Shown here: positions 1-64,000 of the stretch, one piece after another
Position numbering within the stretch: position 1 is the first letter of the stretch
How the letters are laid out: every line of letters begins with the position of its first letter
From: Robiginitomaculum sp.
GTDB lineage: Bacteria; Pseudomonadota; Alphaproteobacteria; Caulobacterales; Maricaulaceae
Length of the DNA stretch: 64,000 nucleotides
Assembly: GCA_015485155.1 (NCBI GenBank)
Contig: WFUF01000002.1
Coordinates: forward strand, 1 to 64,000
Direction of reading: 5' to 3'
Notes under the pieces: model-generated
What the model was told of the DNA's origin: nothing
Seen by the model: the letters and a program-made list of their open reading frames with translations, nothing else
Database searches by the model: none
Position numbers and translations under genes: made by a program

Positions 1-273
1 ACTCTTTATCTGTCCTACCGCCTAGCGGCTACTTGAGGACTCTTTATCTGTCCTACCGCCTAGCGGCTACTTGAGGACTCTTTATCTGTCCTACCGCCTA
101 GCGGCTACTTGAGGACTCTTTATCTGTCCTATCGCCTATCGGCTACTTGAGGACTCTTTGCTTGCGCTACCGCGACGGCAAGCTTCGCTACTTGAGCGCG
201 GTTTTGCGGTTCGGAAATGTGATGGACAGATAAGGTCAAATTTCAAGTTTATTTTGAACCGTAAATGTCCAGA
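1..273. repeat. Tandem hairpin repeat array plus conserved tail (dispersed repeat family, copy 1)
   Basis: Four 38-bp direct units lie at 1-38, 39-76, 77-114 and 115-152, followed by a diverged fifth unit ending near 196. Each unit holds two potential stems: AGGAC/GTCCT across a unit junction around TCTTTATCT, and a CCGC-CTA-GCGG stem. Unit 4 reads TATCGCCTATCGG instead, and unit 5 carries an alternative stem (GCGA...TCGC). The tail at 197-273 is related to 9003-9088 (same order of GCGGTTTTGCG, an AAATG/GAT stretch, GATCAAATTT-like, TTTGA, AAATG-CCAG). The left boundary lies outside the window. No gene is seen in 274-363. Confidence 0.85.
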
Positions 274-363
274 CTGATCTTAAAACCGGTTTGGGTCAAC
301 GCCACGTTAACCTGCCTGGTTCACAAGTGTTACAGCCCGATTGCCTGAGCACTGGAAAATCTG

Positions 364-870
364 ATGATTGTAACCTTTGTTTTATTATTGTTCCCGCTGG
401 CGATGATTATTGCCGGCTGGCGAGATATTATCTCTATGACAATTCCCAACTGGATTTCATTGTCCTTGCTGGGCTTGTTTGTGGTATCAGCACCGCTTAT
501 CGGATTGTCATGGTCGCAGTTTGGATTGCATGTGTTTGTGGGCTTTAGCGCTCTGGCATTAACCATTTGCATGTTTGCTCTTGGCTGGATTGGTGGCGGT
601 GATGCCAAGCTGTTTGCCGCAGCAGCATTGTGGATGGGATGGCCTGATATTATTGCCTATACCGTCGTCAGCGCCCTGGCTGGCGGAGTGTTGACTATTG
701 GTCTGTTATTGGCCCGCAAAACCCCATTGCCACCGTTTTTATACACTAAGGAATGGTCGGCAAGACTGCTAAAAAAAGGTGGCGACATACCCTATGGTGT
801 CGCTCTGTGTGCCGGTGCCTTGTACATATTTCCCAAGTCCGGTTTATTTTTAGCTGCGGTCAGCGGATAA
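364..870 (+). CDS. cpaA: Prepilin peptidase CpaA (type IV leader peptidase, A24 family)
   Basis: A 168-residue polytopic membrane protein that should cleave the leader of Flp/Tad pilins at the inner membrane. The two catalytic aspartates of the family are visible: D21 in WRDIISMTIPN and D80 in the GGGDAK motif. It lacks the N-terminal methylase domain of PilD-type enzymes, as is normal for CpaA/TadV. It is the first gene of the pilus cluster and is followed by cpaB after about 110 bp. The ATG at 364 has only a weak purine-rich stretch upstream (CTGGAAAA). No pilin gene lies directly upstream; the nearest pilin gene seen is at about 47.4 kb. Confidence 0.93.
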   Translation: MIVTFVLLLFPLAMIIAGWRDIISMTIPNWISLSLLGLFVVSAPLIGLSWSQFGLHVFVGFSALALTICMFALGWIGGGDAKLFAAAALWMGWPDIIAYTVVSALAGGVLTIGLLLARKTPLPPFLYTKEWSARLLKKGGDIPYGVALCAGALYIFPKSGLFLAAVSG

Positions 871-978
871 TTTTATAAATCCTTACTGTAATCGCCCGCT
901 TAAGAGGGTTTTGTTAACCATGATTTGGGTATTTTGGAACCACTTGTAACAATTCTGTTGCCTGGGAGAGTGGTTTGC

Positions 979-1800
979 ATGGGAATTGCTAAAATTGCAG
1001 TATTATTGATTGCAGCGCTGGCTGCAGTTGCTGCGGTATTTCTGGTGCGTGGTGTTACCAGCCAGCCAACAGACCAGACCGCAGTTGCAGCTCAACCTGT
1101 AGTGGTTGAAGAGCCGGTGGAACTGGTCCTGGTAGCCAGTGCTGATCTGGAAGTAGGACAGCGGGTGACACCCTCTGAGCTGGAATGGGTTGAGTGGCCG
1201 GAAAAAGCCATAAATGACAATTATCTGACCCAAAAGGATTACCCAAAAGCCTTGGAGACTTACACTGGCGCCATTGCACGTCTTAGCATTGCGGCAAAAG
1301 AGCCGATCACCAGCCGGAAGCTGATAAATCCCGGAAGCGCTGGTTTCATGGCTGCAGTTTTGTCGCCGGGAATGCGTGCTGTTGCCGTGGAAATATCAGT
1401 CGAAACCGGCGCTGGCGGATTTATTCTGCCTAATGACCGGGTTGATATTATTCTTACCCGTGAAATGGATGTGATCGAAGGCTCTGAGGTCAAAACAGTT
1501 TTTACCAGCCACACGATATTCGAAAATGTCAGGGTATTGGCGATTGATCAAACCTATCGCGAGGTGGATGAAGAAGAAGTGGTTGTTGGCTCTACTGCCA
1601 CGCTGGAGCTAAACGGCCCAGATTCAGAGTTATTGGCAAGAGCCGATGCTTCTGGGGATATTTCACTGGCCCTGCGTTCGGTAGCCGATATGGATCTGGC
1701 CAATGAGGGGGTGTCTCGTGCTGCTGGTTTTGATGGCAATACAGGATCACAAATTAAATTGATTAAGTATGGCAAGGCATCACAGGTAGGGATCCAATGA
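979..1800 (+). CDS. cpaB: Flp pilus assembly protein CpaB (RcpC)
   Basis: A 273-residue periplasmic protein of the Tad pilus secretion apparatus, anchored by one N-terminal membrane segment (about residues 5-22). The middle of the protein matches the SAF/RcpC fold of CpaB proteins (ADLEVGQRVTPSELEWVEWP, then VLSPGMRAVAVEIS and a DRVDIILTR stretch). CpaB is thought to support the CpaC secretin. The frame is open from a TTG at 925, but ATG 979 with GGGAGAG eight bases upstream is the better start. The gene ends in a 4-bp overlap with cpaC, which indicates translational coupling. Confidence 0.92.
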   Translation: MGIAKIAVLLIAALAAVAAVFLVRGVTSQPTDQTAVAAQPVVVEEPVELVLVASADLEVGQRVTPSELEWVEWPEKAINDNYLTQKDYPKALETYTGAIARLSIAAKEPITSRKLINPGSAGFMAAVLSPGMRAVAVEISVETGAGGFILPNDRVDIILTREMDVIEGSEVKTVFTSHTIFENVRVLAIDQTYREVDEEEVVVGSTATLELNGPDSELLARADASGDISLALRSVADMDLANEGVSRAAGFDGNTGSQIKLIKYGKASQVGIQ

Positions 1801-3290
1801 TTAGAGGCTGTAGGGCTGTATTATTATGGCTGCTGGCATTTATGGTGGCCGGATTTATCGGTTCAATGGGATCGGTTGCCGTGGCCAGCGAAGCGAATTT
1901 AATGCAAGTAAAAATAAGCCGGGGGGGTGAAGGCCCGGTTTCGCAGTCTTTGGCTTTGCCTTTGAATAAGGCGGCAGTAATTGAACTTCCCGAAGATGCC
2001 AGGGATATACTGGTGTCAAACCCTGAAATAGTTGATGCAGTCATTAGAACTCCGAGACGGGTTTATGTTTTGGGGATGCAAGCAGGGCAGGCCAATGTGT
2101 TTTTCTTTCGCGCCAATGGAACGCAATTATTAAATCTGGAAATATCAGTGGCCGAAGATACCAGAGGACTGGCCGAGGTTCTGGCGCGATTATTACCGCA
2201 ATCACGTATTCATGTGGATGCGGTTCAGGATAATATCATAATATCCGGAACAGCGCCTGATGCTCTTCAGGCAGCACAAGCAGTAAAGATTGCACAAACC
2301 TTTGTAGAAGAGCCGGAAAACGTTATTTCAATGTTGTCAATCACCGGCAAGGATCAGGTGATGCTGAAGGTTCGCGTGGTGGAAATGCAGCGCACACTGA
2401 CCAAACAATTAGGCATGGATCTTGCCGTAGGCGGACGGATTAACGAGGTGGCATTTTCCCTGGTTAACCCGGCGCAGTTCTCATTGGCTGGCAGGTTTCT
2501 GGCCGGATCAACACCAACCATTGGCGTTGGATATACTAATCCTGCTACACAATTGACTACCGGGATAAACAGTGTTGCCTCTGGCATCAGGGCGCTGGAA
2601 CGGGTTGGCTTGATAAGGACGCTGGCTGAGCCGAATTTAACCGCAATTACCGGGGAGCCGGCAAATTTTCTGGCTGGTGGTGAGTTTCCGGTACCAACGG
2701 GGCGTGATCGCAACGGCAATATAACCATTGAGTACAAGAAATTTGGTGTGGCTCTAGGCTTTACGCCGCTGGTAGTTAGTGGTGGGCGTATTTCCTTGCG
2801 ATTATCAACGGAAGTTTCCGAGCTTAGCAATCAAGGTGCGCTGGTATTAGCTTCACAGGAGGTTTTGGATGATACGGGGCAGGTGGTTGGTTCAATCGAC
2901 GGTCTAACCCTTCCCGCCCTGAAGGTTCGCAGGGCCGAAACCACTGTTGAACTTCCCTCTGGAGGATCAATGGTGATCGGTGGACTAATCCAGCAACAAA
3001 CCAAACAGGCATTGGAGGGAATTCCCGGAGCTAAGGATATTCCAATACTGGGGGCGCTGTTCCGGTCCCGGGATTTTGTTAATGATGAAACCGAACTGGT
3101 GATATTGGTTACACCATATCTTGTGGATCCAACGCATCCAGATGCGTTGGCGACACCTGGTGACGGGTATGAAACAGCTTCTGATCTGTCCACGCTTTTA
3201 TTTGGCCGTCTAAACAAGGTTTATCGTGCGCCCGGTGCGCAAACTGAAGGCGAAAGTTGGAATGGCCCGCTGGGCTATAGCCTAGATTAG
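1797..3290 (+). CDS. cpaC: Flp pilus secretin CpaC (RcpA)
   Basis: A 497-residue outer-membrane secretin through which the Flp pilus exits. The N-terminus has a signal peptide (hydrophobic run from about residue 9, ending near VAVASEA). It is followed by the pilus secretin N-terminal domain (LPLNKAAVIELPEDARDILVSNP region), a BON-like repeat and the C-terminal secretin domain with VPTGRDRNGN and a conserved GGLIQ...PILGALFRS segment, then VTPYLV. Length fits CpaC/RcpA. Start ATG 1797 overlaps the cpaB stop (ATGA). Confidence 0.94.
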   Translation: MIRGCRAVLLWLLAFMVAGFIGSMGSVAVASEANLMQVKISRGGEGPVSQSLALPLNKAAVIELPEDARDILVSNPEIVDAVIRTPRRVYVLGMQAGQANVFFFRANGTQLLNLEISVAEDTRGLAEVLARLLPQSRIHVDAVQDNIIISGTAPDALQAAQAVKIAQTFVEEPENVISMLSITGKDQVMLKVRVVEMQRTLTKQLGMDLAVGGRINEVAFSLVNPAQFSLAGRFLAGSTPTIGVGYTNPATQLTTGINSVASGIRALERVGLIRTLAEPNLTAITGEPANFLAGGEFPVPTGRDRNGNITIEYKKFGVALGFTPLVVSGGRISLRLSTEVSELSNQGALVLASQEVLDDTGQVVGSIDGLTLPALKVRRAETTVELPSGGSMVIGGLIQQQTKQALEGIPGAKDIPILGALFRSRDFVNDETELVILVTPYLVDPTHPDALATPGDGYETASDLSTLLFGRLNKVYRAPGAQTEGESWNGPLGYSLD

Positions 3291-3302
3291 GATTGAGGCA
3301 TC

Positions 3303-3986
3303 ATGAAGATATATCCATTGTATACAATAGCCCTGCCGTCACTGATCTTGCTGGCTTCTGCCTGTGCTGCTCCTCGCAGTCAAAGTGCATGGAAATTACC
3401 AGGTGACCAGCACAGAATCGCTGTGGAAGAAAAAAATGAGCGGCTTAATCTGGTGGTGGGTCCGGGCGATGCCGGTCTTTCGCTGGCACAAAAAGCAGCT
3501 ATCAGGCAATTTGTAAAATCATGGCGTGCGCAGGGCCGCGGGCCGGTTGCACTTACCATTCCGGCAGGTGGGTCCAATGCCCAAAGCGCAGTTACAGTTG
3601 CAGCCCAAACCCGGCAGATTTTATATGAGCAGGGTTTGAACTGGCAACAAATGGCTGGTGGTCATTATCAGGCTACAGGGCAGGCGGCGCCTCCAGTGGT
3701 GTTGAGTTTCCGGCGCTATATTGCCACGGCAAAGGGCTGCACGGTCGCAAGTCAGAATTTGGCCAATTCGTTTAACAATAAGACTGCAGCAAATTTTGGC
3801 TGCACATTGGCAGCAAATACTGCAGCAATGATCGCCAATCCTCATGATTTGATTGCTCCGCGTGAGCAAGGCACTGCTTCTACGGATAGGCGGCTGGTCA
3901 GTTATGGCAAATATGTCGAAGGTGAAGCTACAGGCGTTGAGCGTTCATCAGATGAAAGTGCCAGCGTAAGCGATGCTGTGGATTAG
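3303..3986 (+). CDS. cpaD: Flp pilus assembly protein CpaD (outer-membrane-associated lipoprotein)
   Basis: A 227-residue CpaD family protein. The N-terminus has a lipoprotein-type signal ending LLASACAAP, so Cys21 is the likely lipidated residue. The body has the family traits: VGPGDAGLSLAQKAAIRQFV, a later VVLSFRRYIATAKGC segment, and NFGCTLAANTAAMIANP, which is highly typical of CpaD. It is thought to help the secretin in the outer membrane. It lies 12 bp after cpaC in the same operon. Confidence 0.9.
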   Translation: MKIYPLYTIALPSLILLASACAAPRSQSAWKLPGDQHRIAVEEKNERLNLVVGPGDAGLSLAQKAAIRQFVKSWRAQGRGPVALTIPAGGSNAQSAVTVAAQTRQILYEQGLNWQQMAGGHYQATGQAAPPVVLSFRRYIATAKGCTVASQNLANSFNNKTAANFGCTLAANTAAMIANPHDLIAPREQGTASTDRRLVSYGKYVEGEATGVERSSDESASVSDAVD

Positions 3987-4029
3987 GTGAAACAGTGATG
4001 AATATTCTGGAGAATCTGGAAAGAGGAAA

Positions 4030-5484
4030 ATGAGTCAGGCAAACGACCCTATTGATCAATTTGATCCTGCGGATGCATTTGCTGTACCCAGCGAGTGGGA
4101 CAACGGCCCGGATCTGCCACCAGTTGCAGAATCGGGTTCGGTTTTTGGTGCTTCGGCAGCAGGTAATATTGGCGAGCCGGAGGCTGCACCTCCAATGGTT
4201 GCGGCACCTGCAATGGCAAATCCATCACCGCCGCCGGAACCGGCATATGTTGCACCGGCCATTGATGACTTTTCCGACCAGGGCGAAACTATAGCCCCGG
4301 TGCCAAGAATTACTGTCATGGCATTTTGTGAACGCCCGGAAACGGCACAAATGATCGAGCGGACAGCTGCAGATCGCAGAATGGCTCGTGGGCATTTTTC
4401 TATTGCAATGGGAGGCTTGCCGGCAGCTATTGAACAGTTTCATGATGAGAGCACTCCAAATTTAATCCTGATCGAATCCGGCATGCGCGGGCGCGGTTTG
4501 TTTGACCAATTGGATGAGTTGGCTGCGGTGTGTGATCATGGCACCAAAGTAGTGATTATTGGTGCCGTTAATGACATTTCATTATATCGTGAGCTAACGC
4601 GGCGTGGGGTAAGTGAATATCTGGTGCCTCCTTTGGCTCCTATTCAGGTGGTGCGAACAATCTCTGGCCTGTTTGCTGATCCTGACAAGCCATTTGCAGG
4701 CAAAGTTACAGCCGTGATCGGGGCCAAGGGCGGGGTAGGGTCTTCGACCATAGCCCATAATGTGGCATGGCAAATCGCTGAAATCCTGCGCGTTGATGCA
4801 ACCATAGTTGATCTTGATTTGTCGTTTGGCACGGCGGGACTTGATTTTAATCATGATACAAATCAGGGCATTGGTGAGGCATTGGCAGAGCCCGAGCGGG
4901 TTGATGATGTTTTGCTGGAGCGTTTAACCACCAGATGTACTGATCGATTATCTTTGCTTACGGCTCCGGCAACGCTGGACAGGGAATGGGAGCTAAACCC
5001 GGAAGCCTATGAAACTGTAATCTCGGAAGTGCGCTCAACGGTTCCGCATGTAATTCTGGATATGCCGCACCTTTGGACAAGCTGGGTGAAGAACACCCTG
5101 TTGGGGGCTGATGATGTGGTAATTGTGGCATCTCCTGATCTGGCGTGTCTGCGCAATGCCAAAAATATGTACGATTTGCTTAAAAACCGTAGGTCCAATG
5201 ATGGCCCGCCAAAAATTATTGTCAATCAGGTGGGAGTTCCAAAACGCCCGGAAATTTCGGTGAAAGATTTTGCCGAAGCTCTGGGGGAAGAGCCGACACT
5301 GGTATTGCCGTTTGAGCCGGAATTGTATGGTCAGGCCAACAATAACGGCCAAATGTTATCAGAGATTAATACTGGCTCAAAAGCGGTTATGGGTATTCAG
5401 TCGCTGGCTGCGGTTTTGACCGGGCGGGAGGTTTCTGGCGAAAGAAAATCCGGATTTCTTGGGAAATTGCTTGGCCGCAAATAA
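4030..5484 (+). CDS. cpaE: Pilus assembly ATPase CpaE (receiver-like domain plus MinD/ParA-type ATPase)
   Basis: A 484-residue protein. The first 90 residues are a Pro/Ala-rich acidic linker. Residues about 95-220 look like an atypical receiver domain (ESGMRGRGLFDQLDEL, then KVVIIGAVND, YLVPPL). From about residue 228 there is a MinD/ParA-type deviant Walker A box, GAKGGVGSSTIAHN, followed by VDLDLSFGTAGLDF. In Caulobacter CpaE is a localisation factor for the pilus machine at the cell pole. It lies between cpaD and cpaF in the standard gene order. Confidence 0.93.
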   Translation: MSQANDPIDQFDPADAFAVPSEWDNGPDLPPVAESGSVFGASAAGNIGEPEAAPPMVAAPAMANPSPPPEPAYVAPAIDDFSDQGETIAPVPRITVMAFCERPETAQMIERTAADRRMARGHFSIAMGGLPAAIEQFHDESTPNLILIESGMRGRGLFDQLDELAAVCDHGTKVVIIGAVNDISLYRELTRRGVSEYLVPPLAPIQVVRTISGLFADPDKPFAGKVTAVIGAKGGVGSSTIAHNVAWQIAEILRVDATIVDLDLSFGTAGLDFNHDTNQGIGEALAEPERVDDVLLERLTTRCTDRLSLLTAPATLDREWELNPEAYETVISEVRSTVPHVILDMPHLWTSWVKNTLLGADDVVIVASPDLACLRNAKNMYDLLKNRRSNDGPPKIIVNQVGVPKRPEISVKDFAEALGEEPTLVLPFEPELYGQANNNGQMLSEINTGSKAVMGIQSLAAVLTGREVSGERKSGFLGKLLGRK

Positions 5485-5499
5485 TATGTCAGGATAGAA

Positions 5500-6951
5500 A
5501 TGTTTGGCAAACGTATAGTAGATGCACCAGATAGGCAGTCCCAGAGGCCGGTGAAACCGGATGCTGCGCCAGTAATGGAAGATAAGGCTGCACCTGCTCC
5601 TTCTAAAGTTAGCGAGCCCAAGCCTGTGCCGGCAAAGGCCGTTCCCAGGAAGTCAGATGATATGATGCCGCAGCGTTCAGACGAATATTATGCGGTTAAA
5701 ACTACTATTTTTAACGCGTTGATCGACACAATTGATCTGTCACAACTGGCACAGTTAGACAATGCAAGTGCAGCCGAAGAAATTCGAGATATCGTCACCG
5801 AGATCATTTCCATTAAAAATGTGGTGATGTCGATTGCAGAACAGGAAAGCCTGCTGGAAGATATCTGTAACGATGTATTGGGCTTTGGGCCTTTGGAGCC
5901 ATTACTGGCCCGTGATGATATTGCAGACATAATGGTAAATGGTGCTGATTCCGTATTCATCGAGGTTGGTGGCAAGATAGAGAAAACCGGAGTTCGATTT
6001 CGCGATAACGGGCAATTGATGAATATCTGCCAGCGCATTGTGAGTCAGGTTGGTCGGCGGGTTGATGAATCCAGCCCCATTTGTGATGCGCGGCTTATGG
6101 ATGGCTCCAGGGTTAATGTGATTGCACCGCCTTTGGCACTGGATGGCCCGACCCTGACCATCAGAAAATTCAAAAAAGACAAATTAAAGCTTGATGACCT
6201 GGTCAAGTTTAATTCGATTACTCCGCACGGTGCAAAAGTACTTGGCATTATCGGGGCCAGCCGTTGTAATGTTCTGATTTCTGGAGGTACGGGCTCCGGC
6301 AAAACCACATTATTAAACTGTCTGACCGCTTATATTGATCCTGATGAGCGGGTTATTACCTGTGAAGATGCTGCTGAATTGCAATTACAGCAACCGCATG
6401 TGGTTAGACTTGAAACCCGTCCGCCAAATCTAGAAGGCACCGGCATGGTCACGATGACCGATCTGGTCAAAAACTGCCTGCGGATGCGTCCTGAGCGCAT
6501 AATCGTCGGGGAAGTGCGTGGGCAGGAAGCCTTTGATTTACTGCAAGCCATGAATACCGGACATGACGGGTCAATGGGAACCATTCACGCCAATAGTCCG
6601 CGTGAGTCTCTGTCGCGACTTGAATCCATGATTACCATGGGCGGCTTTAATCTGCCCTCGCGCACAATCCGCGAAATGATTGCCGGCTCCATTGACGTAA
6701 TTATTCAGGCAGCCAGATTACGGGACGGTTCTCGTAAAATCACTCATGTTACTGAAGTGTTGGGCATGGAGGGGGATGTTATAATTACCCAGGACATTTT
6801 TCTGTATGAAATCAAGGGCGAAGACGAGAACGGCAATATTGTCGGCCAGCACAATTCAACCGGGATTGCTCGTCCTAATTTTTGGGATCGGGCCCGCTAT
6901 TATGGGCTGGAAGGGGAGCTGGCCGAAGCGCTGGACGCATCAGAAGTATGA
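5500..6951 (+). CDS. cpaF: Pilus secretion ATPase CpaF (TadA)
   Basis: A 483-residue hexameric motor ATPase of the type II/IV secretion family that powers Flp pilus assembly. The sequence shows a variable Pro/Lys-rich N-terminus (about 60 residues), an N-terminal domain with GFGPLEPLL and IMVNG, Walker [13 protein letters not shown] (around residues 262-273), [14 protein letters not shown] (Walker B region) and [14 protein letters not shown] (His box). Length and motifs are typical. The stop overlaps the tadB start by 4 bp. Confidence 0.96.
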
Positions 6952-7943
6952 TGGATGATAGTTTAACTCTTATTTTGGTGGCGGTGCTGGCGTTTGTCAG
7001 TGTGGTTGGTGTTGGCTGGGTATTTGTCGGCGGCAGTCAAAAAACAGTCAGCTCACGGCGTTTGAAATCCGTAGGCCCTACCGGATTAAAACGCGGGAAA
7101 AAGGCTGTATCGGCGCTTGATGTGGCCAGTAGCAGGCGTAAGCAGGTTCAAGAAACTCTAAAAGATCTGGAACAGCACCAGAAACAGCAACGCAAACAGA
7201 CCCTCACATTGAAAAGCCAGATTCAACAGGCTGGACTGACCTGGCGACCAAGTCATTTCTGGCTGGGTTCTATTGTCATAGGTGTAATAGTTTTTGCTAT
7301 ATTGATGTTTTCCGGTCGCCCACCTTTGATCGCTGCAGGCCTGGCGGTTGGTATAGGCATTGGCCTGCCCCGGTGGGTGTTGGGCTTCTTGCGCAAGCGT
7401 CGTATGAAAAAGTTCTCGCTGGAGTTTTCCAATGCCATAGACATTATTGTTCGTGGCGTAAAATCCGGGCTGCCGCTTAATGAATGTCTGCAGATTATTG
7501 CTCGCGAATCTCCTGCTCCGGTGGGCCCGGAGTTCAAATTACTGGTAGAAGGCCAATCGGTCGGTGTGGATTTATCAACAGGACTACAAAAAATGTATCA
7601 CCGCATGCCGTTGCCTGAATTAAACTTTTTCACCATAGTGTTGACTATTCAGCAAAAAACCGGTGGCAATCTGGCCGAGGCTCTGAGTAATTTGTCGTCG
7701 GTTTTGCGCGCGCGGAAGATGATGCGCGAAAAAATTCAGGCAATGTCATCTGAGGCCAAGGCCTCTTCAATGATTATTGGTTCGCTACCACCATTTGTGA
7801 TGGGGATAGTTTATATCACCACTCCGGCGTATATGATGCTGATGTTTACTGAACCCAATGGTCAGTTAATGCTGGCTGGCGGTATATTCTGGATGGCCTG
7901 CGGAATTTTTGTAATGAAAAAAATGATCAATTTTAATATCTAG
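6948..7943 (+). CDS. tadB: Type II secretion F family protein TadB
   Basis: An inner-membrane platform protein of the Tad pilus, 331 residues, with the T2SSF domain. It has an N-terminal membrane helix (about residues 5-25), a charged cytoplasmic stretch rich in Gln/Lys, two helices in the middle (FWLGSIVIGVIVFAILMF and the next run) and two at the C-terminus. The conserved GLPLNECLQIIARE and KTGGNLAEALSNLS motifs are present. The frame is open upstream to 6882, but ATG 6948 in an ATGA overlap with cpaF is the natural start. Confidence 0.92.
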   Translation: MMDDSLTLILVAVLAFVSVVGVGWVFVGGSQKTVSSRRLKSVGPTGLKRGKKAVSALDVASSRRKQVQETLKDLEQHQKQQRKQTLTLKSQIQQAGLTWRPSHFWLGSIVIGVIVFAILMFSGRPPLIAAGLAVGIGIGLPRWVLGFLRKRRMKKFSLEFSNAIDIIVRGVKSGLPLNECLQIIARESPAPVGPEFKLLVEGQSVGVDLSTGLQKMYHRMPLPELNFFTIVLTIQQKTGGNLAEALSNLSSVLRARKMMREKIQAMSSEAKASSMIIGSLPPFVMGIVYITTPAYMMLMFTEPNGQLMLAGGIFWMACGIFVMKKMINFNI

Positions 7944-7958
7944 CTCGGCAGGCGTAAA

Positions 7959-8927
7959 ATGGACTTTTCTCTGCAAACATTGGTTGATCCGGAATTTCTG
8001 GTTACAGTTTTTGCTGCAATTGTCACTTTTGCAACGGTATTAACCCTGGTCGGGCCGTTATTTGGAGGGAACAAATTTGCAGGAAGATTAAAATCCGTGG
8101 CAACCCGGCGTGAGCAATTGCGTAAACGAAACCGGGAGGCATTATTCAAAAAAACCAATTTACGCGGAGAATCCAAAGGCTTTATGACCGACGTGGTCAG
8201 CAAGCTGAATTTAAGTACATTACTTGAAGACACGGCCCTGCAGTCAAGATTGTTGCAAGCAGGCCTGCGCGGGCAGGGCCCGATTATGGCTTTTTACTTC
8301 TTTCGGCTTGTTGCTCCTATCGGGTTATTTATTTTTGGTTTGGCTTATTTGTTTCTGTTCAATGATTTTGGCAAGCCACCGATGGTTCGTTTTGCCATAG
8401 CCTTTGGCATGCTGGTTGCCGGCTATTATGCTCCTGGCATTTATATTGATAACATTGCGGCCAAGCGCCGGGAGTCAATTATGAAGGCGTTTCCTGATGC
8501 CTTGGATTTATTGTTGATTTGTGTGGAATCTGGCATGTCAATTGAAGCTGCCTTTGGCAAGGTTGCTGCTGAAGTTGGTGTTAACTCAATTGAGCTTGCC
8601 GAGGAAATGTCACTGACAACTGCTGAGCTTTCTTATCTTCAAGAACGCAGGCAGGCTTATGAGAACTTGGCGAGCCGGACTAATCACCCGGGTGTAAAAG
8701 CGGTGGCTACATCGCTAATTCAGGCAGAAAAATACGGGACACCCTTGGGAGCTTCCTTGCGGGTCATGGCCAAGGAAAACCGTGAAATGCGTATGGCGCA
8801 GGCAGAGAAAAAAGCAGCTTCCCTGCCTGCAAAACTGACAGTGCCGATGATTATATTCTTCCTACCCGTCTTGTTTGTGGTCGTACTTGGCCCGGCAATC
8901 ATAAAATTCCAGCAATTGGGGAGCTAG
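7959..8927 (+). CDS. tadC: Type II secretion F family protein TadC
   Basis: The second inner-membrane platform protein of the Tad pilus, 322 residues, paralogous to TadB. It has a membrane helix near the N-terminus, two in the middle (FFRLVAPIGLFIFGLAYLF and the next run), the T2SSF domain (DALDLLLICVESGMSIEAAF, YGTPLGASLRVMA) and a C-terminal helix. It is 15 bp downstream of tadB and closes the cluster; a dispersed repeat starts 2 bp after its stop codon. Confidence 0.93.
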   Translation: MDFSLQTLVDPEFLVTVFAAIVTFATVLTLVGPLFGGNKFAGRLKSVATRREQLRKRNREALFKKTNLRGESKGFMTDVVSKLNLSTLLEDTALQSRLLQAGLRGQGPIMAFYFFRLVAPIGLFIFGLAYLFLFNDFGKPPMVRFAIAFGMLVAGYYAPGIYIDNIAAKRRESIMKAFPDALDLLLICVESGMSIEAAFGKVAAEVGVNSIELAEEMSLTTAELSYLQERRQAYENLASRTNHPGVKAVATSLIQAEKYGTPLGASLRVMAKENREMRMAQAEKKAASLPAKLTVPMIIFFLPVLFVVVLGPAIIKFQQLGS

Positions 8928-8928
8928 A

Positions 8929-9088
8929 AGCATTTTTAGCAAAAGTGGGAGTCTTTATCTGTCCTATCGCCTAGCGGCTACTTGACTAGCGCCTATCGGC
9001 TATTTTAAGCGCGGGTTTTGCGACTGGGTAAATGCGATAGATGAAATATTTAGATCAAATTTTAGTTCACTTTGAGCCTGAAAATGCT
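8929..9088. repeat. Dispersed intergenic repeat, full-length copy 2 with terminal inverted repeats
   Basis: A 160-bp element that begins AGCATTTTTAG and ends GAAAATGCT, so its ends are inverted repeats. Order inside: TTAGCAAAAGTGGGAG, a TCTTTATCTGTCC segment, two small hairpins (GCCTAGCGGC and GCCTATCGGC), GCGCGGGTTTTGCG, then an A/T-rich tail ending TTTGAGCC. The same order is found at 1-273 and, inverted, at 24068-24196, about 43926-44177 and 52887-53010. It starts 2 bp after the tadC stop. The first part of the flagellin 1 upstream region is therefore this element. Confidence 0.8.
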
Positions 9089-9157
9089 CCAGGGGTTTGA
9101 GTTTGAACCTTAATTACAGGACAAGCTGTGACTTTATCGAAATTATTACAGCGAAGA

Positions 9158-9167
9158 TTTTGCCGCG
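9158..9167. promoter_or_regulatory. Candidate upstream activator (FlbD-type) site for flagellin 1
   Basis: TTTTGCCGCG sits about 135-145 bp upstream of the predicted start of transcription of flagellin 1. Similar TTGCCG cores lie at the same distance before flagellins 2 and 3. In Caulobacter, FlbD binds ftr sites about 100 bp from sigma-54 flagellar promoters. The match to FlbD is an inference; only the shared motif and spacing are seen. Confidence 0.35.
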
Positions 9168-9273
9168 CCTGCATGTTTTGCAGGTAAAATAGTGCCGATT
9201 TGGTCTTTTGCTAAATACCCATCACAAAAAAGCATTATAAAACAAAAAGATAGATGTGCGCTCAAATTGTGAC

Positions 9274-9291
9274 TTTGGTGTGTGCGTTGCA
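9274..9291 (+). promoter_or_regulatory. Sigma-54 promoter of flagellin 1
   Basis: TTTGGTGTGTGCGTTGCA has GG at 9277-9278 and GC at 9289-9290, the exact GG-N10-GC spacing of -24/-12 promoters. Transcription would begin near 9302, leaving a leader of about 60 nt before ATG 9363. Confidence 0.7.
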
Positions 9292-9362
9292 AGGAGAGGT
9301 ATGGACAAGAATGTTCACTGATCAAAAAGATCAGTTCCCTGCCAGAATGGAAGGACCCAAAA

Positions 9363-10199
9363 ATGGCTATAAACAACTCAGTCAATACAAATTTCGGGGC
9401 AGCAGTTGCCCTGCAAAACTTGTCGAAGACGAATATGGAATTACGTGAAGTGCAAAATCGCATCAACACTGGCTACAAGGTTGCATCAGCAAGGGATAAT
9501 GGCGGAATTTTCGCTATTGCTCAAAAGCTGCGCGGCGAAGTAGCTGGCTATAATGCGGTGCAGCAATCACTATCCAGAGTACAATCCACAGTCGATGTCG
9601 CCTCGGCGGCTGGTACTGCGATTTCTGACCTATTGATTGAAATGAAGGAAAAGGCATTAGCTTCTTCTGACAGTTCACTCGATAGTGCATCACGCACAGC
9701 ATTGAACGAAGACTTTACTGCTTTGCGCGATCAGATTGCCAAGATTGTCTCCAATGCGTCATTCAATGGAACCAATCTGCTTGACGGCTCGACCAACAGT
9801 ATTTCGGCCTTGGCCAATTCTGACGGATCAAGCGTAATAACAGTGCTGGATGAAGATCTATCACTGGGCGGATCTATTGTGACCCTTGAGACCACCGAAG
9901 CAATTAATACCGTTACCAAGGCAACGGCAGCTGTGACCAAAATCACTAACAGCATTAACAATGTTGGTGCCGCTCTTGCCAGGTTAGGTACAAAGTCGAA
10001 AGCTCTGGAAATTCAGTCCACATTTGTCACCAAATTGAGCGATGAAACCAATTCAGGCATAGGTAGCCTGGTGGATGCAGATCTGGCGAAGGAAAGTGCG
10101 CGCTTGCAGGCGCTGCAAACCAAGCAGCAACTTGGCGTACAGGCATTGTCCATTGCCAATTCAGCACCGCAAATGGTGCTGTCGTTCTTTAGAGGGTAA
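9363..10199 (+). CDS. Flagellin (copy 1)
   Basis: A 278-residue short flagellin of the alphaproteobacterial type, with the conserved D0/D1 ends only. The N-terminus has NTNFGAAVALQNLSKTN and a VQNRINTGYKV stretch; the C-terminus has DADLAKESARLQALQTKQQLGVQALSIAN. The middle (about residues 130-200) is a small replacement for the variable D2/D3 region. An upstream in-frame start at 9282 would add 27 unlikely residues; ATG 9363 behind GGAAGGACC is preferred. Residues about 130-203 are encoded by DNA almost identical to flagellin 2. It has its own sigma-54 promoter and terminator. Confidence 0.96.
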   Translation: MAINNSVNTNFGAAVALQNLSKTNMELREVQNRINTGYKVASARDNGGIFAIAQKLRGEVAGYNAVQQSLSRVQSTVDVASAAGTAISDLLIEMKEKALASSDSSLDSASRTALNEDFTALRDQIAKIVSNASFNGTNLLDGSTNSISALANSDGSSVITVLDEDLSLGGSIVTLETTEAINTVTKATAAVTKITNSINNVGAALARLGTKSKALEIQSTFVTKLSDETNSGIGSLVDADLAKESARLQALQTKQQLGVQALSIANSAPQMVLSFFRG

Positions 10200-10205
10200 A
10201 CGGCG

Positions 10206-10250
10206 GACGGGAGGCTCTGGCTAGTATTTGCGCCTCCCGTCACCTTTTTG
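10206..10250 (+). terminator. Rho-independent terminator of flagellin 1
   Basis: GACGGGAGGC (10206-10215) pairs with GCCTCCCGTC (10232-10241), followed by ACCTTTTTG. A strong 10-bp stem with a short T run, 6 bp after the stop codon. Confidence 0.88.
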
Positions 10251-10312
10251 TCACGAGTTTGTTATGAGTTTGGTAACCATGAAGATGGGCAAAAACCCGC
10301 CGATCGGGCACA

Positions 10313-10354
10313 TATTGCCGCGTCGTTTGTTCAGCGTAGGCACAATTTGCCGTG
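10313..10354. promoter_or_regulatory. Candidate upstream activator (FlbD-type) sites for flagellin 2
   Basis: Two similar motifs, TATTGCCGCG (10313-10322) and ATTTGCCGTG (10345-10354), lie about 145 and 115 bp upstream of the predicted transcription start. The first shares TTGCCGCG with the site upstream of flagellin 1. Assignment to FlbD is inferred from position only. Confidence 0.35.
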
Positions 10355-10440
10355 CCATAATGGCACACTGATTTTTTTATCATATTTTTATGTAGCAGAA
10401 TCAAAAGATTATCATCTTGCTGGTTTCTGCGTGCCGTTTG

Positions 10441-10458
10441 CTGGCCCTTGGATTGCAA
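10441..10458 (+). promoter_or_regulatory. Sigma-54 promoter of flagellin 2
   Basis: CTGGCCCTTGGATTGCAA has GG at 10443-10444 and GC at 10455-10456 (GG-N10-GC). Start of transcription is expected near 10468, about 67 nt before the ATG. Confidence 0.75.
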
Positions 10459-10534
10459 AGGTTTGCCCGGGTCAAAGACCCCCGCCTGCGCATAATGCGC
10501 TCCTGCGGTAACCTTAAAAAGGAAGGGCCAAGAA

Positions 10535-11359
10535 ATGGCTTCAGTAAATACAAATATGGGTGCACTTGTTGCGCTTCAAAACCTAAACAACACCAATCGT
10601 GAAATTTCAACTGTTCAAAACCGCATCAACACCGGTTACAAAGTTGCCAATGCTAAAGACAATGGCGGCGCATTTGCTATTGCACAAAAGCTGCGTGGTG
10701 AAGTTGCCGGCTATAATGCTGTGCAAGGATCGCTTTCACGGGTTCAGTCTACAGTTGACGTAGCCTCTGCTGCTGGTACTGCGGTTTCTGATCTATTGAT
10801 CGAAATGAAGGAGAAAGCTCTTGCTGCCTCCGACAGCTCTTTGGACAGTGCATCACGCACAGCATTGAACGAAGACTTTGTTGCTTTGCGCGATCAGGTC
10901 GCCAAAGTGATCTCCAATGCGTCATTCAATGGAACCAATCTGCTTGACGGCTCGACCAATAGTATTTCGGCCTTGGCCAATTCTGACGGATCAAGCGTAA
11001 TAACAGTGCTGGATGAAAATCTATCACTGGGCGGATCTATTGTGACCCTTGAGACCACCGAAGCAATTAATACCGTTACCAAGGCAACGGCAGCTGTGAC
11101 CAAAATCACTAACAGCATTAACAATGTTGGTGCTTCACTGGCTCGTCTTGGTACCAAGTCCAAGGCTCTGGAAATCCAGTCCACATTCGTAACCAAACTG
11201 TCCGATGCCACAACAGCCGGTATTGGCAATCTGGTTGATGCGGATCTGGCCAAGGAAAGCGCAAGATTGCAGGCCTTGCAGGTCAAACAGCAATTGGGCG
11301 TACAGGCTCTTTCGATTGCCAATTCGGCACCGAGCCTGGTGCTTGGATTCTTCCGCTAA
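10535..11359 (+). CDS. Flagellin (copy 2)
   Basis: A 274-residue short flagellin, very close to copy 1 in protein sequence, with N-terminal NTNMGALVALQNLNNTN and C-terminal DADLAKESARLQALQVKQQLGVQALSIAN. GGAAGGGCC precedes the ATG. Nucleotides 10913-11133 differ from copy 1 at only two positions by eye, whereas both flanks differ at many synonymous sites. Expected to polymerise into the flagellar filament after export by the flagellar type III system. Confidence 0.96.
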   Translation: MASVNTNMGALVALQNLNNTNREISTVQNRINTGYKVANAKDNGGAFAIAQKLRGEVAGYNAVQGSLSRVQSTVDVASAAGTAVSDLLIEMKEKALAASDSSLDSASRTALNEDFVALRDQVAKVISNASFNGTNLLDGSTNSISALANSDGSSVITVLDENLSLGGSIVTLETTEAINTVTKATAAVTKITNSINNVGASLARLGTKSKALEIQSTFVTKLSDATTAGIGNLVDADLAKESARLQALQVKQQLGVQALSIANSAPSLVLGFFR

Positions 11360-11377
11360 ACAACGGAATAGAAAAAC

Positions 11378-11420
11378 AACCAGGCGGAACATTGGGGTCC
11401 TTCGTTTCGTCTGGTTGATT
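11378..11420 (+). terminator. Stem-loop after flagellin 2 (possible attenuating terminator before flaG)
   Basis: AACCAGGCG near 11378 can pair with CGTCTGGTT near 11408-11416 (one G-T pair), followed by GATTTTCC. The T run is short, so some transcripts may read through into flaG, for which no separate promoter was recognised. Confidence 0.5.
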
Positions 11421-11519
11421 TTCCAATCCTCTTTCTGATCCATTTAAGCCTGCGAGTTAGAAGATGGGCGGGTCAGATTCCATTTCGGGGAGGCGCTTTA
11501 AGTCAAGGGCGTTACGATT

Positions 11520-11879
11520 ATGAAAACCCAATTCGGAGCCAGTTCAAGTGCTGCAATGGTAACCGCGAATACTGGCAGGATAGTAAAATCATCTGGTCAA
11601 ACCGAAGGCGCGGTACAGCCTGTTGCCTCGGCGGGCGCTGTGGGTGAAAAACAGCAATCTTTAGAACCAGATCCAAGGCAGCAACAGCCAAATAGCGCAC
11701 AATTGCCAGACAACTCACGCCTGACAATTGAGCACGATAAGGAAACCGGCAAGTTTATTTACAAGACCGTTGACCGTGAAACCGGTGAAGTAATAAAGCA
11801 ATGGCCTCGAGAAGAGGTGTTAAAAGCCATATCAGCATATCAGAAGGCTTCCGGCTTGATTGTGGACAAAAAGGTCTGA
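11520..11879 (+). CDS. flaG: FlaG family flagellar protein
   Basis: A 119-residue protein. The first 70 residues are low-complexity (Gln, Ser, Ala, Pro) and the last 50 match the FlaG domain: KFIYKTVDRETGEVIKQWP followed by EEVLKAISAYQKASG. FlaG proteins influence filament length in other bacteria. It lies between two flagellins on the same strand, 160 bp after flagellin 2. ATG 11520 has AAGGG 8-9 bases upstream. Confidence 0.85.
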   Translation: MKTQFGASSSAAMVTANTGRIVKSSGQTEGAVQPVASAGAVGEKQQSLEPDPRQQQPNSAQLPDNSRLTIEHDKETGKFIYKTVDRETGEVIKQWPREEVLKAISAYQKASGLIVDKKV

Positions 11880-11933
11880 TCTGCAAGCCTTACCTTTGGC
11901 TGTTTGCCATCAATTCCTAAAAGTCGGTATCAA

Positions 11934-11943
11934 CCCGGCAAAT
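11934..11943. promoter_or_regulatory. Candidate upstream activator (FlbD-type) site for flagellin 3
   Basis: CCCGGCAAAT is the inverted form of ATTTGCCGGG and lies about 140 bp upstream of the predicted transcription start, at the same distance as the TTGCCG sites of the other flagellins. Function inferred. Confidence 0.35.
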
Positions 11944-12052
11944 GTGTCCTTATGAGGATATTTAGCTAGTCCTCTTTTGCCTGATCCCTTTCCCCAATAA
12001 GATAATTACTGTTATAATTATTTGAAATATAAGAGTAAATTAGATTAACCAT

Positions 12053-12071
12053 GTTTGGCACGCTATTTGCG
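12053..12071 (+). promoter_or_regulatory. Sigma-54 promoter of flagellin 3
   Basis: TTTGGCACGCTATTTGCGA fits the -24/-12 consensus (TGGCACG-N4-TTGC) perfectly, with GG at 12057-12058 and GC at 12069-12070. Transcription should begin near 12081, about 55 nt before the ATG. Confidence 0.92.
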
Positions 12072-12135
12072 ATGAGGTGAGCAAGCAGGCGGCTCAGCCC
12101 GTCGGCATCAGTTTACCGATGATCGGAGCAAACCT

Positions 12136-12969
12136 ATGACCTTGAGTGTGCAAACCAACAAGTCAGCCTTAGTTGCCCTACAGCAGCTAACCAATACCAA
12201 TCAGCAGCTGGATCAGGCTCAAAGCCGGATCAGCACGGGCCTGAAAGTGCAGGGCGCCAAGGATAATGCTGCTGTTTATGCAGTAGCACAGGGTTTACGT
12301 GCTGATATTGGCGGCTATAGCGCAGTTAGCACTTCTCTTGATAGGGCGACAAGCATCGGAAATGTGGCATTGTCGGCAGGTGAATCGATCTCGGATTTGT
12401 TGATACAGATGCGTGAGAAGGCCACGGCAGCCTCTGATAGCTCTATCGACACCTTCACCAGGCAAGCCTATGATTCAGACTTCAAGGCGCTGATTTCACA
12501 GGTGCAAACCATTATCGCCAATGCAGAATTTGATGGCGCTAATATTCTTGATAGTTCCAATTCACCGGGTATCGGCTTTTTGGCTGATGCTGATGGTACC
12601 CGCACCTTGACCCTAAACACCCAGAATATGTCGCTAGGAGGATCAATTATTACGCTGGAGGCAACAGCAAGTCTTGGAACCCAGACATTGGCCAGCGGCT
12701 TGGTTGACACACTTAAAACCAGTCTTGAAAACGTAAATCAGGCATTGGCCAATTTGGGGTCTGATGTCAAAAAGCTTGAAGCACACAATCTGTTTGTAAC
12801 CAAGCTGACCGATACTCTGGAAGTAGGTGTTGGCGATCTGGTAGATGCGGATATGGCCAAAGAAAGTGCGCAATTACAGGCTCTGCAAATCAAACAGCAA
12901 TTGGGTGTGCAGGCGTTGTCAATTGCCAACTCCCGTCCGCAAATCATCCTGTCCCTGTTCCAAGGCTAG
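12136..12969 (+). CDS. Flagellin (copy 3, diverged)
   Basis: A 277-residue flagellin, clearly homologous to copies 1 and 2 but much more diverged (N-terminus SVQTNKSALVALQQLTNTN; C-terminus DADMAKESAQLQALQIKQQLGVQALSIAN). The conserved ends are intact, so it should be functional, perhaps in another part of the filament, as is known for multi-flagellin Caulobacter filaments. It has the best sigma-54 promoter of the three and its own terminator. Confidence 0.95.
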   Translation: MTLSVQTNKSALVALQQLTNTNQQLDQAQSRISTGLKVQGAKDNAAVYAVAQGLRADIGGYSAVSTSLDRATSIGNVALSAGESISDLLIQMREKATAASDSSIDTFTRQAYDSDFKALISQVQTIIANAEFDGANILDSSNSPGIGFLADADGTRTLTLNTQNMSLGGSIITLEATASLGTQTLASGLVDTLKTSLENVNQALANLGSDVKKLEAHNLFVTKLTDTLEVGVGDLVDADMAKESAQLQALQIKQQLGVQALSIANSRPQIILSLFQG

Positions 12970-13008
12970 TATAAGGCCAAAGGGACATCTGCCCGAAGAG
13001 GCGTTGGG

Positions 13009-13050
13009 CCCGGTGCGTTCGTAAATATACGGGCGCACCGGGATTTTTAT
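13009..13050 (+). terminator. Rho-independent terminator of flagellin 3
   Basis: CCCGGTGCG (13009-13017) pairs with CGCACCGGG (13034-13042), followed by ATTTTTATT. Confidence 0.88.
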
Positions 13051-13626
13051 TGACCAAAATTCGCAATAAAATCTCTTACCCTGTTTTCCACGGGACAATT
13101 ACCAAAGGCAGACACAATCGGGTTACCGGTTGCATATTTATTTGCGAGCGTTAGGAACCGGCAAAACCCCTGAAATTATTGGGTTTGAAAAGAAATATTC
13201 ACCTGTCAAAGAGCTTCTGTTTGGGTGCAAGGCACCCCAACCCTTGCATTATAACAGTTTTTGGGAAGGCGGGCGCCTTTTGCACTTATCCCCGATCCTC
13301 AAGGGTCAGTTAGTGTCATCAAGGGTCATTTAAGGGTCAGTTTATTACCATCAAGTGCTGTTTTGGTATGATTGCAGGGGATATCAAGTATCACTCAAGG
13401 GACAGCGAAATTTACGCTGACCCTATAAGTGACCCTTAAGAGTGACCCTCGTCACCGACCCTGGCAAATGACTTCAGCCCAAACCGTAACTTACGCGACG
13501 TAAGTCCGTCCCTGCAATGATAACGGCATGAGTTAGTAGCCTTGGTTGGATGGGATTTGAACTTCCCGCTGACTTTAAGTTCTTTGACACGCTTACTATA
13601 GAAAAGCGAACCAATGTAAAAAATAT
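13051..13626. other. Intergenic region with no supported gene; contains a GGGTCA/TGACCC repeat cluster
   Basis: No open frame here looks coding. AAGGGTCA occurs at 13301-13308, 13321-13328 and 13332-13339; the inverse TGACCCT occurs at 13418-13424, 13430-13437 and 13443-13449, with a CGACCCT at 13456-13462. A separate palindrome, ACTTACG-CGA-CGTAAGT, is at 13489-13505. The three-plus-three arrangement could fold or could be a multi-site binding region. No function is claimed. Confidence 0.6.
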
Positions 13627-13667
13627 TTGACATAGTGAAATAAATAACTAACCTAAGGTAAAGTTAG
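13627..13667 (+). promoter_or_regulatory. Candidate promoter and operator of the membrane protein/XRE pair
   Basis: TTGACA at 13627-13632 is a good -35 box, but the -10 region 17 bp on (AACCTA) is poor. The palindrome ACCTAAGGT (13651-13659) and a larger CCTAA...TTAGG inverted repeat overlap the -10 and reach the ribosome-binding site. This would suit autoregulation by the XRE protein; inference only. Confidence 0.4.
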
Positions 13668-13677
13668 GAGAACCGTT

Positions 13678-14157
13678 ATGGATCTATCAAATCGGGAACG
13701 AAGTATTCTGGGCCATCTGGTCTTTGAGGTCGGAATTACCATTTATTATCTTTGGCACGCATTTAGGCTTCCAGCCGAGACCCTGCTAAGTTCTAAACAA
13801 TGGGTGGGGCTGGTGGTTAGCATTATTCCGATTGCCATTTTTGGTGGTATATTGACCGGTGCTATTGTCAGCATTACCAAATCGAAGCTACCGGCAGCTG
13901 ACGAGCGTGACCTTGGCATTGAGGGCAAGGCCATGGGTCTTGCCTATCGGGTCATGGTTGCTGCGATTGTGCTTTATGTTGGCATGCTTGGCCTTGGTTA
14001 TGGTATTTTGCCGGATTTACTGAATGTGATGGATAAACAAGCCATTGTGTTTGCGATTACGCCGCTAAGCGTTCTAAATACCATGATTGCTATTATGCTG
14101 GTGGCGGAAACGGTAAAGTATATCAGCCAGCTTTGGTTTTATCGGCGGGGGTATTAA
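13678..14157 (+). CDS. Four-helix membrane protein of an XRE-linked pair
   Basis: A 159-residue protein with about four hydrophobic segments (VFEVGITIYYLWHAF; VGLVVSIIPIAIFGGILTGAI; VMVAAIVLYVGMLGLGYGIL; LSVLNTMIAIMLVAETV) and a short basic C-terminus. No family is firmly recognised; it resembles the small DUF2178-like membrane proteins often encoded beside short HTH regulators. Start ATG 13678 has TTAGGAGAA upstream. It is one base apart from the XRE gene, so the two are probably co-translated. Confidence 0.8.
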   Translation: MDLSNRERSILGHLVFEVGITIYYLWHAFRLPAETLLSSKQWVGLVVSIIPIAIFGGILTGAIVSITKSKLPAADERDLGIEGKAMGLAYRVMVAAIVLYVGMLGLGYGILPDLLNVMDKQAIVFAITPLSVLNTMIAIMLVAETVKYISQLWFYRRGY

Positions 14158-14158
14158 G

Positions 14159-14389
14159 ATGGGCAAAACCCGTATCCGCAATGAAATCAGAACCTTGCGA
14201 TTCTTTGCCAATGAGATGAGCCAGGCGGCCCTGGCAGAAAAAATCGGAGTAACCAGACAAACTGTAATGGCGATTGAGGCTGCTAAATATTCACCGTCAC
14301 TGGAATTGGCCTTCAAAATTGCCGCCGTATTTGGCAAGGAGCTGGACGAAGTTTTTATCTATCAGGATGAAGAGATAAATAATGACTGA
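14159..14389 (+). CDS. Small XRE-family HTH transcriptional regulator
   Basis: A 76-residue protein consisting of one Cro/C1-type helix-turn-helix: MSQAALAEKIGVTRQTVMAIE then YSPSLELAFKIAAVFGKELDEVF. This compact type usually pairs with a membrane protein gene, as here. Its 3' end overlaps rnhB by 8 bp. It may regulate its own operon through the palindromes near 13650. Confidence 0.88.
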   Translation: MGKTRIRNEIRTLRFFANEMSQAALAEKIGVTRQTVMAIEAAKYSPSLELAFKIAAVFGKELDEVFIYQDEEINND

Positions 14390-14969
14390 ACCTGTTTGCG
14401 GTATTGACGAAGCAGGCCGGGGGCCTGGGGCTGGCCCGGTGGTGGCAGCGGCGGTAATTTTGCCCATTGGGTTTGATGTTTCTGGCCTTAATGACAGCAA
14501 AAGACTGAGCCATAAAAAGCGAGAAGCCCTGTTTGAACAAATTACCGGGCATTGTTGCTGGGCTGTGGGAATAGCAGAACCTGAAGAAATTGACCGGATC
14601 AATGTTTTGCAGGCAACTATGGCTGCCATGCAGCGGGCAGTTCTGCATTTACCCTTGCAGCCCGCACGGGCAATTATTGATGGCAATAAGATACCTGCAA
14701 ACCTGCCCTGCCCAGCCAAAGCCATAATCGGAGGTGACGCATTAGAACCTGCAATATCGGCCGCCAGCATTATTGCCAAGGTGACGCGCGATCGTTTGAT
14801 GCTTGAAGCTGACAGGCGGTTTCCCGAATTTGGCTTTGCCAGACACAAGGGCTATTTAACCAAAGACCATAAAGCGGCCCTGCTTGCCCATGGCCCGTGT
14901 CCGATCCACAGATTTAGCTATGCGCCAGTGCAAGAAGCCGCCAGGTCATATTTGGCAGAGCTGGTTTAA
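14382..14969 (+). CDS. rnhB: Ribonuclease HII
   Basis: A 195-residue enzyme that cleaves RNA in RNA-DNA hybrids and at single ribonucleotides in DNA. The active site motif GIDEAGRGPGAGPVVAAAV is at the N-terminus, with later D residues in IIDGNK and AASIIAKVTRDR. It overlaps the XRE gene and directly precedes ccrM, an arrangement known from Caulobacter and relatives. Confidence 0.97.
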   Translation: MTEPVCGIDEAGRGPGAGPVVAAAVILPIGFDVSGLNDSKRLSHKKREALFEQITGHCCWAVGIAEPEEIDRINVLQATMAAMQRAVLHLPLQPARAIIDGNKIPANLPCPAKAIIGGDALEPAISAASIIAKVTRDRLMLEADRRFPEFGFARHKGYLTKDHKAALLAHGPCPIHRFSYAPVQEAARSYLAELV

Positions 14970-14980
14970 CCCCTTGTTAA
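14966..14980. promoter_or_regulatory. CtrA binding site upstream of ccrM
   Basis: TTAACCCCTTGTTAA is an exact TTAA-N7-TTAA box and overlaps the rnhB stop codon. More TTAACC or TAACCAT half-sites follow at 14977-14984, 15001-15009 and 15024-15029. In Caulobacter CtrA activates ccrM late in the cell cycle; the same role is inferred. Confidence 0.75.
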
Positions 14981-15042
14981 CCATAACTTTTAACCGTTTG
15001 CTAACCATAAGCTTTCAGCTCTGATTAACCGAAGCAGACCAC

Positions 15043-15047
15043 GATTC
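15043..15047. promoter_or_regulatory. GANTC (CcrM) methylation site in the ccrM leader
   Basis: GATTC lies 42 bp before the ccrM ATG and downstream of the CtrA box. In Caulobacter, GANTC sites in the ccrM leader make transcription depend on methylation state. One site is seen here. Confidence 0.5.
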
Positions 15048-15076
15048 ACCCAAAGGCGAAAAGCCGTATCAGTTGA

Positions 15077-16177
<1,101 letters not shown>

Positions 16178-16183
16178 ACCCTG

Positions 16184-16211
16184 ACCACCATGCCTGGTTA
16201 AGGCATGGTGG
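16184..16211. terminator. Stem-loop between convergent ccrM and the next gene
   Basis: CCACCATGCC (16185-16194) pairs with GGCATGGTGG (16202-16211) around a 7-nt loop. It lies between two convergent genes and has only a weak T run, so it may act as a bidirectional terminator or an mRNA 3' end. Confidence 0.6.
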
Positions 16212-16230
16212 CTGTTTGGCTGACGGGTAG

Positions 16231-16734
16231 TTAGTGAGTATAGCCTAAATAACGTACCAGACGTTTGGAGCCATGCTGTTTAACCGGCTTGCCATAGCGG
16301 TTTTCACAATATTTTACGGTGACAATGGCTCTTTCTCCCTGGTAATTGCCTTTGCGTTTTACCCGGAAGCATCCCTGATTATAACCGCGCCCTACCTGGA
16401 TGATTTTGCCGCGCACCTTGGTCCATGAATGTGGAATTCTATTATAGTACCGATCGTGAGGGTAAGGCTGCCAGTTTCGGTTATAATAATTGTTCCTGTT
16501 CCATCTGTTTCCATAACCATAGCGGCCCCGGCGTTCGTCATGGCTGATGCGGTTATTGCGTTGCCAGCGCCGGTATTCGCGATCACTAAAGCCATGGGGT
16601 GCGCTGGCCTTGATGATCTTGGCATTGGGTGAGGGTCGCTCATTGGCCGATGCCGGGCCGGTTACAGCGGCAATGGCAAGTGCCGCCAGCATGCCTGAAA
16701 CGAGGTATTTGGTGGAAAGATATGCGGTGTTCAT
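16231..16734 (-). CDS. Secreted basic Tyr/Arg/Asn-rich protein of unknown function
   Basis: A 167-residue protein with a clear signal peptide (hydrophobic run LVSGMLAALAIAAVTG, cleavage near ASA-NE). The mature part has an Arg/Tyr/Asn/Trp-rich stretch (about residues 70-110) and a C-terminal region with two Cys (GCFRV, KYCEN) that may form a disulfide. A longer frame exists to 16887, but ATG 16734 with GGAG seven bases upstream starts exactly at the signal peptide. No known family recognised. Confidence 0.8.
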   Translation of the reverse strand: MNTAYLSTKYLVSGMLAALAIAAVTGPASANERPSPNAKIIKASAPHGFSDREYRRWQRNNRISHDERRGRYGYGNRWNRNNYYNRNWQPYPHDRYYNRIPHSWTKVRGKIIQVGRGYNQGCFRVKRKGNYQGERAIVTVKYCENRYGKPVKQHGSKRLVRYLGYTH

Positions 16735-16828
16735 GTCTAACTCCTGGTCGATGCAAAATCCCTCTGCATGGATCAGTATTGACACAATTCTTATGAAACT
16801 TGCCTGAACGTACGATTCAGCTTGGTGA

Positions 16829-17806
16829 TTATTCGTTATTATCCAGGGGAGCTTGCTCAAGTTTTTGTAAAAACTCACGGGCATCAACGGCGCTTAACAC
16901 CGGTATTTCCGCCATGGGCAAATGTCCGACATTATCATAAACAGTCAGTGAAGAATTGGGGATGGTGCGGGCAAACCACTCGCCTTCGCTCAAGTCCACA
17001 AACCGGTCTTCACGGCCCCATAAAATTAAGGTGGGAGTTTGCAGTTTTGCCAGATCCTTGTGGAATAAGGGCCCGCGCTCTTCTGCTGTCATGCGCATAC
17101 GCAAGGCGCGGCGGTTGCCGGGTCGCAGGGTCAATTGCCAGTAAAGATCAACTTTTTCATCAGTTACAAAGCCTTTGACATGGCTGGCATCCTGTAGGCC
17201 GCGCTCGATCATAAAGCGCGGGGTAATCACTTCGAGCAGTAAATTTGCAACCGGGATACCAGCTAAAACAAATGCCGGGGTTAAGGGCGCAGGATTGATG
17301 TTCGGCCCGCCAGAGGCATCAAGCAAAATTAAACCATCGACAAATTCTTCATGGGCCAGAGTATAACGCCATGCCACATTGCCGCCAAAGGAATTGCCAC
17401 CGATTACAAAGCGTTTAAGCCCCAGAAATTCGCGTACCCGCTCTATGGTGCGCACCGAGCATTCCACTGAATAATCACAATCAGCAATCGGCCCGGTTAA
17501 GCCATGGCCTGGCAGATCAAGGGTTATAATTCGGTAATCATCGCCCAATTGCTCAACCCATGGCTGCCAGGTATGCAAGGAAGATGAAGTGCCATGCAGC
17601 AGTAACAAGGTGCGGCCTGATTTATTACCCTGATCACGGATATGAACCCGCTCGCCACTGTCTAAAGTGATAAATTTTGATGGCTCTTTAGCGTATTTTG
17701 CTTCAAGTATGGCCGGGTCTATATCGGGGGTTCTGAACAGCCAGACCGCAAAGGCCATAACCCCTGTTAAAAACACAAAAATCACCAAAGCGCGTTTCAT
17801 AACCAT
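16829..17806 (-). CDS. Alpha/beta hydrolase with N-terminal membrane anchor
   Basis: A 325-residue alpha/beta hydrolase of the esterase/haloperoxidase-like type. A single hydrophobic segment (LVIFVFLTGVMAFAVWLF) anchors or exports it. The oxyanion region LLLLHGTSSS, the nucleophile elbow GGNSFGGN, an acid in ILWGREDRFV and the catalytic His in VGHLPM are all present. Substrate cannot be told. Two ATG codons (17806 and 17800) are possible. It lies in a minus-strand run with another hydrolase and an acyl-CoA synthetase, which hints at lipid or ester metabolism. Confidence 0.88.
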   Translation of the reverse strand: MVMKRALVIFVFLTGVMAFAVWLFRTPDIDPAILEAKYAKEPSKFITLDSGERVHIRDQGNKSGRTLLLLHGTSSSLHTWQPWVEQLGDDYRIITLDLPGHGLTGPIADCDYSVECSVRTIERVREFLGLKRFVIGGNSFGGNVAWRYTLAHEEFVDGLILLDASGGPNINPAPLTPAFVLAGIPVANLLLEVITPRFMIERGLQDASHVKGFVTDEKVDLYWQLTLRPGNRRALRMRMTAEERGPLFHKDLAKLQTPTLILWGREDRFVDLSEGEWFARTIPNSSLTVYDNVGHLPMAEIPVLSAVDAREFLQKLEQAPLDNNE

Positions 17807-17872
17807 GCCTGTTTACTCAAGTTTTGCTAAAATAGCTGAATTGGCAATAAAATGCCAGAGTCTTAAAAAGAC

Positions 17873-18814
17873 TTATGACGGGCCAAGAGATCCGCAAAAC
17901 CTGCCAAAGCTTTCAAAGGCGTCAAGACTTGCATCTTCCGCACCGGGAACAAGCCCGGTAACATTGATAAACCCGTGGGGCATCAGCTTAAAATGCAGGG
18001 ATTTTACCCGAATACCATTTGCGCTTAGCATGTCGCCATAGGCCTTGCCTTCGGCATATAAGGGATCAAGGCCGCAGGTAACTATCATGGCTGGAGCCAG
18101 TTTTGGTGATTGCGGCCCTAAGATTGGTGACAGACGCGGATCATGCAAATCGGCATTTGCGGCAAAATGCTTGCGAATTGCCAATAGTGCCGGTTTCCCA
18201 AGAATATGCCCATCAGGGGATTTACGCTGTTTGGAGTCAGTTTCTACCAGTTGCAGCAAGGGAAACAACAGGAACTGGCTATGCAGTACAATGCCAATTG
18301 TAGCGGCCCATTGGGCTAGCCAGGCGCTTAACATGCCGCCGGCGCTATCGCCACCAACGGATATATTTCCCGGATCAAAGCCAATATCTTCTGCGTGAGA
18401 AAATGCCCACAGCAGTGCAGCCTGTGCATCGTCATGGGCGGCTGGAAATGGGTGTTCCGGGGCCAGACGGTATTCAACACTAAGCACCCGTATTCTGGCC
18501 GAAGCTGCCAGTCTGCGCACCGCATTGTCATAACTGTCAAGGCTGCCAACCAAAAACCCGCCGCCATGGAAAAATACCAGCCCTGGCCCCGGCGGATGTC
18601 CGGCAGCCATGGGGGTATACAATCTGGCCGGTATTGCACCATCTGGCCCGGCCAGTGCCAGATCGCGCACATCAGCCATTTGCGGCGCGGTTTTTTCGAG
18701 TTTTTGTTTGGAGGCTGTCATGGCCTTGCGAGCCAGTTTAATGGAGTGCAGGCTAAAATCATCATTCAGCCTTGCAAATGCGCCATCAAACAGATCAAAA
18801 ACCCTTTGTACCAT
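17873..18814 (-). CDS. Alpha/beta hydrolase of the hormone-sensitive lipase (HSL) family
   Basis: A 313-residue esterase. The HSL signature HGGGFLVGS and the nucleophile motif GDSAGG are present, with EYRLAPEHPFPAAHDD between them, then the acid in CGLDPLYAEG and the His in MPHGFIN. Cytosolic, with no signal peptide. These enzymes cleave short- to medium-chain acyl esters. It is downstream of a small conserved gene and near an acyl-CoA synthetase on the same strand. Confidence 0.92.
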   Translation of the reverse strand: MVQRVFDLFDGAFARLNDDFSLHSIKLARKAMTASKQKLEKTAPQMADVRDLALAGPDGAIPARLYTPMAAGHPPGPGLVFFHGGGFLVGSLDSYDNAVRRLAASARIRVLSVEYRLAPEHPFPAAHDDAQAALLWAFSHAEDIGFDPGNISVGGDSAGGMLSAWLAQWAATIGIVLHSQFLLFPLLQLVETDSKQRKSPDGHILGKPALLAIRKHFAANADLHDPRLSPILGPQSPKLAPAMIVTCGLDPLYAEGKAYGDMLSANGIRVKSLHFKLMPHGFINVTGLVPGAEDASLDAFESFGRFCGSLGPS

Positions 18815-18839
18815 TTTTACAGCCTAAATCGTAATTGCC

Positions 18840-19061
18840 CTAATGCAAGGTAATCGCCCTGTTTTTGTGAATATGACCGCTCAAGGCATCGGCAATTACT
18901 GAGTGCAAGGCCATCCAGGCCAGGGTGCGTCTGTCATCGCCAAGCTGCTGTATTTCTGCAATGGCCTCTGCGGTCATCTCAACGGCCAGCTTGCCGTGAC
19001 GTTCAACCAGTATCCAGGCAATTCTTCGTAATTCATCGGGGGTGATCTGATCCGCGTGCAA
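18840..19061 (-). CDS. Small hypothetical protein
   Basis: A 73-residue predicted helical protein (PDELRRIAWILVERHGKLAVEMTAEAIAEIQQLGDD...). The frame has no ATG at its 5' end; a TTG at 19061 with AGGAG six bases upstream is the best start, with another TTG at 19085. No known family recognised. It is 25 bp upstream of the HSL esterase and likely in the same transcript. Confidence 0.6.
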   Translation of the reverse strand: MHADQITPDELRRIAWILVERHGKLAVEMTAEAIAEIQQLGDDRRTLAWMALHSVIADALSGHIHKNRAITLH

Positions 19062-19186
19062 TTTGTGCTCCTGTTTGACCAACAAACATATTTATACCGT
19101 TGAAATTGCAAGCTTTGGGCCAGACCAGTATCGTTGTTTTATTGGGCTTGTCAGAAATTTTATGCCGGCACCCGGCAGAAAGATCA

Positions 19187-20980
19187 CTAAAAACGATAGG
19201 ACCCGGCCAAAATGTCCCGGTGCAGCTCCGTGGTCAGCGGCACATAGGTTTTTTGCTCCTTCTCCAGAACAAAAACCGGATCAGTTACTGCATCAGGTGA
19301 AAACCCGTCTTTGATCAGGTCGGTTTTCTTGAATTTGAAAGTGCCGGTTGTATCGGCATTTTGTACCAGACGAATAAATACCGGCCAGGCATAATTCGGC
19401 AGATTTTGCGCAAGCCATGCATAAAGCGCCTTGCCATCAAATTCTGTTTCCATGGCCAATGCTGCCATGCCGGCCCGGCCATCATGTTTGGGAACTTTAA
19501 CCCCGTAAACATTGGCGCTTAGCACTTTTGGAAAAATACCCAATACTGATTCAACTTCACCGGTTGCAACATTTTGCGCCATCCAGCGAAAGGTATCGCC
19601 AATTCGATCAACAAAATAATAATAGCCATGGCGATCGCGGCGCATTAAATCCCCGGTGCGAAAATACCGGTCATTTTTTACAAATACATCGCGCAGAATT
19701 TTCTTTTCGGTGTCCTTTTCATTGCCATAGCCCTCAAACAGGAACCGGGTATCATCTGGATCAATGCGGCCAATGGCCTCGCCGGGCTGGTTGGTTTTGA
19801 CCCGGATACAATGGCCGTTTTTATTGCGAACTACCTCGCCGGTTTCAAAATCATGGGCAACAAGTTCCAGATTAAAGGATTTTTTTACATACCACGGGAT
19901 TCGGCCCATGGCGCCAACCTTGCCGTCGGCATTCATCAACCCAACATTGCCTTCGGTGGATCCGTAGAACTCGACAATGGTTTTAACCTTGAACCTGTCC
20001 TGAAATTCAGTCCATACTTCCGGGCGCAGGCCATTGCCAACCATGGCGCGGATACTGTGCCTGCGATCAAATTCTCCAGGCTCAGTATTGACCAAAAACC
20101 GGCACAATTCGCCCACATAGGTAAAAAGAGTTGCCCTTGACTGGCAGGCGATTTTCCAGAATTTGCTGGCAGAAAACCCCTTTTCGATAATAACAGCGCC
20201 GCCTTTCATCAAGGAAGCACCGACCCCGCACAACCCGCCGGTGGCATGATACATGGGCAGCACCATTAACATACGGTCTTTGGGCCCGGTTTTCATTGCG
20301 GCGCAGAAACTATTGGCATAGCGCTGGGCGCGCACATGGGAAACCTTTACCGATTTGGGCAGGCCGGTGGTGCCGGAGGTGAACATTTTAAGCAGGGTTT
20401 CTCGGGCCTTGATTCCAGTACGCAAATCCCGATCCGGGCGAATGTCCGAGGCGGCAGCAATAGCAGCACCAAAGTCACGACTGCCTTCACAGGAGCGATC
20501 AAAACTCCAAAGAGGAATCGGTTTTGGCAAGTGCATTATGGCCGACTGCAGGGCCTGGTGCAGATGCGGCTCAAATAATATGGCCTTGCTGTTTGCCACT
20601 TGCAGGCAATGAGCCAGACCCTTGCCACTTAACAAATCATTGAGCAGGGCAGCCCGCACCCCAATTTTGGATAGCCCAAACCAGATGGCCACATATTCCA
20701 GCCGGTTTTGCGCAAAAAGGGCCAATGTATCTCCTGGCACCAGCCTGGCTGATAATGCCCAATTGGCAACTCTGTTGGCATAGGCGTCAAATTCGCCAAA
20801 TGTCCAGCTCCTGTCACCTTCGATAAATGCTGTACGGTTTGTGTGTTGATCTATGACCTCTTCCAGTTCATCGGGAAATAAAAATTCTGATGACGGATCA
20901 ATTCGTGCCAGATTCTTCAAGGTGGCTGACATGATACGGATATATTTAAGTTCGCGGATCAAGCCGGAAAACGGGTTCAT
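19187..20980 (-). CDS. Long-chain acyl-CoA synthetase (FATP-like AMP-binding enzyme)
   Basis: A 597-residue ANL-superfamily enzyme that should activate fatty acids with ATP and CoA. The P-loop-like motif TSGTTGLPK (about residue 210), EFYGSTEGNVG, and the hinge region with YFRTGDLMRRDRHGYYYFVDRIGDTFRWMAQNV are present. The last motif is typical of the very-long-chain/FATP group. Start ATG 20980 gives a short extra N-terminus; M17 (20932) is also possible. Two esterases downstream on the same strand could supply free fatty acids. Confidence 0.93.
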   Translation of the reverse strand: MNPFSGLIRELKYIRIMSATLKNLARIDPSSEFLFPDELEEVIDQHTNRTAFIEGDRSWTFGEFDAYANRVANWALSARLVPGDTLALFAQNRLEYVAIWFGLSKIGVRAALLNDLLSGKGLAHCLQVANSKAILFEPHLHQALQSAIMHLPKPIPLWSFDRSCEGSRDFGAAIAAASDIRPDRDLRTGIKARETLLKMFTSGTTGLPKSVKVSHVRAQRYANSFCAAMKTGPKDRMLMVLPMYHATGGLCGVGASLMKGGAVIIEKGFSASKFWKIACQSRATLFTYVGELCRFLVNTEPGEFDRRHSIRAMVGNGLRPEVWTEFQDRFKVKTIVEFYGSTEGNVGLMNADGKVGAMGRIPWYVKKSFNLELVAHDFETGEVVRNKNGHCIRVKTNQPGEAIGRIDPDDTRFLFEGYGNEKDTEKKILRDVFVKNDRYFRTGDLMRRDRHGYYYFVDRIGDTFRWMAQNVATGEVESVLGIFPKVLSANVYGVKVPKHDGRAGMAALAMETEFDGKALYAWLAQNLPNYAWPVFIRLVQNADTTGTFKFKKTDLIKDGFSPDAVTDPVFVLEKEQKTYVPLTTELHRDILAGSYRF

Positions 20981-21055
20981 CAGATCTCATCTTTGCTAAG
21001 GGTTTTAATCAGAGCAAAGATTGGGGCTGGTTATTGATTCGGTCAATTCAAATCG

Positions 21056-21092
21056 AATAAAAAAGACCCTCTGCGGTGCAATGCAGAGGGTC
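21056..21092 (-). terminator. Rho-independent terminator of the metX-metB operon
   Basis: Read on the minus strand, GACCCTCTGC and GCAGAGGGTC form a 10-bp stem followed by TTTTTTATTCG. It lies about 75 bp after metB. Confidence 0.93.
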
Positions 21093-21165
21093 TGATCGTG
21101 CTAGCGGCACGGGATGTAAACCTGTACTGGTAACATAGCAAAGCCCGTGCCGGTTTCCGACTGTA

Positions 21166-22332
21166 TCAAATTGAACCAGAAACGGCCTTATCCAATGCCT
21201 GTTTTATATCGGCAATCAGGTCTTTTGGATGCTCCAGACCGATAGAAAACCGCACCAGGGTTTTGGAAATGCCGGCGGATTTTTGAGCTTCTGCGCTCAT
21301 GGATGCGTGAGTCATAATTGCTGGCACACAGATCAGGCTTTCAAACCCGCCCAAAGATTCAGCAACAGTAAAAATTCTGGTTTCACGCAATAATTGCAAG
21401 ACATCAACAGATGAAGAAAATTCCACCGAGAACATCGAGCCAAACCCTGTTTGCTGCCGGGCAGCAATTTCATGTCCCGGATGGGTTTTAAGGGCCGGGT
21501 AAAAAATCCGCCTTATGCGCGAATCCTGTTTGAACTCATGAATCAGGGTTGCGGCGCTTTCCTGCTGTTGTTCGGTGCGCAAAAACAAGGTGCGCACACC
21601 ACGCAAGGTCATAAAGCTGTCAAACGGTGCCCCGGTAATACCGGTACAATTGGCCCACCATGCCAGTTCATCTCCTATGGCAGGATCCCGTGCCAAGAGG
21701 GCGCCGCCTACCACATCGCTGTGGCCATTGATGAATTTGGTGGTGGAGTGAACCACCATATCTGCACCAAGTTTCAAAGGTTGCTGCAGAGCTGGTGAAA
21801 GAAATGTATTATCAACAATAGTAAGAGTGCCGAATTTTTTGGCCAGGCGCACACACAATTCAATATCGGTAATGCGCAGCAAGGGATTGCTTGGTGTCTC
21901 GATCAAAATCAGCTTTGGCTTGCGGGCAAAGGCTTTGCGCAAGGCAGTTTCATCGCTCTGATCCACAAATTCCAGCTTGAAGTGCCCGCGTTCTGATCGG
22001 GCACTTAGCAGACGATGACTGCCGCCATAACAATCATGGGGGGCCAATACCAGATCATCAGGCCGGGCAAGGGACAGCGCCAGATCAACCGCTGCCATTC
22101 CAGAGGAGGTTATTACTCCCTTGGCCGCCGCTTCCAGTCCGCAAAGAGCAGCTTCAAGCTGATCGCGGGTAGGGTTGCCGGAGCGTGAATAATCATAAGA
22201 TGGCTTATTCTTAGGGTCATCCCATGCGTAATTGGAAGAAAGATACAAGGGCGCAATAACCGCCCCGTGGGCGCTATCAGTTGCAATTGCGCTTTGGGCA
22301 AGCCGGGTTTGTGTCTGAACCAGATTGTTCAT
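21166..22332 (-). CDS. metB: Cystathionine gamma-synthase (trans-sulfuration PLP enzyme)
   Basis: A 388-residue Cys/Met-metabolism PLP enzyme. The Schiff-base lysine is K199 in HSTTKFINGHSD; the cofactor-binding TSSGMAA and the YSRSGNPTR motif are intact. The segment WWANCTGITGAPFDSFMTLRG is most like cystathionine gamma-synthases. It would join an activated homoserine with cysteine, on the way to methionine. It overlaps the metX stop by 4 bp. An O-acylhomoserine sulfhydrylase role cannot be excluded from sequence alone. Confidence 0.9.
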   Translation of the reverse strand: MNNLVQTQTRLAQSAIATDSAHGAVIAPLYLSSNYAWDDPKNKPSYDYSRSGNPTRDQLEAALCGLEAAAKGVITSSGMAAVDLALSLARPDDLVLAPHDCYGGSHRLLSARSERGHFKLEFVDQSDETALRKAFARKPKLILIETPSNPLLRITDIELCVRLAKKFGTLTIVDNTFLSPALQQPLKLGADMVVHSTTKFINGHSDVVGGALLARDPAIGDELAWWANCTGITGAPFDSFMTLRGVRTLFLRTEQQQESAATLIHEFKQDSRIRRIFYPALKTHPGHEIAARQQTGFGSMFSVEFSSSVDVLQLLRETRIFTVAESLGGFESLICVPAIMTHASMSAEAQKSAGISKTLVRFSIGLEHPKDLIADIKQALDKAVSGSI

Positions 22333-23354
22333 GAGATAACTCCGTTTATAAAAGATCTGATCGGGGGGGAAATGGCGGCTGTTTCTTTCAGGAAACCGTC
22401 ATGACCATAGATGGATGGAATTTCAATAATTCTGGATCCGGGTATTTTTGCCGCAAGTTCCCGCATATGCTCCACTGGTACCAAACGGTCGCCATCAATG
22501 GCGATAATGAGGGATTTTGCTGTTATTGCCTTGGGGTTAATCTGATGCAGATCCAAAGAAAGCGACAAAGCCAGATAGCGTTCCGGTGCCATTTCAAAGC
22601 TTTGTGCCTTCGCTACAAGATAGTCGCAGGCTTCAGAATTTCCTTTTCCTGTTAATGGCCCTGCAAACCTGGCCTCAAACTCATCAGCACTGCGATAAGT
22701 GGTCATTGCCAATTGCCGGGCCAGTGCCACAGCACCCTTGCCATCACCATTAAGCAGGCCAAATTCAATAATCCGGCGCTGAATACCACGCACGGCAGTG
22801 GCCATTGGGTGCTGTTTATGGGCCGCCGCCAGCACCACCAAACGCTGTAAGCGCTCAGGAAACAGGGCGGCAAATTGCAGCGCAACTGCGCCGCCATAAG
22901 ATGCACCGATCAGGCTGTGCAGCGAGGAAATATGCAATACCTGAAGGATATGAGCCAAGGCTCTGGCTTGATCAGAAGGACAGATCTTTATGACATGTTT
23001 TTCTTCATTAGGTAGAAAGTCAAAGGAAAGAACACAAAACCGGCCAGTATCAATGGCCCGCTTTGGCCCTGCCATTTGGCGCCACCATCCACGCTCATTC
23101 TGGTGGTCGGCTACAATGCGTCCTGCGGAAATGCCGCCAAGTACAGCAATAACCGGATTGGACATATTGCCGTGCAGGCGAACACGAACGAAGGCTTCTT
23201 CAAGTGGTTGGGAGCTGGCTAGGGAAAAGTCCCCGGGCAGATCAATGATCATGTCACGAACCTGCATCGGGGCCAAAATATTTTCAGGAATAACAGGTGG
23301 AAATACTGATCCTGCTAATTCTTGCGCATAATATTGCCGGTCGGTGATATTCAT
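22329..23354 (-). CDS. metX: Homoserine O-acyltransferase (MetX family)
   Basis: A 341-residue alpha/beta hydrolase-fold acyltransferase that activates homoserine for methionine synthesis. The nucleophile is S152 in IGASYGGAVALQ; an acid lies in AIDGDRLVP and the His in YGHDGFLKE. The GASYGG form is that of the MetX proteins often paired with metB, some of which use succinyl-CoA rather than acetyl-CoA; the donor cannot be told here. The start has GGGAGA five bases upstream. It is preceded by an S-box riboswitch. Confidence 0.9.
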   Translation of the reverse strand: MNITDRQYYAQELAGSVFPPVIPENILAPMQVRDMIIDLPGDFSLASSQPLEEAFVRVRLHGNMSNPVIAVLGGISAGRIVADHQNERGWWRQMAGPKRAIDTGRFCVLSFDFLPNEEKHVIKICPSDQARALAHILQVLHISSLHSLIGASYGGAVALQFAALFPERLQRLVVLAAAHKQHPMATAVRGIQRRIIEFGLLNGDGKGAVALARQLAMTTYRSADEFEARFAGPLTGKGNSEACDYLVAKAQSFEMAPERYLALSLSLDLHQINPKAITAKSLIIAIDGDRLVPVEHMRELAAKIPGSRIIEIPSIYGHDGFLKETAAISPPIRSFINGVIS

Positions 23355-23468
23355 GTTTGTCTCCCGTGTTTCTCAAACATTCATTCAAGAAAATCCAAAG
23401 ACAGACTGAAAAAGACCAGATCGGACATTAACGGGTAAAGCCCAAGGGGCTGAGCGCTCTTGTCCAAC

Positions 23469-23589
23469 TCATCTTTCGAAGTCTTAAACTTCGCAGGACT
23501 TGGCACCTTTCCTCACATGCAGGTCATTGCTAGTGTGGTGGTTGCCCCAGCGTCAACGGGCCTTTCCCTCGACTGGTCTTGATGAATTG
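23469..23589 (-). ncRNA. SAM riboswitch, S-box (SAM-I clan) aptamer
   Basis: On the minus strand the P1 arms ATTCATC (23589-23583) and GATGAGT (23475-23469) pair with one G-U. Between them are the S-box landmarks: GAGGGAAAGGCCC, TTGACGC, GGGGCAACC, then GGTGCCAAGTCCTGC and a local GAAGT...ACTTC hairpin before AAAGATGAG. Downstream, before metX, AGCCC-CTT-GGGCT could be the expression-platform hairpin. It should bind S-adenosylmethionine and repress metX-metB. It could be the SAM-I/IV variant rather than classical SAM-I. Confidence 0.85.
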
Positions 23590-23773
23590 CGGTCAAGTTT
23601 GATCATAACGGCGCCAAGGTCAAGGCCTGTTTACAGTGAAATTTCCAATTAACGGAGCCGTGCAATTATGGCCGGTTTTTATGAATTGCCCACTTGCTTA
23701 AAGTTGGCGGCTTTTGTATAAGCCGCGCTTGAAATCGCGCGCATTGCCGCCAAACTGTTAAAAAGCTGATCCA

Positions 23774-23995
23774 ATGAAAAAAGACATTCATCCAGACTAT
23801 CACACCATTACGGTTACAAATACTGATGGCTCAACCTACCAGACCCGCTCCACCTATGGCAAAGAGGGCGATAATCTGGTGCTGGATATTGACAGCTCCA
23901 CCCACCCGGCGTGGACTGGCGGCGGGCAGCAATTACTTGATCGCGGTGGACGGCTTAGCCGCTTTCGTGATAAATTTGCTGGATTTGTTTCCTAA
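23774..23995 (+). CDS. rpmE: 50S ribosomal protein bL31
   Basis: A 73-residue ribosomal protein. [19 protein letters not shown] and [14 protein letters not shown] match bL31 of alphaproteobacteria. It lacks the zinc-binding cysteines (C- form). It is a single gene, divergent from metX. The 180 bp between the riboswitch and rpmE hold no recognised feature. Confidence 0.95.
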
Positions 23996-24067
23996 AATCA
24001 GAACCCTGTACTGTTCACCAGCTAACAGGCTGGCATCGGCCCGCCATGGCAGTTTAGCAGGTTTATT

Positions 24068-24196
24068 GCATTCTTGAAACCGAAAGCCCGCGCTTAAAAT
24101 ATCGAGGCTTGCCGTCGCGGTAGGACAAACAAAGACTCCCTCAAGTAGCGAAGCGGTAGGACACAAAAAAACCTTCCCACTTTTGCTAAGAATGCT
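24068..24196. repeat. Dispersed intergenic repeat, copy 3 (inverted orientation)
   Basis: It runs from GCATTCTTG to CTAAGAATGCT, with terminal arms GCATTCTT and AAGAATGC. Here both arms carry C/G where copy 2 has T/A, so the arms have changed together. Inside, on the minus strand: AGCAAAAGTGGGAAGG, CTACCGCTTCGCTAC, GTCTTTGTTTGTCC, a CGCGACGGCAAGC hairpin and AAGCGCGGGCTTT. It fills most of the gap between rpmE and the permease gene. Confidence 0.8.
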
Positions 24197-24263
24197 CTGA
24201 ATCTTTACTTGCTAGGATAGTAACTTCAGGTCATGGTGTTTCTGTAAATCAGCGGGGTGGCAG

Positions 24264-25571
24264 GTGAAGAAGTTCAGATTCTGGACAGCAAGCAGTGTAG
24301 TAATTGCCAATATGGTTGGCACCGGGGTTTTTACTTCACTTGGGTATCAGCTTGTGGATATCCGCTCGGTCTTCGTGTTGTTACTGTTGTGGGTAGTAGG
24401 CGGCATTGTGGCCCTGTGCGGGGCAATGAGTTATGCGGAATTAGGCTCAGCCCTGCCTCGTTCCGGTGGTGAATATAATTTCTTGTCTAAAATTTATCAT
24501 CCGGCTGCCGGTTTTATTTCAGGCTGGAATGCGGCACTGATTGGGTTTGCAGCGCCAACCGCTCTGGCCGCCATTACCTTTGGCACATATCTGGTTAGCA
24601 TAATGCCCGGAATTGACCCAGGAGACTGGCAGGTAAAGGCGCTGGCGATTGCTCTGGTGCTTGGCTTAAGTGTAATCCATTCCAGCAGTCACAGCAATTC
24701 TGGCGGAACTCAGATAATTTTTACTGCGATAAAGGTGGTGCTGATAATTTTGTTTTGTGCATCGGCTTTGGTATTTGCTCCTGTTGTGCAGGATATATCG
24801 CTGCTTCCGGTTGCAAGTGACAGCAAGTTAGTATTTGGCGGAGCATTTGCAGTATCGCTGATTTATGTGTCTTATGCCTATACTGGATGGAACGCTGCCA
24901 CCTATTTGAGCGGTGAGATCAAAGACCCACAGAAAAACCTGCCCAAAATTTTGTTTACCGGAACCGTGCTGGTGATGTTTTTATATCTGGCGCTAAACTT
25001 CATGTTCCTGAAGGTCGCCCCTATGGAAGCCATGGTCGGAAAGCTGGAAATTGGCTATATTGCCGCCCAATATGCCTTTGGTGATGTGGGTGCAAGGTTT
25101 ATCGGCGCGGTTTTAGCGCTATTGCTGATCTCTACTGTAAGCGCGATGATTTTGGCTGGGCCACGGGTGCTGCAGGTGATCGGCGAAGATTTTTTTGTTT
25201 TGCGCAAGCTCTCCAGAACCAATGCTGATGGCATACCTGCCACTGCAATCTGGTTTCAATCAGCCTTGAGCATATTATTTATTATAACTTCAAGCTTTGA
25301 AAGTATTTTGGTGTTTTCAGGAGCCTTGCTGGCGCTAAACAGTTTTGTGGCTGTGCTTGGATTATTTGTATTGCGCTGGCGGCAGCCGGATTTACCACGG
25401 CCCTATTGGGTATTTGCCTATCCGTTTACGCCGCTTGTATTTCTTACCCTTACTGGATTTACATTGATCTATGTTGCCAAAACCCGGCCTGCTGAGGCCA
25501 TGTTTGCCGCAGCAGTGATCATATCTGGACTGTTTGCATATATTTTAACAAAAACAAGAACCAGCCAATGA
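24264..25571 (+). CDS. APC-family amino-acid permease
   Basis: A 435-residue inner-membrane transporter with about twelve helices. The N-terminal IANMVGTGVFTSLGYQL matches the conserved helix 1 of the amino acid-polyamine-organocation family, and YAELGSALPRSGGEYNFL the helix 2 loop. Later segments such as SYAYTGWNAATYLSGEIKDP and YPFTPLVFL also fit. Substrate is unknown. The start is GTG 24264 (GGGTGG upstream). Confidence 0.93.
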   Translation: MKKFRFWTASSVVIANMVGTGVFTSLGYQLVDIRSVFVLLLLWVVGGIVALCGAMSYAELGSALPRSGGEYNFLSKIYHPAAGFISGWNAALIGFAAPTALAAITFGTYLVSIMPGIDPGDWQVKALAIALVLGLSVIHSSSHSNSGGTQIIFTAIKVVLIILFCASALVFAPVVQDISLLPVASDSKLVFGGAFAVSLIYVSYAYTGWNAATYLSGEIKDPQKNLPKILFTGTVLVMFLYLALNFMFLKVAPMEAMVGKLEIGYIAAQYAFGDVGARFIGAVLALLLISTVSAMILAGPRVLQVIGEDFFVLRKLSRTNADGIPATAIWFQSALSILFIITSSFESILVFSGALLALNSFVAVLGLFVLRWRQPDLPRPYWVFAYPFTPLVFLTLTGFTLIYVAKTRPAEAMFAAAVIISGLFAYILTKTRTSQ

Positions 25572-25584
25572 GGCTCAAGGCCTG

Positions 25585-25926
25585 CTAATCACCTTCGCCG
25601 GGTTTTTCGGAGAAGAATTTTTCAAACTTCCCCGTAACATTGGCCATATCATCAGCATCGGCAGGTGCCGGCTTCATCATGGTGATATTTGGCCATATTT
25701 CTGCATATTTTGTATTGATCTGCAGCCATTTGCCATCGGGATCATCCTCGGTATCGGCTTTTATTGCCTCTACCGGGCATTCCGGTTCGCAAACCCCGCA
25801 ATCAATGCACTCATCGGGATGAATAACCAAAAAGTTTTCGCCTTCATAAAAGCAATCAACCGGACAGACTTCCACGCAATCAGTATATTTGCAACGCACA
25901 CAGGCATCAGTAACAATATAGGTCAT
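25585..25926 (-). CDS. fdxA: Ferredoxin FdxA (7Fe-8S type)
   Basis: A 113-residue ferredoxin with Cys motifs for one 3Fe-4S and one 4Fe-4S cluster: [17 protein letters not shown] and [16 protein letters not shown]. The C-terminal extension ([16 protein letters not shown]) is typical of the FdxA group. It should carry electrons in the cytoplasm. The frame runs on to 25959, but MTYIV at 25926 is the family start. It is convergent with the permease gene. Confidence 0.95.
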
Positions 25927-25986
25927 AGGCCAAATTTTCTGCTGAACACAAACGTGCACAGCTTTTGGGAAATACTTGTCCTGCCG

Positions 25987-26442
25987 TCAAGTGTCTTGTC
26001 TGCGATCCTTTGCATCGCGCTTGGCTGCGGCGCGCTCATGATCGGTAACTGCAAGCAAGGAAGAAACCCGGCGGATCAGTGCGTCCTCAAACGGGCTTTC
26101 TTCGCCATCGGCAAGGGTCACATCCCATAAATGGCCGACCAGCGCCACGCGCTCTGCCTTGGGCATTTGTTTTTTTACCACTATGGTAAAGGCGTAATGA
26201 TCTACGGCCATGTCTGCTCTTTGCTCGGCATTTTCAAGCAGTATCGCTGCAGCTTTATCATCAAGACCGAAGCTTTGTTTAATAACCAGGAGTATTTTTT
26301 CCTGTTCAATGTCGGCATAAATCCCGTCAGCCAGCGCCGTTTCAACCAATAATGCAATGGCGCATTCTCTGGCCTCTTGCTCAGAATCAATTGCTTTTTC
26401 TTTTGGTTTTGTCCCAAACAAGCTGCCAAATTTCTTGAGCAT
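25987..26442 (-). CDS. TerB-family protein
   Basis: A 151-residue helical protein with a TerB/DjlA-N-like fold: ECAIALLVETALADGIYADIEQEKILLVI and LVGHLWDVTLADGEESPFEDALIRRVSSLL are two related helical halves with the A(D/L)ADG pattern. TerB-like proteins are linked to tellurite resistance and metal sensing, but small stand-alone members are of unknown function. The C-terminus is Arg/Lys/Asp-rich. Possibly co-transcribed with the helicase upstream (22 bp gap). Confidence 0.8.
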   Translation of the reverse strand: MLKKFGSLFGTKPKEKAIDSEQEARECAIALLVETALADGIYADIEQEKILLVIKQSFGLDDKAAAILLENAEQRADMAVDHYAFTIVVKKQMPKAERVALVGHLWDVTLADGEESPFEDALIRRVSSLLAVTDHERAAAKRDAKDRRQDT

Positions 26443-26463
26443 ATTAAACTCCTGACCCTGATT

Positions 26464-29079
26464 TTAAGGTTTATCAAGTTTCAAACCCTGTAGTACCGCA
26501 AAAGGACTATCGGGATCAATTTTCTTTTGTTTAGTCGTTTTGGCTTTTTTGTTGCCAGTTTTGGTATTACGGTTCTTTGAGTTAGGTTTAATACCCTGTC
26601 TATGGGTTTTTTCCCTGATTTTTTTGTAGCCCTTACTCTGCCAAAGACATGCCAGTTCATCAACTTCACCGTCATCATCGCGGACGGTTTTTATCTTTTT
26701 ATAGCCCAAAGAAGCAAGCACCCCTGCCAGTTCTGGCTTGCTGCACCCCAATAATGCAACCATTTCCAGCGTAGGCTGGAACTGGCCGTCTTTTGATTCT
26801 GTGCGGGCGTTTCTGATCTCGGTACCAACTCGCTCCAGCATATCAAGGCGAATAAGCCGATCTCCACATTTACGCAGCCCAACTGCACAAAGCACAGCAT
26901 TTCCAGGATGGTTGTCAGCTTTTATCGAGGTAAGCCCGGGAGGCGCAAAAAACGGCTCTTTATTACCAGAGGGCCCAAAAGCAAGCAATAACGCCAGTAT
27001 TTTGGCAGGGGCCGGGCGCAGCAGGGCCGGGAAAAACAAGGAAAACTCGCCAAAGCGCAAGCCAAGAGTTCTTAACTCTGTACGTTGCTCCTGATTTATT
27101 GCTTTTACTTCACGGGCAATGGTGCGCCGGTCAATGGCGCCCAAATTCTCTACCAGACGATATGCCAACCCGCGAATGGCCGGATCCAGCGTCTCAGCCT
27201 GTACCTGTTTGTTCAGTTCAAGTAATGGCGATAAATGTTTCTGCAATTCAGCGTGCAGCCAGTTTTCAATTCGTTCCTTAACCGGTTGCAGTGAAGCATC
27301 ATCACTTTGGCTTAAAATTTCAAACGAAGGTGATAAGGCACTATTGCCGGCGCTAAGGACTGCAACCGGATTATTTTGCCACAGGATTTGCCCCTTATCA
27401 TCAAGGGCAAAGTCCTCATCCTTGCTCTTTATCAGATTTTGCATCTGTTTTTCTGTTTCGTCCTGCAAGATACTTTTCACCAATCCTGTTATTTTCTTGT
27501 CCATTTGATAGGTAAACCCATCTGCCGGTACAAATGATATTCCCTTTAATTCCCCGATTATATGTCCATCAAGACAGACACTTCCCGTAGTGGACAGTTT
27601 GGGAAGCATTGATTGCTCTTTGCGTAATGTTCGTAACAGAACCGAGGTTCTCTTGTCTACAAATCTGGCCATTAATTGCTGGTGCAGGGCATCAGACAGC
27701 CGTGCTTCAATTTCGGCGCATTGCTCCTGCCAGTAAACAGGATCATTCAGCCAATTGCCCCGATTGGCGCAATAGCTCCATGTGCGAATGGCAGCCAGAG
27801 CGCTGGCCAGATGATCGACACTACCCTTGATCGCGGTAAAGCGTTTAATGTGGCTGGCAAACCAGTCATCAGGCAATTGGCCGTTCTTGTACAATAAGTG
27901 TTCGGCTAATTGCTCAAGCAGATTTAGGTGCTGGTCAAAACCGATTTTGCGAAAGTCCGGTATTTGCGCAATTTCCCAAAGCCGTTGCAAAAGGGGTTTA
28001 TCAGTTGATATGGCAATATTTTGCGGTTTTGATAATTCATACCATGCCCGTTCATCTATTTGGCGCTTTACCCGTATTAGCCATTTTTCTTCCGGGTTTT
28101 TAGCAAGGCTGGCATTGACGGTCTGGACATTTGTAAAATCAAGATTTGAATTGCGCCAGACCAGTTTTGATATGGGCTGGAACTGACTGGTTTCAATTTG
28201 CCGAACTGTTTTTTCATCAAAGGCTCTGGCTTCACCAGTGGTTCCAAAACTTCCCTCTCTGGTGCCGCGCCCGGCGCGCCCGGCGATCTGAGCCAGCTCA
28301 TGAGCAAATAATTCTCTGCGCACATGGCCGTCAAATTTACTTGTTTGCGCCATTGCCACATGATGAATGTCCATATTCAGCCCAAGACCAATGGCATCTG
28401 TGGCTACCAGATAGTCCACTTCTCCTGATTGAAACAGGGCAACTTGCGCATTGCGAGTTTGCGGGGATAAATTGCCCATCACAATGGCAGCTCCACCACG
28501 GGTTTGGCGTAATACTTCCGCCAACGCATAAACCTGATCCACCGAAAAGGCGACAATTGCCGAGCGTTTGGGCAAACGGTTCAGCCGCCCATGGCCAGTA
28601 TGAGTTAGCGGGGAAAACCGCTCCCGAATTTCATGTGTGTTTTGCACCTGCATCCGGTGCAATATGTTTTGCATTCGGGCTGATCCCATTAACAGGGTTT
28701 CTTCGCGCCCGCGCATGTGCAAAATCCGGTCGGTAAATACATGACCGCGATCCGGGTCATCAGCTAATTGCACTTCATCAATGCCGACAAAGGCAAAGGG
28801 AACGCCGTTGCGATCGGTAGGCATGCTTTCAACAGTACACGCATACCAAAGAGCCGTTTTGGGGATTATTTTTTCTTCACCAGTAACAAGGGCTGCGTAT
28901 TCTATTCCTTTTTCGGATACGATCCGGTCATATACTTCGCGTGCCAGCAAGCGCAATGGCAGTCCAATACAGCCTGAGCTTCGGGCCAGCATGCGGGTAA
29001 CTGCCAGCCAGGTTTTTCCGGTATTGGTCGGCCCCAGTGCAGCAGATAACTGCGCATCAAAGTCTGGACGGTGCAGCAT
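26464..29079 (-). CDS. SUV3-like ATP-dependent RNA helicase
   Basis: An 871-residue superfamily 2 helicase of the alphaproteobacterial SUV3-like group. Walker A GPTNTGKT is at residues 16-23, the DEVQ box in FVGIDEVQLADD, motif III-like MGSARMQ, and motif VI QIAGRAGRG near residue 280. After the helicase core comes a long all-alpha region and a Lys/Asn-rich tail (GIKPNSKNRNTKTGNKK). In mitochondria SUV3 works in RNA decay. The frame opens at 29208, but ATG 29079 lies 26 bp after the upstream gene and starts just before Walker A. Confidence 0.9.
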   Translation of the reverse strand: MLHRPDFDAQLSAALGPTNTGKTWLAVTRMLARSSGCIGLPLRLLAREVYDRIVSEKGIEYAALVTGEEKIIPKTALWYACTVESMPTDRNGVPFAFVGIDEVQLADDPDRGHVFTDRILHMRGREETLLMGSARMQNILHRMQVQNTHEIRERFSPLTHTGHGRLNRLPKRSAIVAFSVDQVYALAEVLRQTRGGAAIVMGNLSPQTRNAQVALFQSGEVDYLVATDAIGLGLNMDIHHVAMAQTSKFDGHVRRELFAHELAQIAGRAGRGTREGSFGTTGEARAFDEKTVRQIETSQFQPISKLVWRNSNLDFTNVQTVNASLAKNPEEKWLIRVKRQIDERAWYELSKPQNIAISTDKPLLQRLWEIAQIPDFRKIGFDQHLNLLEQLAEHLLYKNGQLPDDWFASHIKRFTAIKGSVDHLASALAAIRTWSYCANRGNWLNDPVYWQEQCAEIEARLSDALHQQLMARFVDKRTSVLLRTLRKEQSMLPKLSTTGSVCLDGHIIGELKGISFVPADGFTYQMDKKITGLVKSILQDETEKQMQNLIKSKDEDFALDDKGQILWQNNPVAVLSAGNSALSPSFEILSQSDDASLQPVKERIENWLHAELQKHLSPLLELNKQVQAETLDPAIRGLAYRLVENLGAIDRRTIAREVKAINQEQRTELRTLGLRFGEFSLFFPALLRPAPAKILALLLAFGPSGNKEPFFAPPGLTSIKADNHPGNAVLCAVGLRKCGDRLIRLDMLERVGTEIRNARTESKDGQFQPTLEMVALLGCSKPELAGVLASLGYKKIKTVRDDDGEVDELACLWQSKGYKKIREKTHRQGIKPNSKNRNTKTGNKKAKTTKQKKIDPDSPFAVLQGLKLDKP

Positions 29080-29104
29080 TTGGTGATCTCTTTGTAAACC
29101 TGGA

Positions 29105-29938
29105 TCAGTTGGTTTTGCCCATACTGATATCAATGCCAATGGCTTCGACCACTGCGGTTCCAAAGTCAAGTTTGGCCTCAAAGCGTACCGGAAGATGCAT
29201 GTTTGCACGCAGATCGTGGGCCATCCACATAATCACCGGCTTTTGATATTCAGGATTATTAAGATCATCAGCATTAAACCCGGATATGGGCACGTACCAG
29301 ACCTTGCACCGAAGGGCTAATCCCTTATAGGCCCGGGTACGGATTTTTTTGGAGCCATCGGCCTGGAGCCGCAGATCATATCGTTGTTTGCCGTCGAAAA
29401 CCTTTATGCTCCCGTTACATTGCTGCAAAGGTTCCTGTGCCTTCTTGCCAAGAGACATGGACAACAGGGCGCTCACCGGATCCAGAGCTTCCAGCCGTTG
29501 TGCCATTGTCGCCGGAGGGTCTCCCATGGAGCGCAAGGGTGGTGATACTCGCACAATCACCTCCTCTGGCCGGTAATTCATGAACAGTTCACGGTTTTTG
29601 CGACCATCAAGCTCTTTATGCCAGTATTCCCACGAAGACAATTTGCCCGACAACACATTGCCTTTGGCGCTGGCTACTACTTTGATCTGTTTGAAGAATA
29701 CCGCCAAACCTGCGGTGCGAAGCTCAGCCCGGGCGGCGTAGCTCTCCTTATCAAAGGCTGCCGAAATTTTTGCGCTGACCACAGGAATACCAAATATTCG
29801 CCCGCCATAATGAACCACTACGGATTTTTCCTTGCCCAGAGCAGGAGAAGTTCCCACATTAGACGCTAATACAGGTGAAACCGACACGAACAGTAAAGCA
29901 AGACTAAATGCTAAGCTTTGCTTTTTCGTCTGATGCAT
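29105..29938 (-). CDS. DUF3108 domain secreted protein
   Basis: A 277-residue protein with a signal peptide (hydrophobic run LAFSLALLFVSVSPVLA). The body fits the DUF3108 family: VVHYGGRIFGIPVVSAKI near the start, then a beta-rich fold and YDLRLQADG, CKVWYVPISGF, IMWMAHD. These are probably periplasmic or envelope proteins of unknown function. A longer frame exists to 30037, but ATG 29938 with AGGAG upstream begins exactly at the signal peptide. Confidence 0.85.
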   Translation of the reverse strand: MHQTKKQSLAFSLALLFVSVSPVLASNVGTSPALGKEKSVVVHYGGRIFGIPVVSAKISAAFDKESYAARAELRTAGLAVFFKQIKVVASAKGNVLSGKLSSWEYWHKELDGRKNRELFMNYRPEEVIVRVSPPLRSMGDPPATMAQRLEALDPVSALLSMSLGKKAQEPLQQCNGSIKVFDGKQRYDLRLQADGSKKIRTRAYKGLALRCKVWYVPISGFNADDLNNPEYQKPVIMWMAHDLRANMHLPVRFEAKLDFGTAVVEAIGIDISMGKTN

Positions 29939-30158
29939 TTTATGGCTCCTGCAGATTGTTTTACCCAATTCTAAATGACACAATATGGCCGCAATATGAA
30001 CAAAGGCAAATATCTGCACTAAAACCACGCAAACCATGCTTGACCTTGGGGCTGGCTTTGGGTATTTGACCGCACTCTTTGGTGCGATATTATCTGCATC
30101 ACATCAGGGTTGGAATTGTCCAGCCATTTATATTTTTTTGAATACGAAGGGGTCGCAC

Positions 30159-30455
30159 ATGTCCCGCCGCTGTGAATTTACTGGAGTAGGTGTTATGTCT
30201 GGCAATAATGTCAGCCACTCCAATCGTCGTACCCGTCGCAAGTTTCGTCCGAACCTGTGCAATGTAACCCTTGGTTCCGAGCTGTTAAGCCAGTCATTTA
30301 AGTTTCGGATTACTGCTGCTGCCTTGCGTTCGGTTGATCACAGGGGCGGTCTGGATGAGTTCTTGCTAAAAAGCAAAGACGCAGACCTTTCTGAAAATGC
30401 CCTGAAGGTGAAAAAAACCATCAAGAAAAAACAAAAAGAATTGGCCACCGCCTAA
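30159..30455 (+). CDS. rpmB: 50S ribosomal protein bL28
   Basis: A 98-residue ribosomal protein. [22 protein letters not shown] and RRKFRPNL are characteristic of bL28. ATG 30159 has GAAGGGG upstream; the frame is open further but not coding. Divergent from the DUF3108 gene. Confidence 0.96.
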
Positions 30456-30865
30456 CCAGCGCTTTTTTAGCGAAACATAACTAGTTTGCCAGCCCAGCCA
30501 TCTAATTACTAATCAGCACCCCCTTGCCTGTTTATGGGTCGTGTTGTGGGTCGTGCGGTTTGTTGAATATTATGGGGTTTTGCTGCTCAATATCAAACCG
30601 GCCAAGCAATTTGCGCAGCTTTAGGCGGTGATGATGTAGCAGGAATATCTTAAGTTCAACTGCCCGATCATCACGCAAGATGGCTTTTCACATACGCCTC
30701 CAGAGCATTGGGACGAGTTTTGTCTAGTTAAACCACGCTCAACTAGCCGCTAGAACAGATAAAACTTCCCGCATAGGCTGAAAATGCAAGATTCATGTAT
30801 GTGGCATTTGATATTGGCCAGATCATTTCCTAACTGTATTGTTTATCCAGATTAACAGGTGACTT
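30456..30865. other. Intergenic region, gene remnant-like frame plus a degenerate repeat
   Basis: No intact gene is supported. On the minus strand about 30535-30685 a short open frame reads DDRAVELKIFLLHHHRLKLR and onward; it is preceded by a stop and has no good start, so it may be a decayed gene. 30704-30787 carries a degenerate copy of the dispersed repeat. Confidence 0.4.
30704..30787. repeat. Dispersed intergenic repeat, degenerate copy
   Basis: AGCATT at 30704-30709 and AATGC at 30783-30787 mirror the ends of the full elements. Inside are CGCTCAACTAGCCGCTAG, CAGATAAAAC and CTGAAAATGC, in partly rearranged order. It is much decayed, so the assignment is tentative. Confidence 0.5.
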
Positions 30866-31648
30866 ATGCTTATTCTTCTTTCCCCGGCAAAAAAACTTAT
30901 TGTTCCTGAACCAAATCAGGAAATTACAAGAAGCAAACCTGCCTTGATTGATGATGCTGCTCAATTGTCCGAAATCACCCGCAAGCTGAGCCAGCGCGAA
31001 ATACGGCAAATGATGAAATTATCAGAAAATCTTGCCGAGCTTACCCATGCGCGATTTCAGGCACTGGATTTATCTGATCTTGATCTGGGCAGCCCGTCCC
31101 TGCTGACCTTTGCAGGTGATGTATATCGCGGACTGGATGCTGCCAGCCTGTCAACAGAGGATCTGGCATTTGCCCAAAAGCATTTGCGGATATTATCCGG
31201 GCTTTATGGTGTGCTAAGGCCTCTTGATACCATGCAGCCTTATCGTCTGGAGATGGGACGCAAGCTGGGCACTGATCGCGGCGAAGACCTGTATGATTTT
31301 TGGGGCGCAAAAATAGCGCAACAATTAAACCATGATCTGCCTGCAGAAAACCCGGTAGTGGTTAACCTGGCTTCACAAGAGTATTTCAAATCTGTAGATC
31401 AATCCACCTTACAGGCAGAAGTGATCAGTCCGGTTTTTAAGGAAGAAAAAGATGGGCAGCAAAGAATTTTAAGCATGTTTGCCAAAGTTGCCCGCGGTCT
31501 TATGGCGCGCTGGATCATACAAAACCGGATAACAAGCGCCAAAGAGTTAACGCAATTCAACATGGCTGGCTATTGCTATCAGTCACAAGGCTCCACTGCC
31601 AACAAGCCCCTGTTTGTGCGCCCGCAACCTGCCAAAAAGGCGGCCTGA
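30866..31648 (+). CDS. yaaA: Peroxide stress protein YaaA
   Basis: A 260-residue protein of the UPF0246/YaaA family. MLILLSPAKKL at the start, FNGDVY-type sequence (TFAGDVYRGLDA), RILSGLYGVLRPLD and VVNLASQEYFKSV are family hallmarks. In E. coli YaaA lowers free iron and limits DNA damage during peroxide stress. Single gene with its own upstream region. Confidence 0.95.
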   Translation: MLILLSPAKKLIVPEPNQEITRSKPALIDDAAQLSEITRKLSQREIRQMMKLSENLAELTHARFQALDLSDLDLGSPSLLTFAGDVYRGLDAASLSTEDLAFAQKHLRILSGLYGVLRPLDTMQPYRLEMGRKLGTDRGEDLYDFWGAKIAQQLNHDLPAENPVVVNLASQEYFKSVDQSTLQAEVISPVFKEEKDGQQRILSMFAKVARGLMARWIIQNRITSAKELTQFNMAGYCYQSQGSTANKPLFVRPQPAKKAA

Positions 31649-31729
31649 TATCCAGCCCCCAGTGGACAAACAGCTACCAGCACCTTAAATATAAACTGCT
31701 GCGGGGCAATAGATGACGGAGATGTGCGA

Positions 31730-31912
31730 ATGGAATTCGCCTTAATGCCGCTGTTGTTTTATTTCCTGCCCTGGCTGATTGCTTTAGTGCGCGGCCATCA
31801 GGACACTGTAGCGATTTTCTTTCTTACATTGCTTTTAGGCTGGACAGGTCTTTTCTGGATTATTGCCCTTGTCTGGTCACTGACCCATGTAAGAAGGCGC
31901 TATCCATATTGA
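31730..31912 (+). CDS. Small two-helix membrane protein, superinfection-immunity (Imm) family-like
   Basis: A 60-residue protein with two hydrophobic helices (PLLFYFLPWLIALVRG and TVAIFFLTLLLGWTGLFWIIALVWSL). The GWTGxxWIIALVWSL core is that of the superinfection immunity protein family named after phage T4 Imm; chromosomal members are common and need not be antiphage. ATG 31730 (CGGAG upstream) is preferred over GTG 31724. Its stop overlaps the next ATG (TGATG), suggesting coupling. Confidence 0.8.
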   Translation: MEFALMPLLFYFLPWLIALVRGHQDTVAIFFLTLLLGWTGLFWIIALVWSLTHVRRRYPY

Positions 31913-32304
31913 TGCGCAGGTTGTATGCACTCTTTTTGATTGCCGTGTCCGGAATTGTGGCTGTGCCGGGCATGGCACAGCAAACCATGTCTATTGAGCG
32001 CCCGCCCGAAACTCCCTCCAACCTGTTACAATTGGCCAATATTATCGGATCAGTGCATTATCTAAATGTGGTGTGTAAAGGTCGCAGCACACAAGAATGG
32101 CGTGAGCGCATGGTTGAGATGCTGGAGCTGGAAAATCCTGACTTTCGGTTTCAGGGACAATTGATTGCAGCTTTTAACCAAGGGTATCGCGATCAGGAAT
32201 TCCGTTTCCCCGTGTGCAATGATAAAATTCCAGGACAAATCCAGAATCTTTCCAAAAAGGGTAGAATTTTATCAGATGCATTAGCCGATCCTTATCTCAG
32301 ATAG
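31912..32304 (+). CDS. TIGR02301-family secreted protein
   Basis: A 130-residue protein with a signal peptide (LYALFLIAVSGIVAVPGMAQ). The mature part (LANIIGSVHYLNVVCKG ... WRERMVEMLELENPD ... LIAAFNQGYRDQEFRFPVC) fits a small alphaproteobacterial periplasmic family with two conserved cysteines and no known role. ATG 31912 overlaps the previous stop. Confidence 0.82.
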   Translation: MRRLYALFLIAVSGIVAVPGMAQQTMSIERPPETPSNLLQLANIIGSVHYLNVVCKGRSTQEWRERMVEMLELENPDFRFQGQLIAAFNQGYRDQEFRFPVCNDKIPGQIQNLSKKGRILSDALADPYLR

Positions 32305-32364
32305 GCTATAAGCTGTGCCCAAGAGGCAGGATCAACCTGCTCAAAATGGGAAACACCAAAAGTG

Positions 32365-32622
32365 ATGACAATAACTGAAAATGAAGACGGCCTGAACAAG
32401 AGCCAGCAAAAAGAAACTGCTCTTGATATGATTTTGAATGCCTGGGACATGGCCTTGCGCAAAGGATGCTCGCCGGAGAACATCGCCACCTCAGCCATTT
32501 TTGCGGCCCTAGCTGATCTTATTGATGTTTATGGCGAAGATATAGTCTGCGAAATGGCAACCCGTTTGCCCGAACGCATTGCCCGGGGTGAATTTTCTAT
32601 GCGCGAAGGACTGGTTAATTAA
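32365..32622 (+). CDS. Small hypothetical helical protein
   Basis: An 85-residue acidic, probably cytosolic protein (ALDMILNAWDMALRKGCSPENIATSAIFAALADLIDVYGEDIV). No known family is recognised. ATG 32365 follows a GTG at 32362. Convergent with the dihydroorotase gene; 57 bp after the secreted protein gene. Confidence 0.7.
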   Translation: MTITENEDGLNKSQQKETALDMILNAWDMALRKGCSPENIATSAIFAALADLIDVYGEDIVCEMATRLPERIARGEFSMREGLVN

Positions 32623-32631
32623 GGCTAGGAT

Positions 32632-33954
32632 TTATAAATTTTCCTGAAAAGCAATGGGTTGGCCAGCGCCTTCCAATATCAGTTCATCATCACGCATCAC
32701 AGTTTTTCCGCGAACCATGGTAATGATGGGCCAGCCGGTAATTTTGCGGCCCGCAAATGGTGTCCACTGGCATTTGGAAGCAATCCAGTCATCCGTAATG
32801 GTGCGTTTGGCCTGCAAGTCCACAATAGTAAAGTCCGCATCATAACCAACACTCATCCGACCCTTGCCGGCAATGCCAAATATCCGGTTGGCACCTGCAG
32901 AGGTCAAATCCACAAACCGTTGTAATGACAGCCGCCCCTTTGCAACATGATCCAGCATAACCGGAACCAAAGTCTGCACCCCCGGCATGCCCGATGGTGA
33001 TGCCGGATATGGTTTTTGCTTTTGCTCCAGCAGATGCGGTGCATGGTCAGAGCCGATAACATCCACCACGCCGGATTTGATCCCGGCCCACAAACCCATG
33101 CGATGCGCCCGTGAGCGAATCGGTGGATTCATTTGGGCCTTGCCTTGCAATTCCTCATAACAATCAGGTGCCTGCAGGGTTAAATGCTGTGGTGTGACTT
33201 CAACAGTGGCAATATCGCGATGCCGGGCCAAAAACTCAATTTCTTCGGCAGTAGAAATGTGCAATACATGAATGCGCTTGCCTGCTTTTCGCGCTAGCCG
33301 CACCAGTCGCTCAGTAGAAAGCATGGCAGCCTTGGCATCACGTACCACAGGATGCGAAGCCCAATCACCTGTTACCGCCAGCCTGGCCCTGTCCTGCAAA
33401 CGATCCTCATCCTCAGAATGAAAAGCCGCACGGCGGTTGATATTGGCCAGAACCCGGGCCACCCCTTCATCATCGGAAACAAGCAAGGAGCCCGTGCTGG
33501 CTCCCATAAACACCTTGATGCCACAACAGCCCGGCACTCTCTCCAGTTCTGCCAGATCTTCGGCATTTTCATTGGTGGCACCGGCATAAAATGCGTGATC
33601 GCAATGCATGCGCCCCCGGGCCCGGGACAGCTTGTCTTGTAATGCGGCAACCGTAGAAGTAGCAGGATCAGTATTAGGCATTTCAAAAACAGATGTGACC
33701 CCGCCCAGAACAGCCGCCCGTGATCCGGTTTCCAGATCCTCCTTGGCTTCATTTCCCGGTTCCCTGAAATGAACCTGGGTATCGATCACTCCCGGTAATA
33801 TGTGCAAACCACTGGCATCAATTGTTTGTCCGGCTGAGGCTTGTGCCAAATCACCAATAGCAACAATTTTGCCTTTAACGACACCAACATCGCCAGCACC
33901 AATACCGTCATGATTCACCAGGGTTCCGCCCGTAATCACCAGATCATAATTCAT
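32632..33954 (-). CDS. pyrC: Dihydroorotase-family amidohydrolase (class I)
   Basis: A 440-residue cyclic amidohydrolase. Dihydroorotase closes carbamoyl-aspartate to dihydroorotate in pyrimidine synthesis. The family motif appears as DTQVHFREPG, with Gln60 where a metal-binding His is normal in HxH. Other ligand positions look intact: Lys in GIKVFMGAS, FHSEDE, HVLHIS and SDHAPH. ATG 33954 has GGAG six bases upstream; the frame runs four codons further. The divergent ygfZ frame begins here, so the two share a very short control region. Confidence 0.85.
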   Translation of the reverse strand: MNYDLVITGGTLVNHDGIGAGDVGVVKGKIVAIGDLAQASAGQTIDASGLHILPGVIDTQVHFREPGNEAKEDLETGSRAAVLGGVTSVFEMPNTDPATSTVAALQDKLSRARGRMHCDHAFYAGATNENAEDLAELERVPGCCGIKVFMGASTGSLLVSDDEGVARVLANINRRAAFHSEDEDRLQDRARLAVTGDWASHPVVRDAKAAMLSTERLVRLARKAGKRIHVLHISTAEEIEFLARHRDIATVEVTPQHLTLQAPDCYEELQGKAQMNPPIRSRAHRMGLWAGIKSGVVDVIGSDHAPHLLEQKQKPYPASPSGMPGVQTLVPVMLDHVAKGRLSLQRFVDLTSAGANRIFGIAGKGRMSVGYDADFTIVDLQAKRTITDDWIASKCQWTPFAGRKITGWPIITMVRGKTVMRDDELILEGAGQPIAFQENL

Positions 33955-34006
33955 GAAACGCTCCAATCACCTTGCAGAATCCCTGCATCTGTCCAATATA
34001 GCTCAC

Positions 34007-34810
34007 ATGAGCCTGTTTGCACCCCCCTCACCACGATCTGTCTGGCAAATTACCGGCAAGGACGCAAAATCGTTTTTGCAAGGCATGATTACCAATGACA
34101 TGGAATTACTAAAACAACAGCCGGCGATTTATGCGGCACTGCTTAGTCCACAAGGGAAAATTATCTCGACCTTTTTTGTGATCAACAACCCAAAGGGCGG
34201 GTTTTGGCTGGACTGCCCAAGAGCTGCGTCAGAGCTATTGTTCAAGCGATTGACCATGTTTCGCCTGCGCGCTGATGTGGATTTTTCCAATGTCTCGGAT
34301 CAGTTGCAAATCGCGCTGGGCGCCAGACAGCTAGACGGAATTTGTTTTGCTGATCCCAGAAACTCTCATCTTGAATGGCGACACCTGATTGCCCGTGCCG
34401 ACCTGCCGGCCAAACATTCAGACATACGCTTCACCCACATGATTGCAGAACAGGACATGGATTTTTCAGCTAATGAGGTATTTCCCTCCGATATCAATAT
34501 GGATCTGCAAAATGGCATTGCCTGGCGCAAGGGCTGTTATGTGGGGCAGGAAGTGGTAAGCCGCATGCGGCGGCGTGGAACCATACGAAAACGTATCTGT
34601 TTGGCAGTTTTTGAAGAATCTCCACCAAAGCCCGGAGCTGACATTGTTGCAGGCCCGGCCACAATCGGACAATTGTGTTCATCAAACGGCCTTTTTGCGC
34701 TGGCGAAAGTTCGGGTTGATCGTTTGCAAAAGGCCTGGGATGAAAAAATCCCACTATTATCCGAAGGCCGGAGCCTGCATATTACCACACCTTTGGAGGA
34801 ACAAAAATGA
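34007..34810 (+). CDS. ygfZ: Folate-binding protein YgfZ (iron-sulfur cluster assembly factor)
   Basis: A 267-residue protein of the GcvT-like folate-binding family that supports iron-sulfur enzymes. The signature KGCYVGQEVVSRMRRRG (K-G-C-Y-x-G-Q-E) is intact, and the N-terminus WQITGKDAKSFLQGMITND is typical. The frame opens at ATG 33953, but starting at 34007 matches the family N-terminus. The stop overlaps tag (ATGA). Confidence 0.92.
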   Translation: MSLFAPPSPRSVWQITGKDAKSFLQGMITNDMELLKQQPAIYAALLSPQGKIISTFFVINNPKGGFWLDCPRAASELLFKRLTMFRLRADVDFSNVSDQLQIALGARQLDGICFADPRNSHLEWRHLIARADLPAKHSDIRFTHMIAEQDMDFSANEVFPSDINMDLQNGIAWRKGCYVGQEVVSRMRRRGTIRKRICLAVFEESPPKPGADIVAGPATIGQLCSSNGLFALAKVRVDRLQKAWDEKIPLLSEGRSLHITTPLEEQK

Positions 34811-35382
34811 CCATAAGATGTGGATGGGTTCCTGCCGATGATCCGCTTTATTGTGCCTATCATGATGAGGAATGGGGCGTTCCCGAGCGAGACAGTCGCG
34901 CCCTTTGGGAAAAATTGGTGCTTGATGGCATGCAGGCCGGACTGTCATGGATTACGATTCTACGTAAACGCGAAACCATTCGCAGCGCCTTTGCCGGATT
35001 TGATCTGGAGAAAGTTGCAAGATTCAACGAACAGGACATGCAAAGACTATTGAACGATAGCGGTATTATCCGCTCGCGAGCCAAATGTCAGGCCGCCATT
35101 GATGGTGCCAGGATTGTTCTTGATATGCAGGCAAATGGCGAGGATTTTGCACAATATATCTGGGGGTTTGTGGATGGAGTGCCGATTCAAAACCAATGGC
35201 CAAGCCTTAAAGATGTTCCGGCAAAAACCATGCTTTCTGAGACTATTGCCAAGGACTTGAAATCACGGGGCTTTAAGTTTTGCGGCCCGGTCATCACCTA
35301 TGCCTTCATGCAGGCCGTTGGCATGGTCAATGATCACACCACTGATTGTCATTGTTATGAAAAAATTGCCAGGCTTGGCTAA
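34807..35382 (+). CDS. tag: DNA-3-methyladenine glycosylase I
   Basis: A 191-residue base-excision repair enzyme that removes 3-methyladenine. RCGWVPADDPLYCAYHDEEWGVP, LVLDGMQAGLSWITIL, and the C-terminal CHCYE, with the zinc-binding Cys/His set, are diagnostic. Translationally coupled to ygfZ by a 4-bp overlap. Confidence 0.97.
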   Translation: MTIRCGWVPADDPLYCAYHDEEWGVPERDSRALWEKLVLDGMQAGLSWITILRKRETIRSAFAGFDLEKVARFNEQDMQRLLNDSGIIRSRAKCQAAIDGARIVLDMQANGEDFAQYIWGFVDGVPIQNQWPSLKDVPAKTMLSETIAKDLKSRGFKFCGPVITYAFMQAVGMVNDHTTDCHCYEKIARLG

Positions 35383-35508
35383 AGTGCGACTAATAGTTTG
35401 ATGTAATTTGTGACAATTTCCGGCTGACATTGACTGGCAATACGGTTTATGGTCGCAGTTCGAGGGGCTTGGTTTTTTTTCAAGCAAAACTTTAGAAACG
35501 GAACAGAC

Positions 35509-36627
35509 ATGACTAAAGCCGTCATTTCTTCCACAGGCTTGTGGACACCTAAAGACAGCATATCCAATGATGAACTGGTTGAGAGTTACAATACATGGGC
35601 TGAGCGCTGGAATGCTGAGAATGAAGCAAGAATAACTGCTGGTCAGGCCACGGCCAAACCGTTATCATCATCTTCTTTTATTGAAAAAGCTTCAGGCATC
35701 AAATCAAGATTTGTAATATCCAAAGATGCGGTACTTGACCCGGATATTATGGCGCCACGGATTAAAGAGCGTCCCGATGAGGAAATATCAATACTGGCTG
35801 AAATAGCTGTTGCTGCAGCTAAAGATGCACTAAATAATGCAAACCGTGCTGCCAAAGATGTAGATGCTGTACTGGTCGCCTGTTCCAATTTGCAGCGGCC
35901 ATATCCGGCGATTTCCGTTGAGGTGCAAGATGCACTTGGCATGGAAGGTTTTGGCTTTGACATGAATGTTGCGTGCTCTTCGGCCACCTTTGGCATTGCC
36001 AGTGCCAGGGCGATGATAGAAAGTGGACAGGCAAGATCAGTGCTGGTGTGCAATCCAGAGATTTGTTCCGGGCATTTGAATTTTCGCGACCGGGACAGTC
36101 ACTTTATCTTTGGCGATGTGGCCACTGCCGTTTTGGTTGAGGCCGAGGACATGGCTCCCGATGGAGCTTTTGCGATTGTGAACACCGTATTAAAAACAAA
36201 GTTTTCCAACAATATTCGCAATAATTTCGGATTTTTGAACCGGGCAGCACCTGAATCGGCAAACCTGCCGGACAAATTATTCATTCAGGAAGGCCGCAAG
36301 GTTTTTAAGGAAGTGGTTCCTTTGGTTGCTGACATTATAAAGGAGCAGCTGGCCAGTCAGGAAATAGACCCCAAACAAATTAAACGGTTTTGGCTGCATC
36401 AGGCCAATTTAAGCATGAACAGCCTGATTGCCAAAAAGGTTGTTGGTCATTCGGTGCCTGAAGAAATTGCCCCGGTGATATTGGACACCTATGCCAATAC
36501 CTCATCGGCTGGCTCCATTATTGCCTTTCATAAAACTAAACATGATTTCAAAACTGCTGATATCGGCCTGATATGTTCATTTGGGGCCGGCTATTCAGCA
36601 GGCAGCATCATAGTCGAAAAGCGCTAA
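35509..36627 (+). CDS. Beta-ketoacyl-ACP synthase III family enzyme
   Basis: A 372-residue KAS III-type thiolase-fold enzyme, longer than E. coli FabH. The catalytic Cys156 lies in NVACSSATFG, the His in FWLHQANLSMN and the Asn in TYANTSSAGSI. It resembles the longer group in which some Pseudomonas enzymes take octanoyl-CoA into fatty-acid synthesis; substrate here unknown. The frame opens at 35449, but ATG 35509 behind CGGAACAG is the natural start. Confidence 0.88.
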   Translation: MTKAVISSTGLWTPKDSISNDELVESYNTWAERWNAENEARITAGQATAKPLSSSSFIEKASGIKSRFVISKDAVLDPDIMAPRIKERPDEEISILAEIAVAAAKDALNNANRAAKDVDAVLVACSNLQRPYPAISVEVQDALGMEGFGFDMNVACSSATFGIASARAMIESGQARSVLVCNPEICSGHLNFRDRDSHFIFGDVATAVLVEAEDMAPDGAFAIVNTVLKTKFSNNIRNNFGFLNRAAPESANLPDKLFIQEGRKVFKEVVPLVADIIKEQLASQEIDPKQIKRFWLHQANLSMNSLIAKKVVGHSVPEEIAPVILDTYANTSSAGSIIAFHKTKHDFKTADIGLICSFGAGYSAGSIIVEKR

Positions 36628-36633
36628 AGCAGT

Positions 36634-37278
36634 ATGAGCGAAACCAAAACAATAGAAGTTGACATGGTTTCGGATATTGTTTGTCCATGGTGCTGGATTG
36701 GCCTACGCAATCTTATGTGGGCCATGCATTCTTTGCCCGAACATAAATTTACCCTTACATTCAGGCCGTTTTTTCTTGATGGGGTTTTGCCCGAAGAGGG
36801 AGTTGATTATCACAGCTATATGGATGCGAAATTTCCCGACAGGGAACAACGCAAAATTGGCATTAACAGACTTAGTGAGGCCGGGCATAAGCTGGGAATT
36901 GATTTTCGTTTTGATCAGATAAAACGCCGCCCAAATACAGCAAATGCCCACCGTCTTATCCTGTGGGCGCAGGGGCAGAACAAAGGTCTGCAAGTCAAGG
37001 AAGCCCTGTTTTTGAACTTTTTTACCTTGGGTAATGATGTTGGGAGTTTGGAAATTTTAGGTGACATTGCCGGACAGATTGGCATGGATGCTGATCTGGT
37101 GTGCGAATTGCTGTCCAGCGATCAGGACAAAAAGACCATCGAAACCGAAGTAAAAGCCTTCACCGAAATGGGAATTTCCGGCGTGCCAACCTTTATTGTT
37201 GATCGCAAGCGCGGAATTTCCGGAGCTTTGCCTGCGGATGAGCTGGCCAGATTCTTGTTACAGGATAAATCAGAATAG
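36634..37278 (+). CDS. DsbA-family oxidoreductase (FrnE-like)
   Basis: A 214-residue thioredoxin-fold protein without a signal peptide. CPWC is in SDIVCPWCWIG near the N-terminus and the cis-Pro region is ISGVPTFIVD. This is the FrnE-like cytosolic DSBA group, whose members act as disulfide oxidoreductases in stress. It follows the KAS III gene after 6 bp. Confidence 0.9.
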   Translation: MSETKTIEVDMVSDIVCPWCWIGLRNLMWAMHSLPEHKFTLTFRPFFLDGVLPEEGVDYHSYMDAKFPDREQRKIGINRLSEAGHKLGIDFRFDQIKRRPNTANAHRLILWAQGQNKGLQVKEALFLNFFTLGNDVGSLEILGDIAGQIGMDADLVCELLSSDQDKKTIETEVKAFTEMGISGVPTFIVDRKRGISGALPADELARFLLQDKSE

Positions 37279-37331
37279 CAGGTTGCCACTAAACAGTTCC
37301 AAGCAATTGGTTTTATTGTCAGGAGATAATC

Positions 37332-37790
37332 ATGATGCAGATGAGCGGCTTGCAGGCAGCAAGCATTTACCTTGCCATTCAAATGATACTGGCACTGGTT
37401 TTAGCCTATAAGGTGGCACAAAAACGCCATGCCGGAATTGATCTGGGTGATGGCGGTGATCTGGATATGCAGCGCCGTATCCGTATTCATGGCAATCTGG
37501 TTGAATATGCCCCGATGTTTTTTCTGGGACTGTTTGCTCTGGTCGCATTGGGGGCGCCAGTTGCATTTATTCACGGGTTTGGCATTGTATTTACCCTGGC
37601 CCGTCTTGGTCATGCCTTTAATTTCAACAATAAGGATGGTCGCAAGGGCGTGCCAATGGGTCGTTTTTTTTGGAACCTTGTTTACCTGGCTATCCATATT
37701 GGCTTTGGCGTTTTCTTTGGTTTATTTTGCGTTGATCGGTTAATTTTAGTTGCAGTTAGCCTCGGCAATTTGTACTTGCTCAAGACATGA
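37332..37790 (+). CDS. MAPEG-family membrane protein
   Basis: A 152-residue integral membrane protein with four helices. RRIRIHGNLVEYAPMFFLGL is the hallmark MAPEG motif (R-x-H-x-N-x-x-E). The human relatives are microsomal glutathione transferases and leukotriene synthases; bacterial roles are mostly unknown. CAGGAG precedes the start, and the stop overlaps pmbA by 4 bp. Confidence 0.92.
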   Translation: MMQMSGLQAASIYLAIQMILALVLAYKVAQKRHAGIDLGDGGDLDMQRRIRIHGNLVEYAPMFFLGLFALVALGAPVAFIHGFGIVFTLARLGHAFNFNNKDGRKGVPMGRFFWNLVYLAIHIGFGVFFGLFCVDRLILVAVSLGNLYLLKT

Positions 37791-39154
37791 GTAAGCAAAC
37801 ACGCGCGGATGCGCCCGATATTTCATCTTTGGATACGATCGTCAGCCAGATCCTGCATTTGGCCAAAACCGCCGGTGCCGAGCAGGCCGAAGCGATTTTG
37901 GTGACTTCACGCAATTTGGCAATTGGCGTGCGCGAAGGTGAAGTCGAAGAAGTGGAAAGTTCCGAAACCAGCGATTTGGGACTTAGGGTATTATTTGGAC
38001 AAAGGCAGTCTTGTGTATCTTCTTCAGACCTGTCACCGGCAGGACTTGAGAAAATGGCAGAGCGCGCCTGTGCCATGGCTCGTCTGGCTCCTGAGGATCC
38101 GTTTTGTGCACTGGCTGATCCTGATCAGGTACACAAGGCCAGCAAGGATTTTCAGGTTTTTGACCCGACAGAAGTTGATGTACAGGCATTAACCCAACAG
38201 GCAAAGGAAGCTGAGCGTGCCGCCTTGTCGGTGCCTGGAATAAATCTGCCTGCAACCGCCAATGCAAGTTGGTCATCAAATGCAATATGCCACCGGGCCA
38301 GCAATGGACTATTCAGGGCGCGCACCAATACTTTTCATTCCCAAAGTGTGCTGGCTCTGGCCGAACGAAACGGATCAATGGAACGTGACTGGGCGCAAAA
38401 TGGTGCCTGCTGGCTTGAGGATTTACGTTCGCCTGAAGATATTGGCATTGAGGCTGCAAAGCGAACCATTGCAAGGCTCGGCGCCACAAAGGGTCAGGGC
38501 GGAGTGATGGCGGTGTTATTTGAACCAAGAACCGCAAAAACTTTTTTGAACATATTGCTTGGAGCGATTTCCGGGAATTCTGTTGCCCGTGGAGTTTCAT
38601 TCTTAAAAGATAAGATGAACGAGCAGGTTTTTGCAAAAAACCTTACAATTATCGAGGATCCGCACCGCCTGCGTGGCAGCAGTTCATCGGAGGTTGACAG
38701 CGAGGGATTTGCGCGAAAACCGCAAAATCTGGTTGAAAACGGATATTTGCGCACATGGCTGCACAATCTTTCATCAGCCCGGCAATTAGGCCAAAAGCCC
38801 ACCGGGCATGCCGCTACTGCCCTTGGCTCTCCTCCGGGTATCAGGCCCAGCAATGTGATCATTGCACCAGGAGATAAAACCCCTGAACAGCTAATGAAAC
38901 AGGCCGGATCCGGTCTGGTGGTAACGGATGCTTTTGGCGCCAGTTTTAACAATGGTACTGGCGATTGGTCGGTGGGAATTGCCGGGTTTTATTTTAAGGA
39001 TGACGGGCGCACCAGTCCATTTTCTGAAATGACGGTAGCCGGGAACATGTTGGATATTTTCAAAATCCTGCAACCTGCCGATGATTTGAAGCTGGAGCAG
39101 TCCGTTGAAACTCCATCATTGATGGTGCCGGAACTGGCTGTTGCCGGACAATAA
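37787..39154 (+). CDS. pmbA: TldE/PmbA metalloprotease subunit
   Basis: A 455-residue member of the TldD/PmbA family. TldD and TldE form a heterodimeric zinc protease that trims unstructured peptides; PmbA/TldE is the subunit without the zinc motif. IGVREGEVEEVESSETSDLGLRV and GSSSSEVDSEGFARKPQNLVENGYL fit. No tldD gene is in the window. Confidence 0.93.
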   Translation: MSKQTRADAPDISSLDTIVSQILHLAKTAGAEQAEAILVTSRNLAIGVREGEVEEVESSETSDLGLRVLFGQRQSCVSSSDLSPAGLEKMAERACAMARLAPEDPFCALADPDQVHKASKDFQVFDPTEVDVQALTQQAKEAERAALSVPGINLPATANASWSSNAICHRASNGLFRARTNTFHSQSVLALAERNGSMERDWAQNGACWLEDLRSPEDIGIEAAKRTIARLGATKGQGGVMAVLFEPRTAKTFLNILLGAISGNSVARGVSFLKDKMNEQVFAKNLTIIEDPHRLRGSSSSEVDSEGFARKPQNLVENGYLRTWLHNLSSARQLGQKPTGHAATALGSPPGIRPSNVIIAPGDKTPEQLMKQAGSGLVVTDAFGASFNNGTGDWSVGIAGFYFKDDGRTSPFSEMTVAGNMLDIFKILQPADDLKLEQSVETPSLMVPELAVAGQ

Positions 39155-39164
39155 AGCCAGAAAG

Positions 39165-39980
39165 ATGACAGCCAGCCTCGCCTCTGATCTGCATATGATT
39201 GAAAATGCAGCCCGCAAGGCAGGGGCTCTGGCTATGGAGTGGTTTGAGCATCCGGGAAAGGTCTGGAACAAGTCCGACAATCATCCGGTGACCCAGGCTG
39301 ATCTGGCTGTAGATGCCCTGCTGCGCAAAACGCTGTGTACACAACGGCCGGATTATGGCTGGTTATCCGAAGAAACCGAGGATGATCGCTCCCGCTTTAA
39401 TAGTAAGCGGCTGTTTGTTGTGGATCCGATTGATGGCACAAGGGCCTTCATTAAGCAAAAGCCGCATTTTGTTGTTTCCATCGCAGTAGTTGAAGAAGGC
39501 AGGCCCATTGTTGGCGCTGTATTTAATCCGGCGCTTGATGAAATGTATCTGGCTGCTGTGGGGCAGGGTGCCAAATGTAATTCCAAACGAGTCTTCATCC
39601 GCGATTGTACCGGACTTGATGATTGTTTAATGATCGCCAGCGATGGTCTGTTTCGGCAAAAACACTGGAAACATCTGTGGCCGGATATGCAAACTATCAG
39701 CCGCAACTCCATGGCCTATCGCATGGTATTGGTGGCCGCAGGCAAGGCCGATGCAACGCTTAGCTTGCGCCCAAAGTCTGATTGGGATCTGGCTGCTGCT
39801 GATCTGATTGCCCGTGAAGCCGGAGCCGTTGTAAGAGATATTACCGGTAAACCATTTGACTTTAATGAGGACAGCACCCAAAAACCCGGCGTGATTTGCG
39901 CTGGTCGTAGCGTCTATGATTTGATAAGAAACCGCATACAGCAAAGCAAAGGAAATGCATCTGCCAATGACCAAGACTGA
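39165..39980 (+). CDS. Inositol monophosphatase-family phosphatase, CysQ-like
   Basis: A 271-residue metal-dependent phosphatase. The Mg-binding motifs are WLSEETEDD, VVDPIDGTRAFI and SDWDLAAADLIAREAG. Length and motifs suit 3'(2'),5'-bisphosphate nucleotidase (CysQ) or an inositol/histidinol-phosphate phosphatase; the substrate cannot be fixed. The frame reaches back to a TTG at 39141 inside pmbA; ATG 39165 is preferred. Confidence 0.88.
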   Translation: MTASLASDLHMIENAARKAGALAMEWFEHPGKVWNKSDNHPVTQADLAVDALLRKTLCTQRPDYGWLSEETEDDRSRFNSKRLFVVDPIDGTRAFIKQKPHFVVSIAVVEEGRPIVGAVFNPALDEMYLAAVGQGAKCNSKRVFIRDCTGLDDCLMIASDGLFRQKHWKHLWPDMQTISRNSMAYRMVLVAAGKADATLSLRPKSDWDLAAADLIAREAGAVVRDITGKPFDFNEDSTQKPGVICAGRSVYDLIRNRIQQSKGNASANDQD

Positions 39981-40233
39981 AGATAAAACCAGAAGAAATG
40001 AACCGCAACTCTTGCACATCGTGCTTGGTGGGGAGCTTGAAGATGTCCGAAAAACACGGTTTAAGGACTTGTCAAAAGTAGATTTTGTTGGCGCCTACCC
40101 CAATTATGCTACCGCCTTTAATGCGTGGAAAGAAGCTGCGCACAGTTCGGTAGACAATGCCCATATGCGTTACTTCATTATTCATGCGCACAGATTATTC
40201 GATCCGGAACACGACCATCAGCACGAACACTAA
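39967..40233 (+). CDS. DUF4170 protein
   Basis: An 88-residue small protein of a family found in alphaproteobacteria (LHIVLGGELEDV ... VDFVGAYPNYATAFNAWKEAAHSSVDNAHMRYFIIHAHRLFDP). It ends in a His/Asp-rich tail (HDHQHEH) that might bind metal. Function unknown. ATG 39955 is also in frame. Its 3' half overlaps the start region of the ABC exporter. Confidence 0.85.
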   Translation: MTKTEDKTRRNEPQLLHIVLGGELEDVRKTRFKDLSKVDFVGAYPNYATAFNAWKEAAHSSVDNAHMRYFIIHAHRLFDPEHDHQHEH

Positions 40234-41953
40234 ACCTCGGAATCACCGCCGGCTGTGGCGGGACTTTGTCCGTCCCCATCTCGGGTTGATTGTAATTGCA
40301 ACCCCATTGATGATTATGGTGGCCGGGGCTACTTCGGCCTATCCATTGCTGGTCAATTTTGCTTTTGAGCTGCTTGAGGACAAAGACAAAAGAGTTTTTA
40401 CCCTGATCCCGGCCGCCCTGATCGGTGTGGCACTTGTTAAAGCTGTTTGTCTATATGGTCAGGTCTTGCTCACCAATGCTCTGGCTTTGCGCGTGGTTAA
40501 GGACTTGCAGTCAGAAATGTTTGCCCATGTGCAGCAAATGGACATTGCCCGGCTGCTAAGTGATGCCGGAGGCATGCTGGTTTCACGTTTTACCAATGAT
40601 GTTAACCTGGCCAAAGAGGCTCTGGTTCGTGCGTCAAATAATCTTGTCCGCGATGTTCTGGTTGTGATTGGGTCATTAGGGGCAATGCTTTATCTTAACT
40701 GGAAGCTGGCGGTGATAATTTTAATTGTTTATCCGCTTGCCACTTTGCCTGTGATGTTTTTAGGCCGAAAGGTGCGCGGTATTTCACTGGCGGCCCAACA
40801 CCAGATAGGACAATTAACCTCCATGCTTACCGAGAGCATTGCCGGGGCTTCCATGGTCAGGTCTTTTGGACTGGAGCAATATGAACAGGAGCGGGCCAAT
40901 GCCGGTTTTGCCGAGCGTTACCGGCTGGCAATGAAGCTCACCGCTACCAAAGCTGCCGTTGACCCGTTTTTGGAAGTGCTGGCGGCATTGGCCTTAGCGC
41001 TGGTTTTAGGTTATGCCGGTTTGCGCGCTTTATCCGGAAGCTCTGCAATACCAGAGTTAATGGGTTTTATTACTGCTATTGCTACTTTGGCACCGGCGGC
41101 GCGGGCTTTGGGCACGTTAAATGTTGTCTGGCAGGAAGGAATGGCCGCCATTGGACGGGCTTTTTCCCTGCTTGATGAGCCGCCTGTCATTGTCGCGGCA
41201 GATAATGCTGCACCGCTTCAGGTAAAACAGGCAAAAATCGTCTTTGATAATATCAGTTTTTCCTATGATGATCAGACCGAAGCCTTAACGGGCATTTCAT
41301 TTACCGCCAGATCGGGAAAAACCCTGGCCCTGGTCGGGCCTTCGGGTGCCGGCAAGTCCAGTATTTTTAACCTGTTATTGCGATTTTATGACCCGCAGGG
41401 CGGACGGATTGAAATTGATGGGCAAAGCCTTGACCAAATAGAGCTTTCCAGCTTGCGCCGATCTATCGCCGTTGTCAGCCAGCAGCCGGTTTTATTTGAC
41501 AATACAATCCGCGCCAATATTGCCTTTGGTCGACCCGATGCCAGTGACGAACAAATAGAACAGGCAGCAAGAGACGCTGCTGCAATTGATTTTATCAGGG
41601 AGCTTCCTGAAGGATTTGACTATCTGGTTGGTGAAAACGGCAGTCGTTTATCCGGCGGCCAGCGTCAGCGTATTGCTATTGCCAGAGCCATTATCAAAAA
41701 TGCTCCGATCCTGTTGCTTGATGAGGCAACCAGCGCGCTTGATACCCATGCAGAAGCAGAAGTACAGACCGCTTTAAGAAGACTATCTGCCGGACGCACC
41801 ACCTTGGTAATTGCTCATCGTCTAAGTACGGTACAGAACGCTGATCATATTCTGGTACTGGATAAGGGGCGCATCATTGAACAGGGAGATCATAACAGCT
41901 TGTTGGCCAGAAATGGTCTTTATGCAAAATTGGCCGAGCGCCAACTTGCCTAG
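40184..41953 (+). CDS. ABC exporter with fused membrane and ATPase domains (MsbA-like)
   Basis: A protein of about 589 residues with six N-terminal membrane helices and a C-terminal ATPase: Walker A GPSGAGKSS, signature LSGGQRQR, Walker B ILLLDEATSALD, H-loop VIAHRLS. It is similar to lipid-A/multidrug exporters (MsbA, LmrA type). The start is uncertain: the frame reaches back to ATG 40157, and no start with a good ribosome-binding site lies after the DUF4170 stop. Overlap with DUF4170 suggests coupling. Confidence 0.9.
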   Translation: MRTDYSIRNTTISTNTKPRNHRRLWRDFVRPHLGLIVIATPLMIMVAGATSAYPLLVNFAFELLEDKDKRVFTLIPAALIGVALVKAVCLYGQVLLTNALALRVVKDLQSEMFAHVQQMDIARLLSDAGGMLVSRFTNDVNLAKEALVRASNNLVRDVLVVIGSLGAMLYLNWKLAVIILIVYPLATLPVMFLGRKVRGISLAAQHQIGQLTSMLTESIAGASMVRSFGLEQYEQERANAGFAERYRLAMKLTATKAAVDPFLEVLAALALALVLGYAGLRALSGSSAIPELMGFITAIATLAPAARALGTLNVVWQEGMAAIGRAFSLLDEPPVIVAADNAAPLQVKQAKIVFDNISFSYDDQTEALTGISFTARSGKTLALVGPSGAGKSSIFNLLLRFYDPQGGRIEIDGQSLDQIELSSLRRSIAVVSQQPVLFDNTIRANIAFGRPDASDEQIEQAARDAAAIDFIRELPEGFDYLVGENGSRLSGGQRQRIAIARAIIKNAPILLLDEATSALDTHAEAEVQTALRRLSAGRTTLVIAHRLSTVQNADHILVLDKGRIIEQGDHNSLLARNGLYAKLAERQLA

Positions 41954-41978
41954 ATTATTGCGGCCAATATGGGAAGTT

Positions 41979-43427
41979 TTATGACACCCAAAATCTTGGG
42001 GTAAACAGCACCAAAACGGTAAAAATTTCCAACCGGCCAATGATCATGCCGACGCTCAGCATCCATTTGGAAATATCCGGTAATGATGAAAAATTGCCAG
42101 AAGGGCCAACTACCGGCCCCAGCCCCGGCCCGACATTGGAAATTGCCGTTGCTGCTGATGAAATGGAAGTAACCATATCAAGGCCGGTAAATGACAGGCC
42201 AATTGCCAGCACCGCATAACAGGCAAAAAACGCAAAAATAAATCCCAATACCGAATACAGGGCTGAGTCCGGCAAAACCCGTCCATTATAGATCATGGTG
42301 TCCACTTCATGAGGGTAAATCATTCGGCGCACATAAGAGCGCAAACCCTCATAGGCTACCTGAAAGCGGAAAATCTTGATTGCACAAGTGGTTGAGCCAG
42401 CACAGCCTCCGACAAACATCAAAATAAAGAAGAACGGGGCAGCCATTGGCCCCCATGATTGAAAATCCCCAAACCCGAACCCGGTGCCGGTAATGATGGA
42501 AACCACATTAAATGTCGCAAGTCTTATCGGATGGGCTGCGCCCACATGGGACACAGAAATAATATAAAAGGTCATTATTGCAATTAGTATCAGCAATAAA
42601 ATTAGGAAGCCCCGGATTTGCACATTCTTGAACAATGCCCCTGGGTCGCCCCGAACCGCCAGAATATAGGCGGCAAATGGCAGGGCTGCCAGCACCATGA
42701 AAATACTGGCGGCAATATCGGCTCCACCAGCAGAAAAGGCGGCAAATGAAATATCGGAATTAGCAAACCCGCCAGTTGAAAGCGTAGTCATGGCCAGACA
42801 AATAGCGTCAAATGCCTCAATCCCAAGCAACCAGTAAACAATAGCGCACAAAACGGTCAAACCGACATAGGCCACACCAATACCGATGGCAAATGATTGG
42901 GCGCGGGGCAGGATTTTGCCCATAGGCTCAAACCATTCAGCACCAAATAATTGCATGCCGCCAACCTTTAGCATCGGCAGAACCGCCAGAGCAGTTACGA
43001 TAATGCCAATACCACCAATCCATTGTAACAAGGCCCGCCACAGTAAAATTCCGTGATCAGCATCATCAAGACCGGACATTACCGTTGAACCGGTTGTGGT
43101 TAGCCCGGACATTGATTCAAAAATTGCATCTGTCAGGGTCAGCGGAGCTTCATTCAGCAAGAACGGCAAAGCCGCAAACAGGCATAAAACCAGCCAGCTA
43201 ACAGTAGTTAGAAAAAACGCACCGCGCACCGAAAGCCTGACCGGGCCGCCTCTGGTGCCGATAATCAGTAAAATTCCAAGCAGTAATGTCACTGCCATGG
43301 ACACAGCAAAACCACGCCAGCTATTATTATTGTTGGCAAGATCAACCAGCAGCGGCGCCAGCATGAACAGGCCAAGCAAGGTAACCAATGCACCTATAAT
43401 CAAAACAACAGGCCGCAGATCAGCCAT
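41979..43427 (-). CDS. trkH: Potassium uptake protein TrkH
   Basis: A 482-residue inner-membrane potassium channel-like subunit of the Trk system. The selectivity-filter loops are recognisable: SMSGLTTTGSTVM, TTLSTGGFANSD, ITGTGFGFGD and SAATAISNVGPGLG. It needs the regulatory subunit TrkA, which is not in the window. It lies just downstream of apaG on the same strand. Confidence 0.95.
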   Translation of the reverse strand: MADLRPVVLIIGALVTLLGLFMLAPLLVDLANNNNSWRGFAVSMAVTLLLGILLIIGTRGGPVRLSVRGAFFLTTVSWLVLCLFAALPFLLNEAPLTLTDAIFESMSGLTTTGSTVMSGLDDADHGILLWRALLQWIGGIGIIVTALAVLPMLKVGGMQLFGAEWFEPMGKILPRAQSFAIGIGVAYVGLTVLCAIVYWLLGIEAFDAICLAMTTLSTGGFANSDISFAAFSAGGADIAASIFMVLAALPFAAYILAVRGDPGALFKNVQIRGFLILLLILIAIMTFYIISVSHVGAAHPIRLATFNVVSIITGTGFGFGDFQSWGPMAAPFFFILMFVGGCAGSTTCAIKIFRFQVAYEGLRSYVRRMIYPHEVDTMIYNGRVLPDSALYSVLGFIFAFFACYAVLAIGLSFTGLDMVTSISSAATAISNVGPGLGPVVGPSGNFSSLPDISKWMLSVGMIIGRLEIFTVLVLFTPRFWVS

Positions 43428-43429
43428 GT

Positions 43430-43825
43430 TTAATTAACTCGCGCCCGATCATGGGGGCTGTCCAGTGAAAATACGGGAATAACAATTTCGTAAACGCTGC
43501 CATTATCATCACGAACCTCATAGGTGCCGTGCATAATTCCAGAAGGTGTCTGTAACGGGGTCCCGGAAGTATAGGAAAAAGTACCTCCTGGCTCAATAAG
43601 CGGCTGTTTTCCAATTACCCCGTCGCCTGAGACCTCATGAACCTGTCCCATTGCATCAACAATCTGCCAGCGCCTACTTAGCACCCGCACCGCATAACAG
43701 CCGCCATTGGCAATTTCCACCGTATAGGCCCACAAATAGCGCTGCTGAACCGGGTCTGAATCCGCCTCCATAAAGCGGGGGGTTACCCGGACTGAAATAT
43801 CACCAGTTGTTTGCTCATAAGACAT
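43430..43825 (-). CDS. apaG: ApaG protein
   Basis: A 131-residue beta-sandwich protein. VRVTPRFMEADSDP, YLWAYTVEIAN, VLSRRWQIVDAMG, VSGDGVIGKQP and GTYEVRDDNG are ApaG hallmarks. Its role is still debated (divalent cation homeostasis; RNA cap modification by some relatives). The frame reaches to ATG 43843; ATG 43825 matches the family N-terminus better. Confidence 0.95.
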   Translation of the reverse strand: MSYEQTTGDISVRVTPRFMEADSDPVQQRYLWAYTVEIANGGCYAVRVLSRRWQIVDAMGQVHEVSGDGVIGKQPLIEPGGTFSYTSGTPLQTPSGIMHGTYEVRDDNGSVYEIVIPVFSLDSPHDRARVN

Positions 43826-43925
43826 GGCAACACTTGAACCCATTGCGCCGAATTAGGCAAGCCATCTTGAACAATCAATCACCCAAAAGCGAAGCTGGTA
43901 ATCTGCTTGCGCCGGATTTTCCCTA

Positions 43926-44177
43926 AAATAGCGAAGCAGTGGGAGAAATAAAGACTCCTCAAGTAGCGAAGCGGTAGGAGAAATAAGACTCCTCAAGTAG
44001 CGAAGCGGTAGGAGAAATAAGACTCCTCAAGTAGCGAAGCGGTAGGAGAAATAAAGACTCCTCAAGTAGCCGCTAGGCGGTAGCGCACAAAAATCTTCCC
44101 ACTTTTGCTAAAAATGCTTGTCTTTATCTGTCGCATTTTTGAACCGCAAAACCGGTTCCCACTTTTGCTAAAAATGC
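43926..44177. repeat. Dispersed repeat array, copy 4 (inverted), ending with a minimal element
   Basis: Several tandem units of about 33-36 bp (GTAGCGAAGCGGTAGGAG, AAATAAGACTCCTCAA) occupy about 43930-44090, followed by CCGCTAGGCGG and CTTCCCACTTTTGCTAAAAATGCT. Here the outer stem is AGGAG/CTCCT in place of AGGAC/GTCCT of copy 1, so both arms changed together. A separate 45-bp minimal element follows at 44133-44177 (GCATTTTT...AAAAATGC). It fills the gap between apaG and the DUF1178 gene. The left boundary is unclear. Confidence 0.8.
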
Positions 44178-44178
44178 T

Positions 44179-44607
44179 CTAGTTTATTTTTTTTGGATTG
44201 CTGGGGGTGAAAATCCTGGGCAATGGCTGCGCAGGAATGCCTTCTTCTTTTAGTTCATGGGCCTGTTTTGGGCTAACTTCGCCGTAAATTGGTTCTTCTG
44301 GGGTCTCTCCCAAATGCATGGAGCGTGCTTCTTCGGCAAATTTTTCACCCACATATTTATGGGTTGAGCGAATATTCTCACGCACCTTTCCAGCAAATTC
44401 TGCAAGCAATTGCTCTGGTGAATTTTCAGTATCTGTTTTTTTGCCGCCCTGAACTGCCGGAGCCATGATTTGCTTGCGGATATTGTCATCTTCACAAAAC
44501 GGACAGTGTATCAGTTTTTGCCTGTTCTGGGTTTCAAAATCTTCCGAAGAAGAAAACCAGGCTTCAAACTCGTGCGAAGAGCCACAAACAAGTGCATAAC
44601 GGATCAT
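44179..44607 (-). CDS. DUF1178 protein
   Basis: A 142-residue protein with a zinc-ribbon-like N-terminus (MIRYALVCGSSHEFEAWFSS ... CPFCED). The family usually has CxxC-type pairs near the start; here the first pair shows a single Cys (YALVCGSSHEF), the second is CPFC. The C-terminus (GETPEEPIYGEVSP) is conserved. Function unknown. ATG 44607 overlaps the stop of the amidase gene (ATGA). Confidence 0.9.
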   Translation of the reverse strand: MIRYALVCGSSHEFEAWFSSSEDFETQNRQKLIHCPFCEDDNIRKQIMAPAVQGGKKTDTENSPEQLLAEFAGKVRENIRSTHKYVGEKFAEEARSMHLGETPEEPIYGEVSPKQAHELKEEGIPAQPLPRIFTPSNPKKIN

Positions 44608-45428
44608 GGGCCTGTAAACTCCCGTGCCTGTTGCAGAACCGGTAGACGCTGACGGCATTTTGCAACCATGTCCATATTCATATCTGTAACCAGAATATCC
44701 GGTTCATCATGATCCAGACAAGCCACAATTCCTCCCCACGGGTCAATAATCATTGAGCGGCCCCATGTTCTTCTGCCATCTTCGTGCAGTCCTCCTTGAG
44801 CCGGAGCAATAATCCATGTGGCATTTTCAATGGCTCTGGCTGCAAGCAGCGTCTGCCAATGGGCATTGCCCGTCACCCGGGTAAATGCGGCAGGAACAGT
44901 CATAATCTGCGCCCCGGCAACAGCCAGCCGTCGGTATAGATCAGCAAAGCGCAAGTCATAACAAATACTCATGCCAAGTTTGAACGGGCCAATATCGGCA
45001 AGCACAGCCCTGTCTCCAGCACGTATATGCGCACTTTCAGACCATTGTTCCTTATTGGAAACCTGCACATCAAATAAATGTATCTTGTCATAGCGGGCGG
45101 TGATTTGTCCTGAAGGTGAAATTAAAAAACTTCTGTTGGCAGCTTTAGCCGGTGCCACCTCAACCAGTAAGGAGCCAATAAGCAAATGAATACGCAAGTT
45201 CTTTGCCAGCTTGCGCAATCCCTGCAGACATAAATCATCGCTTTCAGGTTTTACGTGTTCAAGCATTTTTTTGGGATCCATCTGCACCAAAGAGGTGGCC
45301 TCTGGTGTCGCTATGAAATCGGCTCCGGCCTTGTGGGCGCGACGTATCAAACCCTCTGCCTGTTCCATGTTTTGTGCCGGACAGGTTGTGGATCGCATTT
45401 GAATTGCTGCGGCGCGAATAATGCTCAT
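44604..45428 (-). CDS. Carbon-nitrogen hydrolase (nitrilase superfamily, Nit-like amidase)
   Basis: A 274-residue enzyme with the Glu-Lys-Cys triad: E in ATPEATSL, K in YDKIHLFDV and C in SICYDLRFADLY. This is the Nit1/Nit2-like group, which includes amidases that repair deaminated glutathione. The neighbour grxC in the same transcript fits a glutathione-linked role, but that is an inference. Confidence 0.92.
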   Translation of the reverse strand: MSIIRAAAIQMRSTTCPAQNMEQAEGLIRRAHKAGADFIATPEATSLVQMDPKKMLEHVKPESDDLCLQGLRKLAKNLRIHLLIGSLLVEVAPAKAANRSFLISPSGQITARYDKIHLFDVQVSNKEQWSESAHIRAGDRAVLADIGPFKLGMSICYDLRFADLYRRLAVAGAQIMTVPAAFTRVTGNAHWQTLLAARAIENATWIIAPAQGGLHEDGRRTWGRSMIIDPWGGIVACLDHDEPDILVTDMNMDMVAKCRQRLPVLQQAREFTGP

Positions 45429-45437
45429 AAGTTCTGA

Positions 45438-45695
45438 TCAGTCTTGCAATAAAGCATCCAGCTTACCTTGAGCTTCAAGGGCTAGCAATTGGTCACAACC
45501 TCCCACATGAATGTCGCCAATGAAAATTTGTGGGAAGGTTCTATTTCCGTTTGAACGCTGAATCATTTCAGCTTTTTTAACAGCATTTGATCCAGCAGCA
45601 ATTTCACGAATTCTGGCGTTCTTTTGCCGCAAAAGCTTTAATGCTCTGGTGCAATAGAGGCAAAAATCAGTGGTATAGACGGTAACTGGTCTCAT
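45438..45695 (-). CDS. grxC: Glutaredoxin GrxC
   Basis: An 85-residue glutaredoxin. The active site is CLYC (in TDFCLYCTRALKLL) in place of the usual CPYC. TFPQIFIGDIHVGGCDQL holds the cis-Pro and glutathione-binding region. It should reduce disulfides with glutathione. It is 9 bp upstream of the nitrilase-like gene. Confidence 0.93.
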   Translation of the reverse strand: MRPVTVYTTDFCLYCTRALKLLRQKNARIREIAAGSNAVKKAEMIQRSNGNRTFPQIFIGDIHVGGCDQLLALEAQGKLDALLQD

Positions 45696-45733
45696 AAGTC
45701 AAAATCCCAAGGCAGGCCATAGTGCGCGCTGCC

Positions 45734-46483
45734 TTATGTAGCTGGTTCATCTAGTTTTACAACACGGGCCAGCGTAATTGCATCAACAGTTTTGACCCCG
45801 GCAGCCAACAGGGTTTTTGCACAAGAATTTAACGTGGCTCCTGAAGTATATACATCATCAATCAGAACAATATGCTTATCCTGCAGATTTTGGCGCATAC
45901 GATCAGGAACACGAAATGCGTTTTTGACGTTATTAATGCGTCTGCTGGTGGACAAAACGCCCTGAATTGGTGTGTTGCGGTGCCGTATCAGCCACATAGG
46001 TTCATTGGGTAAATGGCATAGACCGGCAAGAGTCTGGGCTAAAAGTGCTGATTGGTTGAACTTGCGCTGCATCCGGCGCCGGGTATGCAGAGGCACCGGA
46101 ACCAATATGGCAGGTGCCTGTAAAATTTCCTTTGCAGCGGCATGCATCCAACTGGCAAAAGCATGTAAACTTTCCATGTGGCCGCCATATTTGAAATTCA
46201 GGATTAAATCCCGCGAAGCATCATTATAGATCAAAGCCGACCGTAGCCTGCCAATGAGCGGCTTGCTGATCTCACAGGCTCCACAATGAATATCGGTTAA
46301 CAGGGTCTGTGGTAAGGGTCGTCCGCAACTCGTACACAAGGAGCCACTTATAAAATGCAAATCCTGCCAAAGCTGTGGCGGCAGGGCACCGGCGCTGGAC
46401 ACCAGATCAGGCTTTAGTGCCGAGGTGGCAGGTAGCGCTAAATCAAGCAGTCGGCTGGTCATTTGCTTTAGCATGGAATACAT
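45734..46483 (-). CDS. comF: ComF-family phosphoribosyltransferase-like protein
   Basis: A 249-residue protein with an N-terminal zinc-finger-like region (SLCTSCGRPLP ... IHCGACEISKP) and a C-terminal phosphoribosyltransferase fold (VLIDDVYTSGATLNSCA). In naturally competent bacteria ComF helps in DNA uptake; elsewhere its role is uncertain. Divergent from the BioC-like gene. Confidence 0.92.
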   Translation of the reverse strand: MYSMLKQMTSRLLDLALPATSALKPDLVSSAGALPPQLWQDLHFISGSLCTSCGRPLPQTLLTDIHCGACEISKPLIGRLRSALIYNDASRDLILNFKYGGHMESLHAFASWMHAAAKEILQAPAILVPVPLHTRRRMQRKFNQSALLAQTLAGLCHLPNEPMWLIRHRNTPIQGVLSTSRRINNVKNAFRVPDRMRQNLQDKHIVLIDDVYTSGATLNSCAKTLLAAGVKTVDAITLARVVKLDEPAT

Positions 46484-46518
46484 CTTTGCATGCTGATCCT
46501 TATGTGGCGAGCCGATTC

Positions 46519-47322
46519 ATGAATACCCCACCGCAATTATTTGATTCAAGTCGTATTCAAAAAAACCGTAAGCGAGCCAGAACATATTTCGCGCATCATG
46601 ATTTTCTGCACAAGCGAATCTGGCAGGATATGATTGAGCGCACTTCGCTGATAAAGCGCAAATTTACAAATGCTCTGGTGGTGGGTGAACTTATTCCTGA
46701 TATTTCGGGTTCCGCAGCAGATAACTGGCAGCAAACAAATGCTTTGCAGCCAGATATTCGTGAACTTGATCTGCTATTATCCTTCCTGCAATTGCATGTA
46801 ACCAATGATGTGCCCGGCGAATTACTTCGTATGCGCAAAAGCCTGCGCCCGGACGGGGTGTTTTTGGGCACTTTGTTCGGTGGTTACACCTTGGACGCTC
46901 TACGCAGCAGCCTGTTTGCAGCCGAGTGCGAACTTAATCAGGGGGCTGCCAGCCGGATTGCGCCATTTACTGATGTAAGAACTTTGGGCTCTTTAGCGCA
47001 AGCAGCCGGGTTTGCCCTGCCAGTAATTGATGTGGACACAATCACGGTTCGCTATAAATCCTTATGGGAATTGTTGCATGATTTACGCTATATGGGCGAG
47101 GCGAACCCGATGATCGGGCCGTTACGGCCCTTATCGCGGCCTGTTATTTCTCGTGCGCAAGACATTTATCAGGAGAAGTTTGCCGATTCTGATGGCCTGC
47201 TTCCTGCCAGATTTGATATTCTTCATATTTGTGGGTGGGCGCCACACGAAAGCCAGCAAAAACCCCTGGCCCCGGGTGCCGGAGAAATGTTTTTGGGAGA
47301 TGCTATTAACAAAATAAGATAA
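46519..47322 (+). CDS. BioC/NDUFAF5-like methyltransferase with degenerate SAM motif
   Basis: A 267-residue protein that matches the alphaproteobacterial SAM-dependent methyltransferase group related to complex I factor NDUFAF5 (LFDSSRIQKNRKRA; VFLGTLFGGYTLDALRSSL; ILHICGWAPHESQQKPL). The usual glycine-rich motif I is replaced by ALVVGELIPDISG, so methyltransferase activity is uncertain. ATG 46519 is preferred, as the longer frame overlaps comF on the other strand. Confidence 0.8.
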   Translation: MNTPPQLFDSSRIQKNRKRARTYFAHHDFLHKRIWQDMIERTSLIKRKFTNALVVGELIPDISGSAADNWQQTNALQPDIRELDLLLSFLQLHVTNDVPGELLRMRKSLRPDGVFLGTLFGGYTLDALRSSLFAAECELNQGAASRIAPFTDVRTLGSLAQAAGFALPVIDVDTITVRYKSLWELLHDLRYMGEANPMIGPLRPLSRPVISRAQDIYQEKFADSDGLLPARFDILHICGWAPHESQQKPLAPGAGEMFLGDAINKIR

Positions 47323-47330
47323 AATGTCTG

Positions 47331-47519
47331 TCAGGCGCCGGTAATGGCCTCGTTTGCCGTTTGCATTTTTGAAACACCAATTTCAGAAAAGGCGGTAACT
47401 GCCACTAAAATCACCAAAAACACCAATGCCATAATCAAACCATATTCTAAAGAGGAGCTGCCCCGCTCACAGCTCATATAGCGCTTTATCAGCATTTGGA
47501 ATCTTGGTGCCATTTTCAT
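47331..47519 (-). CDS. Flp/Fap-type type IVb pilin
   Basis: A 62-residue pilin precursor. A short basic leader ends ...ERG and is followed by SSSLEYGLIMALVFLVILVAV, the Flp motif with Glu at position 5 and Tyr at 6 of the mature protein. It should be cut by CpaA after that Gly and be assembled by the cpa/tad apparatus encoded about 40 kb away. ATG 47519 overlaps the mutT stop (ATGA); ATG 47513 is possible too. Confidence 0.88.
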   Translation of the reverse strand: MKMAPRFQMLIKRYMSCERGSSSLEYGLIMALVFLVILVAVTAFSEIGVSKMQTANEAITGA

Positions 47520-47920
47520 CTGCGTAACCTGTCCCTTATTTCTGCTGCCAGCGTAATATCTGCCGGGGGCATGGCAAAGGTGTGGATATTGTCCGGATTT
47601 ACCCATTTTAATACCTGCCCCTCAGTTGGATTAACAATCCCGTCCCATTGGCGACATATATAAAGTGGCATCAAAAGGTGAAAATCAGGATAAGAATAAG
47701 AAGAAAATGCAAAGGGCTGCAAACAGCTTTCACACGGTTCAATAGATAATTCTTCGCGCAATTCACGCACCAGGGCGGCTTCGGGGGTTTCGCCGGTTTC
47801 TATTTTACCGCCGGGAAACTCCCATAAGCCCGCCATTGGTTTCCCCACAGGCCGCTGGGCCAGCAAAACCCGGCCATCCCGGTCGAGCAGGGCGCAGGCC
47901 ACTACAAAAAGAAGCTTCAT
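47516..47920 (-). CDS. mutT: MutT-like Nudix hydrolase (8-oxo-dGTP diphosphatase)
   Basis: A 134-residue Nudix protein. The Nudix box reads GGKIETGETPEAALVRELREEL, preceded by PMAGLWEFPGG as in MutT. It should sanitise oxidised nucleotides such as 8-oxo-dGTP. It precedes the pilin gene with a 4-bp overlap. Confidence 0.93.
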   Translation of the reverse strand: MKLLFVVACALLDRDGRVLLAQRPVGKPMAGLWEFPGGKIETGETPEAALVRELREELSIEPCESCLQPFAFSSYSYPDFHLLMPLYICRQWDGIVNPTEGQVLKWVNPDNIHTFAMPPADITLAAEIRDRLRR

Positions 47921-47934
47921 ATTCTGTTCTGCCT

Positions 47935-48885
47935 TTATTCGCTGCCGTCGGTAGTTATTTCTACTGAAGATGAGGGTTTGGTTTGTGCAGAACTGTCTGC
48001 AGCACGCTCAATTTTTGCATTTTCCCGTAATTCTGTGACCAGTTTTTGAATTTCATCAAAGGTCATGAACCTGACAATACGTGAACGCATTATTGCAAGC
48101 TCCGGAGGCTTGGCCAAACGGCGCTCTTCCAGTTTTATAATATGCCAGCCATATTCAGTTTTTACAGGCCCGGAAATTTCATTGGGCCTTAGAGCAAATG
48201 CCGCCGAAGCAAAGGGCTCAACCATGGACGACTGATTAAAAAATCCAAGGTCTCCGCCTTCTAATCTGGTTGCTGCATCTTTGGAATGCTCAAAGGCCAA
48301 TGCGGCAAAGGAGCCGCCGCCTTCAAGAAGGTTCTTAATTTCTAGAGCTTTGCTCTTGGTTTCCACCAAAATGTGTCGCGCCCGGACTTCTTCTTCAGGT
48401 TCGCTCAGATTAACCTGTTCTTCGTATAGTCGTTTTATGGCCTCTTCGGTGACGGCATCAGCCACAGCTTTTTCAACCAGCACATTGCCTAAAATACGTT
48501 CACGAGCAATTCGCAAGCGGTTTTGAGCATCATCGCTCTGATCCAGATTCCGTTTTACTGCCTCTTGTGCCAACAGTCTTTGGTCAATCAGCTCATCAAG
48601 AATTTGCGTGTATATTTCTGAATCTTCAGTAATTGGATCCCCAGGTTGAATAAGGCCCTGCGCGGCAGCTTCGCGCTCAATATCCATAATAGTGATCAAC
48701 GTGCCATTTACCCGCGCCGCCGCCCGATCGCCAAGGGCAGGCTCCAACACACCAAAGCCATCGCCCTGGGTCTCTCCTGGATTTGGCCCGCAGGCATTCA
48801 GCAATAAAACCAAAACCGAAAGAAATGTCAGCAAACCGCTATTACATCCGGTTTTTTGTAAATATGGTACATAAAAGGTTTGCAT
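47935..48885 (-). CDS. Parvulin-type peptidylprolyl isomerase, putative lipoprotein
   Basis: A 316-residue protein with a lipoprotein signal (VLVLLLNAC). A SurA-N-like helical region (VNGTLITIMDIE ... LDELIDQRLLAQEAVKRNLD) is followed by the parvulin domain (EEVRARHILVET, GGDLGFFNQSSMVEPFASAAF, TEYGWHIIKLE). It should assist folding of envelope proteins. ATG 48885 with GAGGAA upstream is the start; 48912 is the longer frame. Divergent from secA. Confidence 0.92.
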   Translation of the reverse strand: MQTFYVPYLQKTGCNSGLLTFLSVLVLLLNACGPNPGETQGDGFGVLEPALGDRAAARVNGTLITIMDIEREAAAQGLIQPGDPITEDSEIYTQILDELIDQRLLAQEAVKRNLDQSDDAQNRLRIARERILGNVLVEKAVADAVTEEAIKRLYEEQVNLSEPEEEVRARHILVETKSKALEIKNLLEGGGSFAALAFEHSKDAATRLEGGDLGFFNQSSMVEPFASAAFALRPNEISGPVKTEYGWHIIKLEERRLAKPPELAIMRSRIVRFMTFDEIQKLVTELRENAKIERAADSSAQTKPSSSVEITTDGSE

Positions 48886-49020
48886 TTTTTCCTCACAAAC
48901 GATCAAAACCATCGCCCCATCGTTGACACCGGTATTGAGGCTCCTTAAATCAGCCGTGACACTATGCCAAGGGTAGAAAATTCAATTGTTGATGCCATGC
49001 CCTGCTAAGCGGATCAATCC

Positions 49021-51765
49021 ATGTTGAAACTTGTACAAAAATTGTTTGGCTCTTCCAATGAGCGGCTTGTCAAGGCGATGCAGCCTCGCGTCGAGCGGAT
49101 AAATGAGCTGGAAGCTGAATTTGAAAAACTGTCCGATGATGAAATACGGGCAAAAACTGATGAATTTCGTGAGCGCTTGAAAAAAGGCGAAACTCTGGAT
49201 GATTTATTGCCAGAAGCCTTTGCCAATGTTCGCGAAGCAGCAAAGCGCACTTTGGGGCAGCGTCACTTTGATGTGCAATTGATGGGCGGTATGGTCTTGC
49301 ATGAGGGATCTATTGCCGAAATGCGTACCGGCGAAGGAAAAACCCTGGTTGCAACCCTTGCGGCATATTTGAACGCATTGCCGGGCAAGGGCGTTCATGT
49401 GGTAACCGTAAATGACTATCTGGCAGCCAGAGATGCAGAATGGATGGGTCAGATTTACAGCTTTTTGGGAATGACATCAGGTTGTGTGGTGCATGGCAAA
49501 AATGATGAGGAGCGCCAACAAGCCTATAATTGCGATATTACCTATGGCACCAATAATGAATACGGTTTTGACTATTTACGGGACAATATGAAAAATTCTC
49601 TGGACCAGATGGTTCAGCGCGAACACTATTTTGCTATTGTTGATGAGGTCGACAGTATTTTAATTGATGAAGCTCGCACACCTTTGGTTATTTCCGGCCC
49701 CACAGAAGACCGCAGCGATTTTTATCGCACTATTGATGCCTTGATCCCCGAACTGGAAGAGGGTGATTTTGAGCTTGATGAAAAACAGCGTTCGGTTTCA
49801 CTGACTGAATCAGGCAATGAGCGGCTTGAAAAACGACTTCAGGAGCTGGGCCTGATGGAGGGGGATTTTTATGACATTGAGAATGTGTCCGTGGTGCATC
49901 ATGTGAATATGGCCCTTCGCGCTCATAAAATATATTTGCGTGACAAGGACTATATTGTGCGCGGCAATCAGGTCATGCTGATTGATGAATTTACGGGTCG
50001 GATGATGGATGGACGGCGGCTTGGTGATGGCCAGCATCAGGCAGTAGAGGCCAAGGAAAATGTAGAGATTCAACCTGAAAACGTAACATTGGCTTCGATC
50101 ACCTATCAAAACTATTTCAGGCTTTATAAGAAACTTTCCGGCATGACCGGAACCGCGGCAACTGAAGCTGCAGAATTTGAAGGTATTTATAATCTGGGAG
50201 TAGTGGAAATCCCGACAAACCGCCCGGTGCAGCGTATAGACATTGATGACGAGCTTTACCGCACTAATGCCGAAAAATACAAAGCGGTTATCGAAGACGT
50301 AAAAGAGCGGCAAAAAGCCGGACAGCCTATTTTGGTGGGGACTGTTTCCATTGAAAAGTCCGAAGAGCTGGCAAAATTATTCAAAAAGGAAAAAATCAAA
50401 CATACCGTACTAAATGCCAGATATCATGAACAAGAAGCCGAGATTATTGCACAGGCCGGGGCGCCGGGTGCTGTAACTATTGCAACTAATATGGCAGGGC
50501 GCGGAACCGATATTCAGTTGGGTGGCAATGCCCAGATGCTGCTTGAGGCATGGCTCAATGAACAGGTCAGCAAAGGTAAAGAGCCCGATGAAAAAGCTAT
50601 TGCCCGGCAACGGGAAAAATTTGAATCGCAGGTAAATGCAGCCAAGGAGCAGGTGATTGCAGCCGGCGGGCTTTATGTGCTGGCCACGGAGCGTCATGAA
50701 AGCCGCCGGATTGATAATCAGTTGCGGGGACGTACCGGCAGACAGGGTGATCCGGGCCTGTCCAAGTTTTATGTTTCGGTCGAAGACGATTTGATGCGGA
50801 TTTTTGCCCCGGAACGCATGAATACGATCATGAAAACCCTGGGCATGAAAGAGGGTGAGGCAATTGCCCACCCGTGGATGAACAAGGCGCTGGAAACCTC
50901 ACAGAAAAAGGTAGAGGCACGCAATTTTGAAATTAGAAAGAACCTGCTCAAATATGATGATGTGGCCAATGATCAGCGCAAAGCTATTTTTGAGCAGCGT
51001 CGTGACTTTATGGCTGCTGAGGACGTTTCTGAAGTTATAAATGACATGCGCCATGAAGCCATTGAGGATTTGGTTTTCAAATATATGCCGGAAAATGTGA
51101 TGGCAGACCAATGGGACATGGACGGGCTAGAGGCCGAGATAACTACATTGCTTGGGCAGCCGGTGCCGGTCAAGGAATGGGCCGCCGAAGAAGGTGTTGC
51201 CAATGAGGAAATTTTAGAGCGGCTGGAAGATTTTGCAGATCGGCTTTATGCAAGTATTGTTGCCAGGTTTACGCCGCAGAACATGCGCCCGATCGAGAAG
51301 CATATTTTATTGAGTGTTATTGATCATCACTGGCAGGAACATTTGCAGAATCTGGATCATATGAAATCAACCATACATTTGCGCTCTTATGCCCAGCGCG
51401 ATCCCTTAAATGAATATAAGTCTGAAAGCTTTGCCCTGTTTGAAGGATTGCTGGCTGATCTTCGTTCATCAGTTACCCAAACCGCCATGTCCTATCAGCA
51501 CATGCAATTGCAACCAGCGCCGGAGCCGGAACCATTGCGTGATGATTTAACTCAAAGCCGCGGCGGCGGGGCGACAATTGACGAGAGCGGCAATGTCACC
51601 GCTCCGTCATCGGCTCGCCAAAGCAGTAGCACGATTGATCCTGATAACCCGCAAACCTGGGGGCGGGTGCCAAGGAATGCGCCTTGTCCTTGTGGTTCAG
51701 GCATAAAATATAAAAGATGCCACGGTTCAGTGCGGCAACAACCGGCATCACAACAACAAAATTAG
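49021..51765 (+). CDS. secA: Preprotein translocase ATPase SecA
   Basis: A 914-residue motor of Sec-dependent protein export. Walker [29 protein letters not shown]-like region, [15 protein letters not shown] and the C-terminal zinc finger [14 protein letters not shown] are all present. Length is typical for alphaproteobacteria. Confidence 0.98.
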
Positions 51766-51790
51766 GCATAGCCTAACTCAAGGTCTTTCC

Positions 51791-51806
51791 GGCCAAGTTG
51801 TTGGCC
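51791..51806 (+). terminator. Stem-loop downstream of secA
   Basis: GGCCAA-GTTG-TTGGCC, 26 bp after the secA stop. No T run follows, so this is a weak or Rho-assisted 3' end at best. Confidence 0.35.
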
Positions 51807-51948
51807 GCGCTTATGTGGGCTTTACCTGCAATTCCGCGACAAGATAAGGTGGAGCATGAGTGATTCGTTTTATAATCGCCAAATGGGATTTCCCGCAGAC
51901 TTAACTATTGGCGGGTAGCTGTTTTATGTGGTGCCAAAGGAATAAGCC

Positions 51949-52854
51949 ATGAAAATGTTTTCTTCTCTGATTTGTACAGGTTTTGTCGTTGGTGGGCTGT
52001 CATTTGCATCGCCCCTACTGGCAGCGGATCATAATTCATTTTGGCAGCAATTACGTCCAGCTTCTGATCTTGCCGCTCCCGTTCCGGCAAAAATGATGCC
52101 GGCACAGGTTCTAAATGCAGGGATGAAATCACATAATATGGCCTCATCTGGTTCGGCTTTTATTGCTGCTGCTGGGGTGCAAAATAATGATCTGTCAGGT
52201 GGAGGTTTTGCCTCTGATGCAATTGAATTTGAGTTTGTGGCAGGTTGGGATTCCGAGCATGTTTTTCGGGGCACCCAGCAAAGCAAGCAAAATATAACCG
52301 GCGGAATTGAGGCACGAATGGATCAGGTTTATGCCGGGGTCTGGGCGGTTTTGCCGACGGCTGACAGTTTTGCCGCATATCAGGATCGAATTGATGTTTA
52401 TGCGGGTTACGGCTTTGCCCTGTCTGATGGAGCATGGGCTGATATTGGTGTGACCGGATATATTCGCCCCGATAACGGATTGCTGTTTTCGTATGAAGAT
52501 TCTGTAGAAGTTTTTGCCGGAGTTTCAGGTTCCGGGCCGTTTAGTCCGGCTTTGTACGGGTTTTATGATTTTGTGCTGGAACAGGCAACAATAGAGGCTT
52601 CAGCGGAATATATAGTCCCGGTAGGCAGGACAGATCTGGTATTTGGCGGAACTGCCGGGTATTCAAACGGTAGCAGTCTCGATTATGGTTATGTGCAGGC
52701 AGATGTTGAGCTGGCCCATAACTTTAATCGCAATACGGCAGTATCTTTGGGCGGACATTTTGCCGCTTCTACAGAGCCAACATTTTTGCAAGGTCTGGCC
52801 CTGACATCAGAGCGTACGAGCTGGTTTGGTGTTCGCTTGCGCACTGCGCGCTGA
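51949..52854 (+). CDS. Putative outer-membrane porin, TorF/Gcw_chp family
   Basis: A 301-residue protein with a signal peptide (hydrophobic run FVVGGLSFASPLLAA). From about residue 95 it has the Gcw_chp pattern: VAGWDSEHVFRGTQQSKQ, GGIEARMDQVYAGVWA, then alternating beta strands ending in RTSWFGVRLRTAR with a terminal basic residue. Predicted beta-barrel. No substrate known. Nothing else is seen between secA and this gene. Confidence 0.82.
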   Translation: MKMFSSLICTGFVVGGLSFASPLLAADHNSFWQQLRPASDLAAPVPAKMMPAQVLNAGMKSHNMASSGSAFIAAAGVQNNDLSGGGFASDAIEFEFVAGWDSEHVFRGTQQSKQNITGGIEARMDQVYAGVWAVLPTADSFAAYQDRIDVYAGYGFALSDGAWADIGVTGYIRPDNGLLFSYEDSVEVFAGVSGSGPFSPALYGFYDFVLEQATIEASAEYIVPVGRTDLVFGGTAGYSNGSSLDYGYVQADVELAHNFNRNTAVSLGGHFAASTEPTFLQGLALTSERTSWFGVRLRTAR

Positions 52855-52886
52855 TTATTTTGCCTGCGGATTAAATTTTTGTTTGT

Positions 52887-53010
52887 CCATTTTGAACCGC
52901 AAAACCCGCGCTCAAGTAGCGAAGCGATAGGACATTAAAAGACTCCTCAACTAGCGAGGCTTGCCGTCGCGGTAGCGCAAATAAAGACTCTCACTTTTGC
53001 TAAGAATGCT
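52887..53010. repeat. Dispersed intergenic repeat, copy 5 (inverted)
   Basis: TTTTGAACCGCAAAACCCGC at the left and CACTTTTGCTAAGAATGCT at the right frame two hairpins (GTAGCGAAGCGATAG; GCGAGGC-TT-GCCGTCGC). Same order as copies 3 and 4. It fills the gap between the porin and zapE. Confidence 0.8.
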
Positions 53011-53046
53011 AAATAAGCAGCAAATTTTGTAAAATATTGAAAATGG

Positions 53047-54189
53047 TTATAGGGTCAGGCCTTTTGCCTCAAAGTTCTGTTCTATCCATTTTTTAGTGCG
53101 CATTTCATTAAGTCGTGATGCACAGCGCGCAAATTCAAATGCGCCATCTGTTCCTTGATATAATTGCTCCGGCTGTGCCGCTGCGCTGATGATCAGTTTT
53201 GCCTTGGCCTCATAAAGAGCATCAATAAGTAGCACAAAGCGCTTAGCTTCATTGCGTTGTTCTGGCCCAAGCACCGGCACGTCTTGCAATATGATCGTAT
53301 GAAACTGTTTCGCCAACTCCAGATAATCTGCCGAGGACAGGGGGCGGGCGCACAATTCGTCAAAATCAACCCTGAGAGCACCGCCAAAGGTTTTAGCAAA
53401 TTCAATATTGCGCCCTAAAACCTGCAAGCTGCGCGAATATGAAGGCGCTCCGGAAGTTAATTCCTGCCAGATTACATCAAGTTTTTTTTCGCTGGCCTGG
53501 CCTGTCGGCGTTATGTAAAGCTCAGCCCTGCGCAAGCCGTCCTGCCGGTAATCGCGCGCGCCTTGCAGATCAAGAATATCCAGTTTCTGGTTCAAAAGCT
53601 CAATGAATGGCACAAAACGCTGCCGGTTCAGCCCGTCCTTATACAAGTCTTCCGGAGGACGGTTAGAGGTGGCGACCATTACAATGTCATGCTCAAATAA
53701 TCGCGTAAACAAGCGCGATAACAGCATTGCATCAGCAATATCAGAGACCTGAAACTCATCAAAACAGATCAGATGAGCCCTGGAGAAAATACCCTTGGCC
53801 ACCGGCAAAACCGGATCATCACCGGCGCCGCGCACAAAATCAGGATGCTTGCGCCTTTGTTTGTCGTCCATTTGCCGCCATGAAGTCATTTTTTGATGTA
53901 CTTCTTGCATAAAGTCCTGAAAATGAATGCGGATCTTCTTGTTTACGGGAGCGTCGGCAAAAAAAATATCCATCAGCATGGATTTGCCGCGCCCAACCTC
54001 ACCATATAAATACAGCCCCCTTGGCTGTGGCTCCATCCGGCCAAACAGCGGCTTTTTTTTCCCGGGGCGCCAGGAGCGCAAGCGGCCCTGCAACATGCTC
54101 AGCATTTGTGCCGCCTGTTCTTGGGACGGGTCATGTTGCAGTTTTTGCTCTGCGACCAGCCTTCGCCAGGCTTTAATAGCAGTTTGCAT
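53047..54189 (-). CDS. zapE: Cell division ATPase ZapE (AFG1 family)
   Basis: A 380-residue AAA ATPase. Walker A is GEVGRGKSMLMD, Walker B LICFDEFQVSD and the sensor region MVATSNRPPEDLY. In E. coli ZapE binds FtsZ and acts at a late division stage; the mitochondrial relative AFG1 works in protein quality control. Confidence 0.95.
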   Translation of the reverse strand: MQTAIKAWRRLVAEQKLQHDPSQEQAAQMLSMLQGRLRSWRPGKKKPLFGRMEPQPRGLYLYGEVGRGKSMLMDIFFADAPVNKKIRIHFQDFMQEVHQKMTSWRQMDDKQRRKHPDFVRGAGDDPVLPVAKGIFSRAHLICFDEFQVSDIADAMLLSRLFTRLFEHDIVMVATSNRPPEDLYKDGLNRQRFVPFIELLNQKLDILDLQGARDYRQDGLRRAELYITPTGQASEKKLDVIWQELTSGAPSYSRSLQVLGRNIEFAKTFGGALRVDFDELCARPLSSADYLELAKQFHTIILQDVPVLGPEQRNEAKRFVLLIDALYEAKAKLIISAAAQPEQLYQGTDGAFEFARCASRLNEMRTKKWIEQNFEAKGLTL

Positions 54190-54198
54190 TATTGGCCC

Positions 54199-54855
54199 TT
54201 ATCTGGCTTGGGGCACGCCCAGTTCCTTGCGGATCAGGCGCTTGCCACGCTTATCATCACCAAGGAACATGCGCCAATCGCCGTTTTTGGCGCGCCAGAA
54301 CATTGCCGGAGTTTCCATTGGCCAGCCATTTTGCTTGACCACATGGGCCACGCGTTCGCGTACTACCCGGCCCCACTCCAGACATGCAGCGCGGCGTTTA
54401 TCAGAATTAGCCGCTGGTGGCAGGCCGTAAATTTCGCCATATGCCTCTGGTACATCTTCCATCCAGCGTTCAAAAATCGACCAGTTACGGGTGCAGGCCA
54501 GATCAGCAACAATAGCCTGTTCAGCAGCGCTGGAATTGTCGCGTCGGGCATATATTATAACCCGTGTATCAATGTTGGCCTTATGATAGTCTGCAAATTC
54601 GGTGCGTTTGAAATTTACACAATCAGGACAAGTGCGAAAGCCGATACTGTATATGGCCTTGCCTGATAAACCCGGAGAAACCCAGGGTCCATTGGTAAGG
54701 GCATCGGTTAATTCGGCCACCCCAACCGTAATGGTTTTGGGCGTTTTTGGTAAAAGTCGCCCCGGAACCGGCGGTTTTTCATATATGGCCACATAGGCAA
54801 GGCCCGCCAGAATAAGGACAGAAACAATAATTGGTGCAATAATAGCAAGACGCAT
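54199..54855 (-). CDS. Membrane-anchored thioredoxin-like protein with CPDC motif
   Basis: A 218-residue protein with an N-terminal membrane helix (IIAPIIVSVLILAGLAYVAIY) and a thioredoxin-like region with CPDC in SIGFRTCPDCVNFKR, so it should face the periplasm. The pattern (AAEQAIVADLACTRNW, ETPAMFWRAKNGDWRMFLG) is like the thioredoxin-like fold of DsbC/DsbG-type catalysts, but no family is firmly assigned. It lies 9 bp upstream of zapE. Confidence 0.75.
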   Translation of the reverse strand: MRLAIIAPIIVSVLILAGLAYVAIYEKPPVPGRLLPKTPKTITVGVAELTDALTNGPWVSPGLSGKAIYSIGFRTCPDCVNFKRTEFADYHKANIDTRVIIYARRDNSSAAEQAIVADLACTRNWSIFERWMEDVPEAYGEIYGLPPAANSDKRRAACLEWGRVVRERVAHVVKQNGWPMETPAMFWRAKNGDWRMFLGDDKRGKRLIRKELGVPQAR

Positions 54856-54942
54856 GGCTCAACCCCTAAAAAATCAATCTGCCAATTTGTACCGGTTTGT
54901 GCTCAAGGTCAAAGACCAGGTCAATAAAACAGGTATAATGGT

Positions 54943-56277
54943 CTATATATTTAGTCGTGCTTTGGCTTTGTCTGCTCCGAGTAAGGGTAAAATCACCCCC
55001 ATATCCGGCCCGTGCTTTTGCCCGGTAAGGGCAAGGCGTAAGGGCATGAACAGGGATTTTCCCTTGCGGCCAGTTTGCGCCTTTAAGCTGGAGGTTAATT
55101 CCGACCAGCTATTATCGGTTATTTCCTCTGGGAGCAGCCGACTTGCCAGAGCCAGAAAATCCACATCATCTTCGGCAATCACCGGATCTATAGTGCCAAA
55201 GATAATATTATACCAAAGTGCAGCATCAGCCAAAGAGCCAAGATTGTCCCGTATGGCCAGCCAGAAATCCTCGCCACCATCAGCAGAAAGTTCTGCAAGT
55301 TTTTCGCGCACATCCCTATAAGGTGTTTCATGCAGTAATTTGGCGTTAAGAGCTTTTAATTCTGCCGGATCAAAGCGGGCCGGAGCGCGGGCAATTTTAG
55401 CAAAGGAGAACTCTGCCACCAGGTCATCCAAAGTTCGGCGCGCCTCCACCGGGTCAGAAGTGCCTATTTTAGCCAGCAGGGACAAGATAGCCATTGCATC
55501 TATTTGTTCTTCATCGCGCAATCCAGCCACGGACAATGTGCCCAGCCGTTTTGACAATTTGCCACCGTCAGCGCCGATCAACAGGGGATGATGTCCCATT
55601 GCCGGAGGCTCGGAGCCAAGAGCCTTGAAAATCTCAATCTGGGTGGCGGAATTGGTTACATGATCCTCGCCGCGGATAATATGGGTAATGCTAAGATCAA
55701 TATCATCGACCACGGAAGGCAAGGTATAAAGATAGGAACCATCGGCCCTAACCAGAATCGGATCAGATAAAGATCCAGTATCAATTTTTTGCTCGCCGCG
55801 GATAACATCGTTCCAGACAATTACTTTTCCGGATAATTTGAAGCGCCAATGGGGTTTTCGCCCTTCAGCCTCTAATTTGCTCTTTTCCTTTTCATCCAGA
55901 TTTAAACTCGCCCGGTTGTAGACAGGCGGTTTGCCTTGCGCCCGTTGCAGTTTTCGTTGTCTGTCCAGCTCCTCGGGGCTTTCATAACAAGGGTATAACA
56001 GGCTCATGGATTTTAGTTTTTGTGTTGCCTCATCGTAGGCTGCAAAGCGTGCAGACTGTTTCATGGTTTCATCATGATCCAGCCCCAGCCATTGCATATC
56101 AGCAAAAATGCCCGCCTCAAATGCGGCCGTGGAGCGTTCCAGATCTGTGTCATCAATGCGTAACAGGAACGAACCCTGCTCGGCCCTGGCAAATAACCAG
56201 TTCAACAAGGCAGTGCGGATATTTCCCACATGCAATTTGCCAGTGGGGCTGGGAGCAAAGCGAACTTTAACCGTCAT
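54943..56277 (-). CDS. gltX: Glutamyl-tRNA synthetase
   Basis: A 444-residue class I aminoacyl-tRNA synthetase. PSPTGKLHVGN holds the HIGH-like site and GGKLSKRLG the KMSKS-like site. DDTDLERS and IIRGEDHVTN are typical. Many alphaproteobacteria have two copies, one charging tRNA-Gln; which one this is cannot be told. ATG 56277 matches the family start; the frame is open to 56304. Confidence 0.95.
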   Translation of the reverse strand: MTVKVRFAPSPTGKLHVGNIRTALLNWLFARAEQGSFLLRIDDTDLERSTAAFEAGIFADMQWLGLDHDETMKQSARFAAYDEATQKLKSMSLLYPCYESPEELDRQRKLQRAQGKPPVYNRASLNLDEKEKSKLEAEGRKPHWRFKLSGKVIVWNDVIRGEQKIDTGSLSDPILVRADGSYLYTLPSVVDDIDLSITHIIRGEDHVTNSATQIEIFKALGSEPPAMGHHPLLIGADGGKLSKRLGTLSVAGLRDEEQIDAMAILSLLAKIGTSDPVEARRTLDDLVAEFSFAKIARAPARFDPAELKALNAKLLHETPYRDVREKLAELSADGGEDFWLAIRDNLGSLADAALWYNIIFGTIDPVIAEDDVDFLALASRLLPEEITDNSWSELTSSLKAQTGRKGKSLFMPLRLALTGQKHGPDMGVILPLLGADKAKARLNI

Positions 56278-56333
56278 AAGATGGTCTCCAACGAGCAGGA
56301 TCAATCAACCGGCGGCTTGTGCGCGCGGCATGG

Positions 56334-56507
56334 CTATTTGTCAATATCATCAATGTTCTGTTGCTGATCTTCCGGGCGGCCTGGTACCACATAAACGCCT
56401 TTTAGCCAGCGTCCAAGATCAATCTGCCTGCAATGCTCTGAGCAAAACGGCGTGTGCGTAGCATGGGCTTGTTTTTTACATACGGGACATTTGATATTTA
56501 GGTTCAT
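56334..56507 (-). CDS. yacG: Zinc-binding DNA gyrase inhibitor YacG
   Basis: A 57-residue protein found by reading the gap between gltX and rng. The four cysteines are in CPVCKK and FCSEHC, followed by RQIDLGRWLKGVYVVPG, a very strong YacG match. YacG binds GyrB and inhibits gyrase in E. coli. The ATG overlaps the rng stop (ATGA), so it is translated with rng. Confidence 0.95.
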   Translation of the reverse strand: MNLNIKCPVCKKQAHATHTPFCSEHCRQIDLGRWLKGVYVVPGRPEDQQQNIDDIDK

Positions 56508-57547
56508 TTGCCAATCACTTCATATTTTTGCCGGGGTAAATCATTATTACATTGCAGGCAGAATCTGGGGCCAATGCGCTTTGTCATCGCAGCATGCCAG
56601 CCAATATTATCTTGTTGCAGCCAGTTGAAAACCGCAATTCCTGCCTGTAACTCAAGACGTGCGCCACCTTGCGCAAGCGCTTCATTCTCCAAAGCACGCA
56701 AAGCCTCAAGTGCCACAGTCTCGACAGTTTTTTTGCCATTTTCGTCCAGCATAATATCATCAGGACTGCGGACATTCTTCCGACGTAGCAATTCCATGGT
56801 TCCAAAACGTGACAGGGGCAGGACATCAATTCTGGCCGGGTCTTTTTTAGCCAGGCTGGTAATGCTGGCCCATAAGGCGTTTCGCTCATTTTTGGACTTC
56901 ATGGGGGCAAAATCAATTACGATAATTCCTCCTGCGGATCGCAAGCGCAAATGCCTGAAAATGACTTGTGCCGCCTTGTGATTAAATTTTCCGCCGGTAA
57001 CTGGTGAATTTCCTGTATCCACATCAATGGCTACCAGCGCCCGAGTTTGCTCGATACAAATATCACCACCATCTGGAATTGCCACCTGCCGCGCCAGGGC
57101 CTGCTCTATTGCCTCGTCAATTCGTTCCCGCCCAGCTCGATCAGCCGGGATAATTCTGGCGGTTTCTGGCAAATTCATCCGCTCAGTCAGTGTCGGGGCC
57201 GGTGCTGTTACTTGTTGTGGAGAAGTCAGTACAAGATTTGGCCCCTTGCCGGGCAAGGCTTCGCGAGTGACCAATACCGGTATTTTAGCCCCTTCATGAA
57301 CCGATGCCGGGCGCCCCTTCCTGCCAAAGGGTAAAAACCCTGGATCGCCAATCGGTAATTCAACAAAGGCGGCATTTATGTTGTTTTCAACCCTGATTAC
57401 CCGGCCCAAATGCGCACTGCCAGTTACCAGGCGGCTCATTTGTTCTGAGCAGCGTTCTATGCCCAGTTCCAGTGGCTGGCCCTGTTCATCAAACCTGCAG
57501 ACACGGGTCTCGCCCACTGCTTCATCAAGTAAAACCAGTTCAGACAC
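56504..57547 (-). CDS. rng: Ribonuclease E/G family protein (short form)
   Basis: A 347-residue RNase E/G-like enzyme. It has the N-terminal S1-like region (GRVIRVENNINAAFVELPIGDPGFLPF) and the catalytic core (ALVAIDVDTGN, GGIIVIDFAPMKSKNER) but is much shorter than RNase E, and ends in a CLQCNNDLP segment. This short form is standard in the alphaproteobacterial maf-rng-yacG cluster. GTG 57547, overlapping the maf stop, is a better start than 57571. Confidence 0.88.
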   Translation of the reverse strand: MSELVLLDEAVGETRVCRFDEQGQPLELGIERCSEQMSRLVTGSAHLGRVIRVENNINAAFVELPIGDPGFLPFGRKGRPASVHEGAKIPVLVTREALPGKGPNLVLTSPQQVTAPAPTLTERMNLPETARIIPADRAGRERIDEAIEQALARQVAIPDGGDICIEQTRALVAIDVDTGNSPVTGGKFNHKAAQVIFRHLRLRSAGGIIVIDFAPMKSKNERNALWASITSLAKKDPARIDVLPLSRFGTMELLRRKNVRSPDDIMLDENGKKTVETVALEALRALENEALAQGGARLELQAGIAVFNWLQQDNIGWHAAMTKRIGPRFCLQCNNDLPRQKYEVIGK

Positions 57548-58118
57548 GGGGCAATACCGGATAACCCACACCTGTTAACAATGCACAGGTTTCAAATAAG
57601 GGCAGACCTACCACATTGGAATATGATCCACTCAAACCGCGCACAAACATTTCGGCCATGCCCTGAATGCCGTAACCTCCGGCTTTGCCGTGCCATTGGC
57701 CGCTGGACACATAGCAGGATATTTCCTGTTGGGTCAGGCGCTTGAACTGCAGGCGGCTGCCCACCAGACGATGAAGCTGCCTGCCATCGGCCATGGTCAG
57801 GGCCACCCCCGTCCACACCCGGTGCGCGCGTCCTGATAATAATTCAAGAAATTTTTGTGCTTCGGCTTCATCCGCAGGCTTGCCAAGAATACGACGGCCC
57901 AGTCCAACCACCGTATCAGCACTTAATGCCAGATCAAAACCATCAAGATCACAAGCTGCGCCTTTGGCCAGACAAAGCCGTAATGCCAATTCGCGCGGAG
58001 TTTCACCTGCAAGCGGGGTTTCATCAATATTTGTAACGCTGATTTGATCGGGCACAATATTGACGCGTGCCAGTAACTCCAGACGACGGGGGCTGCCGCT
58101 GGCCAAGAGCAGTTTCAT
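57540..58118 (-). CDS. maf: Maf-like nucleotide pyrophosphatase
   Basis: A 192-residue Maf/HAM1-type protein: LLLASGSPRRLELL at the N-terminus, ALSADTVVGLGRRILGKP, and MGDAY-type GYGIQGMAEMFVRGLSGSYSNVVGLPL. These hydrolyse non-canonical nucleotides and also affect septum formation. 1 bp after the infA stop. Confidence 0.94.
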   Translation of the reverse strand: MKLLLASGSPRRLELLARVNIVPDQISVTNIDETPLAGETPRELALRLCLAKGAACDLDGFDLALSADTVVGLGRRILGKPADEAEAQKFLELLSGRAHRVWTGVALTMADGRQLHRLVGSRLQFKRLTQQEISCYVSSGQWHGKAGGYGIQGMAEMFVRGLSGSYSNVVGLPLFETCALLTGVGYPVLPRV

Positions 58119-58119
58119 A

Positions 58120-58338
58120 CTATTTGAAGCGATAAGTGATGCGGCCCTTGCTCAGATCATAAGGAGTCATCTCCACCAGCACCTTGTCTCCGGCCAGTAC
58201 CCGGATCCGGTTCTTACGCATTTTTCCGGCAGTGTGCCCGATGATCTCGTGGCCGTTCTCCAATTTAACCCGGAAGGTTGCATTGGGAAGAAGCTCGGTT
58301 ATTTCCCCCTCAAATTCTAATAATTCTTCTTTTGCCAA
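58120..58338 (-). CDS. infA: Translation initiation factor IF-1
   Basis: A 72-residue S1/OB-fold protein: [68 protein letters not shown]. It is essential for initiation. There is no ATG at the family start; TTG 58338 (coding L-A-K-E-E) with GGAAG five bases upstream gives exactly the normal length. TTG 58350 is a second option. Confidence 0.94.
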
Positions 58339-58350
58339 TTGTGCTTCCAA

Positions 58351-58671
58351 TCCATCTATGTGCTGTAATGCGTCATGAAGACATCAGATAATCAAGGCCG
58401 TATAATCCTGAAACTCCTGATAGTCACCATGGTTTTGGGGTTTTTTTAGACAAAAGGCAAGACCCAAGCCGCTGGATTGTGAACCAGCATCTGTTCTGGC
58501 GCTTGCTGGCTTGTGGCTGCGGGCAATCTTGCCGACGGATTTCAGCCTCATGCCATGCAAAACTGTTTCATGATTTCAGGGTCAGGCATATGTGTGGTCT
58601 GGTTTGAAAAAATCCAGAAAATATGTTAGGATTGCGAATATATGCGATCAGATTGGGGTAGGGTTTGGTCC
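58351..58671. other. Intergenic region, no supported feature
   Basis: No gene, RNA, promoter or repeat could be supported between infA (minus strand) and the CLCA-like gene (plus strand). A run of T at about 58440-58447 is the only local oddity. Confidence 0.5.
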
Positions 58672-61600
58672 ATGCTATACACATCAGGAAAGTTATGCAG
58701 TGCGAGATTATGCAGTGCAAGGCTGTACAGTTCGAGTAAGTTTATCTGCGCCCTTGTCAGTTTTGTTATGCTTGCAAGTGCGGCATATTCCGGGAATTCC
58801 CCGTATTCCAGAGTGCGGGAAGTAACACCATCCGGGGCAACCGTATCAGTGATGAGCGCTGGCAAACCCATGGTCAGCCAGGTCAGCAATCGGTCTGTCT
58901 TTGATATTACCATAAGCATTTATGAACGACAGGATGCGCCGAATTATCCTGCGGGCGATGATAATGCAGATGTTGATGCAGGCCCGTCGGATGATGAACA
59001 AAATGCCTATGAAGATATAATACGTTATTTTGCAGATGCGGTTTGTGAGGCAACGAATGGCGCGCATCACCTTGGCGAGGTACGAGTGTTCAAGCGGGGG
59101 CGGCATGCATCAAAAGCTGATATTCTGTGGAGCGCTGTTGATTGGCCATCTGCGAACACAAGCGGATTTGGGAAAAATGGCCGGCGGATCTATTTTGGTG
59201 ATGTATTTCCCATGAGCAGTCCGGTAAATGCCTTGGCACCGGAAGAACGCGAAGCAGCAGGATATACACTGGCTCACGAATGGGGTCATTATGTGTTGGG
59301 ATTGTTTGATGAATACGAAGGAACAAGTACTGATGTCGGGGCGCTTACTCCGCGTAAAGGTGATGAGCCTCCACCATATCCTTCGATAATGAATACGCAA
59401 TGGCCTGCGGCGAATGCCTCTGTTGCAAACCGGTTTCGCTATCTGAATTTTTCGCAGAAGGATAATTTTTCTGCAAAAACCGTACAGGGGCGTTTACATG
59501 GCTTAAGTGGCTGGGAGATACTGCTGTCGTCACCATATACAGACAAGAAATTTGGTAAAACAGCAACTGCCGGCAAGTTCAGCAGGGTTCAATACACCAA
59601 CCTTGCCAATGTGTCGCCTCCTCCGGCAAATGCTGGCAGTCCGCCAAATTACCGTATTGAATTGCCCGCCGGACAAAATGACTGCCGACAGGATCTCAAG
59701 ATTATCTGGCAGCAAAATGAGATGGAAATGGTCATTGCCGTTGACACATCTGTGAGCATGCGCTTTGGGTTATTGTCCGATGCCGTAGCCGCTGCCAAGG
59801 TTCTTGTGGATATTGTGGAAAAAGATAGCTCGGCTATCGGGCTAACTCATTTTCAGACCAATGTTTTTGTGGATCAAATTGTCAGACCGATCACAAAAGA
59901 CCCAGGTCCCGGAGTTTCTGTAAGGAATGATCTGAAATTTGCTCTTGATAATTTTAAGGCCGAAGGCTCCACAGCCATGTTCGATGGCGCGCAGCAGGCG
60001 CTGGATATGTTAAATGATTACAAGGCCGCCAATGATACAAATGCTACCCGCATGGTATTTTTGTTTTCTGATGGTGCTGATACCAATTCTAAAACATCGA
60101 CCGCAGATTCTATTCTGGCCAATTATCAAAGCTCTTTGGTTTCTCTAAGTGCATTTGCATATGGCGATGAGGCTCCGGAGGCGCTTTTGCGGCGATTGGC
60201 GCAGGAAACTTTTGGGGTGTACCGGGTCGCCCCTGATTCTCTTGTAGAAATTCAACGAGCCTTTGTGCGTGCTCTTGGAAAAGCTACTTCCTATCAGGTA
60301 ATTAAATCAAAAAAAGAGTATTCACTTGCCGGAACTCTGGCAAACATGTCAATGTATGTTGACCGGACTGTAAGCAAATTGCAAATGCTGGTGTCCTTTG
60401 ATCGCGCGGATGCCAGTGATATATCCTTTGCGGTTAATGGCCCCTCTGGTTCTGTGCCCACAGATTTTAATTGTACTTCCGGGGCGGGGCAGACCATTTG
60501 CCATGGGTATTTGAATGCTTCGGATACGGCGGCGGCTGGGGTTGGCAATTGGAATTTAACTGTCAACAATCAGACCGGGACTGATTTTCCCATGGAAATG
60601 GCGGTTTTATCCGTGCCGAAGTCTGGTGAGATATATGATGTAACCGTCGGAACCCTGGGCGAAAACGAACTTGCCTATCCTGGCCCGATTCCCGTAACGG
60701 CTGCCATTACCAAGGGCGGCAGGGCCATTAGTGGCGTAGATGTTGAACTACTTCACATCACCCCGACCGGGTTTGAGATATCCACTGGTTCAGTATCAAT
60801 GAATGATCAGGGAATTGACGGAGATGCCACGGCTATGGATGGCATTTATACCGTGCTGGTGGATTATGATGGGGGGCAGTTTTCGCCAACTATTGGCGCT
60901 CATACATTTGAGGTATCGGTATCAAATGCCCAGAATAAAGCCTTTTTTACCGATGTGGGTAAAAGCCCAAGCCATGATCTGCCCTTCCTTGGAGTAAAGC
61001 ACAAACATAGCGCTAATGGTAAAATGCACACCCATACTACTGCTGGCACTACTGCTGGTGCTATTGGTGAAAATGGAGATGTCTTTGAAGCCTCCCGAAC
61101 TCTGGTGGGAGAAAACTTTGAACGCACCGGATCTGTACAGATTTTCCTAACCGATAATAATGAGGACAATCACAGCAATACAACAACAGGGGCAACCCTG
61201 TTACCGGACGATAATTCCGACATTAAGGGGCGGATTGATTTTGCAGGTGATGTTGATGTCTTTCATATTGCCAACCCGGACACATCCCGGGATCTGAGTA
61301 TTCGTGTTTTTGATATGGCACTGGGTATGGAGCCTGTACTTGTCGTCACAAAAGCCAGCGACGGCACTGAATTAGTCAATGGCGATATCTCAACCTTGCA
61401 AAGCTCCAACGGATATTTGGTTGCAAATATTGCCAAAGAAGACTTGGCAGGGGGTGTTTTTGTGGCAGTCAGTCATGAAGATGCCAATGCTGCAAAGGGT
61501 AATTTTTCCATTAGTGCCGGTTCAGCAATAATATCAGACACACCATCCTTGCCACCTGCTCTGGTTGCGGCAATTTTGCCTTCCAGCCGCTCGGTTCAGA

Positions 61601-62322
61601 CTAACACCACAACCACGTTTTTCATGACCATATTGAACGGTTCGGAAAATCCGGCATTTGATGTTGGTGTTGCATTAAAAGGGATATTCCCAATTACAGA
61701 TTTTACCTATCAGGTTACAGACCCTGTTACCAATGCAGTGCTGGGCGAGATTAATGCGCCATCACTGATCGAGGGCGGTCTTGGGCAAACCTATGTGGTC
61801 GGGTTTCGTCCGTTTAATGTCATTTCGCCCACACAGCTGGAATTTGATGCCCCGAGTTTCAATGGCGCAGGGATAACCACTATTGCCGGGGTGAACACAC
61901 TACAGTTCCGTGCATCATCTTCACCGGTTATTGATATGGTATCTTTGGCGGCAACACTGAATAATGATGGGTTTGTAGATATTCCTGGCAATACCGGAAC
62001 CGGGGTTTTTGCTGTTGCTACCACTAATCTGGGAATTGCCGGAACTGTTACTGCTCGCGTCAATACCGGTGCAAATGCAATACCTGTTACTGTCAGCCTG
62101 TGCCAAACAGATGCTTTGGGCGCGTGCATGGCACAACCTGCAGATAATCTGGTACTGAATGTGGGGGTTGATGAGACTCCAACCTTTGGGATTTTTGTTA
62201 CGGCACAGGGCGAGATTGCCAATGATCCGGCTACCAATCGTGTATTTGTCGAATTTGTCGATGATGCAGATGTGGTGGTGGGCAGCACCAGTGTTGCGGT
62301 AAAAACAGTCGCTCCCTCCTGA
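58672..62322 (+). CDS. CLCA-like secreted metalloprotease/VWA protein
   Basis: A protein of about 1216 residues. After a signal-type hydrophobic run (KFICALVSFVMLASAAYSG) comes a zinc-hydrolase domain with HEWGH (residues 202-206) followed by VLGLFDEY, the HExxHxxxGxxDE pattern of animal CLCA proteins. A von Willebrand A domain follows with an intact MIDAS (DTSVS at 358-362; GSTAMFDGA; FSDGAD). Then come beta-sandwich regions, a His-rich stretch (KHKHSANGKMHTHTT), a PPC-like domain (DIKGRIDFAGDVDVFHI) and a C-terminal extracellular region. Start ATG 58672 or 58642. A 15-bp tandem repeat codes CSARLCSARL near the start. Confidence 0.85.
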   Translation: MLYTSGKLCSARLCSARLYSSSKFICALVSFVMLASAAYSGNSPYSRVREVTPSGATVSVMSAGKPMVSQVSNRSVFDITISIYERQDAPNYPAGDDNADVDAGPSDDEQNAYEDIIRYFADAVCEATNGAHHLGEVRVFKRGRHASKADILWSAVDWPSANTSGFGKNGRRIYFGDVFPMSSPVNALAPEEREAAGYTLAHEWGHYVLGLFDEYEGTSTDVGALTPRKGDEPPPYPSIMNTQWPAANASVANRFRYLNFSQKDNFSAKTVQGRLHGLSGWEILLSSPYTDKKFGKTATAGKFSRVQYTNLANVSPPPANAGSPPNYRIELPAGQNDCRQDLKIIWQQNEMEMVIAVDTSVSMRFGLLSDAVAAAKVLVDIVEKDSSAIGLTHFQTNVFVDQIVRPITKDPGPGVSVRNDLKFALDNFKAEGSTAMFDGAQQALDMLNDYKAANDTNATRMVFLFSDGADTNSKTSTADSILANYQSSLVSLSAFAYGDEAPEALLRRLAQETFGVYRVAPDSLVEIQRAFVRALGKATSYQVIKSKKEYSLAGTLANMSMYVDRTVSKLQMLVSFDRADASDISFAVNGPSGSVPTDFNCTSGAGQTICHGYLNASDTAAAGVGNWNLTVNNQTGTDFPMEMAVLSVPKSGEIYDVTVGTLGENELAYPGPIPVTAAITKGGRAISGVDVELLHITPTGFEISTGSVSMNDQGIDGDATAMDGIYTVLVDYDGGQFSPTIGAHTFEVSVSNAQNKAFFTDVGKSPSHDLPFLGVKHKHSANGKMHTHTTAGTTAGAIGENGDVFEASRTLVGENFERTGSVQIFLTDNNEDNHSNTTTGATLLPDDNSDIKGRIDFAGDVDVFHIANPDTSRDLSIRVFDMALGMEPVLVVTKASDGTELVNGDISTLQSSNGYLVANIAKEDLAGGVFVAVSHEDANAAKGNFSISAGSAIISDTPSLPPALVAAILPSSRSVQTNTTTTFFMTILNGSENPAFDVGVALKGIFPITDFTYQVTDPVTNAVLGEINAPSLIEGGLGQTYVVGFRPFNVISPTQLEFDAPSFNGAGITTIAGVNTLQFRASSSPVIDMVSLAATLNNDGFVDIPGNTGTGVFAVATTNLGIAGTVTARVNTGANAIPVTVSLCQTDALGACMAQPADNLVLNVGVDETPTFGIFVTAQGEIANDPATNRVFVEFVDDADVVVGSTSVAVKTVAPS

Positions 62323-62550
62323 TACCTGCTAAGCTGCAAATGATGGCAGTATCATGAATGTATTTTGAGCGCTACAGGTTAAGCAGAGATTCTGAATTTT
62401 TCTGTGCCACAATAATGGCCGCGTTCTCATAAGGGCGCCGTGCATAGCAATTGGTAAATTCTTGTTCAACATAATTGAATTGGTTGCGTTGTTTATTGCT
62501 GCTTTGCTCATTAGCAAGTACTGGTCACGCAATCTTGAGGTGGTATTCAA

Positions 62551-63903
62551 TTATTTATTTATGTTTTCAGCCAAAATCTGATTGCCCCGGCTCGCAGCAC
62601 CGGAAACCCAGCGCCCGATCGGGGTCTGTGCCCCCCCAGAGGAGAACTTCTTGGCCGTGATCCACCAGATATACCAGTCCTTGCTGTCGGTTTCTTGTAA
62701 TGGTACCGCAAAGGTAAATTCCTGCCACTTATAAGTCCAACTGGTTTCAGTGCCCGAAAGCGTAACATCACCACTTAGCTTAAACTCCACATCATCAAGT
62801 TTGATCTCGCTGCTTTTTCTTTCTCTGGTGATGATTTTATCGCTGGTAAGGACAATCCTGCCAAAGGGCCCAAATTCATATTTTGGCGCTTGCAAAATGG
62901 CCTTGGCTATTTTTAAGCGATTTTTGTCCCTGGATCTGGCTTTGGGCAGGCGTGATTTGTCAAGTGCCTGTTTGCGTTTAGCGGCAAAGTCGCCCTTTGT
63001 CCGTTGCCACAGGGAGATCAGGCTTTGCGCCCTATCCGTTGGTCGTTCCAAGGCTGTTTCCAAAAATAACGCCGATTGGATAATGGCCAGGTCACGATCC
63101 ATTGCCTCTTGCATTTTTGCTTCGGCGTCCTTGCCAATAAACCGGTATTCGTCATCAGCAAGGGGTTGTAAGGCCAGCCGTAAGTTTAAGTTTTCTTCAA
63201 CGCTTTTATTTTGGCGCTCCAACTGTGCGGCCATTGCCCGATAGCCTGCCGCCAGATCCTTGAACATCTGGCTGTTCCATGAAGTTAAACGTCGTACATC
63301 GCCGCTATCATAAGGGGCACCGCCTTGCACGGTACCGCGATTGTCCGGTAAATAAGCCAGAGGTGCAATAAATGCCAATTGTTTTTGGTTATGTTCGGCC
63401 ACGGTACGTGCTGAAGATGCGGCGGCCACCCATGTTTTGGCCTGTTGTTCATCAAAAGGAATAAGCAGCGGCTTTGGTACCGGGTATTTTCGTGCATTGG
63501 CTTCGATTTGGGCCAGAGCCTGTTGCACATCGCCCAGTTTTGCCTGTTGCTGCCTGGCGCGCTTTAGTTCATCAGTTAAGGCTTTGGCCAGATCATTAAA
63601 CTGTTTTCGCGCTTCGATAACGTCAGGGTCATTAACCTGCGGATAGCGCATCAAGGCGGTTTTGAACTGGGTAAATCGTTTCTGGAATTTGGCAATATTG
63701 GCCGGGCTTTGAAATTCAGAAGGGCCGCTGGTTTTAATGTCGGCGCGCACTTCTGATATATTTTTGGCCAGTTTTTTTACCTGCACCCTTTGCCCTGAAA
63801 CCAGAGGAGCCTGCCATGCTGCTATGACAATTTGCGCAGGTGCCACGTGTGACACCGAGCTAAATGCCAGTACCAGACCAAACAAGATAAAAAATAATCG
63901 CAT
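62551..63903 (-). CDS. Secreted coiled-coil protein of unknown function
   Basis: A 450-residue protein with a signal peptide (FFILFGLVLAFSSVSHVAPA). The centre (about residues 60-300) is rich in Ala, Gln, Lys and Glu and should form helices or coiled coils (DLAKALTDELKRARQQQAKL). The C-terminal third is beta-type (IKLDDVEFKLSGDVTLSGT, WTYKWQEFTFAVPL, WYIWWITAKK). No family is recognised. It converges on the CLCA-like gene, and 62323-62550 between them shows no supported gene. Confidence 0.75.
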   Translation of the reverse strand: MRLFFILFGLVLAFSSVSHVAPAQIVIAAWQAPLVSGQRVQVKKLAKNISEVRADIKTSGPSEFQSPANIAKFQKRFTQFKTALMRYPQVNDPDVIEARKQFNDLAKALTDELKRARQQQAKLGDVQQALAQIEANARKYPVPKPLLIPFDEQQAKTWVAAASSARTVAEHNQKQLAFIAPLAYLPDNRGTVQGGAPYDSGDVRRLTSWNSQMFKDLAAGYRAMAAQLERQNKSVEENLNLRLALQPLADDEYRFIGKDAEAKMQEAMDRDLAIIQSALFLETALERPTDRAQSLISLWQRTKGDFAAKRKQALDKSRLPKARSRDKNRLKIAKAILQAPKYEFGPFGRIVLTSDKIITRERKSSEIKLDDVEFKLSGDVTLSGTETSWTYKWQEFTFAVPLQETDSKDWYIWWITAKKFSSGGAQTPIGRWVSGAASRGNQILAENINK

Positions 63904-64000
63904 TATACCCTCTTAAAATCCAGTTGATCCGCTTTTGCTGAAAAGTGCCCTCTAATCTTTTAAGCCCATATATAGCAGCTTGCCATCACCATATTGGTGT

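Follow-up and report, generated by a model that had tools for sequence, protein, structure and literature searches.

The CLCA-like protein encoded in the window (the whole stretch of 64,000 nucleotides of Robiginitomaculum sp. DNA analysed in this study) is, on balance, best understood as a Sec-exported zinc peptidase with a VWA adhesion domain and a transferable C-terminal module that would mark it as cargo of an RgpF-containing T2SS. This shared module of about 250 amino acids (residues 962-1212; 61555-62307, forward strand), proposed here as a T2SS cargo tag, was missed in the initial annotation of the gene and, tied as it is to a T2SS, tells more than any other region of the protein.

Architecture of the CLCA-like protein

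The ORF (58672-62322) is real, lies like all features given below on the forward strand and encodes a secreted protein of 1216 amino acids, or of 1226 if an alternative in-frame ATG at 58642 is used. Residues 1-40 (58672-58791) form a probable signal peptide, which was assigned by hydropathy and by eye rather than with a signal-peptide predictor. The initial annotation had described the core layout of CLCA proteins with intact protease and VWA metal sites. The zinc-site motif HExxHxxxGxxDE was indeed found intact, as HEWGHYVLGLFDE at residues 202-214 (59275-59313), with E203 in the position claimed and inside a CLCA_N-like stretch (residues 163-216). None of 20,000 shuffled versions of the protein contained it, and it was conserved in all four orthologue sequences reaching the site (L022, L023, L042, and L024a). 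Residues 353-518 (59728-60225) scored above cut-off with three Pfam VWA models and contain putative MIDAS strings (D358xSxS, here D358TSVS; GST at 432-434; SDG at 466-468). DxSxS and SDGxD were conserved in the same four orthologues and in the partial L007, and GST in those four, in which it was examined. Orthologues occur in genomes G001 (partial), G003, G004, G009, and G014 (split); L022, L023, and L024, from Robiginitomaculum MAGs, are probably identical with the genes of G009, G003, and G014, respectively.

The CLCA-like layout is supported because PF08434 (CLCA_N) matched exactly around the HExxH and TIGR00868, a model of calcium-activated chloride channel protein 1, aligned from the VWA domain to residue 737 (E 2.3e-13). 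It must be noted that the PF08434 match was below cut-off (17.6 vs 25.6 bits, E 0.0028; 19.7 bits and E 4.6e-4 in the genome-level search) and that the 48.9 bits of TIGR00868 were far below its cut-off of 900.85. Among the six orthologue sequences scanned, PF08434 matched L022, L023, and L024a, all below cut-off (16.4, 14.1, and 19.9 bits, respectively), with no match in L042, the partial L007 and L024b. The cysteine-rich region behind the protease core, a CLCA feature according to PMC3650047 and PMC6851300, is absent from the window protein (no cysteine in residues 126-337). The initial interpretation is partly supported: judged on its sequence, the protein is CLCA-like, yet it fails the CLCA family's own cut-off. 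With animal CLCA1 (PMC6851300) and bacterial CLCA proteins (PMC3650047) it has in common a signal-type start, the HExxHxxxGxxDE motif, the VWA domain with MIDAS strings and a beta-rich region after it; it differs from them, besides the PF08434 score and the lack of a cysteine-rich region, by an added PPC-like domain and the C-terminal module. Searches with PF08434 through 289 genomes from the class and 398 from the phylum matched its own genome only. The viral contigs searched gave no match, and the PHROGs search returned one VWA-region family of unknown function plus weak matches. CLCA proteins in bacteria are not new, having been reported in 2013 (Lenart et al., PMC3650047); taken alone, the window protein would be an ordinary additional case of a family known in bacteria.

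Two AlphaFold models were obtained, with mean pLDDT of 34.1 for the N-terminal part and 53.7 for the C-terminal part. In the former, pLDDT was below 50 across residues 40-541 (the protease and VWA region), and the sole well-modelled segment was a beta domain after the VWA (residues 542-651, 60295-60624; pLDDT mostly ~71-88), to which Foldseek matches, ~110 columns long, with domains of the beta jelly-roll, GOLD and collagen-binding types were assigned by length, the output having no query range. The PPC-like region described initially is borne out, at the level of the model, by a moderately confident segment at residues ~840-954 (61189-61533; pLDDT mostly 71-87) resembling a PPC or collagen-binding beta domain, with PDB matches to the collagen-binding domains of ColG/ColH assigned to it in the same way. 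From the C-terminal list, many top matches were discarded for an rmsd >14 Å; the short ones, with ~4-5 Å (ColG/ColH domains, integrin hybrid-domain segments), were placed on well-modelled segments according to their length. A choice-of-anchor X-like stretch (residues 708-733, 60793-60870) was slightly below the NCBIfam cut-off, and above it in the L023 and L042 orthologues. The His-rich region of the initial annotation is present at residues 777-788 (61000-61035) and absent from L022 and L023, that is, not conserved. Regarding conserved neighbours, these were common to L023 and L042; since the neighbourhoods of the window gene, of L022 and of this pair differ and a plasmid collection contained no relative, no local operon or local partner is claimed.

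The module and the proteins carrying it

No Pfam, NCBIfam or PDB family was found for the module, whose model had pLDDT <50 over the first half and ~47-75 over the second. Its alignment has 11 invariant columns. A tandem duplication of one domain was rejected, as the halves could not be significantly aligned (hhalign probability 0.1%). The module was present in every orthologue reaching the C-terminus, with 62-80% identity, and is conserved no less than their N-terminal part (54-80%). It was observed at ten places in the own genome, in peptidases, a di-haem peroxidase and others; six of the ten were recovered in a phylum-wide search with at most six candidates scored per genome. Among the 137 genomes of the family, 27 were module-positive, with from 1 to at least 19 matches each (median 10; at most 19 candidates scored per genome), so that the cargo set is not constant. 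Among the matches listed, with genomes drawn without any other family member, the module is not common outside the family.

We compared 79 distinct module proteins, drawn from chosen stretches in 12 of the 27 module-positive genomes; three CLCA orthologues were removed before their partner domains were scanned. Each had exactly one module, which was C-terminal in 49 proteins, close to the N-terminus in 16 and internal in 14. These varied positions rule out a purely C-terminal sorting signal and suit a binding module equally with an export tag. Hydropathy and lipoboxes were scanned in 77 of them, after removal of two frames with a cut 5' end. A lipobox-like string was present in 3 of the 77, which counts against the cargo-tag explanation.

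One enzyme family allowed carriers and non-carriers to be compared directly, 30 of 41 CCP_MauG matches having been fetched. The closest homologues from module-positive genomes had the module in 15 of 15 cases, and no lipobox was found in the six of these examined; the closest ones from module-negative genomes had a lipoprotein-type start and no module, also in 15 of 15.

Linkage of the module to a T2SS operon

The T2SS operon of the own genome is located on contig C15, outside the window, and comprises GspC to GspM, GspD and a prepilin peptidase. The operon order is gspD-gspO-(variable genes)-methyltransferase/TPR-RgpF-gspE-F-G-H-I-J-K-L-M-C, with glycan-type genes (RgpF/methyltransferase/ABC) embedded in it. 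In the own operon, GspD was above the TIGR02517 cut-off, T2SSE, T2SSK, T2SSM_b, PilN (the GspL) and the A24 peptidase were also above theirs, and T2SSC reached 26.6 bits vs a cut-off of 27; GspF, G, H, I, and J were identified visually, from gene order and from their similarity to G017 rather than by HMM.

The RgpF-like marker of this operon was found in 26 of the 27 module-positive genomes vs none of the 110 module-negative ones, all matches being of at least 542 bits, and GspL marker matches of at least 318 bits occurred in 25 genomes, all module-positive. The sole module-positive genome without the RgpF marker is G721, with a completeness of 69%; it alone among the 137 had no GspD match at all, and it had at least 19 module matches, while no operon was found in it. 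The Fisher p-value for the co-occurrence (4e-27) ignores relatedness and was not used as evidence. Five T2SS loci of module-negative genomes served as control, chosen from the class of GspD matches of ~359-390 bits and covering 20-kb stretches, with the other T2SS of those genomes left out. Several genomes of genus g7 have an additional GspD above cut-off (e.g., 528.7 bits in G023), so that another T2SS could carry module proteins.

In addition, all 23 genomes whose sequence continues past gspC had a module gene no more than 1.1 kb from the gspC end, and 21 of them had it within 100 bp; a chance of 0.4-0.7% for this adjacency rests on assumed gene numbers, not counts. The slot was occupied by an S8 peptidase (16 genomes), a co-directional gene of 753-785 aa (5), an M12B gene (1) or a cut-off partial gene (1), and thus different genes fill it. 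In G012 and G015 the gene beside gspC was the single module match of the genome. In the own genome, the ends of contigs C3 and C15 are ~320 bp from the S8-module gene and ~410 bp from gspC, respectively, and from these two ends we infer the same adjacency.

Two genera account for 25 of the 27 module-positive genomes (17 and 8), which implies few independent events; a single origin followed by one or two transfers may explain the counts of module and operon. Of the 15 genomes of genus g5, only G777 and G779 were found to have the module, both with the operon, and the GspD and GspE trees group these two with G724 of genus g7 (supports of 100/100 and 100/99). The S8 protein of G779 was 67% identical to one of the two S8 proteins of G724 and at most 45% to all others, including the gspC-adjacent S8 of G724. 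A joint move of machine and cargo into this third genus is suggested by the trees.

Possible roles of the module

Given that the module co-occurs with one T2SS, it may be a label by which the machine picks or displays its cargo. From the genomic linkage, module proteins are likely to be cargo of the RgpF-containing T2SS; that the module itself is needed for their export or surface retention is somewhat less certain, though we favour it, and that the module, and not the enzyme, is the primary recognition signal is a tentative proposal. The window protein would be exported by Sec and fold in the periplasm, where its module would be engaged by the T2SS for passage through GspD; outside the cell it would be displayed or released, and its peptidase, predicted to be active, and VWA domain would act on a surface or environmental protein.

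The module could instead act after secretion, binding either an own glycan made with the RgpF/methyltransferase/ABC genes or an algal matrix, with the T2SS recognising another feature of these proteins. Such a binding domain would fit the single copy at any position, the mixed enzyme partners, the glycan-type genes within the operon and, as a means of retention, the presence of the module in CCP_MauG proteins whose relatives have a lipoprotein-type start; a purely binding module, however, need not track the distribution of one T2SS so closely, and we regard this alternative as rather unlikely. The concentration of the module in two genera would agree with mere hitch-hiking, in which module family and T2SS are both clade traits and the peptidase next to gspC, an old cargo gene, has the module by chance. 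This is improbable given that the slot holds different module genes in different lineages and that machine and cargo gene apparently moved together into g5. Equally low is the probability we give to a plain bacterial CLCA protein with self-cleavage and surface binding, as proposed initially, whose C-terminus would be an indifferent add-on: the motif, VWA domain and TIGR00868 alignment speak for it, and against it stand the PF08434 scores, below cut-off both for the window protein and for the three orthologue sequences matched of six scanned, the missing cysteine-rich region, and the retention of the module, as well conserved as the N-terminal part, in all orthologues reaching the C-terminus.

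Among known secretion tags, the proposed cargo tag can be compared with GlyGly-CTERM, described in PMC13393428 as a short C-terminal glycine/transmembrane/basic tail of rhombosortase/T2SS cargo such as Vibrio VesB. Both cases involve several secreted peptidases with one part linked to T2SS traffic and co-distribution with a dedicated partner; the module differs in its ~250 aa, its free position and its co-distribution with the T2SS itself. According to the same source, the Ig fold of VesB of V. cholerae is needed, together with GlyGly-CTERM, for passage of a reporter across the outer membrane (PMC13393428). It is, like the module, a domain appended to a peptidase, and in VesB a T2SS secretion signal, but it is the signal of one protein, whereas the module is homologous across many unrelated proteins. 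By hydropathy, 74 of the 77 module proteins lack a GlyGly-CTERM-type tail, a hydrophobic 15-residue stretch within the last 45 residues being present in three; the window protein, which ends in ...STSVAVKTVAPS, has no Gly-rich, transmembrane and basic tail at its C-terminus. In T9SS, a common domain is found on many cargo proteins of one secretion machine, with glycan-linked display; those domains sit at the C-terminus, on cargo of an unrelated machine, whereas the module goes with a T2SS and has no fixed position.

We therefore put forward, as a possibility short of an even chance, a T2SS variant with its own modular address, in which one homologous module of ~250 aa, fused to many unrelated enzymes, is selected by the machine or tethers the cargo to an operon-made glycan, module and machine pass between genera as a pair, and the CLCA-like peptidase is one passenger. 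In this lineage, the genomes have a median of ten proteins with one recognisable part that accompanies one T2SS operon, and the question of how T2SS cargo is chosen can be tested directly by moving the module. If the proposal is true, T2SS cargo would be predictable from sequence in these bacteria.

The CLCA-like protein of the window

The ORF at 58672-62322 encoded 1216 residues, and the motifs of both metal sites ascribed to it in the initial annotation were confirmed: the zinc motif HEWGHYVLGLFDE lay at residues 202-214, and the VWA domain (residues 353-518) scored above the Pfam cut-offs and contained the usual MIDAS strings. The extended zinc motif was retained in all four orthologue sequences reaching that region, DxSxS and SDGxD in these four and a partial fifth, and the zinc motif appeared in none of 20,000 shufflings of the protein. 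A CLCA-like gene in MAG NORP327 (L024:113-3732) was split into two frames of 527 and 700 aa, which may reflect either an assembly error or a decayed gene.

Lenart et al. (2013; PMC3650047) take the CLCA_N domain as the defining part of CLCA proteins and report such proteins from bacteria and archaea, several of them in the metazoan layout; therefore CLCA in bacteria is not new. The window protein differed from CLCAs in scoring 17.6 bits against PF08434, under the cut-off of 25.6 (Pfam profile search), and in the absence of their cysteine-rich region; its orthologues gave 14.1-19.9 bits or no match. The calcium-activated chloride channel protein 1 model (TIGR00868) matched from the VWA to residue 737 with an E of 2.3e-13, far under its own cut-off. 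The protein is therefore called CLCA-like. An AlphaFold model of the N-terminal part, built from a five-row alignment, had a mean pLDDT of 34.1, too low to read the fold of the protease and VWA.

Behind the VWA, a beta domain was modelled at residues 542-651 (pLDDT mostly about 71-88), to which, by their length, the structure matches of about 110 columns to subtilase jelly-roll, GOLD and collagen-binding domains would belong. It was followed by a choice-of-anchor X-like stretch (residues 708-733), a His-rich stretch (777-788) that the L022 and L023 orthologues did not have, and a second modelled beta domain at about 840-954, the likely source of the ColG/ColH collagen-binding-domain matches. 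The adjoining gene at 62551-63903 (-), absent from the ORFs listed beside the L022 orthologue, encoded 450 residues that begin with a signal-like stretch and match no Pfam or NCBIfam family significantly.

A module shared by many proteins

When the whole window protein was searched in 61 genomes, its last ~250 residues (962-1212, here the module) were matched many times per genome. An alignment of 41 distinct copies had 11 invariant columns, including two cysteines at a distance of eight residues. At E 0.1, a given Pfam or NCBIfam family matched one of the 41 copies at most, and a search against PDB chains gave no match to the module at E 1. The window's own genome had ten module sites. Besides the CLCA-like protein, the module was carried by a subtilase (S8), by an M6-like protein whose Pfam match stays below the cut-off, by an M12B peptidase, a di-haem peroxidase, a DUF5666 protein, a class-C beta-lactamase-like hydrolase and an FG-GAP protein, and by two proteins that match no Pfam family. 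On contig C3 (L027:4720-12469), the M12B peptidase, a Pfam-less protein and the S8 peptidase were encoded by three consecutive module genes, and an adjoining S8/M12B pair was seen again in several genomes of the genus.

Exactly one module was present in each of 79 distinct proteins, drawn from selected stretches of 12 genomes, at the C-terminus in 49, near the N-terminus in 16 and internally in 14. Partners at E 1e-5 included reprolysin (18), S8 (8), M23 (2), GH114 (2) and M64 (1) for C-terminal modules (n=46), and CCP_MauG (6), FG-GAP (4) and reprolysin (2) for the remainder (n=30). The N-terminus was hydrophobic in 74/77 module proteins, against 37/77 other long frames, and a lipobox-like string occurred in 3/77. 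Internal modules were seen in long proteins (at least 1362 aa, some cut by stretch ends) of L030, L075, L088, L099 and L044, mostly 114-219 residues ahead of the end and once 1566.

In a search of 137 genomes from the window's GTDB family, the own di-haem peroxidase gave 41 matches at E 1e-40, distributed over 40 genomes. Among the best 30, the module was present in 15/15 from module-bearing genomes (own included) and in 0/15 from module-free genomes. Within residues 1-110, thirteen of the latter fitted a lipobox expression, in L160 and L164 at a site other than the Cys-Gly run that is visible there; the remaining two had, by eye, Cys-Gly-Gly behind a hydrophobic stretch. No lipobox was found in the six module-bearing peroxidases checked.

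Linkage of the module to a T2SS operon

The module occurred in 27 of the 137 family genomes, spread over three genera out of 19; the number of matches per positive genome ranged from 1 to at least 19 (median 10; at most 19 candidates scored). In a phylum-wide draw of 398 genomes, with at most six candidates scored per genome, it was found only in the own genome. A GspD search of the 137 genomes revealed one class whose members, in many positive genomes, were separated from module genes by ~14 kb. The order gspD-gspO-[variable]-methyltransferase/TPR-RgpF-gspE-F-G-H-I-J-K-L-M-C was present in 15/15 module-bearing loci examined, some of them cut by contig or stretch ends. In five module-free control loci, picked by hand, T2SS gene order was different in all five, and no relative of RgpF or the methyltransferase/TPR protein was found in their 20-kb stretches. 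Pfam supported the names of ten genes of the own operon (T2SSC just below cut-off); GspF to GspJ were named by eye and gene order.

In the variable part, the own genome had an ABC transporter pair, and G017 and G015 had a gene that by eye looks sulfotransferase-like. On contig C15 of the own genome (L105:11854-13468 and 8296-11879), the ABC-2 transporter pair, RgpF-like and methyltransferase (weak TPR match) genes lay between gspO and gspE; a glycan is possibly produced and exported along with the secretion machine. Next to gspD, 13/15 loci encoded a large protein that by eye resembles outer-membrane receptors, divergently in 10 of these 13, at L105:18226-19899 in the own genome and L104:612-3785 in G017 (starts MISLRQLAGG and MINLRQLAGG).

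The RgpF-like marker reached at least 542 bits in 26 of the 137 genomes, every one with the module, and matched none of the 110 module-free genomes at E 1e-20. The sole module-bearing genome without it, G721 (69% complete, 19 module matches), was also the only one of the 137 without any GspD match. The GspL marker (at least 318 bits) was found in 25 genomes, all with the module, G006 and G721 being the module-bearing genomes missed; three module-free genomes gave matches under 50 bits. In an order-level set of 84 genomes the RgpF-like marker was strong only in G000 (the own genome), G017 and G023, and two others gave under 90 bits. Neither module nor marker was found in G010, which belongs to the window's genus and is 81% complete.

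A module gene lay beyond gspC in 23/23 genomes whose available sequence continues past it, at no more than 100 bp in 21; in the other two, G779 and G003, the distance was about 1.07 kb (measured between stop-to-stop frames, so that gaps may hold small genes). It encoded an S8 peptidase in 16, an M12B peptidase in one, a partial gene in one and a co-directional 753-785-aa protein in five (G719, G720, G722, G723, G023); in G012 and G015 it was the sole module match of the genome. Four module-bearing genomes fell outside the 23: in G777 the contig ends, in G006 it lacks gspC, in G721 the operon was not found, and in the own genome the two parts lie near contig ends. There, ~320 bp lie between the S8-module gene and the end of C3, and ~410 bp between gspC and that of C15; if these ends join, the two genes would face each other as in G017.

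Two genomes of genus g5 (G777 and G779) grouped with G724, of genus g7, in the GspD (100/100) and GspE (100/99) trees, and the remaining 13 g5 genomes had neither module nor marker. The S8 protein of G779 was nearest one of the two of G724 (67%), against 43% to the gspC-adjacent S8 of G724, 45% to the S8 protein of G718 and lower values to others. The simplest reading is that machine and cargo were transferred together into g5, misassigned genera being a possible alternative. It must be noted that several g7 genomes had a further GspD, which leaves room for another export route there.

Proposed export route

Most likely, the CLCA-like protein would be exported by Sec and then fold, the module would select it as cargo or hold it at the surface, the cargo would pass through the module-linked T2SS, and the zinc peptidase and VWA would act outside the cell. 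The first and last steps are proposed because of the motifs, the middle ones because of the genome linkage. The module may be either an export signal or an anchor, the latter being plausible because glycan-type genes (RgpF-like, methyltransferase, ABC-2 transporter) lie within the operon.

Judged by title and start of abstract, none of the papers listed for T2SS recognition, for T2SS in this group or for a domain common to T2SS cargo describes the module or operon, an absence that falls short of proof. Against that literature, a homologous cargo module would be a new feature of a T2SS.
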